From positions 15,972,501-16,036,500 of the forward strand of contig CM077649.1 of assembly GCA_039707465.1 (NCBI GenBank): 64,000 nt of DNA, given 5' to 3'. Of this stretch, positions 1-64,000 are shown piece after piece. The stretch's first letter is position 1. Each line of letters opens with the position of its first letter. Both the position numbers and the translations under genes were made by a program. The stretch comes from Rhabdophis nuchalis (Eukaryota > Chordata > Lepidosauria > Squamata > Natricidae). The notes under the pieces are model-generated. The model was not told where the DNA came from. It saw only the letters and a list, made by a program, of their open reading frames with translations, and made no database searches.

Positions 1-1346
1 AAAAAATGAGTTTTTAATTTCAGACGGAAGGAGCGGAAGTCCGTGGTTGTTCTGATGTCAGGGGGAAGGTCGTTCCAGAGGGCTGGGCCCGCCACAGAGA
101 GAGCCCTTCCCCTGGGCGTCGCCCGCTGACAGAGTCTAGTGGACGGCACCCGGAGAAGTCCCTCTCTGTGGGAGCGAATCGGCCGTGAGGATGTATGAGG
201 CAGGATCCGATCCCGCAGATAGCTAGGTCCCGAGCCATGGAGCGCTTTAAAAATGATGACTAATACCTTGAAGCGCACCCGGAAGACGACAGGCAGCCAG
301 TGCAACTCGCACAGAAGTGGAGTTATGTGGGCAAATCTGGAGGTACCCAAGATTGCCCGCGCGGCTGCATTCTGAACCATCTGAAGTCTCCGGGTGCACC
401 TCAAGGGAAGCCCCATGTAGAGAGAGTTACAATAGTCCAGTCGGGATGTCACGAGAGCATGAGTGACTGTGCGAAGGGCGTCCCGATCCAATAGGGGGCG
501 CAACTGGCGAACCAGGCGAACCTGGTAAAACGCCCTCCTGGCCACGGCTGTCACTTGATCTTCCATGGACAGCCGGGCATCCAGGAGGACACCCAAGTTG
601 CGCGCCCCATCCACAGGGGCAAGATGTTCGCCCCCTATGGCCAGCGATGGAGTGAGCTGGTTGAATCGGGCAGCCGGAAACCACAGCCACTCGGTCTTGG
701 TCGGGTTGAGCCTGAGTCCGTTACTTCCCATCCAGATCCGCACGGCTTCCAGGCACTGGCACATCACTGCTACGGCATCGTTGGGGTGGTTTGGGGTAGA
801 AATGTACAGCTGTGTATCATCAGCGTACAGGTGGTACTCTACCCCAAAACCACGGATGATCTCACCCAGCGGCTTCATATATGTGTTGAACAGGAGAGGC
901 GAGAGGACCGATCCCTGAGGCACCCCACATGTGAGGGGTCTCGAGGTCGACCTCTGCTCTCCTGCCAACACAAATTGCGATCGGCCAGAGAGGTAGGAGG
1001 AGAACCACCGTAAAACGGTGCCTCCCACCCCCAACCCCCCAGCCGATGCAATAGGATACCATGGTCGATGGTATCAAAAGCCGCCGAGAGGTCTAATAGG
1101 ACCAGGATGGAGGAACAACCCCCATCTCTGGCCCTCCAGAGATCATCAACCAACGCGACCAATGCCGTCTCAGTGCTATGCCCGGGCCGGAAGCCGGACT
1201 GGCGCGGGTCTAGATAATCAACTTCCTCCAGGTGACGGGGAAACTGTTGTGCCACCACACTCTCAACAACCTTCGCCAAAAAGGGAAGGTTGGAGACTGG
1301 ACAATAGTTGTTTAATAAAGCTGGGTCCAAAGAGGGCTTCTTAAGG
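1..1346 (-). mobile_element. L2-clade LINE, 5'-truncated, reverse transcriptase to C-terminus, cut by left window edge
   Basis: Read on the minus strand from 1346 this encodes the palm of a non-LTR reverse transcriptase ([13 protein letters not shown], then YADD at 827-816) and the C-terminal block with LHWLPV and GPALWNDLPPD motifs, typical of the L2/CR1 group; the AAFDTIDH form fits L2. The frame is broken (the frames covering 875-1330 and 427-690 differ), so it is a dead copy. The 5' end is truncated near 1346, inside the RT domain. The 3' UTR and tail lie outside the window. It is close in sequence to the copies at 7857-8530 and 8955-9988. Confidence 0.9.
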
Positions 1347-1850
1347 AGGGGTTATTATGTATTACTTTAGGTAATCATTGCCAGTAGAACAGCCAAAGCT
1401 GTAATATCTTCAGGGTGTAAATTGAGAACATAAGAAGGACTAATTATTTTTGATCAGACTCCTATCTGGTCAAAATTCAGTGCTCACTGGGGAAAACAAC
1501 ATCCCTTAGCCAATGATATTGGATGTAATTCACAGTAAGGCTGGGTAAGGCTTCTTTGTAAGAGATGCAATATATGGGTCAATATATGACCCCTTTCTTC
1601 AAATTATTTAAACAGTCACATCCTTTTGCAGCCCTTCTTGACTGCTTCAGCAACTATTTTTTTGACAGTTTCTACACTTTTTCTGAAGAATTTGTCCACG
1701 ACTAACATAAAGCCTTCATAATTAATAGCCACTGCTTACCTTCTATTCCATTGATAATTGATATAATTATATTTAACCAATAAAAAATTAAATCATTAAA
1801 TGTTATTTTAGTTCATTTTCAACTGCAAATTGGTTTCTTTTCTGTAAGAT
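1347..1850. other. AT-rich unique stretch
   Basis: No repeat family, long reading frame or RNA gene recognised here. Confidence 0.5.
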
Positions 1851-2304
1851 CTTTAGTTTAATTTAGTTTAGTTTATTAAATTTGTATACTGCCCTTCTCC
1901 TTTGCGGGACTCAGGGCAGTGAACAGGCATCAATAAAACAACAAAGAACATCAATATATAAAAATACTTTAAAATGGCATTAAACTGGGGGCCTGTTCTA
2001 AAATCCAAATAAAACTCCTAAATAAAATCAATTAAAATCAACTACACCAGGCCGGCCGCACGGAATAAATGCGTTTTCAAGGCCCGACGGAAGAGGCGTA
2101 GGTCAGTGGTCATACATAGGTCGGAGGGTAGATCGTTCCAGAGGGCAGGGGCTGCCACAGAGAAGGCTCTCCCCCTGGGGGTCGCCAGCGACATTGTTTG
2201 GCCGACGGCACCCTGAGGAGGCCCTCTCTGTGGGAGCGAACTGGTCGGTGGGAGGTATTTGGTAGCAGGAGGCGGTCTTGCAAGTAGCCAGGTCCCTTGC
2301 CATT
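1851..2304 (-). mobile_element. L2 LINE 3' end
   Basis: Minus-strand L2 tail: the RC of a 'gaagggcagtatacaaattt' type 3' end, then 3' UTR, then the C-terminal ORF2 block (about 66 aa still open at 2103-2303). Truncated at the codons for GP(S/G)Y, a point where several other copies here also stop. Confidence 0.85.
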
Positions 2305-2808
2305 TAATGAGACTTTACCCTATTTTATATGTGAATGTTATCTTTGTCAGCATAGAATCACCTACCTTAGTAGATCTCTCCCTGTCTAAATAAACTACTT
2401 TATAAGAATGCATCAGTTATTACATTTAATAACTAAAAAGGATGTACTCACAATTGGTTGCCAAATAAAAGCTTTCTGTACAGGAATCCTCATTATTTGG
2501 AGAGCAAAATAAATCACAGTGCAAAGAGGTAACATAGTTTGGATTAAAAAGGAGCATCTGAAAGTCAAAATCAGACTGTAGAATTTTGCAGCATGGGTAG
2601 AAGGATTGACAGGGCTGCCAAGCAAGAAGAAGTCACAGTGGTCTCCGTAGGTGCTTACCAATTTCATCAGAAGACCAGGAGTGGTATTAACACCGCATGT
2701 GTTGCCACTTTTGACCATGTGTGTGGTATTTGCAAGCATGTAGAAAAGGAGCAGGGCTTGCATTATAATAGCAGTCCACTTCTAATAGCAGTCCAACCCT
2801 CCTTGTTC
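2305..2808. other. Unique stretch, nothing recognised
   Basis: Short overlapping frames at 2413-2814 on both strands look like chance; no motif seen. Confidence 0.4.
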
Positions 2809-2816
2809 CACTAAAC

Positions 2817-2922
2817 TAGGGGTTCCCAAACTTGGCAACTTTAAGACTTGTGGACTTCAACTCCCAGAATTCTGAGAGTTGAAGTTCACAAGTCTTAAAG
2901 TTGCCAAGTTTTGGAACCCCTG
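2817..2922. mobile_element. Fold-back hAT-type MITE, 106 bp
   Basis: Almost fully palindromic: GGGGTTCCCAAACTTGGCAA at the left and its complement at the right around an ACTCCCAGAATTCT core. Flanked by the 8-bp target duplication CACTAAAC (2809-2816 and 2923-2930), as expected for the hAT superfamily. Confidence 0.9.
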
Positions 2923-3338
2923 CACTAAACCTTCCCTCTGGATGCCAGATGATATTTTTTAAGGATCAGTTTTCATAGAAGGATGGAGCTCAAGGATCTC
3001 TAGAAGAGCTTTTAACATGCATTTAAAAAAAAAAACATATGCTTTTATTAATATAATACATGCCTTTTTGAATGACATTATGGTCCAGAATTCTGAAAGA
3101 CTTTTCATCACAAAATCCCAAGTCTCTTTTTATAAATGTAACTTAGGGACTCAACATATTTACATACCCCAAGAACTATTACGCATTTCCTGCAAGGTCA
3201 GAAGTTAACAGTTTGAAACCCAACTAGTTAATTATCATAAGGAAGGACAGGTGGAAATTGCTCTCCTACCCTAAAAAGGAAACTTCACCTCCTGCACATC
3301 AGGAGGAAAAGGTGTTAGAATTTGCATGTTGGTTACGC

Positions 3339-3547
3339 CAGAGGTGGGTTGCGACCGGTTTGCACGGGTTTCAATGATCCAGTAGTGGAAATTGGGACTG
3401 GGTCGCTGAACCGGTAGGGATGGCAGGTTGGCCACGCCCCTGAACTGGTTTCCTGATCGCCCATGCCATCGCCAGCATGTTTTTTAGTCATTTTATAAAG
3501 CCTGGGCAAAGCAAACTGGCAGTAATGCTGGCGGCAACCCACCACTG
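3339..3547. mobile_element. hAT-type MITE with CAGNGGTGGGTTGC termini
   Basis: Terminal inverted repeats CAGAGGTGGGTTGC / GGCAACCCACCACTG. Flanked by GGTTACGC and GGTTACAC, an 8-bp duplication with one mismatch. Related to the elements at 10107-10470 and 40065-40206. Confidence 0.8.
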
Positions 3548-3555
3548 GGTTACAC

Positions 3556-5944
3556 TATAAATAGATCTTGCATTTGTTATGTAACAGTCACTAAATTTTT
3601 CTCCTGTCAGTTTTATTATTTACAGTAAATCTGCTCATCAAAGATTTGCATCCTGGGATGTATGCTGGAGCCTCCTTCCAGTTCTAATGTTTGCCAAGAA
3701 AAGGCTGACAATACCTTTAAATATAGCATCACAAACGACTCCATTCTTGCTGAGATCAGTGCTTCTCCCCAAGGTCTTTTGCTGCCATTTGGCTCACCAG
3801 TTGATTGCAGCAAGTGCAAAGAAAGCGTCAGCATTAATACATTCTAGGACTTTAAATGCTTAAGATACTTTAGAGGGGCATCATCCCATCCTCTGTTCCC
3901 TTGAACTTATGGAGAAATTTAATGATTATTTTTAGCTCCATTCTATTTTTTCCATTAAAGCCACAAGGTAATATGTTGAAGGTGGAGTCCTTGTTGCTCT
4001 CTCAGCTTGGTTATTTTCTTGCAGTTATTTTCTTCAATACCTGACCAGGTAACATAATCAGTGCTAGCATTTATAGCCTGCAAGAAAACCAGACTCAGAG
4101 CAGCAAGGACCCTGAGCTTCAAATGCTCTCTGCTATTGGTATTTTGAAGGTGTTGGGCAGGAGTATAAATTTGTTCCCATGTCAAAACATATATTTTGGA
4201 CCAAAAAAGATAAATCACTGATTTTTGAAGTCAGAGTTAATTAGGGATATTATCACTTTAGGTCAGCTTATTATCTTCCAAAGTTTAAAACTATTTCAAT
4301 AATTGAAAGAAGAATGGGGTTGGCCTAAAAGTGTAAAATGTTTACCCCTTGGCAAACTTTTAGCCCAAATTTGGCCCTTAACAGCATCTAAAGCTCCCAA
4401 ATTGTTATATATTGGAAAATGCACTAGTTACAAAGTCTACAGTATTTTTATAAACTAATGTATTACTATGGTGAATATTAGATATTTGCAAAAAAAAAAA
4501 TTGGGCATAAGTTACCATGCCATATTAAGAAATCAATGGCTAAGCAATTAATATTAAATATGGTTGTTAGAATCTTAGCTCAGCAAAAGATTATTGTTCC
4601 TGTTCTAAAATAGAAGTTTAAAATGGATGATGGGACATATAGTTATATTTTGTCCTATTATTGCTGTGCTTTGATTTGATAGCCATAAATTTCTCAGCAT
4701 GCTGTAATAACAATCTGTATAGTTTAAAGATATGAATGTATTTTTAATGAATATAGTAAAAAATTGAAATTTACTATATGAAGACTTATGGATGTATCAA
4801 GCATGGAAGATAGAAAACATTATTCTTTCACTGCCTGCTAACATTTACTGTGAGGCAAGAGAAATTGAGAGAAGGGAATGCGTCGATAACATGTTCTTTA
4901 ATAACTTTAATTATCTCTTTTGGTTGCTATTATGCTAGTGTCAGAAGAAAGGATTCCCCTTGGGAGAGGACATTTTATGGTGATACAGTTTTCTTCCAGA
5001 TAAATAATTGATTGGTATTTTAGTTATGAGGACGGTGATATCTCTTTCAATAATATAAAATAAAAGTACTTTATTTTAACAAGAAAAGAAGTAAAAGTAT
5101 ATGGAGAAAATTAGGATAAGAATATCAAGAGAAAAACCAAGACTCACCAGGAGAAAAACCAACAATCACCAAGTGATGCTTCCTAAAAGTAATTTTTCAA
5201 AAGCAGAAAAAAATGAAGAAGCGGAACAAAAGTGCATTTATCATGTTTTTCTTAGAAAAATTAGCTGAACTCTGTCTTTTAGTAGTAATTTATCAAATAA
5301 AAAATATAAAATGCAAAATTTGCAATAATCTCTGTATTTCAGTCAACTGCAGGTTCATAAAACAGGTGAATTTGTGGGATTCAATCACTCTTCAGGGTGA
5401 AGGATTGGCTGCTCAGTGAAACATGAGAATCTTTATAATTGGCTTTATATCTTTGTAAAATATAGCTGATGTGAAAGTTTATATAATGTGCTCTTTATGT
5501 ATGGCATTTGCAATTCATAGCACATTTGTTAATCAAGCTAATAATTAATATTTCATAACTGGAAATACTTCTTGAAATCCACTATATGTATTAATAAACT
5601 CTTATTAATTTTGTTAATGTGCTCATTAGACAACGGGGGTTATAAAAATTGATTTTATATCCAAAAGATGCTTCCATATCTACAAAACGTACAGAAAAGA
5701 AAAATCTGTTTTCCTTTTCTCTTTTTTATACAGTTATGAGTTCTTGGTAGTTTGAATATTATTCGAAGAAATGGGATGGTGCAATAGGGATTAGGTAACT
5801 ATAAACAAGCAGGTGCAAAAGTTATCCTCAGGGGAAGACAAAGAGTATTGCACAGGTTTAGATTTATGACGTAAAAGATGCATGAGTCAGAAAAAAACCC
5901 TTGCGGAATGGCTGGGAATGGTGTTGCTCAAGCACTTTATGTAA
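3556..5944. other. AT-rich unique stretch
   Basis: About 2.4 kb with no recognised repeat. Small frames at 3616-3847 and 3955-4218 show no family motif. Confidence 0.5.
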
Positions 5945-5947
5945 ATA

Positions 5948-7014
5948 TAGGTAATCCTTGACTTACAACCATTTGCTTAGCAACTGTTCATAGTTACAGT
6001 GGTGCTGAAAAAAGTGATTTAAGATTGTTCTTCGCACTTATGACCATTGCAGAATCCCTGCGGTCGTGTGCTCAAAATTCAGGCTAATGGCCATCGGCAT
6101 GTATTTACTGCAATGCTCTCTACATGGGGCTCCCCTTGAGGTGCACTCGAAAGTTGCAGTTGGTCCAGAATGCGGCCACGTGGGTAATTATGGGTGCCTC
6201 AAGACAATCCCACATAACACCTCTCCTGCACGAGCTGCACTGGCTACCTGTGGCCTTTCGGGTGCGCTTCAAGGTGCTGACGACCATCTTCAAAGCGTTC
6301 CATGGCTCGGGGCCTAGCTATATTCGTGACCGCCTCCTGCCCCATACATCCCTTCGACCAATCCGCTCCCACAGAGAGGGCCTTCTCAGGGTACTGTCGG
6401 CCGGGCAATGCCGGTTGGCGGTGCCCAGGGGAAGAGCCTTCTCTGTGGTGGGCCCTGCCCTCTGGAACGACCTACCCCCCGATCTACGCACTATCGTGGA
6501 CCTCCGCCTTTTCCGCCAACGTCTTAAAACCCATTTATTTCAACAAGCCGGCCTGGCATAACCCCCGGTGTAACTTTTATAGGGAAAATCTTATAGGGAT
6601 AATTTAAAATTTTAGAGTCTTATTAATTTTAGCACAGGGAATATTTAATTAGTTTTTAACAATTTTGTATTTTTGTATTTTTGTATGGTTTTTAATGATG
6701 CCTGTGCGCTGCCCTGGGTCCTTTTTAGGAGAAGGGCGGGGTATAAATTTAATAAAATAAAATAAATAAATAAATAAAATTTATGATAGTTGCGAGTGTC
6801 CTGGGGTCAAATGATTGCCATTTGTGACCTCTTCAACTGGCTTCTAACATACAAAGTTAGTATAGGAAACTGGATTCATTTAACAACTATGAATGTTTGT
6901 TTAACAACTGTGGCAAAATAGGTCATAAAATGGGGCGCAACTCACCGAATGACTGCTTCACTTAGCAACAGAAGTTCTGATCCTAATTGTGGTTGTTAAG
7001 TTGAGGACTTCCTG
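5948..7014. mobile_element. TA-target MITE (Tc1/mariner-pogo type), interrupted by an L2
   Basis: Left end 'taggtaatccttgacttaca' and right end 'gttgaggacttcctg' are imperfect inverted repeats flanked by TA. The body aligns with the intact 378-bp copy at 10766-11143. An L2 3' end (about 6107-6780) sits in the middle, so the MITE is older than that L2. The superfamily call is from the TA duplication and end sequence only. Confidence 0.75.
6107..6780 (+). mobile_element. L2 LINE 3' end, 5'-truncated, nested in a TA MITE
   Basis: Starts at the 'ctctctacatggggct' codons of ORF2 and encodes an uninterrupted 145-aa C-terminal block (6124-6561) with LHWLPV and GPALWNDLPPD. It is followed by a 3' UTR ending 'gggtcctttttaggagaag' and an (AAAT)n tail. 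Its start coincides with that of two other copies (7857 and 33684). Confidence 0.9.
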
Positions 7015-7673
7015 TATAGTTTTAATAGATTGCAGTAATGGGATATACGGTTGATACAATTAAAGAAAGACGTGTAGATCTTTGATACCTGACGCATGGA
7101 GGTAGATTAGAGTAAATTAAATCAGATTTAAACCCAAGTGACTTGGTGTCAAGAGTTTTTCAAGCAATTCCATTTTGCATAAAATTGTTTCAGGAACAAA
7201 TATAATGTACCAAATGTGTAAAGTAAGTTTTAGATTTCTTCCAGAGATTCATTAACTCTTGCTTAGTGTTGGCAACCTGTGTTATGCAAACCCCGAAACA
7301 AGTACAACTCTCTTTGGTTTTAAAACTAGAGAGTAGAAAAGACTCAGTATATATTTATATTTTATATTTATTCGATTTATATCCCGCCCTTCTCCAAACG
7401 GACCCAGTACATCAAGAGGGGGAGGGAATCAATAGATGAAAGAAATTGGGGAATAGAAAATTTCACTGCTAAATAAATAGGGCACAAAATAGCTTATCTG
7501 GCTACAAACATGTAAGTCAGTTGATATGGTTAGCAGATGGCATTGCATTGAAACAAAAAAAATATATGTTGAACTGTAGGTCAGTAATAAATGAGAGTTT
7601 GTAATACATAACTCTATGCTTCTAAAGCAGCCAGATAAACTGGCAATTGACTAGGGTCACAAAGTTAGACTTA
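7015..7673. other. Mostly unique DNA with a short L2 tail at 7355-7412
   Basis: Only the L2 3' terminal piece on the minus strand (RC of a 'gaagggcgggatataaat' type end) is recognised; the rest shows nothing. Confidence 0.5.
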
Positions 7674-7856
7674 TTATACAATTATACAATAGCAGAGTTG
7701 GAAAGGGACCTTGGAGGTCACCTAGTCCAACTCCCTGCCTAGGCAGGAAACCCTATACCATTTCAGACAAATGGCTATCCAACATCTTGAAGACTTGCAG
7801 TGTTGGGGCATTCACCACTTCTGGAGGCAAGCTGTTCCACTGATTAATTGCCGCTC
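7674..7856 (-). mobile_element. CR1 LINE, 3' part (split by an L2 insertion)
   Basis: On the minus strand the frame RAAINQWNSLPPEVVNAPTL is the conserved CR1 ORF2 C-terminus. The 3' end runs into repeats of an ATTGTATA-like 8-mer (7674-7695), in line with the short-octamer tails of CR1. The rest of the element continues at 8531-8954. Confidence 0.85.
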
Positions 7857-8530
7857 TCCCGACTGGACTATTGTAACTCTCTCTACATGGGGCTCCCCTT
7901 GAGGTGCACCCGGAGGCTTCAGTTAGTTCAGAATGCGGCCGCACGAGCAATTATGGGCACCTCTAGGTTTGCCCACGTAACACCGCTCTTGCGCGAGCTG
8001 CACTGGCTACCTGTCGTCTTCCGGGTGCGCTTCAAGGTGTTAGTTATCATCTTCAAAGCGCTCCATGGCTCGGGACCTAGCTATCTGCGAGATCGGATCC
8101 TGCCCCACACATCCTCACGACCGATTCGCTCCCACAGAGAGGGGCTTCTCCGGGTGCCGTCCACTAGACTTTGTCAGCGGGCGACGCCCAGGGGAAGGGC
8201 GCTCTCTGTGGCGGGCCCGGCCCTCTGGAACGACCTTCCCTCTGATATTAGAACGACCACCGACCTCCGCTCCTTCCGTGTAAAATTGAAGACCCATCTC
8301 TTTCGACTGGCCGGCCTTGAATAGTTCTCTCTGTCTTTTAATTATAAATTTTAAATGGGTTTTTAATTTATGTTTTTAGCACGGGTAGATTTATTTAATT
8401 CGATTTTAAGAAATATTTGTATTATTGTATATTGTTTTTAATTATGCCTGTGCACCGCCCCGGGTCCCTGTGGGGAGAGGGTGCGGTTAATAAATCCCAA
8501 TTTATTATTATTATTATTATTATTATTATA
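7857..8530 (+). mobile_element. L2 LINE 3' end inserted into CR1
   Basis: Encodes a 158-aa open frame (7848-8324) covering the ORF2 C-terminus, with a 3' UTR ending 'gtggggagagggtgcggtta' and a (TTA)n tail. Its protein differs from that of the minus-strand copy at 8955-9988 at about two positions over the shared part, so both are recent and from one subfamily (signature TRLCQRATPRGRALSV). Confidence 0.92.
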
Positions 8531-8954
8531 ATGGTCAGGAAATTTCTCCTCAGTTCTAAGTTGCTTCTCTCCTTGATTAGTTTCCACCCATTGCTTCTTG
8601 TTCTGCCCTCAGGTGCTTTGGAGAATAGCTTGACTCCCTCTTCTTTGTGGCAAACCCTGAGATATTGGAACACTGCTATCATGTCTCCCCTAATCCTTCT
8701 TTTCATTAAACTAGACCTACCCAGTTCCTGCAACCGTTCTTCATATGTTTTAGTCTCCAGTCCCCTAATCATCTTTGTTGCTCTTCTCTGCACTCTTTCT
8801 AGAGTCTCCACATCTTTTCTACGTCGTGGTGACCAAAACTGAATGCAGTATTCCAAATGTGGCCTTACCAAGGCATTATAAAGTGGTATTAACATTTCAC
8901 GTGATCTTGATTCTATCCCTCTGTTTATGCAGCCTAGAATTATGATTCCTTTTG
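8531..8954 (-). mobile_element. CR1 LINE, central ORF2 part
   Basis: Minus-strand frame 8895-8530 contains ALVRPHLEYCIQFWSPRRRK, RVQRRATKMIRGL and YEERLQELG, hallmark CR1 ORF2 C-terminal motifs. It joins logically to 7674-7856 once the L2 at 7857-8530 is removed. Cut on the right by another L2. Confidence 0.92.
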
Positions 8955-9988
8955 CTTCACAGTTGATTCAAATTCAAATTCAAATTAAGATTTATTAACC
9001 GCACCCTCTCCCCACAGGGACCCGGGGCGGTGCACAGGCATAATTAAAAACAATATACAAAATACAAACATTACTTAAAATAAAATTAAATAAATCTACC
9101 TATGCTAAAAATATATAATTAAAACCCATTAAAATTTGTAATTAAAAGACAGAGAGAACTATTCAAGGCCGGCCAGTCGAAAGAGATGGGTCTTCAATTT
9201 TACCCGGAAGGAGCGGAGGTCGGTGGTCGTTCTAATATCAGGGGGAAGGTCGTTCCAGAGGGCCGGGCCCGCCACAGAGAGCGCCCTTCCCCTGGGCGTC
9301 GCCCGCTGACAAAGTCTAGTGGACGGCACCCGGAGAAGCCCCTCTCTGTGGGAGCGAATCGGTCGTGAGGATGTGTGGGGCAGGATCCGATCTCGCAGAT
9401 AGCTAGGTCCCGAGCCATGGAGCGCTTTGAAGATGATAACTAACACCTTGAAGCGCACCCGGAAGACGACAGGTAGCCAGTGCAGCTCGCGCAGGAGCGG
9501 TGTTACATGGGCAAACCTGGAGGTGCCCATAATTGCTCGCGCGGCCGCATTCTGAACTAACTGAAGCCTCCGGGTGCACCTCAAGGGGAGCCCCAAGTAG
9601 AGAGAGTTGCAATAGTCCAGTCGGGATGTCACGAGGGCATGGGTGACTGTGCGAAGGGCGTCCCGATCCAATAGGGGGCGCAATTGGCGAACCAGGCGAA
9701 CCTGGTAAAACGCCCTCCTGGCCACGGCTGTCACTTGCTCTTCCATAGACAGCCGGGTATCCAGGAGGACACCCAAATTGCGCGCCCCATCCACAGGGGC
9801 AAGATGTTCGCCCCCTATGGCCAGCGTTGGAGAAAGCTGGTTGAATCGGGCAGCCGGAAACCACAGCCACTCGGTCTTGGTCGGGTTGAGCCTAAGTCCG
9901 TTACTTCCCATCCAGATCCGCACGGCTTCCAGGCACTGGCACATCACCGCTACGGCATCGTTGGGGTGGTCTGGGGTAGATATGTAGA
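8955..9988 (-). mobile_element. L2 LINE, 5'-truncated, inverted relative to the 7.86-kb copy
   Basis: Tail repeats of 'aattcaa' (8955-8985), a 3' UTR, then ORF2 C-terminus. Truncated at 9988 just downstream of the YADD codons (STPDHPNDAV region). Contains the longest undamaged L2 frame in the window (9159-9947). Confidence 0.92.
9159..9947 (-). CDS. L2 ORF2 C-terminal fragment, 262 codons open
   Basis: Partial reverse transcriptase reading frame from a LINE, not a host gene. It covers the region after the catalytic YADD box: QCLEAVRIWMGSNGLRLNP (the thumb-side motif with the KTEWLW segment), then RLDYCNSLYLGLPLRCTRRL, LHWLPVVFRVRFKVL and GPALWNDLPPDIR, ending LAGLE-stop. The endonuclease and most RT motifs are missing because the copy is 5'-truncated, so the product could not be a working polymerase. 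The first ATG is simply an internal methionine and no promoter is implied. The lack of any stop over 262 codons suggests a recent insertion. Confidence 0.75.
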   Translation of the reverse strand: MMCQCLEAVRIWMGSNGLRLNPTKTEWLWFPAARFNQLSPTLAIGGEHLAPVDGARNLGVLLDTRLSMEEQVTAVARRAFYQVRLVRQLRPLLDRDALRTVTHALVTSRLDYCNSLYLGLPLRCTRRLQLVQNAAARAIMGTSRFAHVTPLLRELHWLPVVFRVRFKVLVIIFKALHGSGPSYLRDRILPHTSSRPIRSHREGLLRVPSTRLCQRATPRGRALSVAGPALWNDLPPDIRTTTDLRSFRVKLKTHLFRLAGLE

Positions 9989-10106
9989 TTAATAACAGAA
10001 AAGAATAACAGAAGGAAGTTGGAGGTAGTCTTCACTTTGTTTACCAAGATTGCAACCAGGGAATATTTAAAGGCAGGTTTCTCGTTTGTTTAGTGCCAGT
10101 ATACTA

Positions 10107-10470
10107 CAGTGGTGGATTTCTGTAGGCTCGCACCTACTCGCGAGAGCCGGTTGGTGAAATTATAGAACCGGTGAGAGGGGGTTCCACCGGCATACCTGGA
10201 AGTAAATCTGGCCCGCCGCTGCCAGTGACCCAACGGGAAGAAAATGAAAGTAAAGGAAGGAAGAAAGGAAAGAAAGAAAGAAAGAAAGAATGAATTTATC
10301 ATCACAATTGAGTCCAAAATTTTGGTTGCTAAGCAAGAGCGTTGTTAAATGAGTTTCACCACATTTTAAAAGGTGGCCACTCCCACCCTGTCACATGACT
10401 GCCAAGCCACACCCACAAAATAGGCCACACCTACAGAGTAGGTCCTAAAAAAAATTGAAATCCACCACTG
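10107..10470. mobile_element. hAT-type MITE with CAGTGGTGGATTT termini
   Basis: Perfect 13-bp terminal inverted repeats CAGTGGTGGATTT / AAATCCACCACTG and an 8-bp duplication GTATACTA (10099-10106 and 10471-10478). An internal (GAAA)n/(AAGG)n tract lies at 10249-10289. Confidence 0.92.
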
Positions 10471-10489
10471 GTATACTACCTGGGGAATT

Positions 10490-10537
10490 CTGGGAGTTGG
10501 TCCACACATCTTAAACTTGCCAAGATTGGAAAATGCT
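10490..10537. mobile_element. Half of a fold-back hAT element
   Basis: Only the right-arm sequence (GGAATTCTGGGAGTTG onward to a degenerate CCAAGATTGGAAA) is present, immediately beside the hAT MITE ending at 10470. Confidence 0.6.
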
Positions 10538-10765
10538 GATTTTTGTGCTTCAAGAGACTGGCTGTTGAGATTGCTTTTTATGTAAGCCTGGATTGTGTTT
10601 TTGCAAGACCATCTAATGTTATACTGTACGTCATCGGCCCTTTTTGCTGACTGAAACAGAATTGGAGCACTATAGTTGCAGAAGCAAAGAACAGGTTTTC
10701 TTCTTAGTGAAGCTTTCTTTCCTATGAGTGAATAGTTACATTCACAGTTTGGGATCAGAACTGTA

Positions 10766-11143
10766 CAGGTAGTCCTTGACTTACAACAGTTGATTTAGTG
10801 ACCGTTCAAAATTACAACGGCATTGAAAAAAGTGACATGATCATTTTTCAGACTTGCGCAGCTGTACCATTCCCATGATCATGTGATCAAAATTCGATGC
10901 TTAGCAACTGACTGATATTTATGACAGTTGCAGTAATCCTGAGGCCTCACGTGATCACATTTTGCAACCTTTTGACAAGCAAGATTCACTTACACACTAT
11001 ATTACTAACTTAACAACTGCAGTGATTCAATTAATAACTAGGGCAAGAAGGGTTGTAAAATGGGGAAAAACTCACTTAACAAATGTTTTATTGAGCAATA
11101 GAAATTTTGGCCTCAACTGTGGTCATAGGTTGAGGACTACCTG
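10766..11143. mobile_element. TA-target MITE, complete 378 bp
   Basis: Ends CAGGTAGTCCTTGACTTA and GTTGAGGACTACCTG form inverted repeats flanked by TA (10764-10765, 11144-11145). Serves as the intact reference for 5948-7014. Confidence 0.85.
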
Positions 11144-11182
11144 TATTTGATTCTGATTATTTGGACTTCATGCAAAATCTTG

Positions 11183-11529
11183 CCTCCCCAACCTTTTTGG
11201 CACCAGGGACCAGTTTCATGTTAAAAAAATTCCGCGGACCGGTGGCCATGGCTCGGCCAGCGTAGAGGGGGAGCGGGGGGGGGGGGGGGGGAACAGGCAG
11301 CGCATGCGTGGGCGGGGTTTGTGTGACTCGGCTCCCTCGCCTCTCTTGGGCCCCAAATGCCGCGAGTGGCCACGCCTGTGCTCTCCCGCCCCGGCACCAT
11401 TCTGCCCAGGGAGCTGCTCCCTCCTCCTCCTCTCCGGCCCTTTCTAAGAGTTGCGCCGCTCACTGCGGCCCGGTTCCTATCAAGCCACAGACCAGCACCG
11501 GTCCGCGGCCCGGGGGTTGGGGACCCCTG
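11183..11529. mobile_element. GC-rich hAT element (CCCCAACCTTTTTGGCACC family)
   Basis: Left end 'cctccccaacctttttggca' and right end 'ggggttggggacccctg', with the internal CAGGGACCRGTTTCAT and CGGACCGGT motifs shared with 46595-47087 and 53315-53622. Strongly GC- and CpG-rich inside, with a G run at about 11274-11291. A target duplication is not clear for this copy. Confidence 0.8.
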
Positions 11530-11537
11530 CTTTAGAT

Positions 11538-12995
11538 GGTTGATGATGGAGATTCAAAACAAAATGAAACAAAAGGTCAGGATTTGCAGCGGCGTATTAG
11601 ATAACATAAATTTCCTTCAGCTCCTATTCTCTTGTCGCTGGACAAGCTAGTTGTTCTTTCTATTGGGAAAATCCTGTCCTATCACTGAAAGCAAATGGGA
11701 ATGAATGACAGGCCATTAAATGACATCAGCTCCCTGGGTGTATCTTATTTCAGTTGCTATGGCATGTTTACAATAAATGATCTGGCTCTCAAAAAGCCTT
11801 AAATGAATGAAATACTTTGTGCATGATGTTGCCCTTTCTACATCCAGGATATCAGCCCATAAATCATTAATTTTCTGAAATGTTTTATATATCATTAAAA
11901 TGTATTTTTAAAAATTGTGATCAGACATTTTTGGTCCTGCTAATTAAATGAAAGAAATACATTGCCAGGAATTGTCTCATTGTTTGAAAGATTACTTGTC
12001 CTTGTTGCAGAGAATTATGGATAGGCAAGGACATCCAAGCTTAGATTTAACTGAATAGGTAATCGGTCATGATTAATACATTGATTAGGTTGATGCATAT
12101 CTCCTAAAATGTTGTAACTGTATAATTCCATGTTTGCTTCCAAAGTAGTTTAATGTGGAAGAACTTGTATTAAGTTGGGGGTCTTTTGTTTAAAAAAAGA
12201 AAAAAAATAGTAATCTTACCTTGACATAATGTGCTAATAATCAATGCTATCAATTTATCTGGTGAATCCATTAAACAGCACCAATGTTCAGATTGTTTGC
12301 TAAGGTGCAATGAACATTTACTGAACATTTACTATATGTGCTTTCTCCTTCCAGGCATAAGAAGACAATCTTGGTTAACTTAAAAGCAGTGTAGGCAGGG
12401 AACCACTGGAAGGATAGTCTGAATATATTTGGAAGCACCAGATTGAAAAATACCAAGATAGATAATTGAGATTGCAATCTTTTATCTTACTGAGTTTGGA
12501 ACAAGTGTACAAACGATTAGGTTGTTAGTAACATGTAGTGTTCCTCACTTCTGCTAATCGTGGAAAGTTCACTATTATAGGGGACTACTAATGGAAGTAC
12601 CTACAACTCTTACAGATGCTTCCATATGGCATGATTCGACATTATAGAACTATACATATGAATGAGAGCCATGTAGTATATAAAATTAGCTTCCACAAAG
12701 GACTGATTGCCTAAAATCTGTTGGCAATGGCTGTTGAGATGTCTCTGAGAGGGTGCATATAAAACATATGTTTTCATGCAATATGTGCTATTAAATGAAT
12801 ACGGTAACTTTCTGTATGAGTAGATTTCTGCAAGGCCTTAAACACCTGGTTTTATTACTGAACCTTGAGCCCTGGATCTGTGGTGAGCCCATATCATAGA
12901 TATGTTGATTGTGTTGGTTGATTTTTTTTATGTTGGTTGCTGTAAATGTTATTTTTTATTTTATTATGTTGTTTTTACCTGGTTTTTTATTCATT
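11538..12995. other. AT-rich unique stretch
   Basis: No repeat or coding signal recognised. Confidence 0.5.
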
Positions 12996-12999
12996 GTTA

Positions 13000-13130
13000 G
13001 CCTCTCAGAATCATCTATTTGAGACGGCAGCTATATAAATTTATTTATTTTATTTATTATTCATATTTGTAACCCGCACCCATCTCACCACGAAGGGTGA
13101 ACCAAACCAATTAAACATCCAGAATCACAC
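13000..13130. mobile_element. Two degraded LINE tails, head to head
   Basis: 13000-13050 resembles a plus-strand L2-like 3' end ('gagacggcagctatataaat'). 13053-13130 looks like a minus-strand L2-like 3' end ('atttgtaacccgcacccatc'). Both are short and diverged. Confidence 0.45.
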
Positions 13131-13247
13131 AGGTGAGATGAGTGAAGTAGAAATTTGATAGAATGAAATAAAATGAAAAAAACAAACTGATTATGCATTG
13201 GGGCCATTTATTTATTTACTTACTTATTTAATTTACTTACTTATTTA

Positions 13248-13712
13248 ATGGCTCGGGACCTAGTTACATGCGAGACCATCTCCTGCCCCATACATCCCTT
13301 AGACCGATACGCTCCCACAGAGAGGGCCTCCTCAGGGTGCCGTCGGCTGGACAATGCCGACTGGCAACACCAAGGGAAGGGCCTTCTCTGTGGCGGGCCC
13401 TGCCCTGTGGAACGACCTACCCCCTGAACTCTGTACCATCACCGACCTCCGCCTCTTCCGCCAGTGTTTAAAAACACACCTGTTTCATCAAGCCGGCCTA
13501 ACATAGCCTCCGCTGTGACGAGTATTAGATAGTTTTAAAATGGGGGATTTTAATTGGTTTTAGCACAGGTTTTGTTATTTAATAGGTTTTTAAATTTTTG
13601 TATTTTGTATTACTTTGTATGTTATTTTAATTTCCTGTGCGCCACCCTGGGTCCTTTTGGAGAAGGGCGGGATACAAATCGAATAAAATCTAAATCTAAA
13701 TCTTAATTATTT
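13248..13712 (+). mobile_element. L2 LINE 3' end
   Basis: Begins at the 'atggctcgggacctag' codons of ORF2, keeps about 67 aa of open frame, then a 3' UTR ending 'tggagaagggcgggatacaa' and a tail of 'aaatct' repeats. Same subfamily as 6107-6780 and 33050-33684 (signature GQCRLATPR). Confidence 0.88.
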
Positions 13713-13714
13713 TT

Positions 13715-14670
13715 ACAAATAATTCAAGATAGCAAACATATCCAACACATTGTTCTTCTCCTATTTTCTCCACAACAGCAGCCCTGTGAGGTAGCTTGGA
13801 AAGAGAGAAACTGACTGGCAAAGGGCACCCAGCTGGCTTTTATTGCTAAGGCAGGTTTTGGACTCAATGTCTCTTGCCTGGTGCCTTAACTACTAGACCA
13901 CACGGGCTCCGCGCAGGCACTGACAATTAATTTAATTCACTCGGACACATTTTTATACTTCTGTAACCGGAGAGTGTAATATATAAAACGTGTGTCAAGC
14001 TACACAGCATGTATATTGAAAGCTGGCAGCTGACTCATATTCTTCTTGAAATATTAGTTGAATAAAAAGGTTTTATTTGTAACAAGATGAAAACAAACTC
14101 AAGATGAAAGAAAGATGGGAGGTATTTGCAGATTCAAGATCTGCTGGGAATGTCAATAGTGCTGGAAAGTAAATTTGAAGCCCTGTGTAGTTTTTCTCTG
14201 TGATAAACAGACACAAATATAAAAATGTATAGCTTAATACTGAGATATTGATAAAAGGCAATGCACATTCAAAGAATTATTCTTCATCAGCTGGAATACA
14301 GTAGCACATCTCATTTTAAAGTACAGACTACTCTATCTTTATGACATTTATAATCAATGTAGGAATTGATTTGTTATTAAGAAATCTTCTTTTATATATT
14401 TTGGGGAAAAACAGCTATATAGACTACATTAGCTCTCTCCAGTCCAGAAGCATCCAAAATACATTGGATCATAACTTCCAGAAATCCCGTTTATCTGGAA
14501 AGTTAGACTGTACATCCTGTACATTTCACTATTAGAGCTATGCAAGTCCTTCAGAATAGTGCTTTAGATTAGAATATGTAGGAGAGCCCAGGATGCAGCT
14601 CTTTTAAAATCAATTAATAGATATAATTTCTTCCAACCTTTGTGTGGCTGTACTTGGTTATCTTTGAATA
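13715..14670. other. Unique stretch
   Basis: Nothing recognised; short chance frames only. Confidence 0.45.
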
Positions 14671-14679
14671 TGTCTACAT

Positions 14680-14894
14680 CAGGGGTTCCCAAACTTGGCA
14701 ACTTGAAGACTTGTGCACTTCAACTCCCAGAATTCTCCAGCCAGCTCTGGCTGGAGAATTCTGGGAGTTGAAGTCCACAAGTCTTCAAGTTGCCAAGTTT
14801 GGGAACCCCGGTCTACATGCATAGCTCTGCTGGCTGGAGAATTCTGGGAGTTGAAGTCCACAAGTCTTCAAGTTGCCAAGTTTGGGAACCCCTG
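14680..14894. mobile_element. Fold-back hAT element with an 84-bp tandem duplication of its right half
   Basis: A 131-bp palindrome (14680-14810) is flanked by GTCTACAT at 14672-14679 and 14811-14818. The right arm plus GTCTACATGCATAGCT is then repeated, giving a third GTCTACAT at 14895-14902. Confidence 0.88.
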
Positions 14895-15138
14895 GTCTAC
14901 ATGCATAGCTACTTCTTTCAAAACAAGATATCTGTTTAATCATTTTAATGTTTTTTTTACAAATTTATTAATTGGGATTAGATTTTGATTATTAAAGAGA
15001 AGGATGAAAGGAATTCAGACTAAATGGAAAGGAAGATTATATATTTATATTGTTATATATTTCTGTTAATTTTTACTGGACCTTTGTTGATTAATAAGTG
15101 AAGATTTACAGAGGAGTTAATAGAAAAATGGCATTGGA

Positions 15139-15564
15139 AAAAAATTAATGCACCCTCATGAAACTACAAACAGGAAAATACTTGAATGTGCAGAAATGGA
15201 TAAAATGACAATAGAACTAAAAGAAAGAGAAGAATCGGACTTCTATAAAGTATGGAATAAAATGTACAAGTGGCTAGAAATTAGAAGCCAAAACAGAAAA
15301 TAGAGAATACAGTGATACAAATAATGAATATTATTATGTGTTAATATTATGTTTTCTACATTATAGGATAAGGATATAGTAATAGGAAGGTAATGAAGAA
15401 GGAAGAATTATAAAAGCTAAGCAGGAAAGCCGGTATAGAAAGCTGCAGAATTATTGTATATTGTTATATATGTTCTGTGTTTTGTTTTGCTGTTTTGAAT
15501 TTTTTATACTTGTCTTCTCATTGTTTTAAAGATTAAAACATTTAATAAAAATTATTTAAAAAAA
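15139..15564 (+). mobile_element. L1 LINE 3' end, 5'-truncated
   Basis: Encodes the ORF2 C-terminus (DFYKVWNKMYKWLEIRSQNR, stop near 15301), then a T-rich 3' UTR with AATAAA (about 15543) and an A-rich tail. Target-site duplication of 17 bp with one mismatch: 15122-15138 and 15565-15581. Confidence 0.88.
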
Positions 15565-15696
15565 AGAAAAATGGCATGGGATTGAAGATATATATATATA
15601 TATTATATATATATATATAATATATATAAGCTGATGTAATAGGGAACTGGTTTGGCTTAAGTGTGAGGCCTCTCGCCTTACATGCAACATAGCCCC

Positions 15697-15707
15697 AGTT
15701 CGAATCC
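15697..15707 (+). promoter_or_regulatory. B-box-like motif of hammerhead copy A
   Basis: AGTTCGAATCC, one mismatch from the pol III B box GGTTCGANNCC, 14 bp before hammerhead A. Confidence 0.55.
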
Positions 15708-15720
15708 CAGTAAGGGCTAT

Positions 15721-15767
15721 GGCCAGTTGATGAGAGCTAATAAGCTCGAAATAGATCTATCCTGGTC
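15721..15767 (+). ncRNA. Hammerhead ribozyme copy A, core mutated
   Basis: Helix I GGCCAG (15721-15726)/CTGGTC (15762-15767), helix II GAGCT-AATA-AGCTC (15734-15747), GAA at 15748-15750, helix III ATAG-AT-CTAT (15751-15760) and C17 at 15761. The first core stretch is TTGATGA instead of CTGATGA (15727-15733): the essential C3 is U, so cleavage is expected to be lost. Confidence 0.85.
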
Positions 15768-15802
15768 TCTTCTAATTTAATTTATTGATCAGCTCATTAA
15801 AC

Positions 15803-15834
<32 letters not shown>

Positions 15835-15836
<2 letters not shown>

Positions 15837-16041
15837 AATTGTTTCACAACAACCTGTTATTATTAGGCCCCAATTAAAGGGAGGAGACATACTGTTTCCC
15901 TTACTGCCCATCGGCTCATCGCTAGAGACCATCCAAACAGCAAGCCAAGAATTACGTTGTATAATATTTTAGATATGTGTGTTAGTTTTATGAGCTGATC
16001 AATTGGGGCCTAATAATAACAGGTTGTTGTGAAACAATTAC
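15835..16041. repeat. 41-bp perfect inverted repeat inside the tandem unit
   Basis: 15835-15875 is the exact reverse complement of 16001-16041 (starts GTAATTGTTTCAC, ends AACAATTAC on the other side). The 125-bp spacer contains a conserved family block. The copy at 18224-18636 keeps only the left version, so the second arm was gained in this copy. Confidence 0.93.
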
Positions 16042-16089
16042 CTATACTAATATACCCTGTCTAAGCTGATGCAATAAGGGGAACCGGCT

Positions 16090-16144
16090 TGGCTAAAGTG
16101 CTAGGCTACTTGCTTAGCATGCAACATAGCCCCGGTTCGAATCC
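16090..16144 (+). promoter_or_regulatory. tRNA-like internal pol III promoter (A and B boxes)
   Basis: A-box-like TGGCTAAAGTGC (16090-16101) and a perfect B box GGTTCGAATCC (16134-16144), about 33 bp apart, as in tRNA-derived SINEs. They lie directly upstream of hammerhead B. Confidence 0.65.
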
Positions 16145-16157
16145 CAGTAAGTGGTAT

Positions 16158-16204
16158 GGCCAGCTGATGAGAGCTAATAAGCTCGAAATAGATCTATCCT
16201 GGTC
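16158..16204 (+). ncRNA. Hammerhead ribozyme copy B, complete type I core
   Basis: Every core position is present: helix I GGCCAG (16158-16163)/CTGGTC (16199-16204), CTGATGA (16164-16170), helix II GAGCT-AATA-AGCTC (16171-16184), GAA (16185-16187), helix III ATAG-AT-CTAT (16188-16197), U16.1 and C17 (16198). Predicted self-cleavage lies between 16198 and 16199. Helix III is very short and its ten bases ATAGATCTAT are a perfect palindrome, which favours pairing between two ribozymes (the dimeric mode described for Penelope and retrozyme hammerheads). Activity is inferred from structure. Confidence 0.9.
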
Positions 16205-16262
16205 TCTCTCTAATTTAATTTATTGATCAGCTCATAAAACTAACACACACACACACACACAT

Positions 16263-17228
16263 ATATGTATGTTATATGTTAAGAGACAGCGATACATTAT
16301 TTTATATTGACTATATTTGCTGGGGATGAAGGGGGATAGTTCTTTCTTTTTACCATTTTCTTTATGGGTGGGAGATTTTTTTTCTCTTTGTTCCACCACT
16401 TTTCAATGTTTTTTGTATTTTTATATTAGGTTCTTGTATTACTTTTATTTTAATATCAACCTTAATTAAATTATTGAAAGCAGGGTAACATGAAGACAAC
16501 TGGAATAATTTTTCAAAGTTATTGCAACTGCAATAACTTGCTTTTATGATTAAAAAAACCCCAAAAGGTGTGGGGAGAGGGTGCGGTTAATAAATTTCAA
16601 TTTCAATTTCAGAATGCACGCTTGCAAGTTCCAAAGCAGCCATTTTGAAGGATTTGCACAGCCTTAATGATTACCTTTCAGTGGTAATTGCACTTCTTTC
16701 ACCAGAGGTCTTTCACAAGATGGTGCCTGAGAAACCGAGTTCTGGTTGCTACATTTCTGAAGTGCTTAAAGTTGGGGAATATGGGCTTGTTTGTCTGGAT
16801 TTTTGCTTATTTGTTCTTAAATGCAGTTTGTCAGTCGTACATTGTTTTCAGTCCTTTTTAATCTCTGGTGGATTTTATTCTGCTGTGTCAGTGTAGAATT
16901 CCTTGGTCCAGAAAAGTTTTCCTGTTCATTTGAATTAACGTTTAGATACCTATTTAAACATATTGATTAGATCTGTGCAAGGGCAGAGATGCACAAGTCG
17001 TTTCATAAAACAAGGATGCCAACATGCACAGAAACACTATAACTGCTTTATACTTATTTGTTTTTGTACTAAGGTACAAATATGTGCTTCCTATCCTATC
17101 AAATTTACTCTTAAATTATATTTGAAGGCATTAGCATACTTAAAGAAACAAAGTGGTTTTTCAGCACTGCTCACCTTCCTAGAGGCTTACTTATAATTAA
17201 AAATTATCTTGGAAAAACTGCTTGAATA
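16263..17228. other. Unique stretch with one L2 3' terminal piece
   Basis: 16569-16612 is a plus-strand L2 terminus ('gtggggagagggtgcggtta') with an (ATTTCA)n tail. The T-rich part at 16330-16450 could be an L1 3' UTR but has no poly(A) or target duplication. Nothing else recognised. Confidence 0.5.
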
Positions 17229-17842
17229 CACAGCAAAATGCAGCAGCCTGCATGGTTTTGGGCAGATCTCTGTGTGCACATGTATCTCCCATGTAACATC
17301 TCTCCTGCGCGAGCTGCACTGGCTGCCTGTGGCCTTCCAGGTGCATTTCAAGGTCTTAGTGACCATCTTTAAAGCGCTCCATGGCATGGGACCTGGCTAC
17401 TTACAGGACCGCCTCCTACCACATACCTCCACCCGACCAGTCTGCTCCCACAGGGAGGGCCTCCTTAGGGTGCTGTCCGCCGGGCAATGCCGGCTGGCGA
17501 CCCCCAGAGGAAGAGCCTTCTCTGTGGCAGGCACCGCCCTCTGGAATGACCTGCCTCCCGACCTCCGCACAATCACAGACCTTCGCCTCTTCCGCTGGGC
17601 ATTAAAAACATATTTCTTTCGTGCGGCCGGCCTGGCATAGCTGATGTAGCTATGTTACTATTTTAACTGGGTTTTTAAATCAAGCTTTTAGCACGGGTTA
17701 ACCTTATTTAATAGTAGTTTTAATTTTTGGATTGTTGTATTTTTTATATTTTATAATTCTTGTGTACCGCCCCGAGCACCATGTTCGGGAGAGAGGACGG
17801 CATAATAAACAAACAAACAAACAAACAAACAAACAAACAAAT
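17229..17842 (+). mobile_element. L2 LINE 3' end, third subfamily, (AAAC)n tail
   Basis: C-terminal ORF2 block open at 17209-17640 (143 codons, GTALWNDLPPDLR, FRWALKTYFF), a 3' UTR ending 'ttcgggagagaggacggcat' and a tail of AAAC repeats (17811-17840). The first 60 bp are degraded. Confidence 0.88.
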
Positions 17843-17845
17843 AAA

Positions 17846-18190
17846 TAATATCACCTCTCTGAGGGAGCTGCATTGGTTGCCAATTGCTGAATCAGAGTAC
17901 AATTCAAGGTGCTGGTTGTCACCTTTAAAGCCCTTCATGGCTTGGGACCAGGTACCTGAAGGGCCATCTCTTGCCTGTCACATCTACTTGATCCACTAGA
18001 GCAGGGAGGCAAAGAATGTTGCGGGTCCCATTCCCTAGAAAGATGCATCTGGAGGGATCCAGAAGAATGGCCTTCTCTATGGTGGCTCCCTCTCTTTGTA
18101 ACATCAATCCCCCAGAAATTACAATGGCCCCCACTCTAACACTCTTCTGGAAGGCGCTGAAGACCGGGTTGAGGGGTGGGGGGCTATTAT
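17846..18190 (+). mobile_element. Older, diverged L2-related LINE, 3' part
   Basis: Keeps 'ctgcattggttgccaattgc' and 'cccttcatggcttgggacca', the LHWLPI and FKALHGLGP positions, but is more diverged than its neighbours. Its likely 3' terminus reappears at 18637-18720 beyond the hammerhead repeat. Confidence 0.7.
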
Positions 18191-18223
18191 ATTATTTTAT
18201 TATTTTCTTTTATTAATATGTGT

Positions 18224-18260
<37 letters not shown>

Positions 18261-18464
18261 ACAACACCCTGGTAAGCCCCAATTAAGGGAGGAAGCATAC
18301 TGCTTTCCTTTTCTGCCTTTCGGCTCATCACCAGAGACCATCTAGACAGAAAGCTATGAGTTCCGTTGTGTAATTTTTATATATATGTGTGTTAGGTTTT
18401 TTGAGCTGATCAATAAATAAGCATTTATTATCCTCCTGTCTCAGCTGATCAGGATAAGAACCAG

Positions 18465-18519
18465 TAGTCTAGAGGCAATTGCCGCTGCCTCACATGTAAT
18501 ACTTCCCTGGTTCGAATCC
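18465..18519 (+). promoter_or_regulatory. tRNA-like A and B boxes upstream of hammerhead C
   Basis: A-box-like TAGTCTAGAGG (18465-18475; 9 of 11 to TRGCNNAGYGG) and a perfect B box GGTTCGAATCC (18509-18519). Confidence 0.65.
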
Positions 18520-18531
18520 CAGTAAGGGTAT

Positions 18532-18578
18532 GGCTAGCTGATGAGAGCTAAATAGCTCGAAATAGATCTATCCTAGTC
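18532..18578 (+). ncRNA. Hammerhead ribozyme copy C, complete core with compensatory change
   Basis: Helix I is GGCTAG (18532-18537)/CTAGTC (18573-18578): relative to copy B both strands changed (C to T and G to A), so pairing is kept. Core CTGATGA 18538-18544, helix II GAGCT-AAAT-AGCTC 18545-18558, GAA 18559-18561, helix III ATAG-AT-CTAT 18562-18571, C17 at 18572 with cleavage predicted before 18573. Confidence 0.9.
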
Positions 18579-18636
18579 TCCCTGATTTATTTATTGATCA
18601 GCTCAAAAAACCTAACACACACACACACACACACAA

Positions 18637-18720
18637 TGTTTTATACCCATGTAAGTTGCCTTGAGTCACCATGTGCAAATTGGTGGCAATATAAATCTTC
18701 CAATAAATAAATAAACATTT
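18637..18720 (+). mobile_element. L2-related 3' terminus split from 17846-18190
   Basis: 'ttgccttgagtcaccatgtg' followed by 'ggcaatataaat' and an (AATA)n tail is an L2-type 3' end in the right place and orientation to finish the older L2. Confidence 0.6.
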
Positions 18721-19054
18721 CCTCAGTGATTTCAGGTCACTTCAAATATTCAAATATTTTATTAATGTATAATGTAGTGTAATAATATTACACTGAGTTA
18801 GAAGAAAGGATGGAAAGTATAAGAAGTAGTGAAGTGGTTGGAAAGGAAAGCAAAGGAGCTAGCAAGAGGAGAGAGCTTTGGATCTCAGTTACTTTTAAAA
18901 AGATGTCTAAAAAGAAGATATACAACCATATGAATGTACACAATAATAGAGACATACTTGCTTGCCGACCTGTGCACAGGACTCCCAGAGGGATGGCTGA
19001 CAAGCAAAACTTTTCCAACTACTGCAGAGCCACGTTGCTAAAATGGGCCTAATT
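18721..19054. other. Unique stretch
   Basis: Nothing recognised; 80-codon frame at 18810-19052 has no motif. Confidence 0.4.
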
Positions 19055-19452
19055 TCAATTTCAATTCAATTTAATACTTATAAACCGCACCCTCTCCCCA
19101 CAGGGACTTGGGGCGGTGCACAGGGAGAATAAAAACAATAACTATATACAACATTTCATATTAAAAATAAATTAAACAATACCTGTGCTAAAGTACCCAT
19201 TAAAACTAACTAAACTAAAAATCCCCAATAAACCCAAAACAGAGGAGTAACTATCCCAGGCCGGCAAGGCAGAAGAAGTGTGTTTTTAGTTTAAGACGGA
19301 AGGAGCGGAGGTCCGTGGTGGTCCTAATGTCGGGGGGGAGGTCGTTCCAGAGGGCTGGGCCCGCCACAGAGAGAGCCCTTCCCCTGGGCGTCGCCCACTG
19401 ACAGAGTCTAGTGGACGGCACCCGGAGAAGTCCCTCTCTGTGGGAGCGAATC
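19055..19452 (-). mobile_element. L2 LINE 3' end
   Basis: Tail of 'aattgaa' type, 3' UTR with 'cgcaccctctccccacaggg' and ORF2 C-terminus (TRLCQWATPRGRALSV). Truncated at the RSHREGLL codons. Confidence 0.88.
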
Positions 19453-19802
19453 CTGGTGTTAGAAAAGTATCCTGGTGTTAGAAAATTCCATAACATTAAA
19501 TATTACAAATACTTAAATGGACAGCAACTTAATCATTATGATTATAAGACCAATTTTTATTATTTTTATTCAGACAACAGTATTGACGATCCATTTTGCT
19601 GTTCTAGTTTAAATGTTCTGAAGTGGAAAATAATATGACTTGCTTGTACTGGAAATGTTAGAGAAATAAAAAGAGGAATTTAAAGGTGTAATTGAATATG
19701 AATATGAATGCCTTTAAGTAGAAAAGCAACTCAAGATCTACCATATTTAATTGCAACCTAGATTGTAGCTTTGCCCAAAACCATGTTTATCTCTAGAAGG
19801 TG
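19453..19802. other. AT-rich unique stretch
   Basis: Nothing recognised apart from a direct repeat 'cctggtgttagaaaa' at 19452-19487. Confidence 0.45.
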
Positions 19803-20295
19803 TTTATTTATTTATTTATTTATTTATTTATTTGGATTTATTGACTGCCCCCTCTCTCCGAAGAGACTCGGGGCGGTGTACAAGAATTTAAGAGCATATA
19901 CATATATAACAATTATAAATAATAAAACTAAATTAAATGTTTTACCCTGTGTTAAAATATCTCGTTTAAATTTATAACGTAAAAACCCGATTAGGTAATA
20001 TTTACTACAACTAGGCTGGTACGGTAGATTAGGTTAGGCCAGGCCGGCGTGCTGGAAAAGATGGGTCTTTAATTGTTGACGGAAGGAGCGGAGGTCCGTA
20101 GTAGATCTAAGCTCGGGGGGGTAGGTCATTCCAGAGGGTTGGGCCCGCCATAGAGAAGGACCTTCCCCTGGGAGCCGCCTGTTGGCATTGCCAGGAGGAT
20201 GGCACCTGGAGAAGCCCTTCTCTGTGTGAGCAAATCGGTCGAAGGGATGTGTGGGGTAGGATATGATCACGCAGATAGCTAGGACCCGTGCTGAC
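19803..20295 (-). mobile_element. L2 LINE 3' end with (TTTA)n
   Basis: Minus-strand: (TTTA)n at 19803-19835, then 'ccccctctctccgaagagac', 3' UTR and ORF2 C-terminus broken by a frameshift around 20120. Truncated near the GPSYL codons. Confidence 0.88.
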
Positions 20296-22716
20296 CTAGA
20301 GAAAGCTTTTGAGTACAATTGGGTATGTGCACTTAAGAATTACCTTATGCTCTGAACTCCTGCAACCTTTGAACTATCTTGAGCTGTGAGACGTGTTGCA
20401 CAAACAATTAATATGGACAGTTTGGGGCTACTGTCTCTCCAGAGTCTTGGATTCCCTATAAAATTTGAAATGCACATATTAAGAACTTGCTCATTTAATT
20501 TGATAATTACTTCATGCTGGTGTGCTGTGTCGACATGACAGAGCTGGTTTTTGATTTAGAGGCAATTTGTTCGGGTCACCAAGGGCAGCATTCTTTGCAT
20601 ACTTAAACTTGTAACTTTGGGTCATTCTCTCTCCCCCTTTTCCCAAAACGAGAATGTGGTTGATTTAAATGCTTGCTCTTTTTGTGGCTGTAAAACATAC
20701 CTGAATAACGTTTCAAAGACCAACCGCAACCCCTACTCTGCTTATTTGTCACCACCTGAGAAATAATCGATCCTGAATGTTGTGTCCCTGCTTCTCCTTT
20801 GCAGAGAGATCTGTGGGACTGAAGAATAAAGTAAGAGGTGGGCAACGTAAAGATCTGTTCCTATTGCTTGGAAGAATTTCAACACTGAAGTGTTAACTGT
20901 ATCTGCTGACAATGAAGGATAATTTTTAGCTTGCTCTGGTAAAAGAGGAGCACAAGGTTTTTTACAGAGCACCAATGTGCATTGTTCTAAAGGAGATGAT
21001 ACTTTTTCCTTCAACAATTTTGTAGATAGGGAACTTGAAGAAAGTTATTTAGTGAATGATTTGACCACTGGGTATTTAGGAACTCCAACAACAGACACAT
21101 GCTTTCCCATGATAAAACTTCAGGATAATAAGGAATATTTGAAGCTCTGTTCCAGCTTATAAGAAGGTTTCTCCAGCAATTTGAAAAATAATATTTTCTT
21201 CTTGCTTCTTAAGCTCTGTCTTTTTCATAATTTCCGTCTGGTGTGTTCTGCGTTTCTTCTAAGACCGATCTTCCAGCTTCATGAAGCTGGGCAGCCAGCC
21301 ATAAGGTGAGTAACTTTTCTTGGATTAAGGGATACATTTGCTCTTGGGTGGTTTCCTGAGGATTATGCTCAAAATTAGATGGAGCCAAAATAAAAAAGGC
21401 TGGAGTGAACAAAAGAGCCAGCTGTTGATTGTTCATCAATTAATATATGCAATAATAGAATAAATAGTCTGCTTCTAGCATTGACCTTCTAGAAGTAGAA
21501 GTGAAAACTTAAACAAAACAACATTTGTTCATATGTAAACTTGTACCAATGTCCCTCCTTTTTTAGAAAAAAAAATCCTGTCCTATAATAATAATACTAT
21601 TAATAATGTAATAATTTTTATTTATGACTAAAGGATCTGAACGCTATATGTTTAAAATGAAACAAACTGGCCCAATATTCTTACAATAATCATTGAGGGC
21701 ATTTGAAAAGAAGAAGAAAAAGATTTAAAAATAAACTAATCAAATGTTCAGTATTTCTTGTCCATTTCTTATCTTTAATGATAACTGCCCTCAATATTTT
21801 TTTTCATTTGTCAACCATTTTTCTTACTTCAGCCTTCAGTCTTTTCTGACTACTAAAACGGCTTCTAAGCATTTTGCCCCTAACACTTGATGTAGTGATT
21901 TGCTGCCAAAACTCAATGTGAAATTAAATTATGGTAATTTGTGTGAGGGCTGAAAGGAAGTGAACCAATACCTTGGGAGGGTGCCTCTGGCAAATAGATT
22001 GCCTATACATATTTATCTCTGTGATTGTGCCCAGCATGAGTAATAGATTCTTCAGACCCTAGCACCATACTCTTTAGGACAACACATAAAATATTACCCG
22101 TGTAAGAAGGATTTCATATAAAAGTTTTAATACTTCTTAAGGCATATGGGTTGCTTTATTATGTCAGATGTTTGCTTTTAGTTATTTATTTGGGCTTTAT
22201 ATCATTACTTCAGATAAAGCTGATTTTATCTTGTGCAATAGGAAGGAAATTTAGCTTTAAAACCATCTATATTTGTCCCACATTTCTCAGAAAATAAAGA
22301 ATTGGGTTATTTCTTTGTAGCAGATGAAATCTCCACTGAAAATCTTGAATTCCCTGGTATACCACTCCGAGAAACAAAGGGGAAACACCTCTTGGCAACA
22401 TACTGTGCAACATACTGAAAGTACATCTCAAGCATTCATAATTTTCTAATCAGTGAGATGAAGTTGGTGGTCGGGTGCAGTTAGTGCAATTAATGAGGAA
22501 AATAAAGTACATTTTGAACAAGAGGAATGTATTCTGTCATGCACGAAACAAATACATTAGCCCTTCTAATTGTGAACGGGAGGGATTTAGGTCTTGTCTT
22601 CTTTTCTCTCAGCTGATTGCATCTGAGCTTCAGCACAGTCATATCTTCTGCCTGATAGCGAACTCTTGTTCCGATCCCTCCACATTTAGTAATCTGATTC
22701 TCAACCATAGTATCTT
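20296..22716. other. Unique stretch with unassigned frames
   Basis: No repeat recognised. Frames at 20977-21162 (+, 61 aa) and 21209-21439 (-, 76 aa, MMNNQQLALLFTPAFF start) look somewhat protein-like but match no family I know. They may be remains of an old element or chance. Confidence 0.35.
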
Positions 22717-22848
22717 AAGATATGTTGCAAAGGGGAAAAGGAAGGGAAAGGAGAGAGGAAGGAAGAAAGTAGAGAAGGGAGGGAGGGAGAGAAAGGAGGA
22801 GAGGAGAGGAAGAAGAGGGAAGGAAGATAAGAGATGAGAGGAAGATGG

Positions 22849-23701
22849 GTTCCGGTTCTGCCTTCCAGCGGCGACGGATGAGTCTTGGGACTCGTCTGCC
22901 ATTTTGTTCTTTTTTCTGCCCCCCAACGGGGGCGGGGCACCCCTTTTTGGGGTCCCTCCATAAGGCTGGCTTGCCTGGGTCGGTTTATCCCAGCGGCGGC
23001 GGGAAAACGGCCCTTGTCTTCGGTCTAGGCGAGAGAAGACATGCTGCGGGGGTTTTTCCCTTCGCCAATGGAGGACGGCAACGCATGATGAATTTGGAGC
23101 TGAGTGTTCGGGTCGGAAGGCTTTCCGGGGCTTTGGCGGCGAGGTGAGGAGTGAGTGATTTTAACCTTATTTGTGCTGGCAGCCTGGACTGAAAGAACGT
23201 GGAGGGGGGTGTTTGTTTGTTAAACCCCCCCTCGGAGTTAAAGCGGCGCTTGGAAATGGCTCCTCGTTGCGAGGAAGCGGACATTTCGCATCCGGATTGC
23301 TTTGAAGCAAGTGAAAGTGTTTTGCGGCTTGTTTCTTTACAATGTATCTAAGTCCGGCTGGCTTGAAACAATTTTTCCTTTGCTACTTTCTCCTGCTGGC
23401 TCTCAGACTGGGCGGTGGAAGATGGCTGTCCTTTGTTCCTGAATGACTATTTTTACTTATGGAAAATCACCAACATTTCTTTGTGATTTGGACTCCCTCT
23501 CTCTATTAATGAAAAAATTTCTGGATTAATTGATTCCTTCCCTGGAGTGCCTTCTCTGCTATAATTATTGACTGTGAAAAGTGTTTCTCTTCTGGGTCTT
23601 GAACTTTTTACAACCCTGATTTGAACTGTTTTCTCCTGACCTGCTTCAACGGCCCCACCCAAAAAACACCATCTTAGTGGCACTGACTTTAACAGCTTAC
23701 C
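22849..23701 (+). promoter_or_regulatory. 5' UTR / presumed internal promoter of the ORF1-only L1
   Basis: 853 bp, GC- and CpG-rich against an AT-rich background, between the target duplication and the ORF1 start. L1 5' UTRs carry internal pol II promoters; that role here is inferred. Confidence 0.6.
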
Positions 23702-24577
23702 ATGGCATCAAAATCAGAATTGGCAGGTTTGGAACAAAGAATGACATCAATGGAATCAGTGTTACAAGCTTTGGTGCAGGAAATTAAAGCTTTGAGAGAA
23801 GATAATAGCAGCTTCAAGAAGGATCTTTTGGAAACACGGAAACAAGTCCTGGAGAACACACAGAAGACTGAGGAGCTGGAAGGGGGGCTGGCTGGGGCAA
23901 AGGGAGAGCTTAAAAATGTTAACAGTGAGGTTGGAGAATTGACAGGGCATATGTCTAGGATGGATTTTGAAAGGATGTCATATTTTTTAAGATTTCAGAA
24001 CATTTCTGAAGAACCTGGTGAATGTCTTCCTGAACTCATGAGCACAATTTTAGCAGACTATTTACATAAACCTAAAGATGAGATCAGGGGGGACATTGAC
24101 CTAGTTTACAGAATAAACTCGACATATGCCAGGATAAATGAAGTACCCAGAGAGATACATATTAAATTTGTTAGAAGGTCAACCAGAGAGGGAATTTTGA
24201 AGGCGCAGAGAGGGGGGCCGCTAATTTACCAACAAAAGGAAGTCACCATCTTGAAGCAGATCCCAAAAAAGATTAGAGAGATGAGAAGGAGGTATTCCTT
24301 CTTATCCAAAAAATTGTTTGACCACGGGACTTGGTTTAAGTGGGCGATGCCGGAAGGGATGTTGGTGTTCTGGGAAGGAGGGAGAGTTAGGATTAAAACA
24401 GTTGTTGAGGCGGAAGCCTTTCTTAAAAAACATTCCTCTGTCCTGGAGGAAGATTCGGGGGGGCAGGGGGGGCCACGGCTCCGCCCGCTGGGGGCCAGGA
24501 AGGAGAAAAAGAAGATACAATTGCCAAGAGACTTAGATCGAAAAAATAACTTTGCTTTTTTTATCAACATTGTATAA
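23702..24577 (+). CDS. L1 ORF1p-like RNA-binding protein, 291 aa, intact
   Basis: In L1 elements ORF1p forms a trimeric nucleic-acid chaperone that coats its RNA in the cytoplasm. Residues about 5-80 form a heptad-rich coiled coil (LEQRMTSMESVLQALVQEIK and on). Residues about 90-175 match the RRM part, with YFLRFQNISEEPG and the family signature REIHIKFVRRSTREGIL. About 176-255 is the C-terminal domain (LIYQQKEVTILKQIPKKIRE; FKWAMPEGMLVFWEGGR), and a basic tail with RKEKKKIQ follows. The start ATG at 23702 has a strong Kozak context (ACCATGG). Length is somewhat below mammalian ORF1p (about 340 aa). There are no stops or frameshifts, so the insertion is recent. No ORF2 follows, so mobility would need ORF2p in trans. 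Confidence 0.92.
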   Translation: MASKSELAGLEQRMTSMESVLQALVQEIKALREDNSSFKKDLLETRKQVLENTQKTEELEGGLAGAKGELKNVNSEVGELTGHMSRMDFERMSYFLRFQNISEEPGECLPELMSTILADYLHKPKDEIRGDIDLVYRINSTYARINEVPREIHIKFVRRSTREGILKAQRGGPLIYQQKEVTILKQIPKKIREMRRRYSFLSKKLFDHGTWFKWAMPEGMLVFWEGGRVRIKTVVEAEAFLKKHSSVLEEDSGGQGGPRLRPLGARKEKKKIQLPRDLDRKNNFAFFINIV

Positions 24578-24785
24578 CCTTTATATCTGGATATTTGCAC
24601 ATGACTGCCAGCATAGAATTGAGAATTTAGGAAGCATGTACTTATTTTCACCTCATAGTATTTTTGAAAAATGTTTTTTTTAATATTTTATTATGAAGCC
24701 CTGGAAGGGCCAATGATCCCGACGCGAAAGTTCTCAAAATGTTTCTGTATCCCTTACCCTACCCTTTTGGAAAATTGTAAAAACC

Positions 24786-24813
24786 AATAAAACTTTTTCA
24801 ATATAAAAAAAAA
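24786..24813 (+). terminator. Poly(A) signal and A tail of the ORF1-only L1
   Basis: AATAAA at 24786-24791, about 15 bp before a run of A, ending at the target duplication. Confidence 0.85.
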
Positions 24814-25005
24814 AGATGAGAGGAAGATGGAAGGGAGAAGGAGAGAGGAGGGGAAGAGAGGAGGAAGGGAGAGGTAAGGGAAGAAGGAAGGGAAAGGAGG
24901 AAGGAAGGAAGTAGAGAAGGGAGGGAGGGAGAAAAGAAAGGGAAAAGAAGGTGGTGTCAAAACAGGCGAGGGATGATAAACAAAGCAACCCAAACGATAT
25001 GTTAT

Positions 25006-25207
25006 TTTTAGATTTAGATTTAGATTTTATTCAATTTGTATCCCGCCCTTCTCCAAAAGGACCCAGGGCGGCGCACAGGAATTTAAAATAACATACAAAA
25101 GTAATACAAAATACACAAATTTAAAACCTATTAAATAACAAAAACCTGCGCTAAAACCCATTAAAATCCCCATTTTAAAACTATCTAATACTAGTCACAG
25201 CAGAGGC
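25006..25207 (-). mobile_element. L2 LINE 3' UTR only
   Basis: 'tagattt' tail repeats, 'tcccgcccttctccaaaagg', 3' UTR. Truncated before the coding part. Possible 8-bp duplication TATGTTAT at 24998-25005 and 25208-25215. Confidence 0.85.
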
Positions 25208-25353
25208 TATGTTATAACCTTGTAAATGGAATAACAATTGTATAAGAATGACAAATGTAAAAAAGAACAATAATTATATGAATGTATACCTATACTTGTA
25301 GATAGAGAACAAAAATAAAACTTTTCAAAGAGAAAAAAAAAGATATGTTGCAA

Positions 25354-26373
25354 TTCAGAGATAATTCTTTATCAAAATAAATGTTAAATCGAACATTTCC
25401 GATGGCATTTTTCAGTATAGATAAGTCCGTCTTATAATAAGGTTCTATGCGTCAACAAATGTTTTGCTGATAATTGTTATACCATTCATCTGTTGTAATC
25501 TGAATATGTACCTTCCTCTATGACTTTCTTTCGCTGTAACATTTAATTGGAGAGGCAAGGCTTTACAATTAAGAAAAATAATCTGAAGTCAATGGCAATA
25601 TGATAATTTGGCATGACCAGAGTCATGCCAAAATAATGAAACCTGCATTGCGCTTACTTAGGGCTAGCGTCAGCCTTTCATGTTTGAGTTATGAGGTTAC
25701 ACAGAAGTACATAAGGGGCAGAATTTGTATTATGACATTGTGGCATATTTTCTTCATTTTCCTCATGAATTCCTTCATCTCAAGCATGCATCCAAGCACA
25801 CTTGAAAGTTCTGATTGTATTCAGACTGTGGTCCTAAACGTACTACAAACAAGCTGTATTGAATGCAAGTCATATTTCTGAATAAAGATACCTAAAGTTG
25901 TTTGTCTATCTTGTCTGTTGATAGCATTGCCAAGCCTACCCCTATATTCCTTATAAACTTCACTACTGTCTCACTCAAGTTTAGCAACTTATTATAAATT
26001 GGCTGATAAAATAAGGTTCTATATTCATAATAAATTCAATTCACATACAAAGTTTAAATTTAAATTAGTTACAGTATATGCCTAATTATATGGTTATGAA
26101 TCTGACAACAGCATTTCTGCATATCTTAGTTGGTTTGTGAACACAAGGAGAGGTTTTTTTCAGGTGTCTCTGATGCCGCCTGTTCCTGCCATATTTCTTG
26201 ACTGGTATTGTTTTGAAAGATGGTCTTTCTATCAGTAGTTCCCTAAACTACTGATAGAAATATTGATTCTGTTCTACTATAGATAATAAATGAAACTGCA
26301 GCCAGTTGGCTTCTGAATCCAGGCAGGAATGTTGGAGTCCCAACTTAATTGGTCAAGTGGACAGAAATAAATG
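25354..26373. other. Unique stretch with two short perfect hairpins
   Basis: 25607-25632 (11-bp stem, 4-nt loop, TTTGGCATGAC) and 26226-26260 (15-bp stem, 5-nt loop, TTTCTATCAGTAGTT). Otherwise nothing recognised. Confidence 0.5.
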
Positions 26374-26381
26374 CATTAGAG

Positions 26382-26451
26382 CAGAGCTGGCTGGAGAATT
26401 CTAGAAGTTGAAGTCCACAAGTCTTCAAGTTGCCAAGTTTGGGAACCTCTG
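26382..26451. mobile_element. Half of a fold-back hAT element, target duplication kept
   Basis: Only the right arm remains, yet CATTAGAG (26374-26381) and CATTAGAA (26452-26459) still flank it. Confidence 0.75.
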
Positions 26452-26754
26452 CATTAGAAGAATAGGAAGACGTTGGAAAAATATTTGCATGGTCAAAACT
26501 GCTGTTTGTCTGTCTGTTTCTTTTCATTCAACCAATTCATTAAATGTGTATTTATGAGTGTTTCATGGGTGTACTGCAATGTATCTGTACTGTAAAAACT
26601 CATGTTTTTGCATTCCATATCATTTTAGTGTAGGTACTATTCTTCATCCTGGAAATAAAATCACACTATGTGGCAGGGTATTGGGCAACATGCACACCAG
26701 AGTTTTCTAAAATTTAGTGTGGGGTTGGCCTGTTCTGAATTGAGATAATAGGTT

Positions 26755-26822
26755 AGTATTTATTATTTATTATTTATTTATTTTATTAGATTTCTAGACC
26801 GCCCCCTCTCCCCGAAGGGAGT
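26755..26822 (-). mobile_element. L2 3' terminal fragment with (TTAT)n
   Basis: 'accgccccctctccccgaag' after an AT-rich tail: terminal 60 bp of an L2. Confidence 0.7.
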
Positions 26823-26824
26823 AG

Positions 26825-29053
26825 GAAAAGTAGGAAAAGAAATTTAATATTGTCCCACCCCATTCTACCTTTCTTTAGCATGTAAAATAGCAAAACCCTC
26901 TCCACTTCAAATAAATCCCCACAAAACACCCCCCCACACACACACAATTACCTTCCTCAATGATCTGAATCAGGATAGGCTTTCAAGTAAAAGAAAAATC
27001 AGAGGTGTTCATTCTATATTTTCTGATCTTGAGGTGTTCAAGTGTTCACTTGAACCTCCTCAGGGTTGTGAGAGTACCATGTTAAAATTAGAACAAGAAG
27101 TCTCATTAGTCTCAAAGGGCTATTTGTTTTGGTTTCCTAAAGCAGCATCACACCTGATAGCTTGTGAGGAATGCAAGTCAAAAAGTTTTTGCATTTATCT
27201 AGGCTGACTTAACATTATATTTCCTGAGGCAAAAGACTTCATGGTACTCTTCAAATCCCATCTATCAGAGACAAATATCCTCCACATTATGTGAGTTAAG
27301 AGAGTAGCTTAGGGGAACAGGAAGGCTGCAAAACATACTTTGCGCTGTCCTCCAACATTAGCCTCTTCCTGCTTCTTAACATCTTCTGCCTCCAGCAGCT
27401 GCCCCATTCTGCCTAATTGTAGGGCTGGCCCTGATATTTATAGCTTTATAATACTGGTTACAGTGCATGAATTACATGTACTCTGAACCAAAAATCATTT
27501 ATGTTGTTTGAAATAAAATCATCACATGATGGCAATTTAATTTCTATGTTCTGGGCTTAGAATTTCAAATCTATAATATGAACAGAACTTATCTCATTAA
27601 TCATCATTATAGAGCTAGTCCCCTTTCATTAGAACATATTTCCATATTTTTATCTGCATTCTTTATGGCAGGGTCTTTGACCTGTATGCTGCTTAATTTC
27701 TAAAATAGAATGAGTTTCCCTATTCCTTTCTTAGAAAGAAATTCTGTCTCTCTGTTCTAATAGGATGGTGTATTCCATGGTGCAAAGGATATGAACATCT
27801 TGGTAGCCCCTGGGAATATCTGGAATAGCCCTAGCTGGAAGTATATTAGGACTATTTTGAGATAGTAAGCAGTGAGTAAAATGGGATAGTTTCATACAAT
27901 TTATAAAGAAGAGAGTGGTGACTGAAAATACAAACTGTTGGTGATATTTTTGGTTCTTCCGATTTTTGAGCTATTAAAGTTTGAAAGTGCTTTGTATGGT
28001 AATATAATTACAATGAATTGTGTGCAAAGATGTATTAACAGCTAGCATTGAATTGATCCAAGGGAACTACTTGCTCTCTCAGTTTTGTGGAACGTTAGTT
28101 GCTGATGAAGCCCTAACAACTATTCAAGCATTCAAGTGCTCAATGCCAGTTCAGGTTCCCAAACCATCTTCCCACATAGATGATCCTGCAGTAGTCAGAT
28201 CTGATTTAACACCAACATTCATAACTGAGATTATGATTGCTTTCCTTAGACAAGATCACAGTTATGAAGAAACAAAAAAACCTCTATGTCTGAAGGCAAG
28301 GAAGCCGTGTAAAACAACTTCATTTTTCATTATATCAAAAATACTTTTCATGACAAAACTGGATTAAAGTGACAAATTGTGCTCATTATAATGATTAAAC
28401 AGTAAAGGCAGATGTGCCACTGCTGGGTTTTTGCCATGATCCTGAGAGTCCATTTACTTGTTGCCAAGGAACTGAATGCACACAGCGTGATTCTTTTTTA
28501 TCATTTTAAAAGCCACAGCTGAGTGATTCTCAATAGAGATTTTAGTTGACAAATTAAAAAGAAATATGTAAAACAGCAGTGAATGTGAATCTGACTTTTA
28601 AAAGAAAATCAGGAGATGGCTCTCCATATATCACTTTTCAGGTCTCAAAATTCTTCTTAAGACCTGTAACCATTAAGGGAGAACGCTGTAACCTTCCTTA
28701 GTTAAGCTGTTGGCGATCCATTGTTATGATATTATGATAATAATAATAATAATTATTATTTTTAACGTTTCTTCCTGTAGTACTTGTGTTTTGGTCTGTG
28801 ACTGTAAATAAAAGTATATATATTAAAAGAAAATCTTTTACAAATTCCAAAAATTGAGTTTGGGATGGGATAGATTACTTTCATTTTATTGTGCTATTGT
28901 ATTTACTTAACTACTTAACTGATTGGTACATATGGATTAAACTACTGTTGTTTTCTAGACATCCAACTTGAAGTCTGCTACATGTAACCAAGTTTAAGTA
29001 AAAGGAAACAAAACGGAGAGAAACCACCTTTTAATAGATTGTCTAACAATGTT
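26825..29053. other. Unique stretch with one 115-codon frame
   Basis: The plus frame 28020-28367 (begins MCKDVLTASIELIQGNYLLS) is long for AT-rich DNA but matches nothing I know. A (TAA)n run lies at 28735-28760. Confidence 0.4.
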
Positions 29054-29061
29054 GTTTAGAT

Positions 29062-29196
29062 CAGGGGTCTCCAACCTTTGCAATTTTAAGTCTGAAGGAC
29101 TTCAGCTCCCAGACTTCTCCAGCCAGCAAAGCTGGCTGGAGAAGTCTGGGAGCTGAAGTCCTTCAGACTTAAAGTTGCAAAGGTTGGAGACCCCTG
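29062..29196. mobile_element. Fold-back hAT element (GGTCTCCAACC tips), 135 bp
   Basis: Near-perfect palindrome with CAGGGGTCTCCAACCTTTGC tips; 8-bp duplication GTTTAGAT (29054-29061, 29197-29204). Confidence 0.92.
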
Positions 29197-29204
29197 GTTT
29201 AGAT

Positions 29205-30809
29205 TACAGCTAATGATTCAATTCTCATTAATGAGGATCAATGTATCCCCAATCTGTTTTGGTGAAGCGAGACTCTCAACTACCAACTGGTTGCATTCAA
29301 AGAGAAATCATCTTAAGAGTCACAATTTTTGCTTTCAACACCTGAAATATTGCTCCAACCAAAGATTTAAAAAAGAGACTTGATTATAGTGATTTTAAAA
29401 TGTTTTTCAAGCAATTTATTTTCATACTTTTTTTTTTTAGGAAATAGTAGATTAAAGGATGAAAAAAATGATAATATGGCATTCCAATTAACAATTAGGA
29501 GTTTCTAATGTTCTTGTAATGACTACATTTAATGAGCAATCCTGAAAATACAGACTTGTGCAGCTACACAAATCATCTAGCAGTAGTCCCTTAATTTAAT
29601 ATATATCCCTCCTTATCTTAGCTACAGATCAAAAAATAGTGGCACAGCAATTACTGAGTTGTATATATAATCCAGCCATCGTTTCATAGATTTATAAATT
29701 TGGAATATCTAAAATGGGAGATCATATGAGGAAGCAGAATGGAAGATAGTCGCCATGTTTGAAATATTACTTTAGTATATAGTTTGAAGGTGGTGTGATG
29801 ATCTGCTTTCAAAGGGGAAATGGTAATTTAAGGTGTGTATGGCTATGCATGGATCACATGGTGACAACATCTTTAAAAACTGCTTCTTCAAGGAGTTGCT
29901 GACAGCTCTAGATGTATGAAATTGTTTTTGACATAATTTCAAAATAGGGGACCAGTATTGCCATAATTACTGTGTATTAAAGGGAACAGTGATGATGACA
30001 TTAAAAGAAATGTGCATTATTAGGAAATGCCCACTTTAAAATGGATCAGCAAGAATAATTGATAGCTATTACTGATTTTGCACCATTAGGTAATTCTCAA
30101 AGTTCATCCAACCTCTAAATTTGTCACTCTTCTAAGGAGGAAAAAAAATACAAAGAAATCCAAAAGAAATCAGCCTAATTTGGGGATAAACAGTCATGAG
30201 AAAGGGAAGGGATTCTTTGAATATTTTTTAACATTGCATCTGGATATGATCTAATGGGGCAAAAGGATTTGGCACCAAAATGAGCTCTGGATTTGGGCTG
30301 TAGACCATTTAAGTCAGGCAGACAAGTTGGACATATTTTATATCCTGAGGTGATTCTGAATAGGGGATTTCTGCCTTCTTTCCCTCTCCTATTTTTACAA
30401 TTATTAACTGCTCAATAGCTTTATACCTGCTTGAAGGACCTCAGTTCCTGTTTGTAGCCATGAAGTCTTATAAGTACAAAATGGAAAAAGAACGAAGTAG
30501 AAAAAAGAAAGTAAGGATTTTAAACAGCATGCTTTGTGGTTGATAGTTGTGTCCCGTTTGATTTTGCTGTATTAGGTCTTCAGGCAAAAAGGTAGAAAAC
30601 TGAGTAGATAACCTTTGGCAGGCCATCTCTTTCGATTATAGATTTAGGCCATAAATTCCCACTCCTGTTCAGTGGAGAAATACCAATTAAAGCATCGCTG
30701 ATAGTCTCTACTTGAACACAACTAATGAAAACAAGCACAATTAATTGCTGGACAATTAGTTTCACTGTTGAGCTGCTCTTACTGTTAGCTTGAATTCACT
30801 TGTCCTGCA
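29205..30809. other. AT-rich unique stretch
   Basis: Nothing recognised. Confidence 0.45.
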
Positions 30810-31125
30810 CTCTGGAATGATGACAGATATGTCAAGACTTTTTTTCTGTGTGACACTGCTTTGGGTATTTCAAGAATGTTGTCATATCCCTTTCAATCTT
30901 CTCTCAAGGAGAACCATTCCCAGTTCCTTCAATCTCTCTTCATAGGCTCAGTTTCTAACCCTTTGATAAATACTTGCTGTTCTTCTCTGAGCCTGTTGAG
31001 GTGACGCTGATCTTTCTTAAAATGTGCCCAGGATAGAACACCCAAGGTATGTATGATCAAGCTCCAAGTAAAGTAGAAACTATTTCCCATGATGTTTGAA
31101 ATCATATTACTACCTAGCTGTGGTG
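30810..31125 (-). mobile_element. Old CR1-like LINE fragment, first part
   Basis: Minus-strand remnants resemble the CR1 ORF2 C-terminal region ('ttgttcttctctgagcctgt' side). Strongly diverged. Confidence 0.5.
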
Positions 31126-31129
31126 GTGC

Positions 31130-31345
31130 TGTGGTTAGAATGCAGTATTGCAGGCTAATTCTGCTGAATGCCAGCAGCTTGATTCTCACTGTCTCAAGGT
31201 TGACACAGCCTTCCATCCTTCCGAGACCAATAAAATGAGGACCCATATAGCTGGGGGCAATATGCTGACTCTATAAAATTGTTAGAGACGGCTTTAAAGC
31301 ACTATAAAGCAGTATATAAGTCTAAGTGCTATTGCTAAGTGCTAT
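31130..31345 (+). mobile_element. tRNA-derived SINE with TATTGC-like tail, inserted in the old CR1
   Basis: Starts 'gtggtggtgctgtggttaga' (tRNA-like head), passes 'cttgattctcactgtc' at the B-box place, and ends 'gtatataagtctaagtgcta' plus tail repeats, a pattern I know from squamate SINEs. Confidence 0.65.
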
Positions 31346-31349
31346 TATA

Positions 31350-31960
31350 CTCAGTCTGCAATCAGCTACTCTTCCAAGATCATTTTCACAAGTAATGTTT
31401 CCAAGCCTAATATTTCTCAACTTAACACTCCTGAATTTATCTTAGTTCTTTAATTTACCAAGTTTTGCTTTTTGTTGTGGAGGTTGCTATTGTACAGCTA
31501 GATTACAATAATTACTGCGCTGGCAGGAAATTATGAGTATGGAGGGACTCAGGCGGTTTGTACTGATTCCATGGTACCTACAGGGTATCTAAGGCATTTT
31601 TAAGAAGCACAGTAGCAAATAAATTCAGTTCAAAAGTTCCCAGCATGAACGGTTTAAACACGAGGAAGAAAAATACACAATTTTGTTTTGAATTTAATTT
31701 CTTTCTTTTATGGTATTAATTATACCATCCAACACTGTGTCACCTGCAACTTTAACAAGTATTTTGTTTCTTCATCAAAGTCATTTAAAAAGGTTGAATT
31801 GAGTAAACCAGGATTGAATCACGTAGCACACCTCTTAGGACTTCACTGGGAGTTATAGTTCTGCACCTGGAAAGTCATTGGTTATCTGTTTCTTAGAGTT
31901 GTGCACTCTTTGGTTAATGTAAGAAGCCAAGTTTTCTTTCCTGTATCATGATAGTAAGGC
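31350..31960 (-). mobile_element. Old CR1-like LINE fragment, second part
   Basis: 'gtgtcacctgcaactttaac' and 'cttcatcaaagtcatttaaa' are the minus-strand CR1 palm region (around the DDTKL and FNIFIND positions). Heavily decayed. Confidence 0.55.
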
Positions 31961-32644
31961 AGGGAATGAACCCAACTGCAATTTGAATGAACAACTGTGT
32001 TTGCATTGTTTCTGTAAAATAATTCTTTCTTCTGTTTCCATTCTGCTCACTTCCCTTTAGTTCTCATTCTAAGATCTCCACATTCTTATATGTTAGAAAC
32101 AAGAGACCATGTAAAACAGTGGGCAAAGTTTCAAGATAGTAGAATATACATTTTTAATGCTCTTTCCCCCTCTACCCTCTTTTATATTTCACCTTTTTTC
32201 TTTTACCTCTCTCCTCCTCTGCAGAGGTCTCTTTGCAACCTGTTAGCTTCTAACTATAAAAATTATTTCATTTAGGTTGGGGTCTTAATCTCCCGCTCCA
32301 ATACTGCTGGCTTCTAGAGATATAGCGCAGTATCCAACACTGTATAATTCCCAGAAGCAATGTGTTTTGTTGACATATTGCATGAATTTTATAATATTAG
32401 ACAACAGTTTTGAGGATTATACCGCAATGGAAAGACAGTAAATTCTACAAAACAAAATGAGCAAAACTATTCTTGCTTATGCCTAATTTTGAAGGTTGGG
32501 GGATCTTTGATGTCTCGGGAGGAAAGGGAAAAGCTGTTCTACTTATCCACTTGGATTCTGAAAAACAGCGATCTCTTTACTTTTGCAAGTTTCCAGTTGT
32601 GTTGAAAAATGTAGGTATACCTTCAGCTATTTTTAAAATCGTTC
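31961..32644. other. Unique stretch
   Basis: Nothing recognised. Confidence 0.4.
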
Positions 32645-32910
32645 AGCTAATGGAGCCAGTTTGATGTAGTGTTAAGGCAGCAGGTTAGAAATTGAGAGGC
32701 TGTGAGTTTTAGTTCTGCTCTGGGCATAAAGCCATTTGGGTGACCTTGGGCCAGCCACTTTCTCTCTGCTTTAGGAAGGAAGCAATGGCAAACCACTTCT
32801 GGAATCATGCAAAAGAACAAACCAACCAACAACCCTGTAGGGATTCATCCGGAGAGCCGCTAGGGGCCAACCCGGACTTAAAACGGCACACCCAAAAGTC
32901 ATAATGACTT
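32645..32910 (+). mobile_element. tRNA-derived SINE, second family
   Basis: 'tgatgtagtgttaaggcagc' head, then 'gggtgaccttgggccagcca' and 'aatggcaaaccacttctgga', a body common in squamate SINEs. The 3' part 'ggacttaaaacggcacaccc' is family-specific. Confidence 0.65.
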
Positions 32911-33049
32911 GAGACTATTCCCTCATCAGTTCTAAAGCAGCGAGTGTTTTTTAAAAACTCTTTGTCTCTCCCCCTTCTTATAATATGATTTTATATAGTG
33001 TAGTTAACACATTAAAGAAAAATTGATTATTTCTCATAAAAACTACTGT

Positions 33050-33684
33050 TTTATTTATTTATTTTATTTATTAAATTTATACCCCGCCCTTCTCCAAACG
33101 GACTCAGGGCGGCGCACAGGAATATTAAAAATACATACAAAACCATATAAAATTTTAAAATTTTATTCAATAAAATCCTGTGCTAAAACCAAATTAAAAC
33201 CCCCAAATTTAAAACTATCTAAAAGTCAGTAATGGAGGTTACGCTAGGCCGGCTAGATGGAACAAATGTGTCTTTAGACACTTGCGGAAGAGGCGGAGGT
33301 CGGAGATGGTACAGAGTTCAGGGGGTAGGTCGTTCCAAAGGGCTGGGCCCGCCACAGAGAAGGCTCTTCCCCTGGGTGTCGCCAGTCGGCACTGTCCAGC
33401 CGACGGCACCCTGAGGAGGCCCTCTCTGTGGGAGCGTATCGGTCTGAGGGATGTATGGGGCAGGAGGCGGTCTCGCATATAACTAGGCCCCGAGCCATGG
33501 AGCGCTTTAAAGATGGTCGTCAGAACCTTGAAGCACACCCGAAAGACCACAGGAAGCCAGTGCAGCTCGCGCAGGATTGGTGTTATGTGGGAGTGTCTGG
33601 GCGCTCCCGTAATCACCCACGCGGCTGCATTCTGGACTAACTGCAGCTTTCGAGTGCACCTCAAGGGAAGCCCCATGTAGAGAA
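33050..33684 (-). mobile_element. L2 LINE 3' end, 145-codon open frame
   Basis: (TTTA)n tail, 3' UTR, then an unbroken C-terminal block (33239-33676). Truncated at 'ctctacatggggct', as are 6107 and 7857. Confidence 0.92.
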
Positions 33685-33689
33685 GCCCC

Positions 33690-36600
33690 TGTGCCCCTGT
33701 GCTTCTTACAGGGCTTTTTCTACAATGGGTTAACTCATGGTGCAGACATTAATTAACAGGTGCTTCAGGGTGTGGCAACTCACTGACGTTTATTAGGGTT
33801 CAGCAGTGCATCTTCCCAGTGCTCTGTTTCATTTGCATGTACTACAAGTAGATGTCATAATCCCATTTTGTTTTTCACCTTGCCTATCAGCAGTGATACT
33901 GCTTTCTTCAGAATGGCATGGGCAATTTAACTGTTGAATAAGTCCTCCGGTTTTTTGCTCCAGAGACGCAGTCCCGAAGTCTAGGATAGTTGCCTAATTT
34001 TGAAGAGCATGTTGTCTCCTGTTTTATGGGAACTTGAAAGGATTTTCTTCAATTTAGCTGACGTAAACTTGGGTAAGAGATCTGCATGAAAACAAACAAG
34101 GCTTCATTTTAATGCAATGTGTGGAGTTTGGTATGTACGTAAAGAGAATGTTATTTCATTTTCCTCAATAGTATGAAACTGGGGGGAATAGGATGTGGTT
34201 AGTTTTATGGGAAGTGATTGGAGGAACCTCCCAGCATGAAAGAAGAGTGTAACAAAAGTGGCACTGAAACTTTTAAAAATGGGCAGAAAGAGAACTGATT
34301 TGCTGTTTCAGCTGGAGAAAATGAGGGCACTTTATAGCACATTTTAGAAGCAAAATTGATTAAAATTGTGATCTATCTTTCTCATAATGGTGTCCCTTTC
34401 TTGTTTCATCTATGTGTGACCATCAATATTTAGAAGTATGAAGGGGTAGACTTTAGATTATCCTAGGGTTGAACTACAAGTTGTAGATCTGGAGCTCCAC
34501 AGTTGTAAGGAGCAGGCACAGAGAGAGATAAGAACAAGCCCATGACCAAGGGCAAGTAATGATGGTGAGAACTAGTTTTGTTGCTTCCAACAAGGGTAGG
34601 GGGAATGTAGTGGCAGCATGACAGTCAAGTTGCATAGAGGTCGGACTAGCCAGGATAAAGGGCTATTCCAGGATTTCTCAGAAAACTTTCTCAAACCTGT
34701 GGCTGCTGCTTAAACAATAATAGAAGGGAGTAGGGGCTTTGTCTCTTAATGCTGCTTTTAAGCAATTGAAGAACAGAGAATAGAGTTTTGAATGGACTGC
34801 ATTACAGTCCCCAAAGTCTCCCTGAAAATAAAAATCCAAACTACATACCTGTTATTGGAAGCAATATATTGAGGAGAGTTGGTTTTGAAACTAATGTCTT
34901 TTAGCCAAATGTGTCCGTCATGAAATCTGAAGTAGGACATGCTGATAGCCATTTGTTGAACATTGCACACATGTGAGATGAGCATTTTTATCAAAAATGT
35001 ATTTCAGCAGACAAAATCTTCTGTCTCTTCATTCTAAAACAATGTGAACGTTTCTTCTGGACTTTCTCAACTTCACTGGTTATTTAAGAGGATGATCCAG
35101 AGTCTGGAAATGCCTGTTTTCAAAATGTAGTGGGCGTGAGTTGACAAGCCACTGTTGTGCCTTCAAGGGTTATTGGCTAAGGTGTCAGTCAGACTCTCTG
35201 AATTTTCCTGAACTGGAATGCATCATTTGTGATTTTGGAATATGCTTAGACGGTAATATGTCACCTCCATGAGTCACCTCTTTGAGGGAGGCTGAATTTT
35301 AAGCATGTCTACTTCATTTACAGCTGATTCTTACTACAAAGAAATTAATTAAAACATAGTTGAAATGATTGACTAAAGAAAAAGTGATGTTTGGTACAAG
35401 AAATTTTAGGATCCTTGCTAAATATAAGATCAAATTCTGTTTATTGTCTATTTTTGACTCAAATTAGTGACTTGTATTTCTTCATGCATCTATTTAATTT
35501 TTTGTGTATTTTATTCCGTAAGTTGAATTTTCGTTTTCCTTTGTCATCTAAGTTGTTAAAATAATTCAAATGAAAGGAAATCTGTGTAGATACCTTGAGC
35601 ACAACATAAATGTAATTCCTGTATAAACATGCAGTAATTAAATAAAATAATGCAGTAGTGTAAATTATGTCAGAGTACACAAGAAGAGAGGCTGACAGCA
35701 AAATGGTGTACCCCACTTAATGTCTTAACTCTGCAAAACTATTTAAAACAAAGTTTCAGTAATTTATTTCTAGCTTGCTGCAGTTGAAGAAAATGCTTCT
35801 CTTTTAGACTTAACATACATAGATAATTAGTTGCATTTGATATCTGTGTCTGCTAGATATTGCTTTTGATTGAGAATAGAATGCTGACTCTGTAATTTTT
35901 AGCATTTCCATTTCTGAATCATTAATAACACTTTCCAGCTGTGGTACCCTTTAGAAGCATTGGGAACACTGCTGTAAATATTGGAAGTGGTCTTGTGGTC
36001 CAGAACGGAGATGTGCATTATAAGGTTTTGCTGCCTTTAGTATATGATAAGTATCAGTGAATTATCTATTATAATTATACTTGGAAGACTCTTTTATTTA
36101 CAGTTGGCTTTCAAGCATCAGGGTTTAAGCATGTATAAGAATTGCAAAGCATCTGCTATACTTTATCTTCTTTAATGGCATATATTGCACATTCCATATA
36201 TTTAATTTGTAATAGAAATCTAAGTAGGGATTTATCCATTTTAATTTCTTCAGTGCCAAGATGTCAAGATAATCATAGTGTCCCTTTTCTCTACCTTAAA
36301 GAATCATATTCATGAGTTCCGTGAGGTACACATTGCAATGTTAATTTTGCTGATGGTATTCCTCCCAGTAATTGCAAGTCTCTTTGCCCATTCCCTAAAG
36401 GCCCAGGGATCTGAAAGGCCAAGTGGTAGCCTGCCCTCAACTAATGTATATGAGAGGGAAAAAATATGATGATTAAAGACTTCTACCTATGACCTCTTAA
36501 GAACATGAGAATAATTAGAAAGAGATATAAGGTACTGTAAAAATGAATTAGGTAGTATTATAATATGCATTTTTCACAACTGTCAAATTGCTTTGATTAC

Positions 36601-37110
36601 ATTTAATTAAAAATTGAACATGATGCAAAACTGTGCCTCTATGAAACATATGTGTATCCATTTTTGGATGGATGGAAGATTTAAACCTTGCCTGTATCTG
36701 TCCAAGATACAATTTGGTTTTTAATCGAATGAAGTAATATGGCTACTGTGTTAAAATCCTGCATCTGCACTAGGAAATAAGCGATGTTCAGGAATGTGTG
36801 ACACTTTCTTGAAGGCTTAATAATACCTACCATTTAATTTTATAATTGTTTTGTTTTTTGTTTGTTTTTATTTTTTATTAAAAATCTTAAGTAGAATAGT
36901 AAAAGCCAATAAAATTTAAATTAAAGAATAAAAAGTTCAAAAAAGGGAAGAAACATTGTAACCATAACTTACACATTCAATATTACGCATGGACCACTGT
37001 TTCAGACTCTCCTAATGTAGTTCTGCTAATGATTACAAATGTGACATGATAATATTTTCTGAATCGGTGTAGGGAACCTTTGACTCTGCAGATTTTGTTA
37101 GACTATTAAT
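33690..37110. other. 3.4 kb AT-rich unique stretch
   Basis: No transposable element recognised. Short frames (34758-34994, 35459-35716, 36278-36469) show no motif. Confidence 0.5.
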
Positions 37111-38206
37111 TACCGTATTTTTCGGAGTATAAGACGCACCTTTTTTCCTCTAAAAAGAGGCTGAAAATCTGGGTGCGTCTTATACATCGAATACAGCATT
37201 TTTGGCCGCCTGAAACCCTGCCTCTTCACCAAAATGGCTGTACACATACCCTTATGGAGGCTTCCAGAGAGCTCCTGGGGGCTGGGGAGGGCAGAAATGA
37301 GCAAAAAACAGGGTGTTTTTGCCCCTCCCAGCCCCCAGCAGCACTCTATAAGCCTCCATAAGGCTATGCATGCTATTTTTTGACCAAACAAACAGCCCAT
37401 TTTCACGAAAAAAATGGGCCATTTTTCCTCATTTTGCCCCCCCCAATCTTTCCAGGAGCACTCTGCAAGCCCCCCAAGGCTATTCATGCCTTTTGTTTGA
37501 AACAAAAGGGCCCATTTGTTCAAAAAACGGGCTGTTTGGGGGAGGTTTGCACAGTGCAAAAAGGGTTTTCCCCCTCTTTCGAAAAGCTGTTTAGTTAGAG
37601 TGATTGATGAGAATTACATTGGTCAAATACTGTGCTTGCAGAAACAAAGATTTGTTCCAAAGGTGGTCAGTGATTTCCTTCTCCAGCACATGGGTAAGTA
37701 AATACACCTGGAAACATCTACCTACCTACCTACTCTCTCTCTCTCCTTACCTATCTAATGTATTTCTCTCTCTCTCTCTCTCTCTCTATTTTTCTCTCTC
37801 TCTATCCCTCTACCTACCTACCTTCCTACCTACCTACACTCTCTCCCTACCTACCTACTGGATTTCTCTCTCTCTCCCCTCTACCTATCTACCTACTCTC
37901 TCTCTTCCCCTACCTATCTACTGTATTTCTCTCTCTCTCTCTCTATTTCTATCTCTCTATCCCTCTACCTACTTATCTATCTACACACTCTCTCTCTCTA
38001 CTTGCCTACCTACTGTATTTCTCTCTCTCTCTCTCTCCCTATCCTTTTATTTACCTACCTACCTACTCTCTCTCTCTCCCTACCTACCTACTGTATTTCT
38101 CTCTTTTTCTCTCCCTCTCTATCGCCCTACCTACCTACCTACTTTTTTTTTAAAAAAATTGCGTCTTCTAAACCTGGGTGCGTCTTATACTCTGAAAAAT
38201 GCGGTA
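37111..38206. mobile_element. DNA transposon relic with CGGAGTATAAGACGCACC termini
   Basis: Left TACCGTATTTTTCGGAGTAT and right ATACTCTGAAAAATGCGGTA are inverted repeats about 34 bp long. The interior has GC-rich inverted segments (37196-37590) and a large minisatellite. No transposase frame. The target duplication is unclear and the superfamily undecided. Confidence 0.75.
37718..38145. repeat. Compound CTAC / CT minisatellite
   Basis: Alternating CTAC tracts, CT tracts and a 'tactgtatttctctct' motif recur at roughly 65-100 bp. The long open frames across it are low-complexity artefacts. Confidence 0.92.
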
Positions 38207-38209
38207 TTA

Positions 38210-38564
38210 CTATGGGTAATAGTAAAGAATGCTGGGAATTGTAACTGATCAACATTGGAAAACTTGAGTTGCTTCATATCTTCTTTTTCCTTTTTCCCTT
38301 TTCTCCTTTCCTTTTGCTTTCCACCCATGTCATGCACCATATCCTGGGAGGTTTTCAAAGGCCAATAAAAAATAAATAAATAAATAAACAAAACATAAAC
38401 CCTCACAAAAATTGCACAAAATGCCTCAAAAACCATACTCCTCTAAAAACCAATATTCAACTTTGCTGATCTCTAGCTTTGCTTTACCCTGCTGCTTCTG
38501 GGAATTGGCATTCAGGTCTTTCCAGAAAGCTAGGCGAATAGGGGCCTGCTGGTTCTCCAGGGAA
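38210..38564. other. Unique stretch
   Basis: An (AAAT)n at 38367-38392 might be a LINE tail; nothing else. Confidence 0.35.
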
Positions 38565-39800
38565 AAGGGAATTTATTAGATTTGTACTCTGCTACAATCA
38601 ACAAGACTCTTGGCAGTTGAAGTGCAATTATTCATCCATGATAAAATATTTTTTTCCATTAAAAGCAAATAATCACACAATATTCAGATAGTCCATCAGG
38701 TAGACTACCGTAAGTAGAAAACATGATCAGATCAGCTAATGCTACTTCAATGTAACACTATATTAACAGAATCTTTGTGAGTCTGGAAGTACAGGTATCC
38801 TGCCATCTCCTTTACAGCCTGAGGAACTAGGGAAGGTCTGTTCTGAGCTTCTTGCTACATCCTCTATGCAGCCGTGGCTATGCTGTCTCTTATCTTACCA
38901 TTTCCTAGGCAACTTCTCTTTGCCCTGCTCCTAAGGTTCTTCCCACAAAGCTTTACAGACGGCACATCAATGAGTATCCCATAGCAACTAGCCACTATAT
39001 TCTGAACCAATTGAAACTTCCAAATGATCTAAAGAAGTCATAATGTAGTCATAGCAAGTGAGGAGGACATGAGTTACTGTCCCAAAGTCATCTTGCTCTA
39101 GACCGGGATTTAGTTGGCACATCAGGTGGAGCTGGACCAATGGACCTCTTGTTCCTGGCCTCTACTTGCCCATGTTAGAGTAATATAAAGCCTTCCTCAG
39201 CAATTCTATGTAAATGTTAAAAAGCAGAAGGGAAATGACCAAACCATGTAGCATCCCACAAATGAGCAGCGGCTTGGTTGATCTTTCCTCTTGCTACCTT
39301 CTCTACTGAATGAAATTTATTTTGAGGAAGGAGTAAAACAGGGGTGTCAAACTCACGTGGTCACAGCAGTGTCATGTGACATATTGGGACTTTCCCCCCA
39401 CCCTTCGCTAAATCGGGAGGGGACAGGGCCAGCATGTGATGCATCTGGCCTGCGGCCAGCGAATTTGACACCCCTAGAGTAGAACAACTATAATTCCGAC
39501 CCCTTTCTTGTTAGCAGTCCAAAAGAATACCATGGTTGATGGTATCTAAACCTGGCGAGAAATCTGAAAATACCTATATGGATGCATTGTCCCCATCCAA
39601 GTCACAACAAAAGTTTTCCACAATGAAAAGTTCACAACTTTTCAAAAGAAGGGAAGATTCAAAACTGGACATTTGTTGTCAAATACTGATAGATTTAGAA
39701 GTCGGTGATCTACAACCAGTTTTAAGATTTCAAGAACATTACCACCTCCAAAATGGGGAATGGACCACCTCCTAGATCCAAGTTGTCATGTTTTCTCTGA
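38565..39800 (-). mobile_element. Old, decayed L2 LINE, interrupted by a hAT MITE
   Basis: Minus-strand landmarks in order: L2 3' end ('aatttattagatttgtact', 38572), 'tgaaccaattgaaacttcc' (QLVQNA region, about 39003), 'gcatcccacaaatgag' (CGVPQG region, about 39250) and 'accatggttgatggtatc' (DTIDHG region, about 39530). All frames are broken. Confidence 0.7.
39339..39476. mobile_element. hAT-type MITE (GGGGTGTCAAACTC tips)
   Basis: CAGGGGTGTCAAACTC / AATTTGACACCCCTA inverted ends; GAGTAAAA (39331-39338) and GAGTAGAA (39477-39484) form a 7-of-8 duplication. Inserted into the old L2. Confidence 0.8.
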
Positions 39801-40064
39801 AGGAGCCAGGAGGGCCAAGGGCCAAGCACATGAATGGCCGGGGACAAACAACAGTTCACCATTCTTATCCACCATCATAGTTTACAGACCATAAAGAGTT
39901 CCAAACAATCTGGAATGAAATCTTTAGATTTTGTCCATGAAAAAACAATTTTTTAGTGAATCTGAGTGTTCAGCAAAGTTCTGTGATAACTGGCTATAAC
40001 AACCAGATAGAGCTCTACCTCTTGTCTTTTCTCTGAAAGGAAATTGACCATCTGAAACAGGCAG

Positions 40065-40206
40065 ATGGTTCAGTCTGGATCGGGCTAACTGGTAGTAGCG
40101 GCAGCAGGAGGCTCTGCCTACCTGCCCAGAGGCATTTGTGCATGCGCAGAAGGGTGCACGAACACACGATCGAATCGGTAGGAAAAAAATTGGAAACCCA
40201 CCACTG
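40065..40206. mobile_element. Right end of a hAT MITE (CCCACCACTG family)
   Basis: Ends AACCCACCACTG; the body is GC-rich ('ggcagcaggaggctctgcct'). The left end is missing. Confidence 0.6.
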
Positions 40207-40209
40207 GAA

Positions 40210-42634
40210 ACAAGGCTTCTGGATGACACTGTCAATTCGGCAATACATTTGGGAGGAATTGTTTGACTTTAGAAGTGAAACCTTCTGTAAAAGCTAAATT
40301 CAAATTGCAGTTATTAAAAAGGATGGATGTAGAATTTCCCTTCAGGGTGTGTTAAAAACAAGATTGCATATTGGTACAATGTAAATTGATGCAGTGGGAT
40401 TTAATTTCTTTTATTTAAAAGAAGTTTAAAATCCTGATGATCACCAGTTAGAAACAGAAATAATTTCTGCAGCTAATAGTTGACTGGAGTTTTACAGTTT
40501 AAATTTGATGGCGCCAGTAGATGGGAGGAAATTTGGAAGTTACAGAATGGACCCATGTCTTTTTCCACTGACTCCCTTTACTGAGAAGCATAACAGGTTT
40601 TTAAAGGATACCTTTTCTTTAAATATAAATAAAATACATCCTTTAACATTTTTAAAATTCTACCTAAAGATTTATTGAGCAGACAAATAGAGCCGCAGGA
40701 AAATTATTGCGGTGTCACATATTAGATACTAGGCAATATATCAGACATTTTGATATGACCATCAAAAAGCTTTTCAATTTTCTAGCAGAAAAATTCAGAT
40801 TTATATAATATCCTTTTCCCAAATGACGCTTGTCTTGGTAAATTTCCCATGGTCTTCCAAGTGTTAAAAAGAGCATAAATTGAAAAGGGTGTGGCAGGAA
40901 GGCATTCTTTATTCCACAGTTGGTTGGCAGAGACATTGTGACACCTAATCCAGTTGTGAGTCAGGAACTGCCTTTGCCTGCTCTTTGTATTGTCTTTCCT
41001 GATCGACCTGTTGCCTCGCCATGTGTCAAAGACACACGGGAGCCATTTCTCACTTGTGGACCAGGCTTCCCTCTCTATATCTGTTGCATTACAGCTGTCA
41101 ACATCTTTGACAACCCAACACTCCTGGAGAGCAACGGCCTAAGAAGGTTGACCTGGCCTTTCATTCAGCTCACTGTGTTTCTTCAGTGATTCTCTAAAGC
41201 TGCAGTTGTTTCCCAGATTCTTTGTCTCTGCTGTGAGGTGCTGTTCGTAGGTATTTAGATTCCAGGGAACTGAAGGAGACCCCCAGCCTGCTTTCCTCTG
41301 TATGACAAAATGGGTGAAAAAAAGAAAAGCTTTTATCCTAGAGAAAAGGAGGGGGAGGAGAGGAAACTTTACAAATACACCCAAATGACCCATTCCGACT
41401 TAGCATGGAACTTAACAAGTTACACCCACTTTCTGAGCCAGAAACGGAATGAAAGATTCATGCTTCCTCATTTTTGTTGCTAGAATTGGCTGCTTTCTGA
41501 AATGAGAGCAGAGAATATGTCTCTGCCACTGAGGAAAGAGGTAAGCAGCTACCAGTAGATATTCTCCTATTGGGTGTGCTTATAGCCCTATGCAAAAAAG
41601 TGGGATTGGGGAAAAATGTATAGGAGGGGTTGCTGTGATAATTGGTATGCCTTGTATTCCTTGTGTTTTCACATGTCTGATTTTCTTCCATGCTAGAAGC
41701 TGAAAGGTGTCCTTTTCTGTTTATTTTATACCAATAGGCCTTAGAGAATTTTCTCCTATCTTTTCATTCATTTATCTATAGAAATGTGAGATTTTTTCAA
41801 AAAGGAAATTTGATGCAGTGGGAGGGAGTAATTGAGCAAGCTATTTCCAGACGGGCAGGGAAGACAGTAAGTTTCATGTTACATATTAAAGATGCGCATT
41901 TTCCCTGAGCTGCTTGCCTGTATAATTATAGGTTATCCACCTGAGTTACCTTTAAAGCTTACCTTGTGCAAGTTTCTAGTTTCAGTGAAGAGTCTGCTGT
42001 GAGTACTGAGAATGTGGGAATATTTATACATGCTTTCTGCACCTTCATGCCTTCAGGAACCTTAGCTTATTCCCATTCATCAAGGCCCGCAGAATGATTC
42101 CAACGATATTTTTCATGGCATTGGAAGTGATTCTTCCCAGGGAAAGCTGCATTTTAGTTACAAGAAGTGCTTGGATCTGTCCCATTTAGATTTTGCAAAG
42201 TATTCCAAAGCACAGCTGTTTAAAATCATTTTGTGCAATTTTTTCTTTACAAACTTTTAATATTAATTTGAAACGTTTCCTTTCAAGTTGAAGTCTCTTT
42301 CCTTTAGGAGATAAGGAAATGTGAGTAGCAAAGGTTTTTGACTTGTGTTTCTTTTCCTATTTTTTAAAGTCAACCTTGCTATATTCACTCTTCATTTTTC
42401 TGTTTGCTTGTTTTTGGTTTTCTTTCTTTTTTTTAATTTGTAACTGTTCAGATCATTGGAAGCTGGGTAGGATATAATTTTAATTATTAATAATAGCTGG
42501 ATCATGTTCAAAATTGATAGCAAAGTTGAAGGAAAGAAATTACTTGGACACTGCAATAAAATGTATTGTACAAAGAATGGATTTTAAGCTGATATCAGTA
42601 TCAAAATGCAATGAACCTGAGTTACGATAGAATG
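40210..42634. other. Unique stretch
   Basis: No repeat recognised. The 89-codon frame at 40920-41189 has no motif. Confidence 0.4.
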
Positions 42635-42642
42635 GTGTAGAC

Positions 42643-42777
42643 CAGGGGTTCCCAAACTTGGCAACTTGAAGACTTGTGGACTTCAACTCCCAGAATTCTC
42701 TAGCCAGCAGAGCTGGCTGGAGAATTCTGGGAGTTGAAGTCCACAAGTCTTCAAGTTGCCAAGTTTGGGAACCCCTG
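42643..42777. mobile_element. Fold-back hAT element (GGTTCCCAAAC tips), 135 bp
   Basis: Palindrome with TSD GTGTAGAC (42635-42642, 42778-42785). Confidence 0.93.
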
Positions 42778-42785
42778 GTGTAGAC

Positions 42786-45700
42786 CAATGTAGACTCCAG
42801 TCTGGTGCTGCTGGCTGGAAAGTTGTTACCTAGTGTATTCAGAGAGCAATAGGTTGAGGTGTTAATTCTGACTCAGATTGCCTGATATTATAGCAATAGC
42901 ATTGTTTCTTGATTTGTTATTTCTTCTGTGATTAAAGCAAATTGCTGCTGATTTTATTAAGTGCCTTAATATAAGGCTGCTACAAAATGTTGACTTCTGT
43001 ATCTTAAATATGCAGTTTTATTTTAAAATCTTAAAAATAAAAAATTTCCAGTAGATGTCAGTGTTCGGCATTCCTTTCCCCTTCCCCTTCTTCTCTCGTC
43101 ATGGCACTAGAGTGCAGTAAATTATGATCTGTGCAAATCTTATGTAGTATGTTGAGCCAGAACAAAAGTTGAGTTGCTAAACCCAAACAATATTGGATAT
43201 CTGAGCAAAGCAATATTCTTCTTTCTTTGCATTGCAAATTTGTAGATAAATTTCCCTGATGTTATTCATAATATTATCTCTTACTTCCTGGAGAAACTGC
43301 ACATACTTGGTTCTTTGAAGCAATCTGAGGCACACCTAATAATGTTCAAGAAAGAAATGCACTACATTGACTTTTGTGACCCTAATGAACTTGGAGATTT
43401 ATTATTGGAAAATGTCATGGACCGGAGCCATCTTTATCAGATGTGATTCATGAGTTCTCTTGCAACATGAAATCAGTTCATTTTTAGGATACCACAGTGT
43501 GTCTTTGCTGTAACAGAAGTAACATTATCTTTCTGCATTATGCATATAGTATAAATGATAAGTATTGTCTCAAGAACTGTTTAGTCTTTCTTCAACTTTT
43601 CCTCCATATGTGGTTATGATTGAAATTGGCAGTATTTCCAGTCCTAGGATATCTGGAGGAGGTCAGCTTGTGAAAAACTAATTTATCTCCACCCTGTTCT
43701 CTTCTTCTCTTTGGCTTTATTATGAAAACTGACAGGGCAAGTAAACCAATACAGGTAGCAATAAAGCTGCATAGACGAAATATCAGGTTATCAACTATTG
43801 CAACATTCAACCAGCTATTTGTTTTTAATCAGAATAAGTTTTTTAAAAAAAATCACTGCTATATCCAGGATCTTTAGATTAATATTTAAAATAGGGATGC
43901 GCAGGAATGGACATTGGTTTCATCATGTTTTCTTCGGAATGTCTTTCTGGGTATTTGTGCGTGAGTGATTCCAGCATGTTTCAGTGATTTTTATGGAACA
44001 ATAATCCATCTCTGGATGAGAGAAATAAATTATTAATAGAGCTGAATGTTTCAGCATGGGGCTTTTAAGGGAGGTCAGGAGACAGAATGCTCAGTTCAAA
44101 ATTAACACAGCCGGGCTGCAATGCTCCTGGAGCAATGAGGAGGAAAATGGGTAGAGAACAAGTTTAAGAATCCTGAAAGCATTTATACTTTAGTCACAGA
44201 TGGTAGAGAGGGCTGCACCTGATTCCATCTGATTCCAAAAGCATCCTGCCTTTAAATGGTTGTGTGGTTATAACCTATTCCAGTCTTAATAATATAAACA
44301 AAAGCGAGGCTTTTATTCTTTTAATTCAGCAGGTATATCCTTTGACTGTTGGTTTAATTACGCTGCAAAACATTGTCATGAGCCTTTTAAGAAGCCAGAA
44401 CACAAAACACTCCTAACAAATCCAAGCCTCAAGAGGAACACTTTATAAAGAATACATTATAAAAATGCTGTGGAGAAATTGGACTTGTTTTCCCCTTCTT
44501 TTAGAGAGTGAACTTTTTATTCGGCAGTATTGAGAAAGCTTGACATATCTGAGCCAAAGTTAAGTCCTGCAGTTTCGACAAAGCTAACTAACATAGCCCT
44601 TGTTTAGGCACATAACATTAGAAAAATAATTTAGCTGACTTTTTTTCAACGAAGAGGTAAAGAATGCAATCATATTCATCCCTGTCAATATAAACAGAGT
44701 CACTCTAATGTTGACAGAGTCAGTGTGAAAGTTAAAAGCACGAAGCTTGGTAAAATACATCAGCCAGAATCACAGATGTTAGCAGAGGAAGAGACCTGAA
44801 CTCAGAACCATAGTAGCAAAAGTTTCTCTGGTTAAGCCAGAATTCTGAAGAATCCTGGCTTATATCTGTTTGTTGAGCCCCATTTGTTATTTTTCCCCTG
44901 CCAGTGAAAGCAGTTAAAAAACTTGGAAATATTTGGAATGGAATAGAATAGAATATGTCTGGATATGGTTTGGTACAAATATGCAACATGATTTGTTAAA
45001 TAAATCTTTAATTCAGTATTTCATGAAGAAATGAATGAAATAATATTGATCCTCCCTGATGGACCATTATTTTTAGAAGGTTTTATCTATTTTTCCATAG
45101 ATTGTGATTTAGTTTGGTAGATCTTATACACGAAATCTCACATTAACGTTTATGGAGTTCTTTCCTTTTTTATAACCAGGGTCTGAATAATCCCCGAACA
45201 GAAATTTGCTCATGGGCTATGTAGTGATAGCAACACGTACTAATTTCACTCTTTAGAAAACCTGTTAGGAACAGTTGCATTATTTATCACAACTGAATAG
45301 TGGATAGCAACAGAACAGTTCCTACAGCATGTTAAGTATAGCCTTTAGATATCCAAGAGAGATGGCATTTTGATCTGTTTAAATAATATAACAAAGCTTA
45401 CCTAGTATAGGTGATGAAAGGCAAATGTTTTTATAATAGATTAAAAAACCAAAGCTAAACTGCAAAGGATTATCTAATTGAAAGTGCACCTTCAAATAAT
45501 ATTGCTGCACAACACAGAAGAAATGGTATATTTGATCATATAACATATTATTGAAGTGCATTCTCTCCCAGTATTAAGCAAATTTACCAAAATGGTTTGG
45601 GACTGACTTGTATCATCTAATACGATAGTTTACATTATCTTGAGATTTGTTAGTATACACAGTGGTGTAAACCAGCACTATCTCAATCAAATTCATTTTG

Positions 45701-46585
45701 CATCTTTCATCATTCCAGAGATTCCTTAACAAACTGGAATATTCCTAGTTGAAGTATCACCAAATCTCTCCTTTTCTCTGTGGCTTTTTAACCGTCCTGC
45801 CTGATTAACATATATTGGAAACTCAATATTTCCTAACTATCTTGTAAACCTTTACAGTAGTTAGTTTAACAAAGATATTCCCAGTTGATGCTAATTTTCA
45901 TAGGAGCATTTCTACATACATGGAGATTAGACTATTAGCATGAAGAGGTTCTGATAGGTCATCTTTGATTAGGTTTGCCTAACAAGGTAATGTCGATTTT
46001 CTGCAGCTAAAATCAGCAACAAAGAGACATTCATCTGTGTCTGTTCTCATTTTCTCTTTCTGAAAAAATGGAAACCAATATTTTGATTGAAATGAGCATT
46101 CTTGCATACTCTGAATTTTTTATAAGGGAGAAGATGCATTTAAGGACATTCAACATGTATTTGAGAAACTAGCATTAACTTTATTCTAAGTTTTTATTAT
46201 TTAGAGAAGGGCTATAAGCCTTCTGTAGCTACTGTAGACCCGAGTTTATATATCCCCTCTTGCAAGTCATGGGTTTATAACAATAATCATCACTAACAGT
46301 CTGTTTCTAGATTACCCATTTAATGATCGCACCATGAACACCATTCACACTAAGAAAATCACCCTACGTCAATTGAACAAGGTAGTTTTACAGGTAACGT
46401 CCTGTGGCATTTCTTTTACTATTATTAAACAACATCTGCCTACCTCAGATATTTTGGGGTAGAATAGGTGGACAAAAATGCCAAATACAGTTTAAATATC
46501 TCACTGATTGTGTAGCCAACTGTAATAATGCTATGGAAAAAGAAATTTGCTGTTAAACCAATTGCAATTGGAGCCCATGGAGAAA
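42786..46585. other. 3.8 kb repeat-free AT-rich stretch
   Basis: No element or coding signal seen over the whole interval, the longest such gap in the window. Confidence 0.5.
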
Positions 46586-46594
46586 TATCTAAAG

Positions 46595-47087
46595 CAACCT
46601 TTTTGGCACCAGGGACCGGTTTCATATAAAAAAAATTCTGCTGGACCGGTAGGAGCCTCCAGCGGGTGAGTCAAGTCACGTGGGCCACGCGTGCATTCGG
46701 TGGTCACGTGGAACCCGAGATGGGAACCTGCATCTCGTGGGAACGCGACCCAGGGAGGGCGCCTTGTGTGCAACTGGGTGGGAAAGCTGCCAGGGGTCCA
46801 AGGCGAAGGATCCTCAGCTGGGGCAGAGAAGGACGGGCTGCGTCCCGGGCAGGAGGGCCTGGTAGCCCCTTCCCCCCACGCAGGGCTGGGTGGTGTCCCG
46901 AACCCCCCCAATGCAGGCCGTTGCCCCCATCCTGCCCCCGAGGAGTGCCCCAGCCAGCCGCCAGGATAGCAGAGCGTTTGCTACACTTTCCTAAGAGTTG
47001 CGCTACTCTCTCCGCCGCTCACTCCGGCCCGGTTACTATCAAGCCACGGACCGGCACCGGTCCACGGCCCGGGGGTTGGGGACCCCT
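46595..47087. mobile_element. GC-rich hAT element, about 490 bp
   Basis: 'caacctttttggcaccaggg' to 'ccgggggttggggacccc' with TSD TATCTAAA(G) (46586-46594, 47088-47096). The interior is CpG-rich, and the frames inside it (up to 142 aa) are composition artefacts. Confidence 0.9.
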
Positions 47088-47472
47088 TATCTAAAGGACA
47101 TCTTCACTATCTGGAAATTTTGAATTTTTCAGACCTGAACATCCTAATTTTACCCCTTGCTTAGAACACTCTATATTCTTAGTCACTTCCTTAATAATTC
47201 TTTGTCCTTGGTTAGGACTTCAGTTATTAAGTGTTTGCAAATCTTAGACTGTGAATCTAAGTGCAGGTTACTACTACTATTACTATAACAACAACTCCTA
47301 ATGATAATACTGATAAAAATTGGAACTGCTTTCTTTTATTTATTTTATTTTTTGAAATCTGCAAACGATGTCTTTATGGGCAGACCACTTTCCAGCAGGC
47401 ACGCCTTCATTTGAAGGTGCTTCTATTTGAAGGGGTGGTCAATCCAACCCTGATTTCTTTCTTAGAAAATGA

Positions 47473-47523
47473 CTGGGAGCTGAAGTCCTTCAGACTTAAA
47501 GTTGCAAAGTTTGCCCACCCCTG
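47473..47523. mobile_element. Half of a fold-back hAT element (GTGGGCAAAC tips)
   Basis: Right arm only: CTGGGAGCTGAAGTCCTTCA to TTTGCCCACCCCTG. Confidence 0.75.
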
Positions 47524-47845
47524 CTCTAGTCTAATCACATCAGCATCAGTACCTGGATAAAAGAGCTGGTAAATGGAAGATTTGCTGGCTGCACTTTCCC
47601 ACCATAGTGAAATGTTCTGTATTTCTTGCTAAATTATAGTAATTATTTCTAAATCTGCACCTGCATCTATATATAAAAAATAACACATGCTGACCTTAGG
47701 CAACCTGGCATTCTGCTTTGTTCTCTTATGTATTTTTTCCTCCTTTTTTTCTGGGTGGTGAGCATCCCTTAGTAACTGCTTTGGTTTACAATGACAGTGG
47801 TTTTTTGCGTGTATTGTAATTTGCTCTGTTTAGTTGGGAATAATA
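47524..47845. other. Unique stretch
   Basis: Nothing recognised. Confidence 0.35.
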
Positions 47846-48283
47846 ATAATAATATTTATTTTATATACCGCGTCCTCTCCCCAGGGGGACTCGGAGCGGT
47901 GCAGAGGGAAAAATTAAAACACTATAAAATATACATACAAGAATAAATACAATAAAGTAAAAACGAATTAAATTTAATTGTCCCTGCACTAAAATCCCCA
48001 TATTAAAACTAGCATTCCCTAACGCCCTAAAGGTAGAGACTAACCTAGGCCGGCCAAGCAGAAAAAGTATGTTTTTAATTTTTGACGGAAGGAGCGGAGG
48101 TCCGTGGTTGTTCTAATGTCGGGGGGAAAGGTCGTTCCAGAGGGCAGGGCCCGCCACAGAGAAGGCCCTTCCCCTGGGCGTCGCCCGCTGACAAAGTCTA
48201 GTGGACGGCACCCGGAGAAGTCCCTCTTTGTGGGAGCGAATCGGCCGTGAGGATGTATGGGGCAGGATCCGATCCCGCAGATG
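47846..48283 (-). mobile_element. L2 LINE 3' end with (AAT)n tail
   Basis: (AAT)n at 47838-47853, 'accgcgtcctctccccaggg', 3' UTR and C-terminal ORF2. Truncated near the YLRDRI codons. Confidence 0.9.
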
Positions 48284-48867
48284 CAAGAGATGAAAAAGTT
48301 AGACAGTGAGGAAACATTACAATGACATCTCATTATGCTTTTAAAATCTCTAGGTGTGGCGTCAGAAAAATAAGGCTGAGACCAAGCAGATTGTTTTAGT
48401 CTGCTTCCATAGATTATTTCTCATCTCCATCATGTCTGCACCACTAGTCCCAAGGGCCAAGAAGATCTAAGCAAGTCATGAATGGCATCATGGCTGAATA
48501 CCTGCATCTTTTCCAGCTAACCAGGGCTATTAACATTTAAATTGAGAAGGATGGGGAGAGGGGGTGGGGGAAAGGCAGTCTAGACAGAATAAACAAACTC
48601 AATTTCATAAAAGTATAACACAAAAGGCAGGAGATGAAGTAGAACCAGAGCCGTCTAAGAATTAAGCCATGTATTTCAGCCATGGATCAAAACAGTAATT
48701 ATTCTTTTAAAATATATTTGTTTTAGGGAGAGGGCACACTGAATCACTTAGTTGTAACCAAAATAAAGGTTGATGCTTTTATAGCAGCCCAGATACTAAG
48801 CGCTATCTAAATTTTAAATCGCTTTTGTAATGTGTTATCTAGGACCTAAGATTTAAAATTAATGGTT
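48284..48867. other. Unique stretch
   Basis: Nothing recognised; a G-rich run lies at 48552-48573. Confidence 0.4.
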
Positions 48868-48875
48868 CTATACTG

Positions 48876-49010
48876 CAGGGGTCTCCAACCTTTGCAACTT
48901 TAAGTCTGAAGGACTTCAGCTCCCAGACTTCTCCAGCCAGCAAAGCTGGCTGGAGAAGTCTGGAAGCTGAAGTCCTTCAGACTTAAAGTTGCAAAGGTTG
49001 GAGACCCCTG
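48876..49010. mobile_element. Fold-back hAT element (GGTCTCCAACC tips), 135 bp
   Basis: Palindrome; CTATACTG (48868-48875) and CTGTACTG (49011-49018) form a 7-of-8 duplication. Followed by a CT-rich tract at 49029-49062. Confidence 0.9.
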
Positions 49011-49385
49011 CTGTACTGTATACAGTATTCTCTCCCCCCCCTCTCTCTCCCCCTCCTTCTCTCATTAAAAATGTCTTTTAAATAAATGCCTATTTCATAT
49101 GGATGCAAGTCAGAAGGAACACTTAAAAAACAAAGACAGATGGAAAATTACCTGGTTAGCTCTTGGTTTAAATGCTTTATGTATTAATATTTTGATTGTA
49201 TATTTTGATATTTATTGTATATCCTGATTTCTTGTGAGACGCTCATACTTCTGCTTGATTTTTCATGTCAATTTTATTGTGAGGATAGGTATTTGTTTAC
49301 TACCTGATCAAAGTAAAAGCTGCTTGAGGTAGGGCATGTTAGGACATCCAAGAAATATTAGAACCTTTTTGGAATGGGCTATAGT

Positions 49386-49704
49386 TGATCAAAAGGTTCG
49401 GCGGTTTGAATCCCTAGCATCATGTAATGGAGTGAGCTCCCGTTACTTGTCCCAGCTTCTGCCAACCTAGCAGTTCAAAAGCATGTAAAAATGCAAGTAG
49501 AAAAATAGGGACCATCTTTGGTGGGAAGGTAATACTGTTCCGTGCACCTTTGGTGTTTAGTCATACCCGCCACATGACCACAGAGACGTCTTTGGACAGA
49601 GTGGCTCTTTGGCTGTGAAACGGAGATGAGCACCACCCCCTAGAGTCAGGAACGACTAGCGCATATGTGTGAGGAGAACCTTTACCTTTATTTTACCTTT
49701 ATAG
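49386..49704 (+). mobile_element. Sauria SINE
   Basis: B-box region 'cggtttgaatccctagcatc', body 'acttgtcccagcttctgcca', BovB-derived 3' part 'cgactagcgcatatgtgtga' and a tail of CCTTTA-type repeats. This tRNA-derived family is restricted to squamates, which supports the host call. The 5' A-box region is truncated. Confidence 0.92.
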
Positions 49705-50170
49705 TAGCAGAATTGTGAAAGCTCGACAGAATTTCTCCTTTCTTCCTCCTCATATCAAGGAGAGTCAAATGAGACAATCGACTTAGTTTTTCATGCTTTC
49801 CTATTTCCAGGATTAAGTTCACATTTTCCTAATGGTTGCTGCATATTTTCTTTCTCTGGGCTGCTCTACAGCATCTTATTCCGTTCTCCAGTTATTCTGA
49901 ATGGGCATTAAACTAATGATAGACCAGTTCCGTTTCAGTAGTAAAATGTTTCCAAATCTGTTTTGTTGTTTATTTACTGACATTTGTTTATAGCTGGTAG
50001 AATACTAGGAAACTTATTTTGAAAATGCCCAGATCCGACATCCAGATCTGGTGGGTGGAGGCTAGACCCAGGATAGAATCTGGGAGATTTCTATATTATG
50101 AGAAGGGAGATTTTTTTTTTCTGAAAAAAATCTGACTCAATTAAGATTGTGGGTGTTTATTTATTTAAGC

Positions 50171-50296
50171 CAGAGGCCTTCAAACTTGGCAACTTTAAGA
50201 CTTATGGACTTCAACACCCAGAATTTTCCAGCTGGCTGGAGAATTCTGGGAATTGAAGTCCACAATTGTTAAAGTTGCCAAGTTTGGGGACCCCTG
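50171..50296. mobile_element. Fold-back hAT element, 126 bp
   Basis: Imperfect palindrome with ends CAGAGGCCTTCAAACTTGG / CCAAGTTTGGGGACCCCTG; TSD ATTTAAGC (50163-50170, 50297-50304). Confidence 0.9.
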
Positions 50297-50304
50297 ATTT
50301 AAGC

Positions 50305-50800
50305 AATCCTGAGAGAAAACGTTTAGCTAAAACACTGCAGAGAGATGACTTGTTCAGTCAGAGCTTGAATTGCTCTTGCTGTCTCCTCTTCACAGCCCTC
50401 TTCTCCATCATAAAAGGTAGTCAAAATTGGTAGACCAGGATTTTCTTTTTTTTAATGGCTTATCTTAAATCTCAGTTTAAAGTTGAGTCTAATTGTAAAA
50501 GATAAAATAACCATTAATTTGGTGGAAGTGTTTTACCTCTAAATTTGGTAGTGGTCTACAAAATAAATTGGAGATCTAATGTTTGATCTGTAGGTCACTT
50601 GCTGCTCCTCTGCCTTACTTGAAGAACTATTTCATACAAAGAATTGTAACAATCATTCCATTTATTAAAGCAGAATAGTAGAACTTCATCTTTGTTCTTA
50701 ATCCTCTCTGTTCCTAGCCACAAGAAACAAAAATATTTCAGATTATTACAGTTAAAACATTATGGTGATAATGATGATAACACTGCTAATTAATACACCA
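50305..50800. other. Unique stretch
   Basis: Nothing recognised. Confidence 0.4.
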
Positions 50801-51351
50801 TCTATATAAATAAAAATTTAAAATAGTTTGTGCAAAATTGCTAATCTCAGAAAGTACTGCACCGATCGGCACCAAATTTTCACACAATGTTGCTAAGAAA
50901 GGGAGTAACAATTATATGTACATTTTGTGTGGCTGCCACATCTGTGTCATGTGCAAGCAACACAAACGTAAAAGGTATGCACTTCTCAGTTATTTTTCTC
51001 TCTTAATCTCCTACCATCCGGCTGCTTCTTATGATGCGTCATGCACATGCCCCTCACATTTCCAACGGTCGTTTCCTCAGCAACTGAATAAGCCTCCAAC
51101 GTTCCACACTGCATGGAGGCCTACTAGGCCCAAAACACACACACACAGAGAGAGGGAAAAATACAGTAGGTAGGTAGGTAGGTAGGTAGGTAGGTAGGTA
51201 GAGGGAGAGAGGGAGAATGGTAGGTAGGTAGGTTGGGGGTTATACGGTGGTTGTGTGTATGTGTTTGTGTATGCAGGTGTAGATCTACACACAGATTTGT
51301 TGGCCATTTAACCAGACTGGGCCACAGCAACGCGTGGATGGGAATGGCTAG
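50801..51351 (+). mobile_element. Non-autonomous Helitron, 551 bp
   Basis: Starts TCTATATAAATAAAAATTTA after an A, ends GGCTAG before a T (the A/T target of Helitrons). It has the internal 'gatcggcaccaaattttcac' near the 5' end and a short hairpin CCAC..GTGG (51312-51337) just before the 3' CTAG. No target duplication and no Rep/helicase. Confidence 0.82.
51164..51233. repeat. (GTAG)n microsatellite inside the Helitron
   Basis: About ten GTAG units, a GAGAG patch, then more GTAG. Confidence 0.9.
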
Positions 51352-51352
51352 T

Positions 51353-52880
51353 AATTAATAATGATAGAATATCCAGCTTTCCCCCTTCTTTTTTGTATCC
51401 AATACCCTTTTTTTCTTTTTACAATCCTGTAATCCCTTAATTCAGGATAGAATCAGGGTTACTGGCTGGAGCTGAGCATTTACTGGCTGGTTGCCTTTCG
51501 TGATGCCTACATGGAGTTTGCAGCAGATATTTTTCCTTTTTGCCCTAGGAGGGAAACATGTGCCAGTACCTAGGTTTGAACTCTCAACCTTCTGAATGGG
51601 AAGAGAGCAACTTCATCACTAGGCTACCATACCGCACTTTGATACGAAAACAATGGAATGCTAACAACTTAAAGTATATTATATAAATATAATTGTACTG
51701 AAATAACAATGTATCAAGAATTATATTTACACAATAAAAAGACTCTCCCCCACACACAATTGTTATCATTATTGACAACTGTAGAGCTAATGGTATCTTT
51801 TAATTACATCACTCTTCATTGTACCCTACTGTGTTAGCACATCAAAGGCCATTGATGGTCATTCTCCTATCTAAAGTAGCAGATATGAACTAGTGATGAG
51901 AAAAGTCCCAACGGGAGAGAGGGCGGTATACAAATTAAATTAATAATAAATAAATTAATAAAAATATCTCTAGTGCTTTTCTCTGCAGAGCTCCATTCTT
52001 CTTTGTCTGCTTTGTATTTTATTCCCATTGTCTATTCTGACTATGGATTCTGTGAATTGGAGATCAAAATGTCAGCAAGTCATCAGGTTGAAGAAGGCTG
52101 CCTAATGACCTTAATATTGTAATGCATATGGGCTATTCCAAACGCCTCCTTTTTTAGATTATTAATTCCTATTTCTCAGTTGCTGATTTTATTGTTGTTT
52201 GGAGGATGTGACATGTCAGTTACATAGAGATACAAGGTCTTTGGGGAGGGATAATTAACTTTCTATTTATAGTTTTGTGTAGGATTGATCTTCATACTGG
52301 GATGAATCATTTATTTGACAGTTTTATCTGCAGCTTTATTTGCGAATGTTCTATGAATAGACAAATATGCCCGAGAACGATAGCTGCTTTCTAAAGAGAG
52401 AGAGAGAGAGAGAGAGAGGAAAGAAATCTTTCCATTTATTCTTTCAGAACATCTACTTGTTACTGCAATATATTTATGGAATGGGAAGTTATAAAGACTT
52501 CTGTGAAAAGTTCCTCCTTTGGACATGGACATTAACATCAGATTTATATCAGCTATAGTTTGCAAAATGAATTTTTGCTATGAATGTACTTCGATTCTCT
52601 TTGCATATTGTAAGCTCAAGATTCTCAACCATATATTCCAACCATAGGATTGTTTCTGCAATGTAATATACTACACAAATTTCCTCAGAAATAAGCATCA
52701 TAGCACCACACCTACATTTTGAAATCCATTATCAACATAAAAGTAATCTCGAATAGCAGGTTTTTTTGCCTGGTGATAATCTGAACTCAGGTCCAATGTT
52801 GATGATAAGGATAATACATTGCATGAGATGGATTGCAAGATGATTACACTTTTGAAATATCTGAATATCACTTTTCCATG
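51353..52880. other. Mostly unique stretch
   Basis: Contains an L2 terminal scrap (51905-51960, 'gagggcggtatacaaattaa') and a (GA)n run at 52396-52418; nothing else recognised. Confidence 0.45.
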
Positions 52881-52888
52881 CTCTAAAT

Positions 52889-53023
52889 CAGAGGTTCCCA
52901 AACTTGGCAACTTTAAGACTTGTGGACTTCAACTCCCAGAATTCTCCAGCCAGCATAGCTGGCTGGAGAATTCTGGGAGTTGAAGTCCACAAATCTTAAA
53001 GTTGCCAAGTTTGGGAACCTCTG
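52889..53023. mobile_element. Fold-back hAT element, 135 bp
   Basis: CAGAGGTTCCCAAACTTGG tips; TSD CTCTAAAT (52881-52888, 53024-53031). Confidence 0.93.
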
Positions 53024-53314
53024 CTCTAAATCATGAGCAAAACCCAAACAAGCCAATTAAATAATAATAAAAAAATCAGAGGATCCAACAGTTTTGGAGT
53101 TGTAAGGAAAGACAAGGATGAGGAAAGAGAGAGCAGGGACATTCCTATGTTGCCAGTAATTAAAAGGAAGGGGAAAAAGGAAACAAAGGGAGAAACTACT
53201 TACCCAGTGCCATATAATTGCTGTTGTTTGGCAGTTTAATAATAAAATAAAATTAGAAGGCAAAGTGAGCTGTCATGCTGTGGTAATATAGCTGGAAGCT
53301 TGTATCTTATAAAT

Positions 53315-53622
53315 CAGGGGTCCCAACCCCCGGTCCGCGGACCGGTGCCGGTCCGTGGCTTGATAGGAACTGGGCTGCAGGGCCGGAGAGGAGGAGGAGG
53401 GAGCAGCCCCCTGGGCAGGGCGCACGCCGGATGCGGGAGAGCGCAGGCACGGCGGTTCGCGCTGTTGGAGGCCCTAGAGGGCCGAGTGAGCCAACTCCCC
53501 CCCCCGCGTGCGCATGCGCTGCCTGTTCCCCCTCCCCCCCCTCCTCCTCTACGCCAGCCGGTCCGCAGAATTTTCTTTAAAATGAAACCGGTCCCTGGTG
53601 CAAAAAAGGTTGGGGACCCCTG
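53315..53622. mobile_element. GC-rich hAT element, 308 bp
   Basis: Opposite orientation to 46595-47087, ends CAGGGGTCCCAACCCCCGG / AAAGGTTGGGGACCCCTG; perfect TSD TTATAAAT (53307-53314, 53623-53630). Confidence 0.93.
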
Positions 53623-53780
53623 TTATAAATGGTAGAATAAAAAATAATTTAAAACTTATATCTTAAAGCCATGTACAGTGGTTAGGGATGTATTTTACAG
53701 ATACAAGTAATATTGTGTGTACTTAGTTGGTATAGTCCACATACTCAACATTCAGTGGATAAATAACCCTTTCATTAAAG

Positions 53781-53920
53781 CAGGGGTCTCCAACCTTTGC
53801 AACTTTAAGTCTGAAGGACTTCAGCTCTCAGATTTCTCCAGCCAGCTTTGCTTTGCTGGCTGGAGAATTCTGGGAGCTGAAGTCCTTCAGACTTAAAGTT
53901 CCAAAGGTTGGAGACCCCTG
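53781..53920. mobile_element. Fold-back hAT element (GGTCTCCAACC tips), 140 bp
   Basis: TSD CATTAAAG (53773-53780, 53921-53928). Confidence 0.93.
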
Positions 53921-53929
53921 CATTAAAGG

Positions 53930-55024
53930 ACTTGCTTGATTGGCTGAAAGAAGAAATGCTAGCAACCTATCCAAATCTGCCTTTGGATTCTGTGTCATAG
54001 CCCCTTCCTCATGCTTAGAGGATGGGGAAGATCAAGGAAGATCTTGGAGAACAAAATCGATTAGCAGTGGTCCAAGATGACTAGGCTGGCAGGTTTGAAC
54101 TCCATTAACAAAATACTTGTTACCAGCTCTGATTGGAACTTTTAAGCGCATCCTCCAAGTCATCAACTCCAGGTGAGATGTCAGAGAGCTAATATATATC
54201 AGAAATGTGAGAATGGACAGTTCCTGTGCTCCTGGAATACACTGACATTCTGAGCTGAGTGAATGCAGCCCAGCATGATTAGAACAGAGATGTGAAATCT
54301 GGACCTAAAGCTTATCATCTGGATGTGAGTCAGAGCTGGGTTCATCTTTGATGTGCTTCACTAAACAGCTGCCTGAAATCCTGCTAACCTTGATATTGTT
54401 GACTTTGCTTTGACTTAATGCCATTTTGGATTTGGAAATTTTAGGTTGATTAGCTCAGTTCAAATATTGGGCTGTTTTGGGGCTAATCCTTTGCATAATT
54501 GCCTACTTATTGTAGTTTGTAAATTTGTTTAACCTCCCAGCTTAGTTTTCTGTTTATGAGAGGTTAGATAGGAAAAGGAACACAGTAATTGCACTTTCTA
54601 TGTGCAATGCTCTCTAGTTTCTGAGTAACTGGCTAAGGAAGAAAAAGGGCTAACCCTCCACTCCATATTAATAAAGACTGCCTTATAAATGGATAGATTA
54701 AAAGGCCTCTATTGTATTGTAAACTGATGCACTAGAATTAAATTACTGTTCATGCTTCTAAAAAGGAGTCTCTGTTCCTAGGGTTGGCCTGGGGCAAATC
54801 TAAGCACAGCACCTGAGCACAGGTGTCCTCCAGCTAAGTGAAATGGTCAAATGCCATATAAACCTATTAATCTTTCCTAGGAACTCAGCTGTTTGGTCTA
54901 ATTGGAATGTTTCTCCAGTGGGTCTCCTTTGTTCCTCATGGGAACAGATTTTTCTTATCCCTTTTTGAGGTTGAGAAACCAGAAGCGCTTAGCTTTGAGT
55001 GATCTTTCTTGTTAATAACTGTTA
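53930..55024. other. Unique stretch
   Basis: Nothing recognised. Confidence 0.4.
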
Positions 55025-55370
55025 TAGTTCAAATTTAGCATTTCTTTAAGAGCCCTTTAATTAGCTGAGATGAAGAGATACGCGTTGGCTTGTGAAGTAG
55101 ACCTTTTGTATCCCACAGTGATGAGTTCATAAAAGTTTCGATTTTGAGCATGGGCTTTTTTTCAGGCACAGTTAATTGAATGCTAAATACTGATTGCAAT
55201 TGAGTTACGGTTGTCTCTGGATATGAGCATTTAGAGGCAGATGACAACTGCAACTTCCAAGCAGTCTTCAAAAGTAGCCCCATATAAAGTACGTGACAGT
55301 AGTTGACTTTAGGGGTGGTAATAGAATGGGAAGTGGTGAGATTACAGTGCCTTGAACCAGCAGGACCCAA
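55025..55370 (-). mobile_element. Old L2 LINE remnant
   Basis: Minus-strand frame holds TTPKVNYCHVLYMGLLLKTA, a decayed form of the RLDYCNSLYMGLPL motif. The rest is unclear. Confidence 0.6.
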
Positions 55371-55582
55371 TAATTAGTCACTTCATTTAGGGGATGGCCC
55401 AAATAATCACAGAAAGTTATTCAACAAAATGCTGTAATTTAAGGATATGGTCTTAGGTCGCCACAGCAATGCATGATGTGCAAATTGAGGTCAGTGTGAC
55501 TTGGTATAGAGTTGAAATAATAGCTGGTTTCAGACACAAACATTTTAGCAAATGAAGGTAAATATGTGTGTCTTAGGATAAT

Positions 55583-55788
55583 GTTGCAGGATCCAATCTG
55601 AGTCGGTCACTCGGATCAAAAGTTTTTTCTTCCAAGCTTTTGGGCTGGAGCCCGTCAACAGGGAACTTCTCTCCAGAATATGCACACACATGAGAGAAGT
55701 TCCCTGTTGATGGGCTCCAGTACTAGTTCAAAAGCTTTGAAGAACAAACCTTTGGTCGCAATGACAAACTCAGATTGGATCCTGCAAC
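55583..55788. repeat. 206-bp fold-back element of unknown family
   Basis: Outer arms GTTGCAGGATCCAATCTGAG / its complement, and inner arms 55645-55672 and 55693-55720 that pair with one mismatch, leave a loop of about 20 nt. No 8-bp duplication seen. Confidence 0.8.
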
Positions 55789-56036
55789 AAACCCTTTAAT
55801 TTGGTTGTGTCCTGGTGATTTCATTCTTTCTCGCATGTTCCCGCTTTTTGGCAAATCATATCCTGTCATTTACACTTGAAACTTTTAATTATTTTCAACT
55901 TCCTTGTAAATTAGTATTCCATTTAGAAAAAAAAGAGTCACAGGAAGGACAGAAGGCTATCTAAGTGCACCCCTCTGTCACATAATTGCAAACTCTGATT
56001 TGTGGAATCATTGCATCCTGAGGGTTTGTCTTAGAG

Positions 56037-56143
56037 CAGTGTTTCTCAACCTTGTCAACGTGAAGATGTCTGGACTTCCACTCCCAGGATTTCTGGGAAT
56101 TGAAGTCCAGACATCTTCAAGTTGACAAGGTTGAGAAACACTG
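56037..56143. mobile_element. Fold-back hAT element (GTGTTTCTCAACC tips), 107 bp
   Basis: TSD TCTTAGAG (56029-56036, 56144-56151). The tips differ from the others but the core ACTCCCAGGATTTCT is related. Confidence 0.92.
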
Positions 56144-56249
56144 TCTTAGAGGAACAAACCTGTGCAATAATCTGGGAAAACAGTTACAATATTCTGTTCC
56201 CAAATAATTTGGTTCAAAGTAGCAGGTACCAAATATTTTCTGTTATCAT

Positions 56250-56692
56250 TTATTTTATTATGTATTTATTTTATTATATTTCTATACCACCGTCTCTCCT
56301 CAATGAGACTCAGGGCGGTGCACAGGAACAATAAAAACAGCAGTCATAAATACAATCAAACATGGTTAAAAATAAATTAAATCAATTTAAAAGCCCGTGC
56401 TAAGATTCACAGTTAAAACCCTGACTAAAATCAATAATAAAAGACTATGCCAGGCCGGCCATATGAAAAAAGTATGTTTTTAATGCCCAGCGAAAGAGGC
56501 GTAGGTCCGTGATTGTACGGAGGTTGGGGGGCAGGTCATTCCAGAGGGCGGGGCCTGCCACAGAGAAGGCTCTTCCCCTGGGAGTCGCCAGCCGGCATTG
56601 ACCGGTCGACGGCACCCTCAGGAGGCCCTCCCTGTGGGAGCGGACAGGTCGAAGGGAGGTATGTGGTAGGAGGCAGGCCTGCAAATAATCCA
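56250..56692 (-). mobile_element. L2 LINE 3' end
   Basis: 'ataccaccgtctctcctcaa' terminus, 3' UTR, and an 82-codon open C-terminal block (56445-56693, FRWALKTYFF as in 17229-17842). Confidence 0.9.
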
Positions 56693-56694
56693 CA

Positions 56695-57340
56695 TGTATA
56701 CATAGTATCTATGATATGTATGAATAATAATGTAAAGTGAATACCCAAATCTAGGCGGATGACTTGCAAAGTGTTGTGAATCTAGATTGTTGGCAACTGG
56801 CATGCTAATGAAACTATTTAAATAGGAATGATCTGCCCATTTGTTAGACTTTAAGGAACAGGTGGTGTTTTCAGTGTAATAGGTAACAATGATATCAAAA
56901 TATCACACCTTCTCTTAATTTTGGGATAATTCTTTTCTACTGAGAACATTTTTTTTTCTACAAATGTAAATGTTGCCTTTAATGTAAAAGTGTACGGGAA
57001 AATCTGGTCATATGTGTGCCTCATTCAGTTTCACCCTATACTGTTAAGTCATTTTTTAAAGTGTGCAATGAATTTCAGTGAAGCCAGTCAAACCTGTTTC
57101 TCCAAGTGCTGCCTTTTAAATTCAACTTGCAGGTTCTGAAATTTAAATGAACGTAAAAGGCATTTCAATGGGTTTGTTTCTTTTCTTATTGAGGGGGCTG
57201 TGTGAGAGCTGCTTCATACAGTGATTTGTGGAAATAGCAAAGAAGGTCCGTCTAATTAGAATCTTCTTCATTTTTTCACTTCGTATCTTTGCGTTGTACT
57301 CCTATTAAAACCAAGAGATACCATTTTAGGTTTGCATTCG
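56695..57340. other. Unique stretch
   Basis: Nothing recognised. Confidence 0.4.
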
Positions 57341-57348
57341 TGTTAGAC

Positions 57349-57444
57349 CAGGGGTGGGCAAACTTTGCAACTTTAAGTCTGAAGGACTTCAGCTCCCAGA
57401 ATTAAGTCCTTCAGACTTAAAGTTGCAAAGTTTGCCCACCCCCG
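57349..57444. mobile_element. Fold-back hAT element (GTGGGCAAAC tips), 96 bp
   Basis: TSD TGTTAGAC (57341-57348, 57445-57452). Confidence 0.92.
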
Positions 57445-57562
57445 TGTTAGACTATTTTTTAATGATAATTCTTATAAGTCGACCCACCTCCCATCTTTAT
57501 AATACAACAGAAAGGTAACTGTTATGTACTGTAGTGTGGTTTTATAACATCAGCACATAAAG

Positions 57563-57651
57563 CAGGGGTCTCCAACCTTTGCAAAGCTGGCTGGAGAAGT
57601 CTGGGAGCTGAAGTCCTTCAGACTTAAAGTTGCGAAGGTTGGAGACCCCTG
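57563..57651. mobile_element. Fold-back hAT element with deleted left arm, 89 bp
   Basis: The left arm stops after CCAACCTTTGCAA; the right arm is complete. TSD ACATAAAG (57555-57562, 57652-57659). Confidence 0.9.
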
Positions 57652-57659
57652 ACATAAAG

Positions 57660-58263
57660 GATATATGAAAATGATGAAAATGGAACTTGATACCCATTCT
57701 GGTTAAAGCTTTGTTTTGCTTCTCTTTTTTTTTCTTCCCTACCAGGATTTTGGCATATATTCACAGGCTCCTACAAGACAATAATGAAGCCTTTGAGTGG
57801 CAGGTGTTGACATACATGCAGCTCCAGTAACTGCTCATTTTGTTAGAAATCTAAATTCCACATTTTTCCCTACGAGAGTAGGGTCGTGCTTCAGGACTTG
57901 CTGGGTGAGGTATGTAGATTCTATGCATTTTTGTAGGAGAGCTTTCTATCAGGAATGACATTTTTGAGATCAGAACATAGCTTATCATCATTATACCTGT
58001 TGACTTCCCATCCACTCCCTATTGATAGCACATACAACCCTTTCCCCTCCAGGTTTGAATTGCTTACCAGCCCATCTTAGAATGCGTTTTGATCTTTAAC
58101 GGATAAATAGTAGATTACAAATGGCCACAGACCATTAAAACTGAAACATTTGCTGCTGTGGCATGCTAATAAAGATTAATGTAATCTGTTACCAATAAGC
58201 CACACAAAAACACAAAGTTAATATGACTTCTGAAGATTTTTCATTTTGTACAAAATACAGATT
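57660..58263. other. Unique stretch
   Basis: Nothing recognised. Confidence 0.4.
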
Positions 58264-58271
58264 TGCTAGAA

Positions 58272-58399
58272 CAGGGGTCCCCAACCTTTGCAACTTTAAG
58301 TCTGAAGGACCTCAGCTCCCAGAATTCACCAGCCAGCTTTGCTGAATTCTGGGAGCTCAAGTCCTTCAGACTTAAAGTTGCAAAGGTTGGGGACCCCTG
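58272..58399. mobile_element. Fold-back hAT element (GGTCCCCAACC tips), 128 bp
   Basis: TSD TGCTAGAA (58264-58271, 58400-58407). Confidence 0.93.
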
Positions 58400-58631
58400 T
58401 GCTAGAAGATAAATTGAAAATGTCACACACACACCATCACTATTCCCTTTATTTCACTTTGCCAGCCTATTTTTTTTAGAGTGGAAAGGGCAGTGAACAC
58501 ACTTTGCAGTCACTGACCTTTTCCATTTGGTAAGAGTACATAGAGGGTCTTATGCCATAGCTCCAGAAGTGGTAGATACTCATGCTTTGCTTTGCAGAAG
58601 ACTAACTATCAAAGGAAAGAATGGGCTACAG

Positions 58632-58767
58632 CAGGGATGTCCAAACTTGGGAACTTTAAGACTTGTGGACTTCAACTCCCAGAATTCCCCAGCCAGCATA
58701 TGCTGGCTGGGGAATTCTGGGAGTTGAAGTCCACAAGTCTTAAAGTTCCCAAGTTTGGACATCCCTG
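58632..58767. mobile_element. Fold-back hAT element (GGATGTCCAAAC tips), 136 bp
   Basis: TSD GGCTACAG (58624-58631, 58768-58775). Confidence 0.93.
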
Positions 58768-58775
58768 GGCTACAG

Positions 58776-59820
58776 ATATTAGACAAGGGTCCTGGAGTTT
58801 TCAAATAAGGTATCTGCTAGCATCATTAGCCTTGGAAACCACCTTGTTTTTCTCTGTTAAAAGTAATTAAGACAGATTTGGCTTTAAAATAATTAGCCTG
58901 CTGTGTTCATATACAGTTTGAGCTGAGGCTACATTTAGTTCAGGGGACAAAAGTTTTATATTGTTGAACCTTTCTTCCCATTTTCACAGTCTTAAAACTT
59001 AGCTTGCAGCAAAAAGTACAGCTCTGATGGTAATAGCCTCCCACCAGAATCTAATTTAAGTTTGCAATCTGCTGTCTTGTAAGGTACTTCACATTTAATG
59101 GTGGTGGTGTAAATTCAGGAGAGCTAAAACTTTGGAGATTTTAATTTAGCTTGTAATTTCAAGTAAAGTTAATAAGAAACAAAAAAAAAACACCCAATAA
59201 CAATATGCTTAGTAAAAAAAACAATTTGTTAGGAAAGCAAGGGCTGGGAAAACATTAGATTTCATTTATAATTAATATATCAGTGTGTTGTTCTGTAAAG
59301 ATTTACCATGTAAATAGCTGAGATGTCATAACAATAAAATCAAGAGCTGTAATCTAGAAAGTACCCAGTTCATTTTTTATTAATTTAGTTATTACTATTA
59401 GTTCATGTTGATTAGATGTGCATTCCATTTTCCCTTGAGGACTTCAGAGTTATAAACTGAACAGTCTTATGGGAGAGGGAGAGTTTCAGGATCACCCAGC
59501 AAGCTTCATCCTTAAACAGGAAATATCTGAAAGGAAGGGAAGCAGTCGTATCTTCAAGAGGAGGCATCTTTTGTTTGTAGGAACAAACATAAAAAAGTTG
59601 GCCAAATACTTTCATTGTATTGTTTTTGAGCATTTATCAATCTATCAATGATCAATCACAGTATTGAAAGTCTTACACCTGGAATGTGTTAGATTAAAGA
59701 GGTCTGCAAAGTTGGCTCAAATAAAATAAAATTCAAATAAATAAATAATTCAAATAAAACCGAAATAGATAAATAAGAATGGAACCCACAAATTACCTCA
59801 GCATTGCTCTGAAACAATTG
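58776..59820. other. AT-rich unique stretch
   Basis: Nothing recognised. Confidence 0.4.
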
Positions 59821-59825
59821 CCTAG

Positions 59826-59930
59826 CAGGGGTCTGCAAAATTGGTTCTTTTAAGACGGGTGGACTTCAACGCCCAGAATTCTGAGAGTTGAAGTCCACCC
59901 GTCTTAAAAGAGCCAACTTTGCAGACCCCT
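59826..59930. mobile_element. Fold-back hAT element (GGTCTGCAAA tips), about 105 bp
   Basis: Arms pair as in 60299-60433, with CAGGGGTCTGCAAAATTGG at the left. The target duplication is degraded. Confidence 0.85.
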
Positions 59931-59933
59931 CTG

Positions 59934-60290
59934 TGTTAGAAGGACTACCAAAACAAGACTAATATTCCTTATTACGGAAGAGGGGCCAAAACTGAGAAAG
60001 GGTGGACTGTATTAGTTTCCTAATAAATTAATTGCAGAGTTGAGATTCAAAAAGCAAAGTTATTCTTTTTTCCTTTATGAGTTTTGAATGTGAAAGCTCC
60101 CGGGAAGTGGGAAGGCCCAAACACCATCTCCCCACCCCTTTTTTTTTAAAATTACAAAGGCCATTTGCCTATTATGCTAAACAGACTTTACTTCAACATT
60201 TATTTTAGACTGCTACCTTTATTTACCCAACAGATATATCATAGCAATATGCCTCCTTTCATTGAAATGTTTTACCTTGGAAATGTGTTG
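59934..60290. other. Unique stretch
   Basis: Nothing recognised. Confidence 0.35.
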
Positions 60291-60298
60291 GCCTAAGA

Positions 60299-60433
60299 CA
60301 GGGGTCTGCAAAGTTAGCTCTTTTAAGACGGGTGGACTTCAACTCCCAGAATCCCCCAGCCAGCTACGCTGGCTGGGGGATTCTGGGAGTTGAAGTCCAC
60401 CCGTCTTAAAAGAGCCAACTTTGCAGACCCCTG
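60299..60433. mobile_element. Fold-back hAT element (GGTCTGCAAAG tips), 135 bp
   Basis: Near-perfect palindrome; TSD GCCTAAGA (60291-60298, 60434-60441). Confidence 0.93.
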
Positions 60434-60441
60434 GCCTAAGA

Positions 60442-61289
60442 GAGACTTTGAAATTTGGGATGGGGTATGTGGGTGTGTGGTACTGCTTATTTCGCTTTTT
60501 CAATTGTTTTATCTCAGATACATAGCCAGAATGTAGCCTGACTAGTATTTTACCTCTTTCTAAATAATTGAACAGTGCAAAAACTGTAGTAGGAGTAACA
60601 TTTTCTTTGTCCTCATAACCTTTGAATGGTGATGAGAAAATCTTTAAAAATTAAAGAATGTGTTTTGCTATTTGAACAGCGTCTATGGCACGTTACAGGC
60701 ACTAAGTCTATATAAGCTCCAATGTACTAAAGTTGCTTAGGTCAGAGTACTGTCCTATTATCGTATGATATTGGTGGCGAAAATGTTTTCATTATTTCCT
60801 CTGTTTGCATTCCCAAACATAGCAGTACGCAGGGAACCATTATCTAAGATTCTTTGTGCTAGCAAATATATTTCTACTTGCATTAATGCGTTTTTCTCTT
60901 AGCTGCTTTTATTTTTCATTCAGCATAGATTACCCTAAGATTACTTTGTGGGGTAGGGGAATAGAGAACCTTTTTGCATTTTGTGCATTTATGTTCATTT
61001 TTTATATTTTATGTATGCTTCCTGGTAGGTCTGAAATGAACAGCACATTGTCTCTCGTTGTCTTTCTGAGAGCAAGTTTTGACATGTCTAAGGATGAAGT
61101 TTCTGTATTCAGTCAGACTAGAATGAGTAACTTCTAAAACTTCTTCATGCTTTTTCTCACACTGTGATCTCATATTCTTGAGAGTGATCTGTCACAGAAC
61201 AGATTTTTACAGCTTTGAAAAACTAAGGGGAAATATGGGGCTCTTGAAAAAACAGTGCCTGGTAATTCTCAAATTTTATCCGATTTTTA
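60442..61289. other. Unique stretch
   Basis: The 93-codon frame at 60856-61137 has no motif; nothing else recognised. Confidence 0.4.
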
Positions 61290-61559
61290 GGGGATTCCAG
61301 GGTGGGGGGGAGGGATAGTCAGGTGGGAGGGCGACAGATTATAGGGCCGGCTAGCGGAAGTAGGGAAACGGAGGAGGGGGAAGGGGGGGTCGTTTCCACT
61401 GAGGTGTTTCCCATCAATCTGGTCTTGGGGAGGGGCAGGGGCGGTGGGAGACGGGAGGAACATCACCAGCTGGAGGACCGTGGCCGCTGGCTACGGGCGG
61501 TCACGCGCTCCAACCCCCCATACTCCCATCGCAGGCTAGGAGGGCAAGAACCACAGACC

Positions 61560-62175
61560 CGGGGCCCTAGGCTGATGCTATGCAACGCCAAGTCCGTGGT
61601 GCAAAAAGCCCCCCTCATCCATAACCTTGTGTCAGAGGGGGACCCGGACCTGGTAGGTATTACGGAAACCTGGTTGGGCCACGAGGGAGGTCATCCCCTC
61701 GTAGAAATGTGCCCACCAGGCTACCGAGCCTTCCATCAACCTAGGGTCCTAGGGAGGGGTGGGGGGTGGCGATTATGGTTAGGGAAGGTCTTGAGCCAAA
61801 GGAGACCACGATCCCCCAGACGACCGGGTGCGAGTCCCTCCTCGTGAAATGGGGCCTAGGGAGGCAGTTGGGCGTGTTAGTTGTATACCTGGCTCCTCGC
61901 TATGCAACAACAGCCCTGCCCGAGCTCCTAGAGGTGATAGCCGAGACGGCGGTTGAAACCCCCAGACTTTTGGTCATGGGGGACTTTAACCTGCCATCGG
62001 TAGGCGAAACCTCTGGTGCTGCTCGGGAGTTCATGGCTTCCATGGCAGCCATGGACCTGACCCAGGTAGTTTTGGGCCCTACCCACGAGGGTGGACACAC
62101 CCTGGATCTCATCTTCGTCTCGGGACAGTGGAGTCGTGATCTGGGAATAGGGAATTTAGGGAATTTAGTCATGGA
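61560..62175 (+). pseudogene. L2 ORF2 APE-like endonuclease domain, frameshifted
   Basis: The endonuclease nicks target DNA to start reverse transcription. Visible: LMLCNAKSVV (start strand), GITETWL with the catalytic Glu in ETW (61662-61673), then after a frameshift near 61765 RLLVMGDFNLP with GDFN at 61979-61990, and HTLDLIF near 62096. A second frameshift follows near 62170. Most of the family's catalytic positions can be seen, but the reading frame is broken. Confidence 0.88.
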
Positions 62176-62179
62176 CAGA

Positions 62180-63217
62180 TCACGCTCTCCTTCGGCTCGA
62201 CTTTCCGATCGCTGCATCCCATCGCGGGGAGGCGGAACCGGATATTCCTATATGGTTCCGCCCCAGGCTTCTGATGGACCCGGTAAGATTCCAAAGGGAG
62301 CTTGGGCCAATTCCTGTGGACTTGCCCTGCGACTCGACTGAGGACCTAGTGGCCGCATGGTTAAGTGCAGCCACGGGGGCCTTGGACCGAGTCGCGCCCG
62401 TGCGGCCTCTCTTGCGGCGACGATCCACCCGGGCTCCTTGGTTCACCGAGGAGCTTAGGGAGATGAAGCGCCACAAGAGACGCCTAGAGAGCAGATGGAG
62501 ATCCTCTCGCTCCGAAGCCGACCGAACACTAGTGAGAAACTACATTAGGACTTACCTGGTGGCGATAAGAGTGGCCAAACGTGAGTATTGTGCCACTCTT
62601 ATTGCATCCGCAGATAACTGCCCTGCCGCCCTGTTTGGGGTGACCCACTCCCTCCTTCAACAGAGGCCGCGGGAAGCCCCTCTACAGGGTCGAGCAGAGG
62701 AATTTGGGATTTATCTGCAGGAGAAAATCACTCGGATTCGGAGCGAGCTGCCCTCCATTGACAGTGGTCCAGCTGAGCGGTCCGAGGTTGCTCTTGAGAC
62801 ACCATCTTGGGAGGAGTTTGATTTTGTTACTACCGAGGATATGGACAAGTTGTCAAAGAGACTTAGGGCTACCACATGTTTATTGGACCCGTGTCCCTCC
62901 TGGCTTGTACTGGCATCCTGGGAGACGACACGAGGCTGGCTCCAGGGCATTGTCAACGCATCTTTGAGTGAGGGGTCCTTGCCTGCCGTCTTGAAAGAGG
63001 CGGTAGTAAGGCCCCTCCTCAAGAAGCCATCCCTGGATCCAGCATTACTAGAGAACTATCGTCCCGTCTCCAACCTTCACTTTTTAGTGAAGGTTGTTGA
63101 GAGTGTGGTGGCCCAACAGTTTCCGCGACACTTGGAGGAAGTTGATTATCTAGACCTGCGCCAGTCCGGCTTCCGACCCGGGCATAGCACCGAGATGGCA
63201 TTGGTCGCATTGGTTGC
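62180..63217 (+). pseudogene. L2 ORF2 linker and first half of reverse transcriptase
   Basis: Open from 62274 to 63257 (327 codons; the true family frame starts slightly earlier). Contains the linker APWFTEELREMKRHKRRLES, then RT motifs [33 protein letters not shown] and [16 protein letters not shown] small deletion near 63217 shifts the frame just before the catalytic palm. Confidence 0.9.
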
Positions 63218-64000
63218 ATCTGGAGGGCGCGGGATAGAGGATATTCCTCTATCCTAGTCCTATTAGACCTCTCAGCGGCTTTTGATACCATCGACCATGG
63301 TATCCTATTGCGCCAACTGGGGGGGTTGGGGCTGGGAGGCACCGTTCTACGGTGGTTCTCGTCCTACCTCTCTGGTCGGTCGCAATATGTGTTGGCAGGG
63401 GGGCAGAGGTCGGCCTCGAGGCCCCTCGTATGTGGGGTACCTCAAGGGTCGGTCCTCTCGCCCCTACTGTTCAACACATACATGAAGCCGCTGGGCGAGA
63501 TCATCCGTGGTTTTGGGGTGGGATATCATCTGTACGCTGATGATACTCAGTTGTACATATCCACCCCAGACCACCCCAACGATGCCGTCGAGGTCATGTC
63601 CCGGTGTTTGGAGGCCGTACGGATCTGGATGGGTAGTAACAAACTCAGGCTCAACCCGTCCAAGACTGAGTGGCTGTGGCTTCCGGCACCCCGGTTCAGC
63701 CAGATTATTCCAACTCTGGCCATTGGGGGCGAAACACCGGCCCCCGTGGAGAGGGCGCGCAATTTGGGTGTCCTCCTGGATTCCCGGCTGTCCATGGAGG
63801 ACCATGTGGCGGCCGTGGCCAGGGGGGCTTTCCATCAGGTACACCTGATGCGCCAATTGCGGCCCTTACTGGACCGGGCTGCCCTTCGCACAGTCACTCA
63901 GGCCCTCGTGACCTCTCGACTCGACTACTGTAATGCTCTCTACATGGGGCTTCCCTTGAGGTGCACTCGAAAGCTGCAGTTAGTCCAGAATGCAGCTGCG
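63218..64000 (+). pseudogene. L2 ORF2 RT palm and C-terminal region, partial
   Basis: Another frame: [17 protein letters not shown] (motif A, Asp), [15 protein letters not shown], then YHLYADDTQLYIS with the catalytic YADD at 63533-63544, the KTEWLW motif and RLDYCNALYMGLPLRCTRKL. Open to the window edge. Confidence 0.9.

Follow-up and report, generated by a model that had tools for sequence, protein, structure and literature searches.

Two type I hammerhead ribozymes lying in direct orientation a few hundred nucleotides apart raise the question of whether they bound a repeated unit and, if so, of what kind. The window analysed here (a stretch of 64,000 nt of the Rhabdophis nuchalis genome) contains such a pair, which a preliminary description interpreted as the borders of a 437-nt tandem unit belonging to a non-autonomous mobile family. 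Here, we have compared this locus with 27 further loci (L002-L028; L001 was omitted, being the locus in the window itself), which were chosen by similarity to its copy B and of which L003 and L004 resemble one duplicated segment, with a background sample taken at round positions of contigs C1-C4 (20 stretches, each of 10 kb; 200 kb in total, 195 kb without N), and with the whole 1.92-Gb genome.

Hammerhead ribozymes and their conservation

The plus strand of the window carries three type I hammerheads: two direct copies, A (15721-15767) and B (16158-16204), and a third one downstream (18532-18578), which lies outside the coordinates of the preliminary description and was not included in it. 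Cleavage is predicted after 15761, 16198 and 18572, respectively, and the first two sites are 437 nt apart, as originally described. The Rfam search that had been proposed as a check gave a divided answer: no hammerhead was matched in the window at gathering scores, whereas in E-value mode all three were matched on 15500-18800. Copies A and B matched HH9 (30.8 bits, E = 5e-5 and 34.3 bits, E = 3.7e-6; below the cut-off of 52 bits), and the third copy matched Hammerhead_1 (33.4 bits, E = 9.2e-6; cut-off 34 bits). When up to three mismatches were allowed, a core pattern of 35 letters was found three times in the window, and 100 shuffles gave 0.00 hits on average. Hammerhead B has a complete core with no base missing and a perfect palindrome, ATAGATCTAT, in helix III, so both of these earlier observations hold. 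The core of copy A has T in place of C3 (TTGATGA, not CTGATGA), a change that we presume to impair that ribozyme. In the third hammerhead the core is intact, and a C-G pair of helix I has become U-A through two matching changes (GGCTAG/CTAGTC).

We collected 61 hammerheads of 22 kinds from the 27 loci and the window, and all 22 kinds were kept for a covariation test, including several with a helix mismatch. Compared with shuffled sets, which do not preserve the relatedness among copies, the fraction of paired cells was higher (94.4% versus 88.5%), as were the number of doubly changed cells (27 versus 9.7) and the covariation score (0.289 versus 0.163), with 0 of 500 shuffles as high in each case. 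Changes on both sides of a pair occurred in helix I (C-G to U-A), helix II (G-C to A-U and A-U to G-C) and helix III (A-U to G-C). Two other measures, the number of pairs that had changed on both sides (4) and the number of additional pair types (8), did not exceed those of the shuffles. Folding of single copies was not better than that of shuffled sequences for A (85 of 200 shuffles as good) or B (88 of 200); for the third copy 12 of 200 were as good, and a complete 348-nt unit folded slightly better than its shuffles (3 of 100 as good).

Family size and unit length

The exact core pattern had 11,239 matches in the genome, and its reversed control had none. Helix III was paired (TAGATCTA or TGGATCCA) by eye in all of the first 100 matches listed, which come from a single contig, within its first 29 Mb, and were obtained with a pattern that allowed mixed pairs. 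When copies of 16056-16261 were sought, the best 40 of 2180 candidates were 97-100% identical, which suggests that the family has been active recently; one family copy was present in the background sample.

Exact head-to-tail pairs of cores, for which the pitch was calculated as the gap of the core pattern plus 49, occurred at 1,552 places with a pitch of 327-355 nt. Only 41 places, the window locus among them, had a pitch of 417-445 nt, and these were of many lengths; the reversed control gave 0 in both ranges. Individual head-to-tail units measured 348 nt (L010 and L026), 331 nt (L006), 349 nt (beta, L019) and 343 nt (gamma, L023), and the normal unit is thus about 330-350 nt, or ~345 nt. 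The genome-wide count that had been called for therefore bears out the earlier proposal of a non-autonomous-looking mobile family with type I hammerheads, which is high-copy, probably recently active and also arranged head to tail.

Upstream of the hammerhead, box A and box B motifs of Pol III type, 45-46 nt apart, were found in single representatives of the three subfamilies, alpha (L026), beta (L019) and gamma (L023); 0.005 pairs with such spacing would be expected per unit. In the two copies in the window, reading of the sequence gave a box A-like TGGCTTAAGTG (15653-15663) and a box B-like AGTTCGAATCC (15697-15707) in copy A, and TGGCTAAAGTG (16090-16100) and GGTTCGAATCC (16134-16144), respectively, in copy B, all on the plus strand. 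The head is termed tRNA-like only, since neither the window nor L005-L008 had a tRNA match in Rfam; ARAGORN likewise reported 0 tRNA genes in the window, and its lax calls were rejected as tRNA evidence. The absence of TTTT was discarded as a sign of Pol III transcription, given that 2662 of 5000 dinucleotide shuffles also lacked it.

Two probable compound insertions in the window

The DNA around hammerheads A and B consists of three family pieces. Insertion A (15627-15834, plus strand), preceded by (AT)n at 15588-15628, is a 5'-truncated copy that runs from unit position ~212 through the hammerhead to an end point named site A and ends in (CA)n. The next piece (15835-16003) lies on the minus strand, where it covers unit positions 24-191 with a reverse-orientation match of 97%, and its 3' end at 15835 corresponds to a second end point, site B (CAATTAC). 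Copy B (16001-16261, plus strand) extends from unit position 151 through the hammerhead to site A, followed by (CA)n and then TATATG; it is joined 5' to 5' with the inverted piece with an overlap of 3 nt, and 15835-15875 and 16001-16041 form a perfect inverted repeat of 41 nt. The direct repeat reported between A and B covers 129 nt (15642-15770 and 16079-16207, 88%), and a further pair of 53 nt in their tails has a spacing of 438. Farther downstream, a second probable compound insertion comprises an inverted piece (18255-18420, minus strand, unit positions 20-186), with (TG)n at 18219-18259 on its left, and a plus-strand copy (18486-18635), whose 3' end is at site A with (CA)n.

Most likely, 15627-16261 is a solo truncated copy A beside a twin-primed inverted pair (15835-16261) within an (AT)n/(CA)n stretch, and 18255-18635 has the same layout. 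The 437-nt spacing would then be accidental, because a truncated copy happens to stand next to an inverted pair, and the locus itself is not a head-to-tail array. The proposed 437-nt tandem unit could not be maintained: the intervening 15835-16003 is inverted and the direct pair extends over only 129 nt. The same applies to the suggested unit-length RNA of 437 nt, as the pitch of the family is 327-355 nt and the spacing at this locus comes from the inverted piece. A 437-nt unit of the family as a whole was rejected in view of this inversion together with the pair counts given above.

Several other repeats were observed in the window. Two repeats of 127 and 138 nt with 76-77% identity (13248-13507 and 17381-17641), ~4.13 kb apart from start to start, flank the hammerhead locus. 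The mir-5408 model matched below its cut-off on both strands at 13 places (2843, 14706, 29088, 42669, 48902, 50197, 52915, 53807, 56063, 58298, 58658, 59852 and 60325), which are inverted repeats of ~54-88 nt and look like a palindromic, MITE-like repeat; 14675-14899 contains several of its arms. The Rfam miRNA matches in the window were rejected as miRNAs, being below cut-off and on inverted repeats. A dense CTAC/TCTC-rich tandem array with several nested periods occupies 37718-38143.

Insertion ends and orientation of joined copies

To locate the ends of insertions, 92 blocks in the 27 loci and the window were mapped, 28 of which had been selected via their similarity to copy B and 64 of which were non-selected. 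Among the non-selected blocks, 18 had their 3' end at site A (alpha unit position ~51, CTAACACACA), 34 at site B (~186-204, around GAAACAATTAC) and 12 elsewhere, that is, 52 of 64 3' ends fell in two narrow intervals; the selected blocks ended at site A in 27 cases and at site B in one. The 5' ends were scattered, and 2 of 64 non-selected and 5 of 28 selected ones lay within these intervals. Of the 47 terminal tails examined (from the 27 loci, the window and L035), 32 had TATAT or ATATA in the next 20 nt; this was so for 864 of 20,000 random 20-mers and, in the background sample, for 2 of 12 stretches downstream of (CA)6 or longer.

Opposite copies joined at a gap of ≤10 were diverging, with their 3' ends outward, in 20 cases and converging in 1, a figure that is the strongest yet the least even-handed. 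At wider gaps, diverging joints outnumbered converging ones by 27 to 7 (≤30), 29 to 13 (≤80) and 30 to 17 (≤300, p 0.08); the bias shrinks with gap because BLAST leaves unaligned the (CA)n/(TA)n that lies within converging joints. Overlaps of 1-12 nt were found in 13 of the 27 diverging joints at a gap of ≤30. Pairs within 1 kb among the first 100 hammerhead places listed were diverging in 11 cases versus 3 converging (p 0.057).

We also examined 5' ends at the predicted hammerhead cut. Exact counts were 1970 from +4, 1880 from +1 and 1807 from -3 (a count of 1,065 for another tail variant was omitted from this series), and 5' ends were not enriched at the cut: the loss was 3.9% across it versus 4.6% in the neighbouring 3 nt. 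A spike at this position had been suggested by the sampled ends, 4 of 92 of which fell at +1 to +3, and was rejected since the genome counts show no pile-up. If cleaved RNA were a common template, such a pile-up would be predicted, and the counts argue against it. Head-to-tail copies cross the cut site, and their templates would therefore be uncleaved multimers or religated circles, which the genomic data appear to fit alike. At one place (G000:C1:119228928-119228994), two opposite tail pieces 3 nt apart both match from the cut site onward, and neither is among the places listed as extending 3 nt further upstream.

Possible relationship to Penelope-like elements

Penelope-type pieces were present in 11 of the 27 family loci, in 0 places of the background sample (195 kb without N) and in 0 places of the window. 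Such a piece has a hammerhead-like start with an apparent ORF start, and AT repeats come after its ends. Rfam matched no hammerhead at E ≤ 1 at those in L005-L008, and a strict regular expression for Penelope-type hammerheads gave 0 matches. A genome search for the GIY-YIG domain (PF01541), with 150 of 1267 candidates scored, did not find an autonomous Penelope ORF; its sole match (L049) looks like what we take to be the host SLX1 gene, and PF01541 was abandoned as a route to the autonomous element. When tails were compared with the Penelope-type tail, 12 of 2000 and 15 of 2000 shuffles were as high for two variants of the beta tail, and the gamma (1157 of 2000) and alpha (1683 of 2000) tails had no significant sequence in common with it. 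A single clear case of a mixed junction was found in L005 (~1908): a Penelope-type piece and a family copy that begins precisely at its cut site meet by their 5' ends, as though one insertion had drawn on two RNAs. In the 19 joints between Penelope-type and family pieces within 60 nt, the two pieces met tail to tail in 9 cases, diverged in 2 and shared a strand in 8.

These pieces appear to be Penelope by their match to the published description of the anole element PAc. In vitro, the purified PAc protein cleaves AT-rich DNA, starts internally at AC-rich sequence, and both cleaves and extends the two strands; its ORF starts inside the hammerhead, a tail of 30-40 bp is optional, and cleavage-dead hammerheads cause no drop in insertion (PMC11167929). 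When the genomic ends are set against this description, an AT-rich target and an internal AC-rich start would fit the family as well. The link to Penelope suggested earlier thus gains strength from the insertion ends, namely the two 3' sites, the AT-repeat flanks and the diverging pairs. In 2020, Penelope-like elements were described as only a strong candidate for the movers of animal retrozymes (PMC7229834).

Alternative explanations and a proposed mechanism

We regard it as probable that a retrozyme-like family of small retroelements, seemingly without coding capacity, is present and that 15627-16261 is a compound insertion of it, and weighed four other explanations. A plain DNA-level tandem (satellite) duplication with a 437-nt unit, whose RNA is cut into 437-nt pieces, would account for two direct hammerheads at exactly this distance, and the copies do flank microsatellites that could recombine; it is extremely improbable, however, given that 15835-16003 is inverted and thus outside any direct unit and that pairs spaced 417-445 nt apart are scarce and vary in length (41 versus 1,552 at 327-355 nt). 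It is also very unlikely that we are dealing with pieces of a Penelope-like element and its own pLTR hammerhead, and not with a separate family. The flanks are similar and Penelope-type pieces lie near or adjoin family copies in 11 of 27 loci, but these pieces differ in sequence, beginning with a different hammerhead-like motif and an apparent ORF start, and a head-to-tail repeat of 327-355 nt at 1,552 places leaves no room for a reverse transcriptase.

A further possibility is a LINE-mobilised SINE with a tRNA head; the hammerhead would then be carried along as a passenger, and the AT/CA flanks would be the usual tails of a SINE. The box A/B sequences of the three tested units and the simple-repeat tails would suit it, and the background sample does contain LINE reading frames, which we assume to be CR1-like. 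Against this stand the covarying hammerhead helices, the head-to-tail copies that continue across the cut into the next unit, the AT-repeat flanks, and the two internal 3' end sites together with 5'-5' inverted pairs, which to our knowledge are not usual for SINEs; we consider this origin unlikely. Finally, the family may be retrozyme-like while its inverted pairs arose afterwards, when copies inserted into one another or palindromes were repaired at fragile (AT)n, as opposed to twin priming within a single insertion. There are indeed joints that converge through (CA)n/(TA)n (13 at a gap of ≤80), and joints of the family with Penelope-type pieces are tail to tail in 9 of 19 cases. The tightness of the diverging joints (20 of 21 opposite pairs at a gap of ≤10) and the overlap of 1-12 nt in 13 of 27 of them at a gap of ≤30 argue in the other direction and make a secondary origin of the pairs rather doubtful.

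For a retrozyme-like family, the following course of events may be proposed. Multimeric copies would be transcribed by Pol III from box A/B or by read-through, and the hammerheads would cleave the transcripts in vivo, probably aided by dimers formed via the palindromic helix III. Cleaved RNA might then be ligated to circles, or uncleaved multimers might be used. A Penelope-like element would reverse transcribe this RNA in trans after nicking (TA)n-rich DNA, with reverse transcription starting inside the RNA at one of the two sites, and extension of both nicked strands would sometimes yield inverted pairs whose 5' ends are joined and whose 3' ends point outward. A Penelope partner with twin priming has, in our view, roughly an even chance of being correct, and we are equally balanced on the more general proposition that a Penelope-like protein moves hammerhead retrozyme RNA in trans, with starts at two sites within the RNA, extension of both nicked strands of AT-repeat targets and 5'-5' inverted pairs as its footprint. 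If true, this proposition would identify the machinery that animal retrozymes have so far lacked. Since the ends of the insertions, their flanks and the orientation of the pairs agree with what purified PAc does, the question of what moves retrozymes becomes directly testable.

Comparison with known systems

Among the matches listed in the literature on retrozymes and hammerheads in reptiles, judged by titles and the openings of abstracts, we found no such family, which may nevertheless already be known. The main text of PMC7229834 does not mention reptiles, lizards or snakes. HH9 (RF02275), the family that copies A and B matched best in Rfam, is known as a single conserved intronic motif of amniotes, whereas the hammerheads described here occur in thousands of copies.

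As for the autonomous anole PAc, the family shares AT-rich insertion, internal AC-rich starts, two start or end sites, a hammerhead in the RNA and partial tandem copies with the element as described (PMC11167929). PAc differs in having a reverse transcriptase and a GIY-YIG nuclease, and its hammerhead cleaved only once protein was added (PMC11167929). The family was rejected as a Penelope element, since units of 327-355 nt are too short to hold an ORF for both enzymes. With tRNA-derived SINEs it shares the box A/B spacing of Pol III promoters, and a recognisable tRNA head was not found by Rfam. The schistosome Sm-alpha and Sj-alpha elements belong to another phylum and are likened here by description, not by sequence; they are tRNA-related and SINE-like, carry a type I hammerhead and have an estimated copy number of >10,000, as does the family here (PMC2770079, PMC8490949).

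As in metazoan retrozymes, the core is intact and the helices are paired (with C3 changed in copy A), head-to-tail repeats fall within about 150-450 bp, and G+C content is <50% (41% in one unit, L006). Like the metazoan non-LTR retrozymes, whose units measure 331 and 353 nt in the axolotl, the family combines a type I hammerhead with a short helix III and a palindromic loop, has short tandem units of similar length in high copy number, and shares its genome with Penelope-type elements (PMC7229834). Unlike metazoan retrozymes as described there, it has a box A/B head in the units tested, 5'-5' inverted pairs and two internal end sites beside AT repeats (PMC7229834). By the features tested, and judged from sequence, the family would thus belong with the metazoan retrozymes (PMC7229834), with the addition of a head that is SINE-like, as is that of the schistosome element Sm-alpha (PMC2770079).
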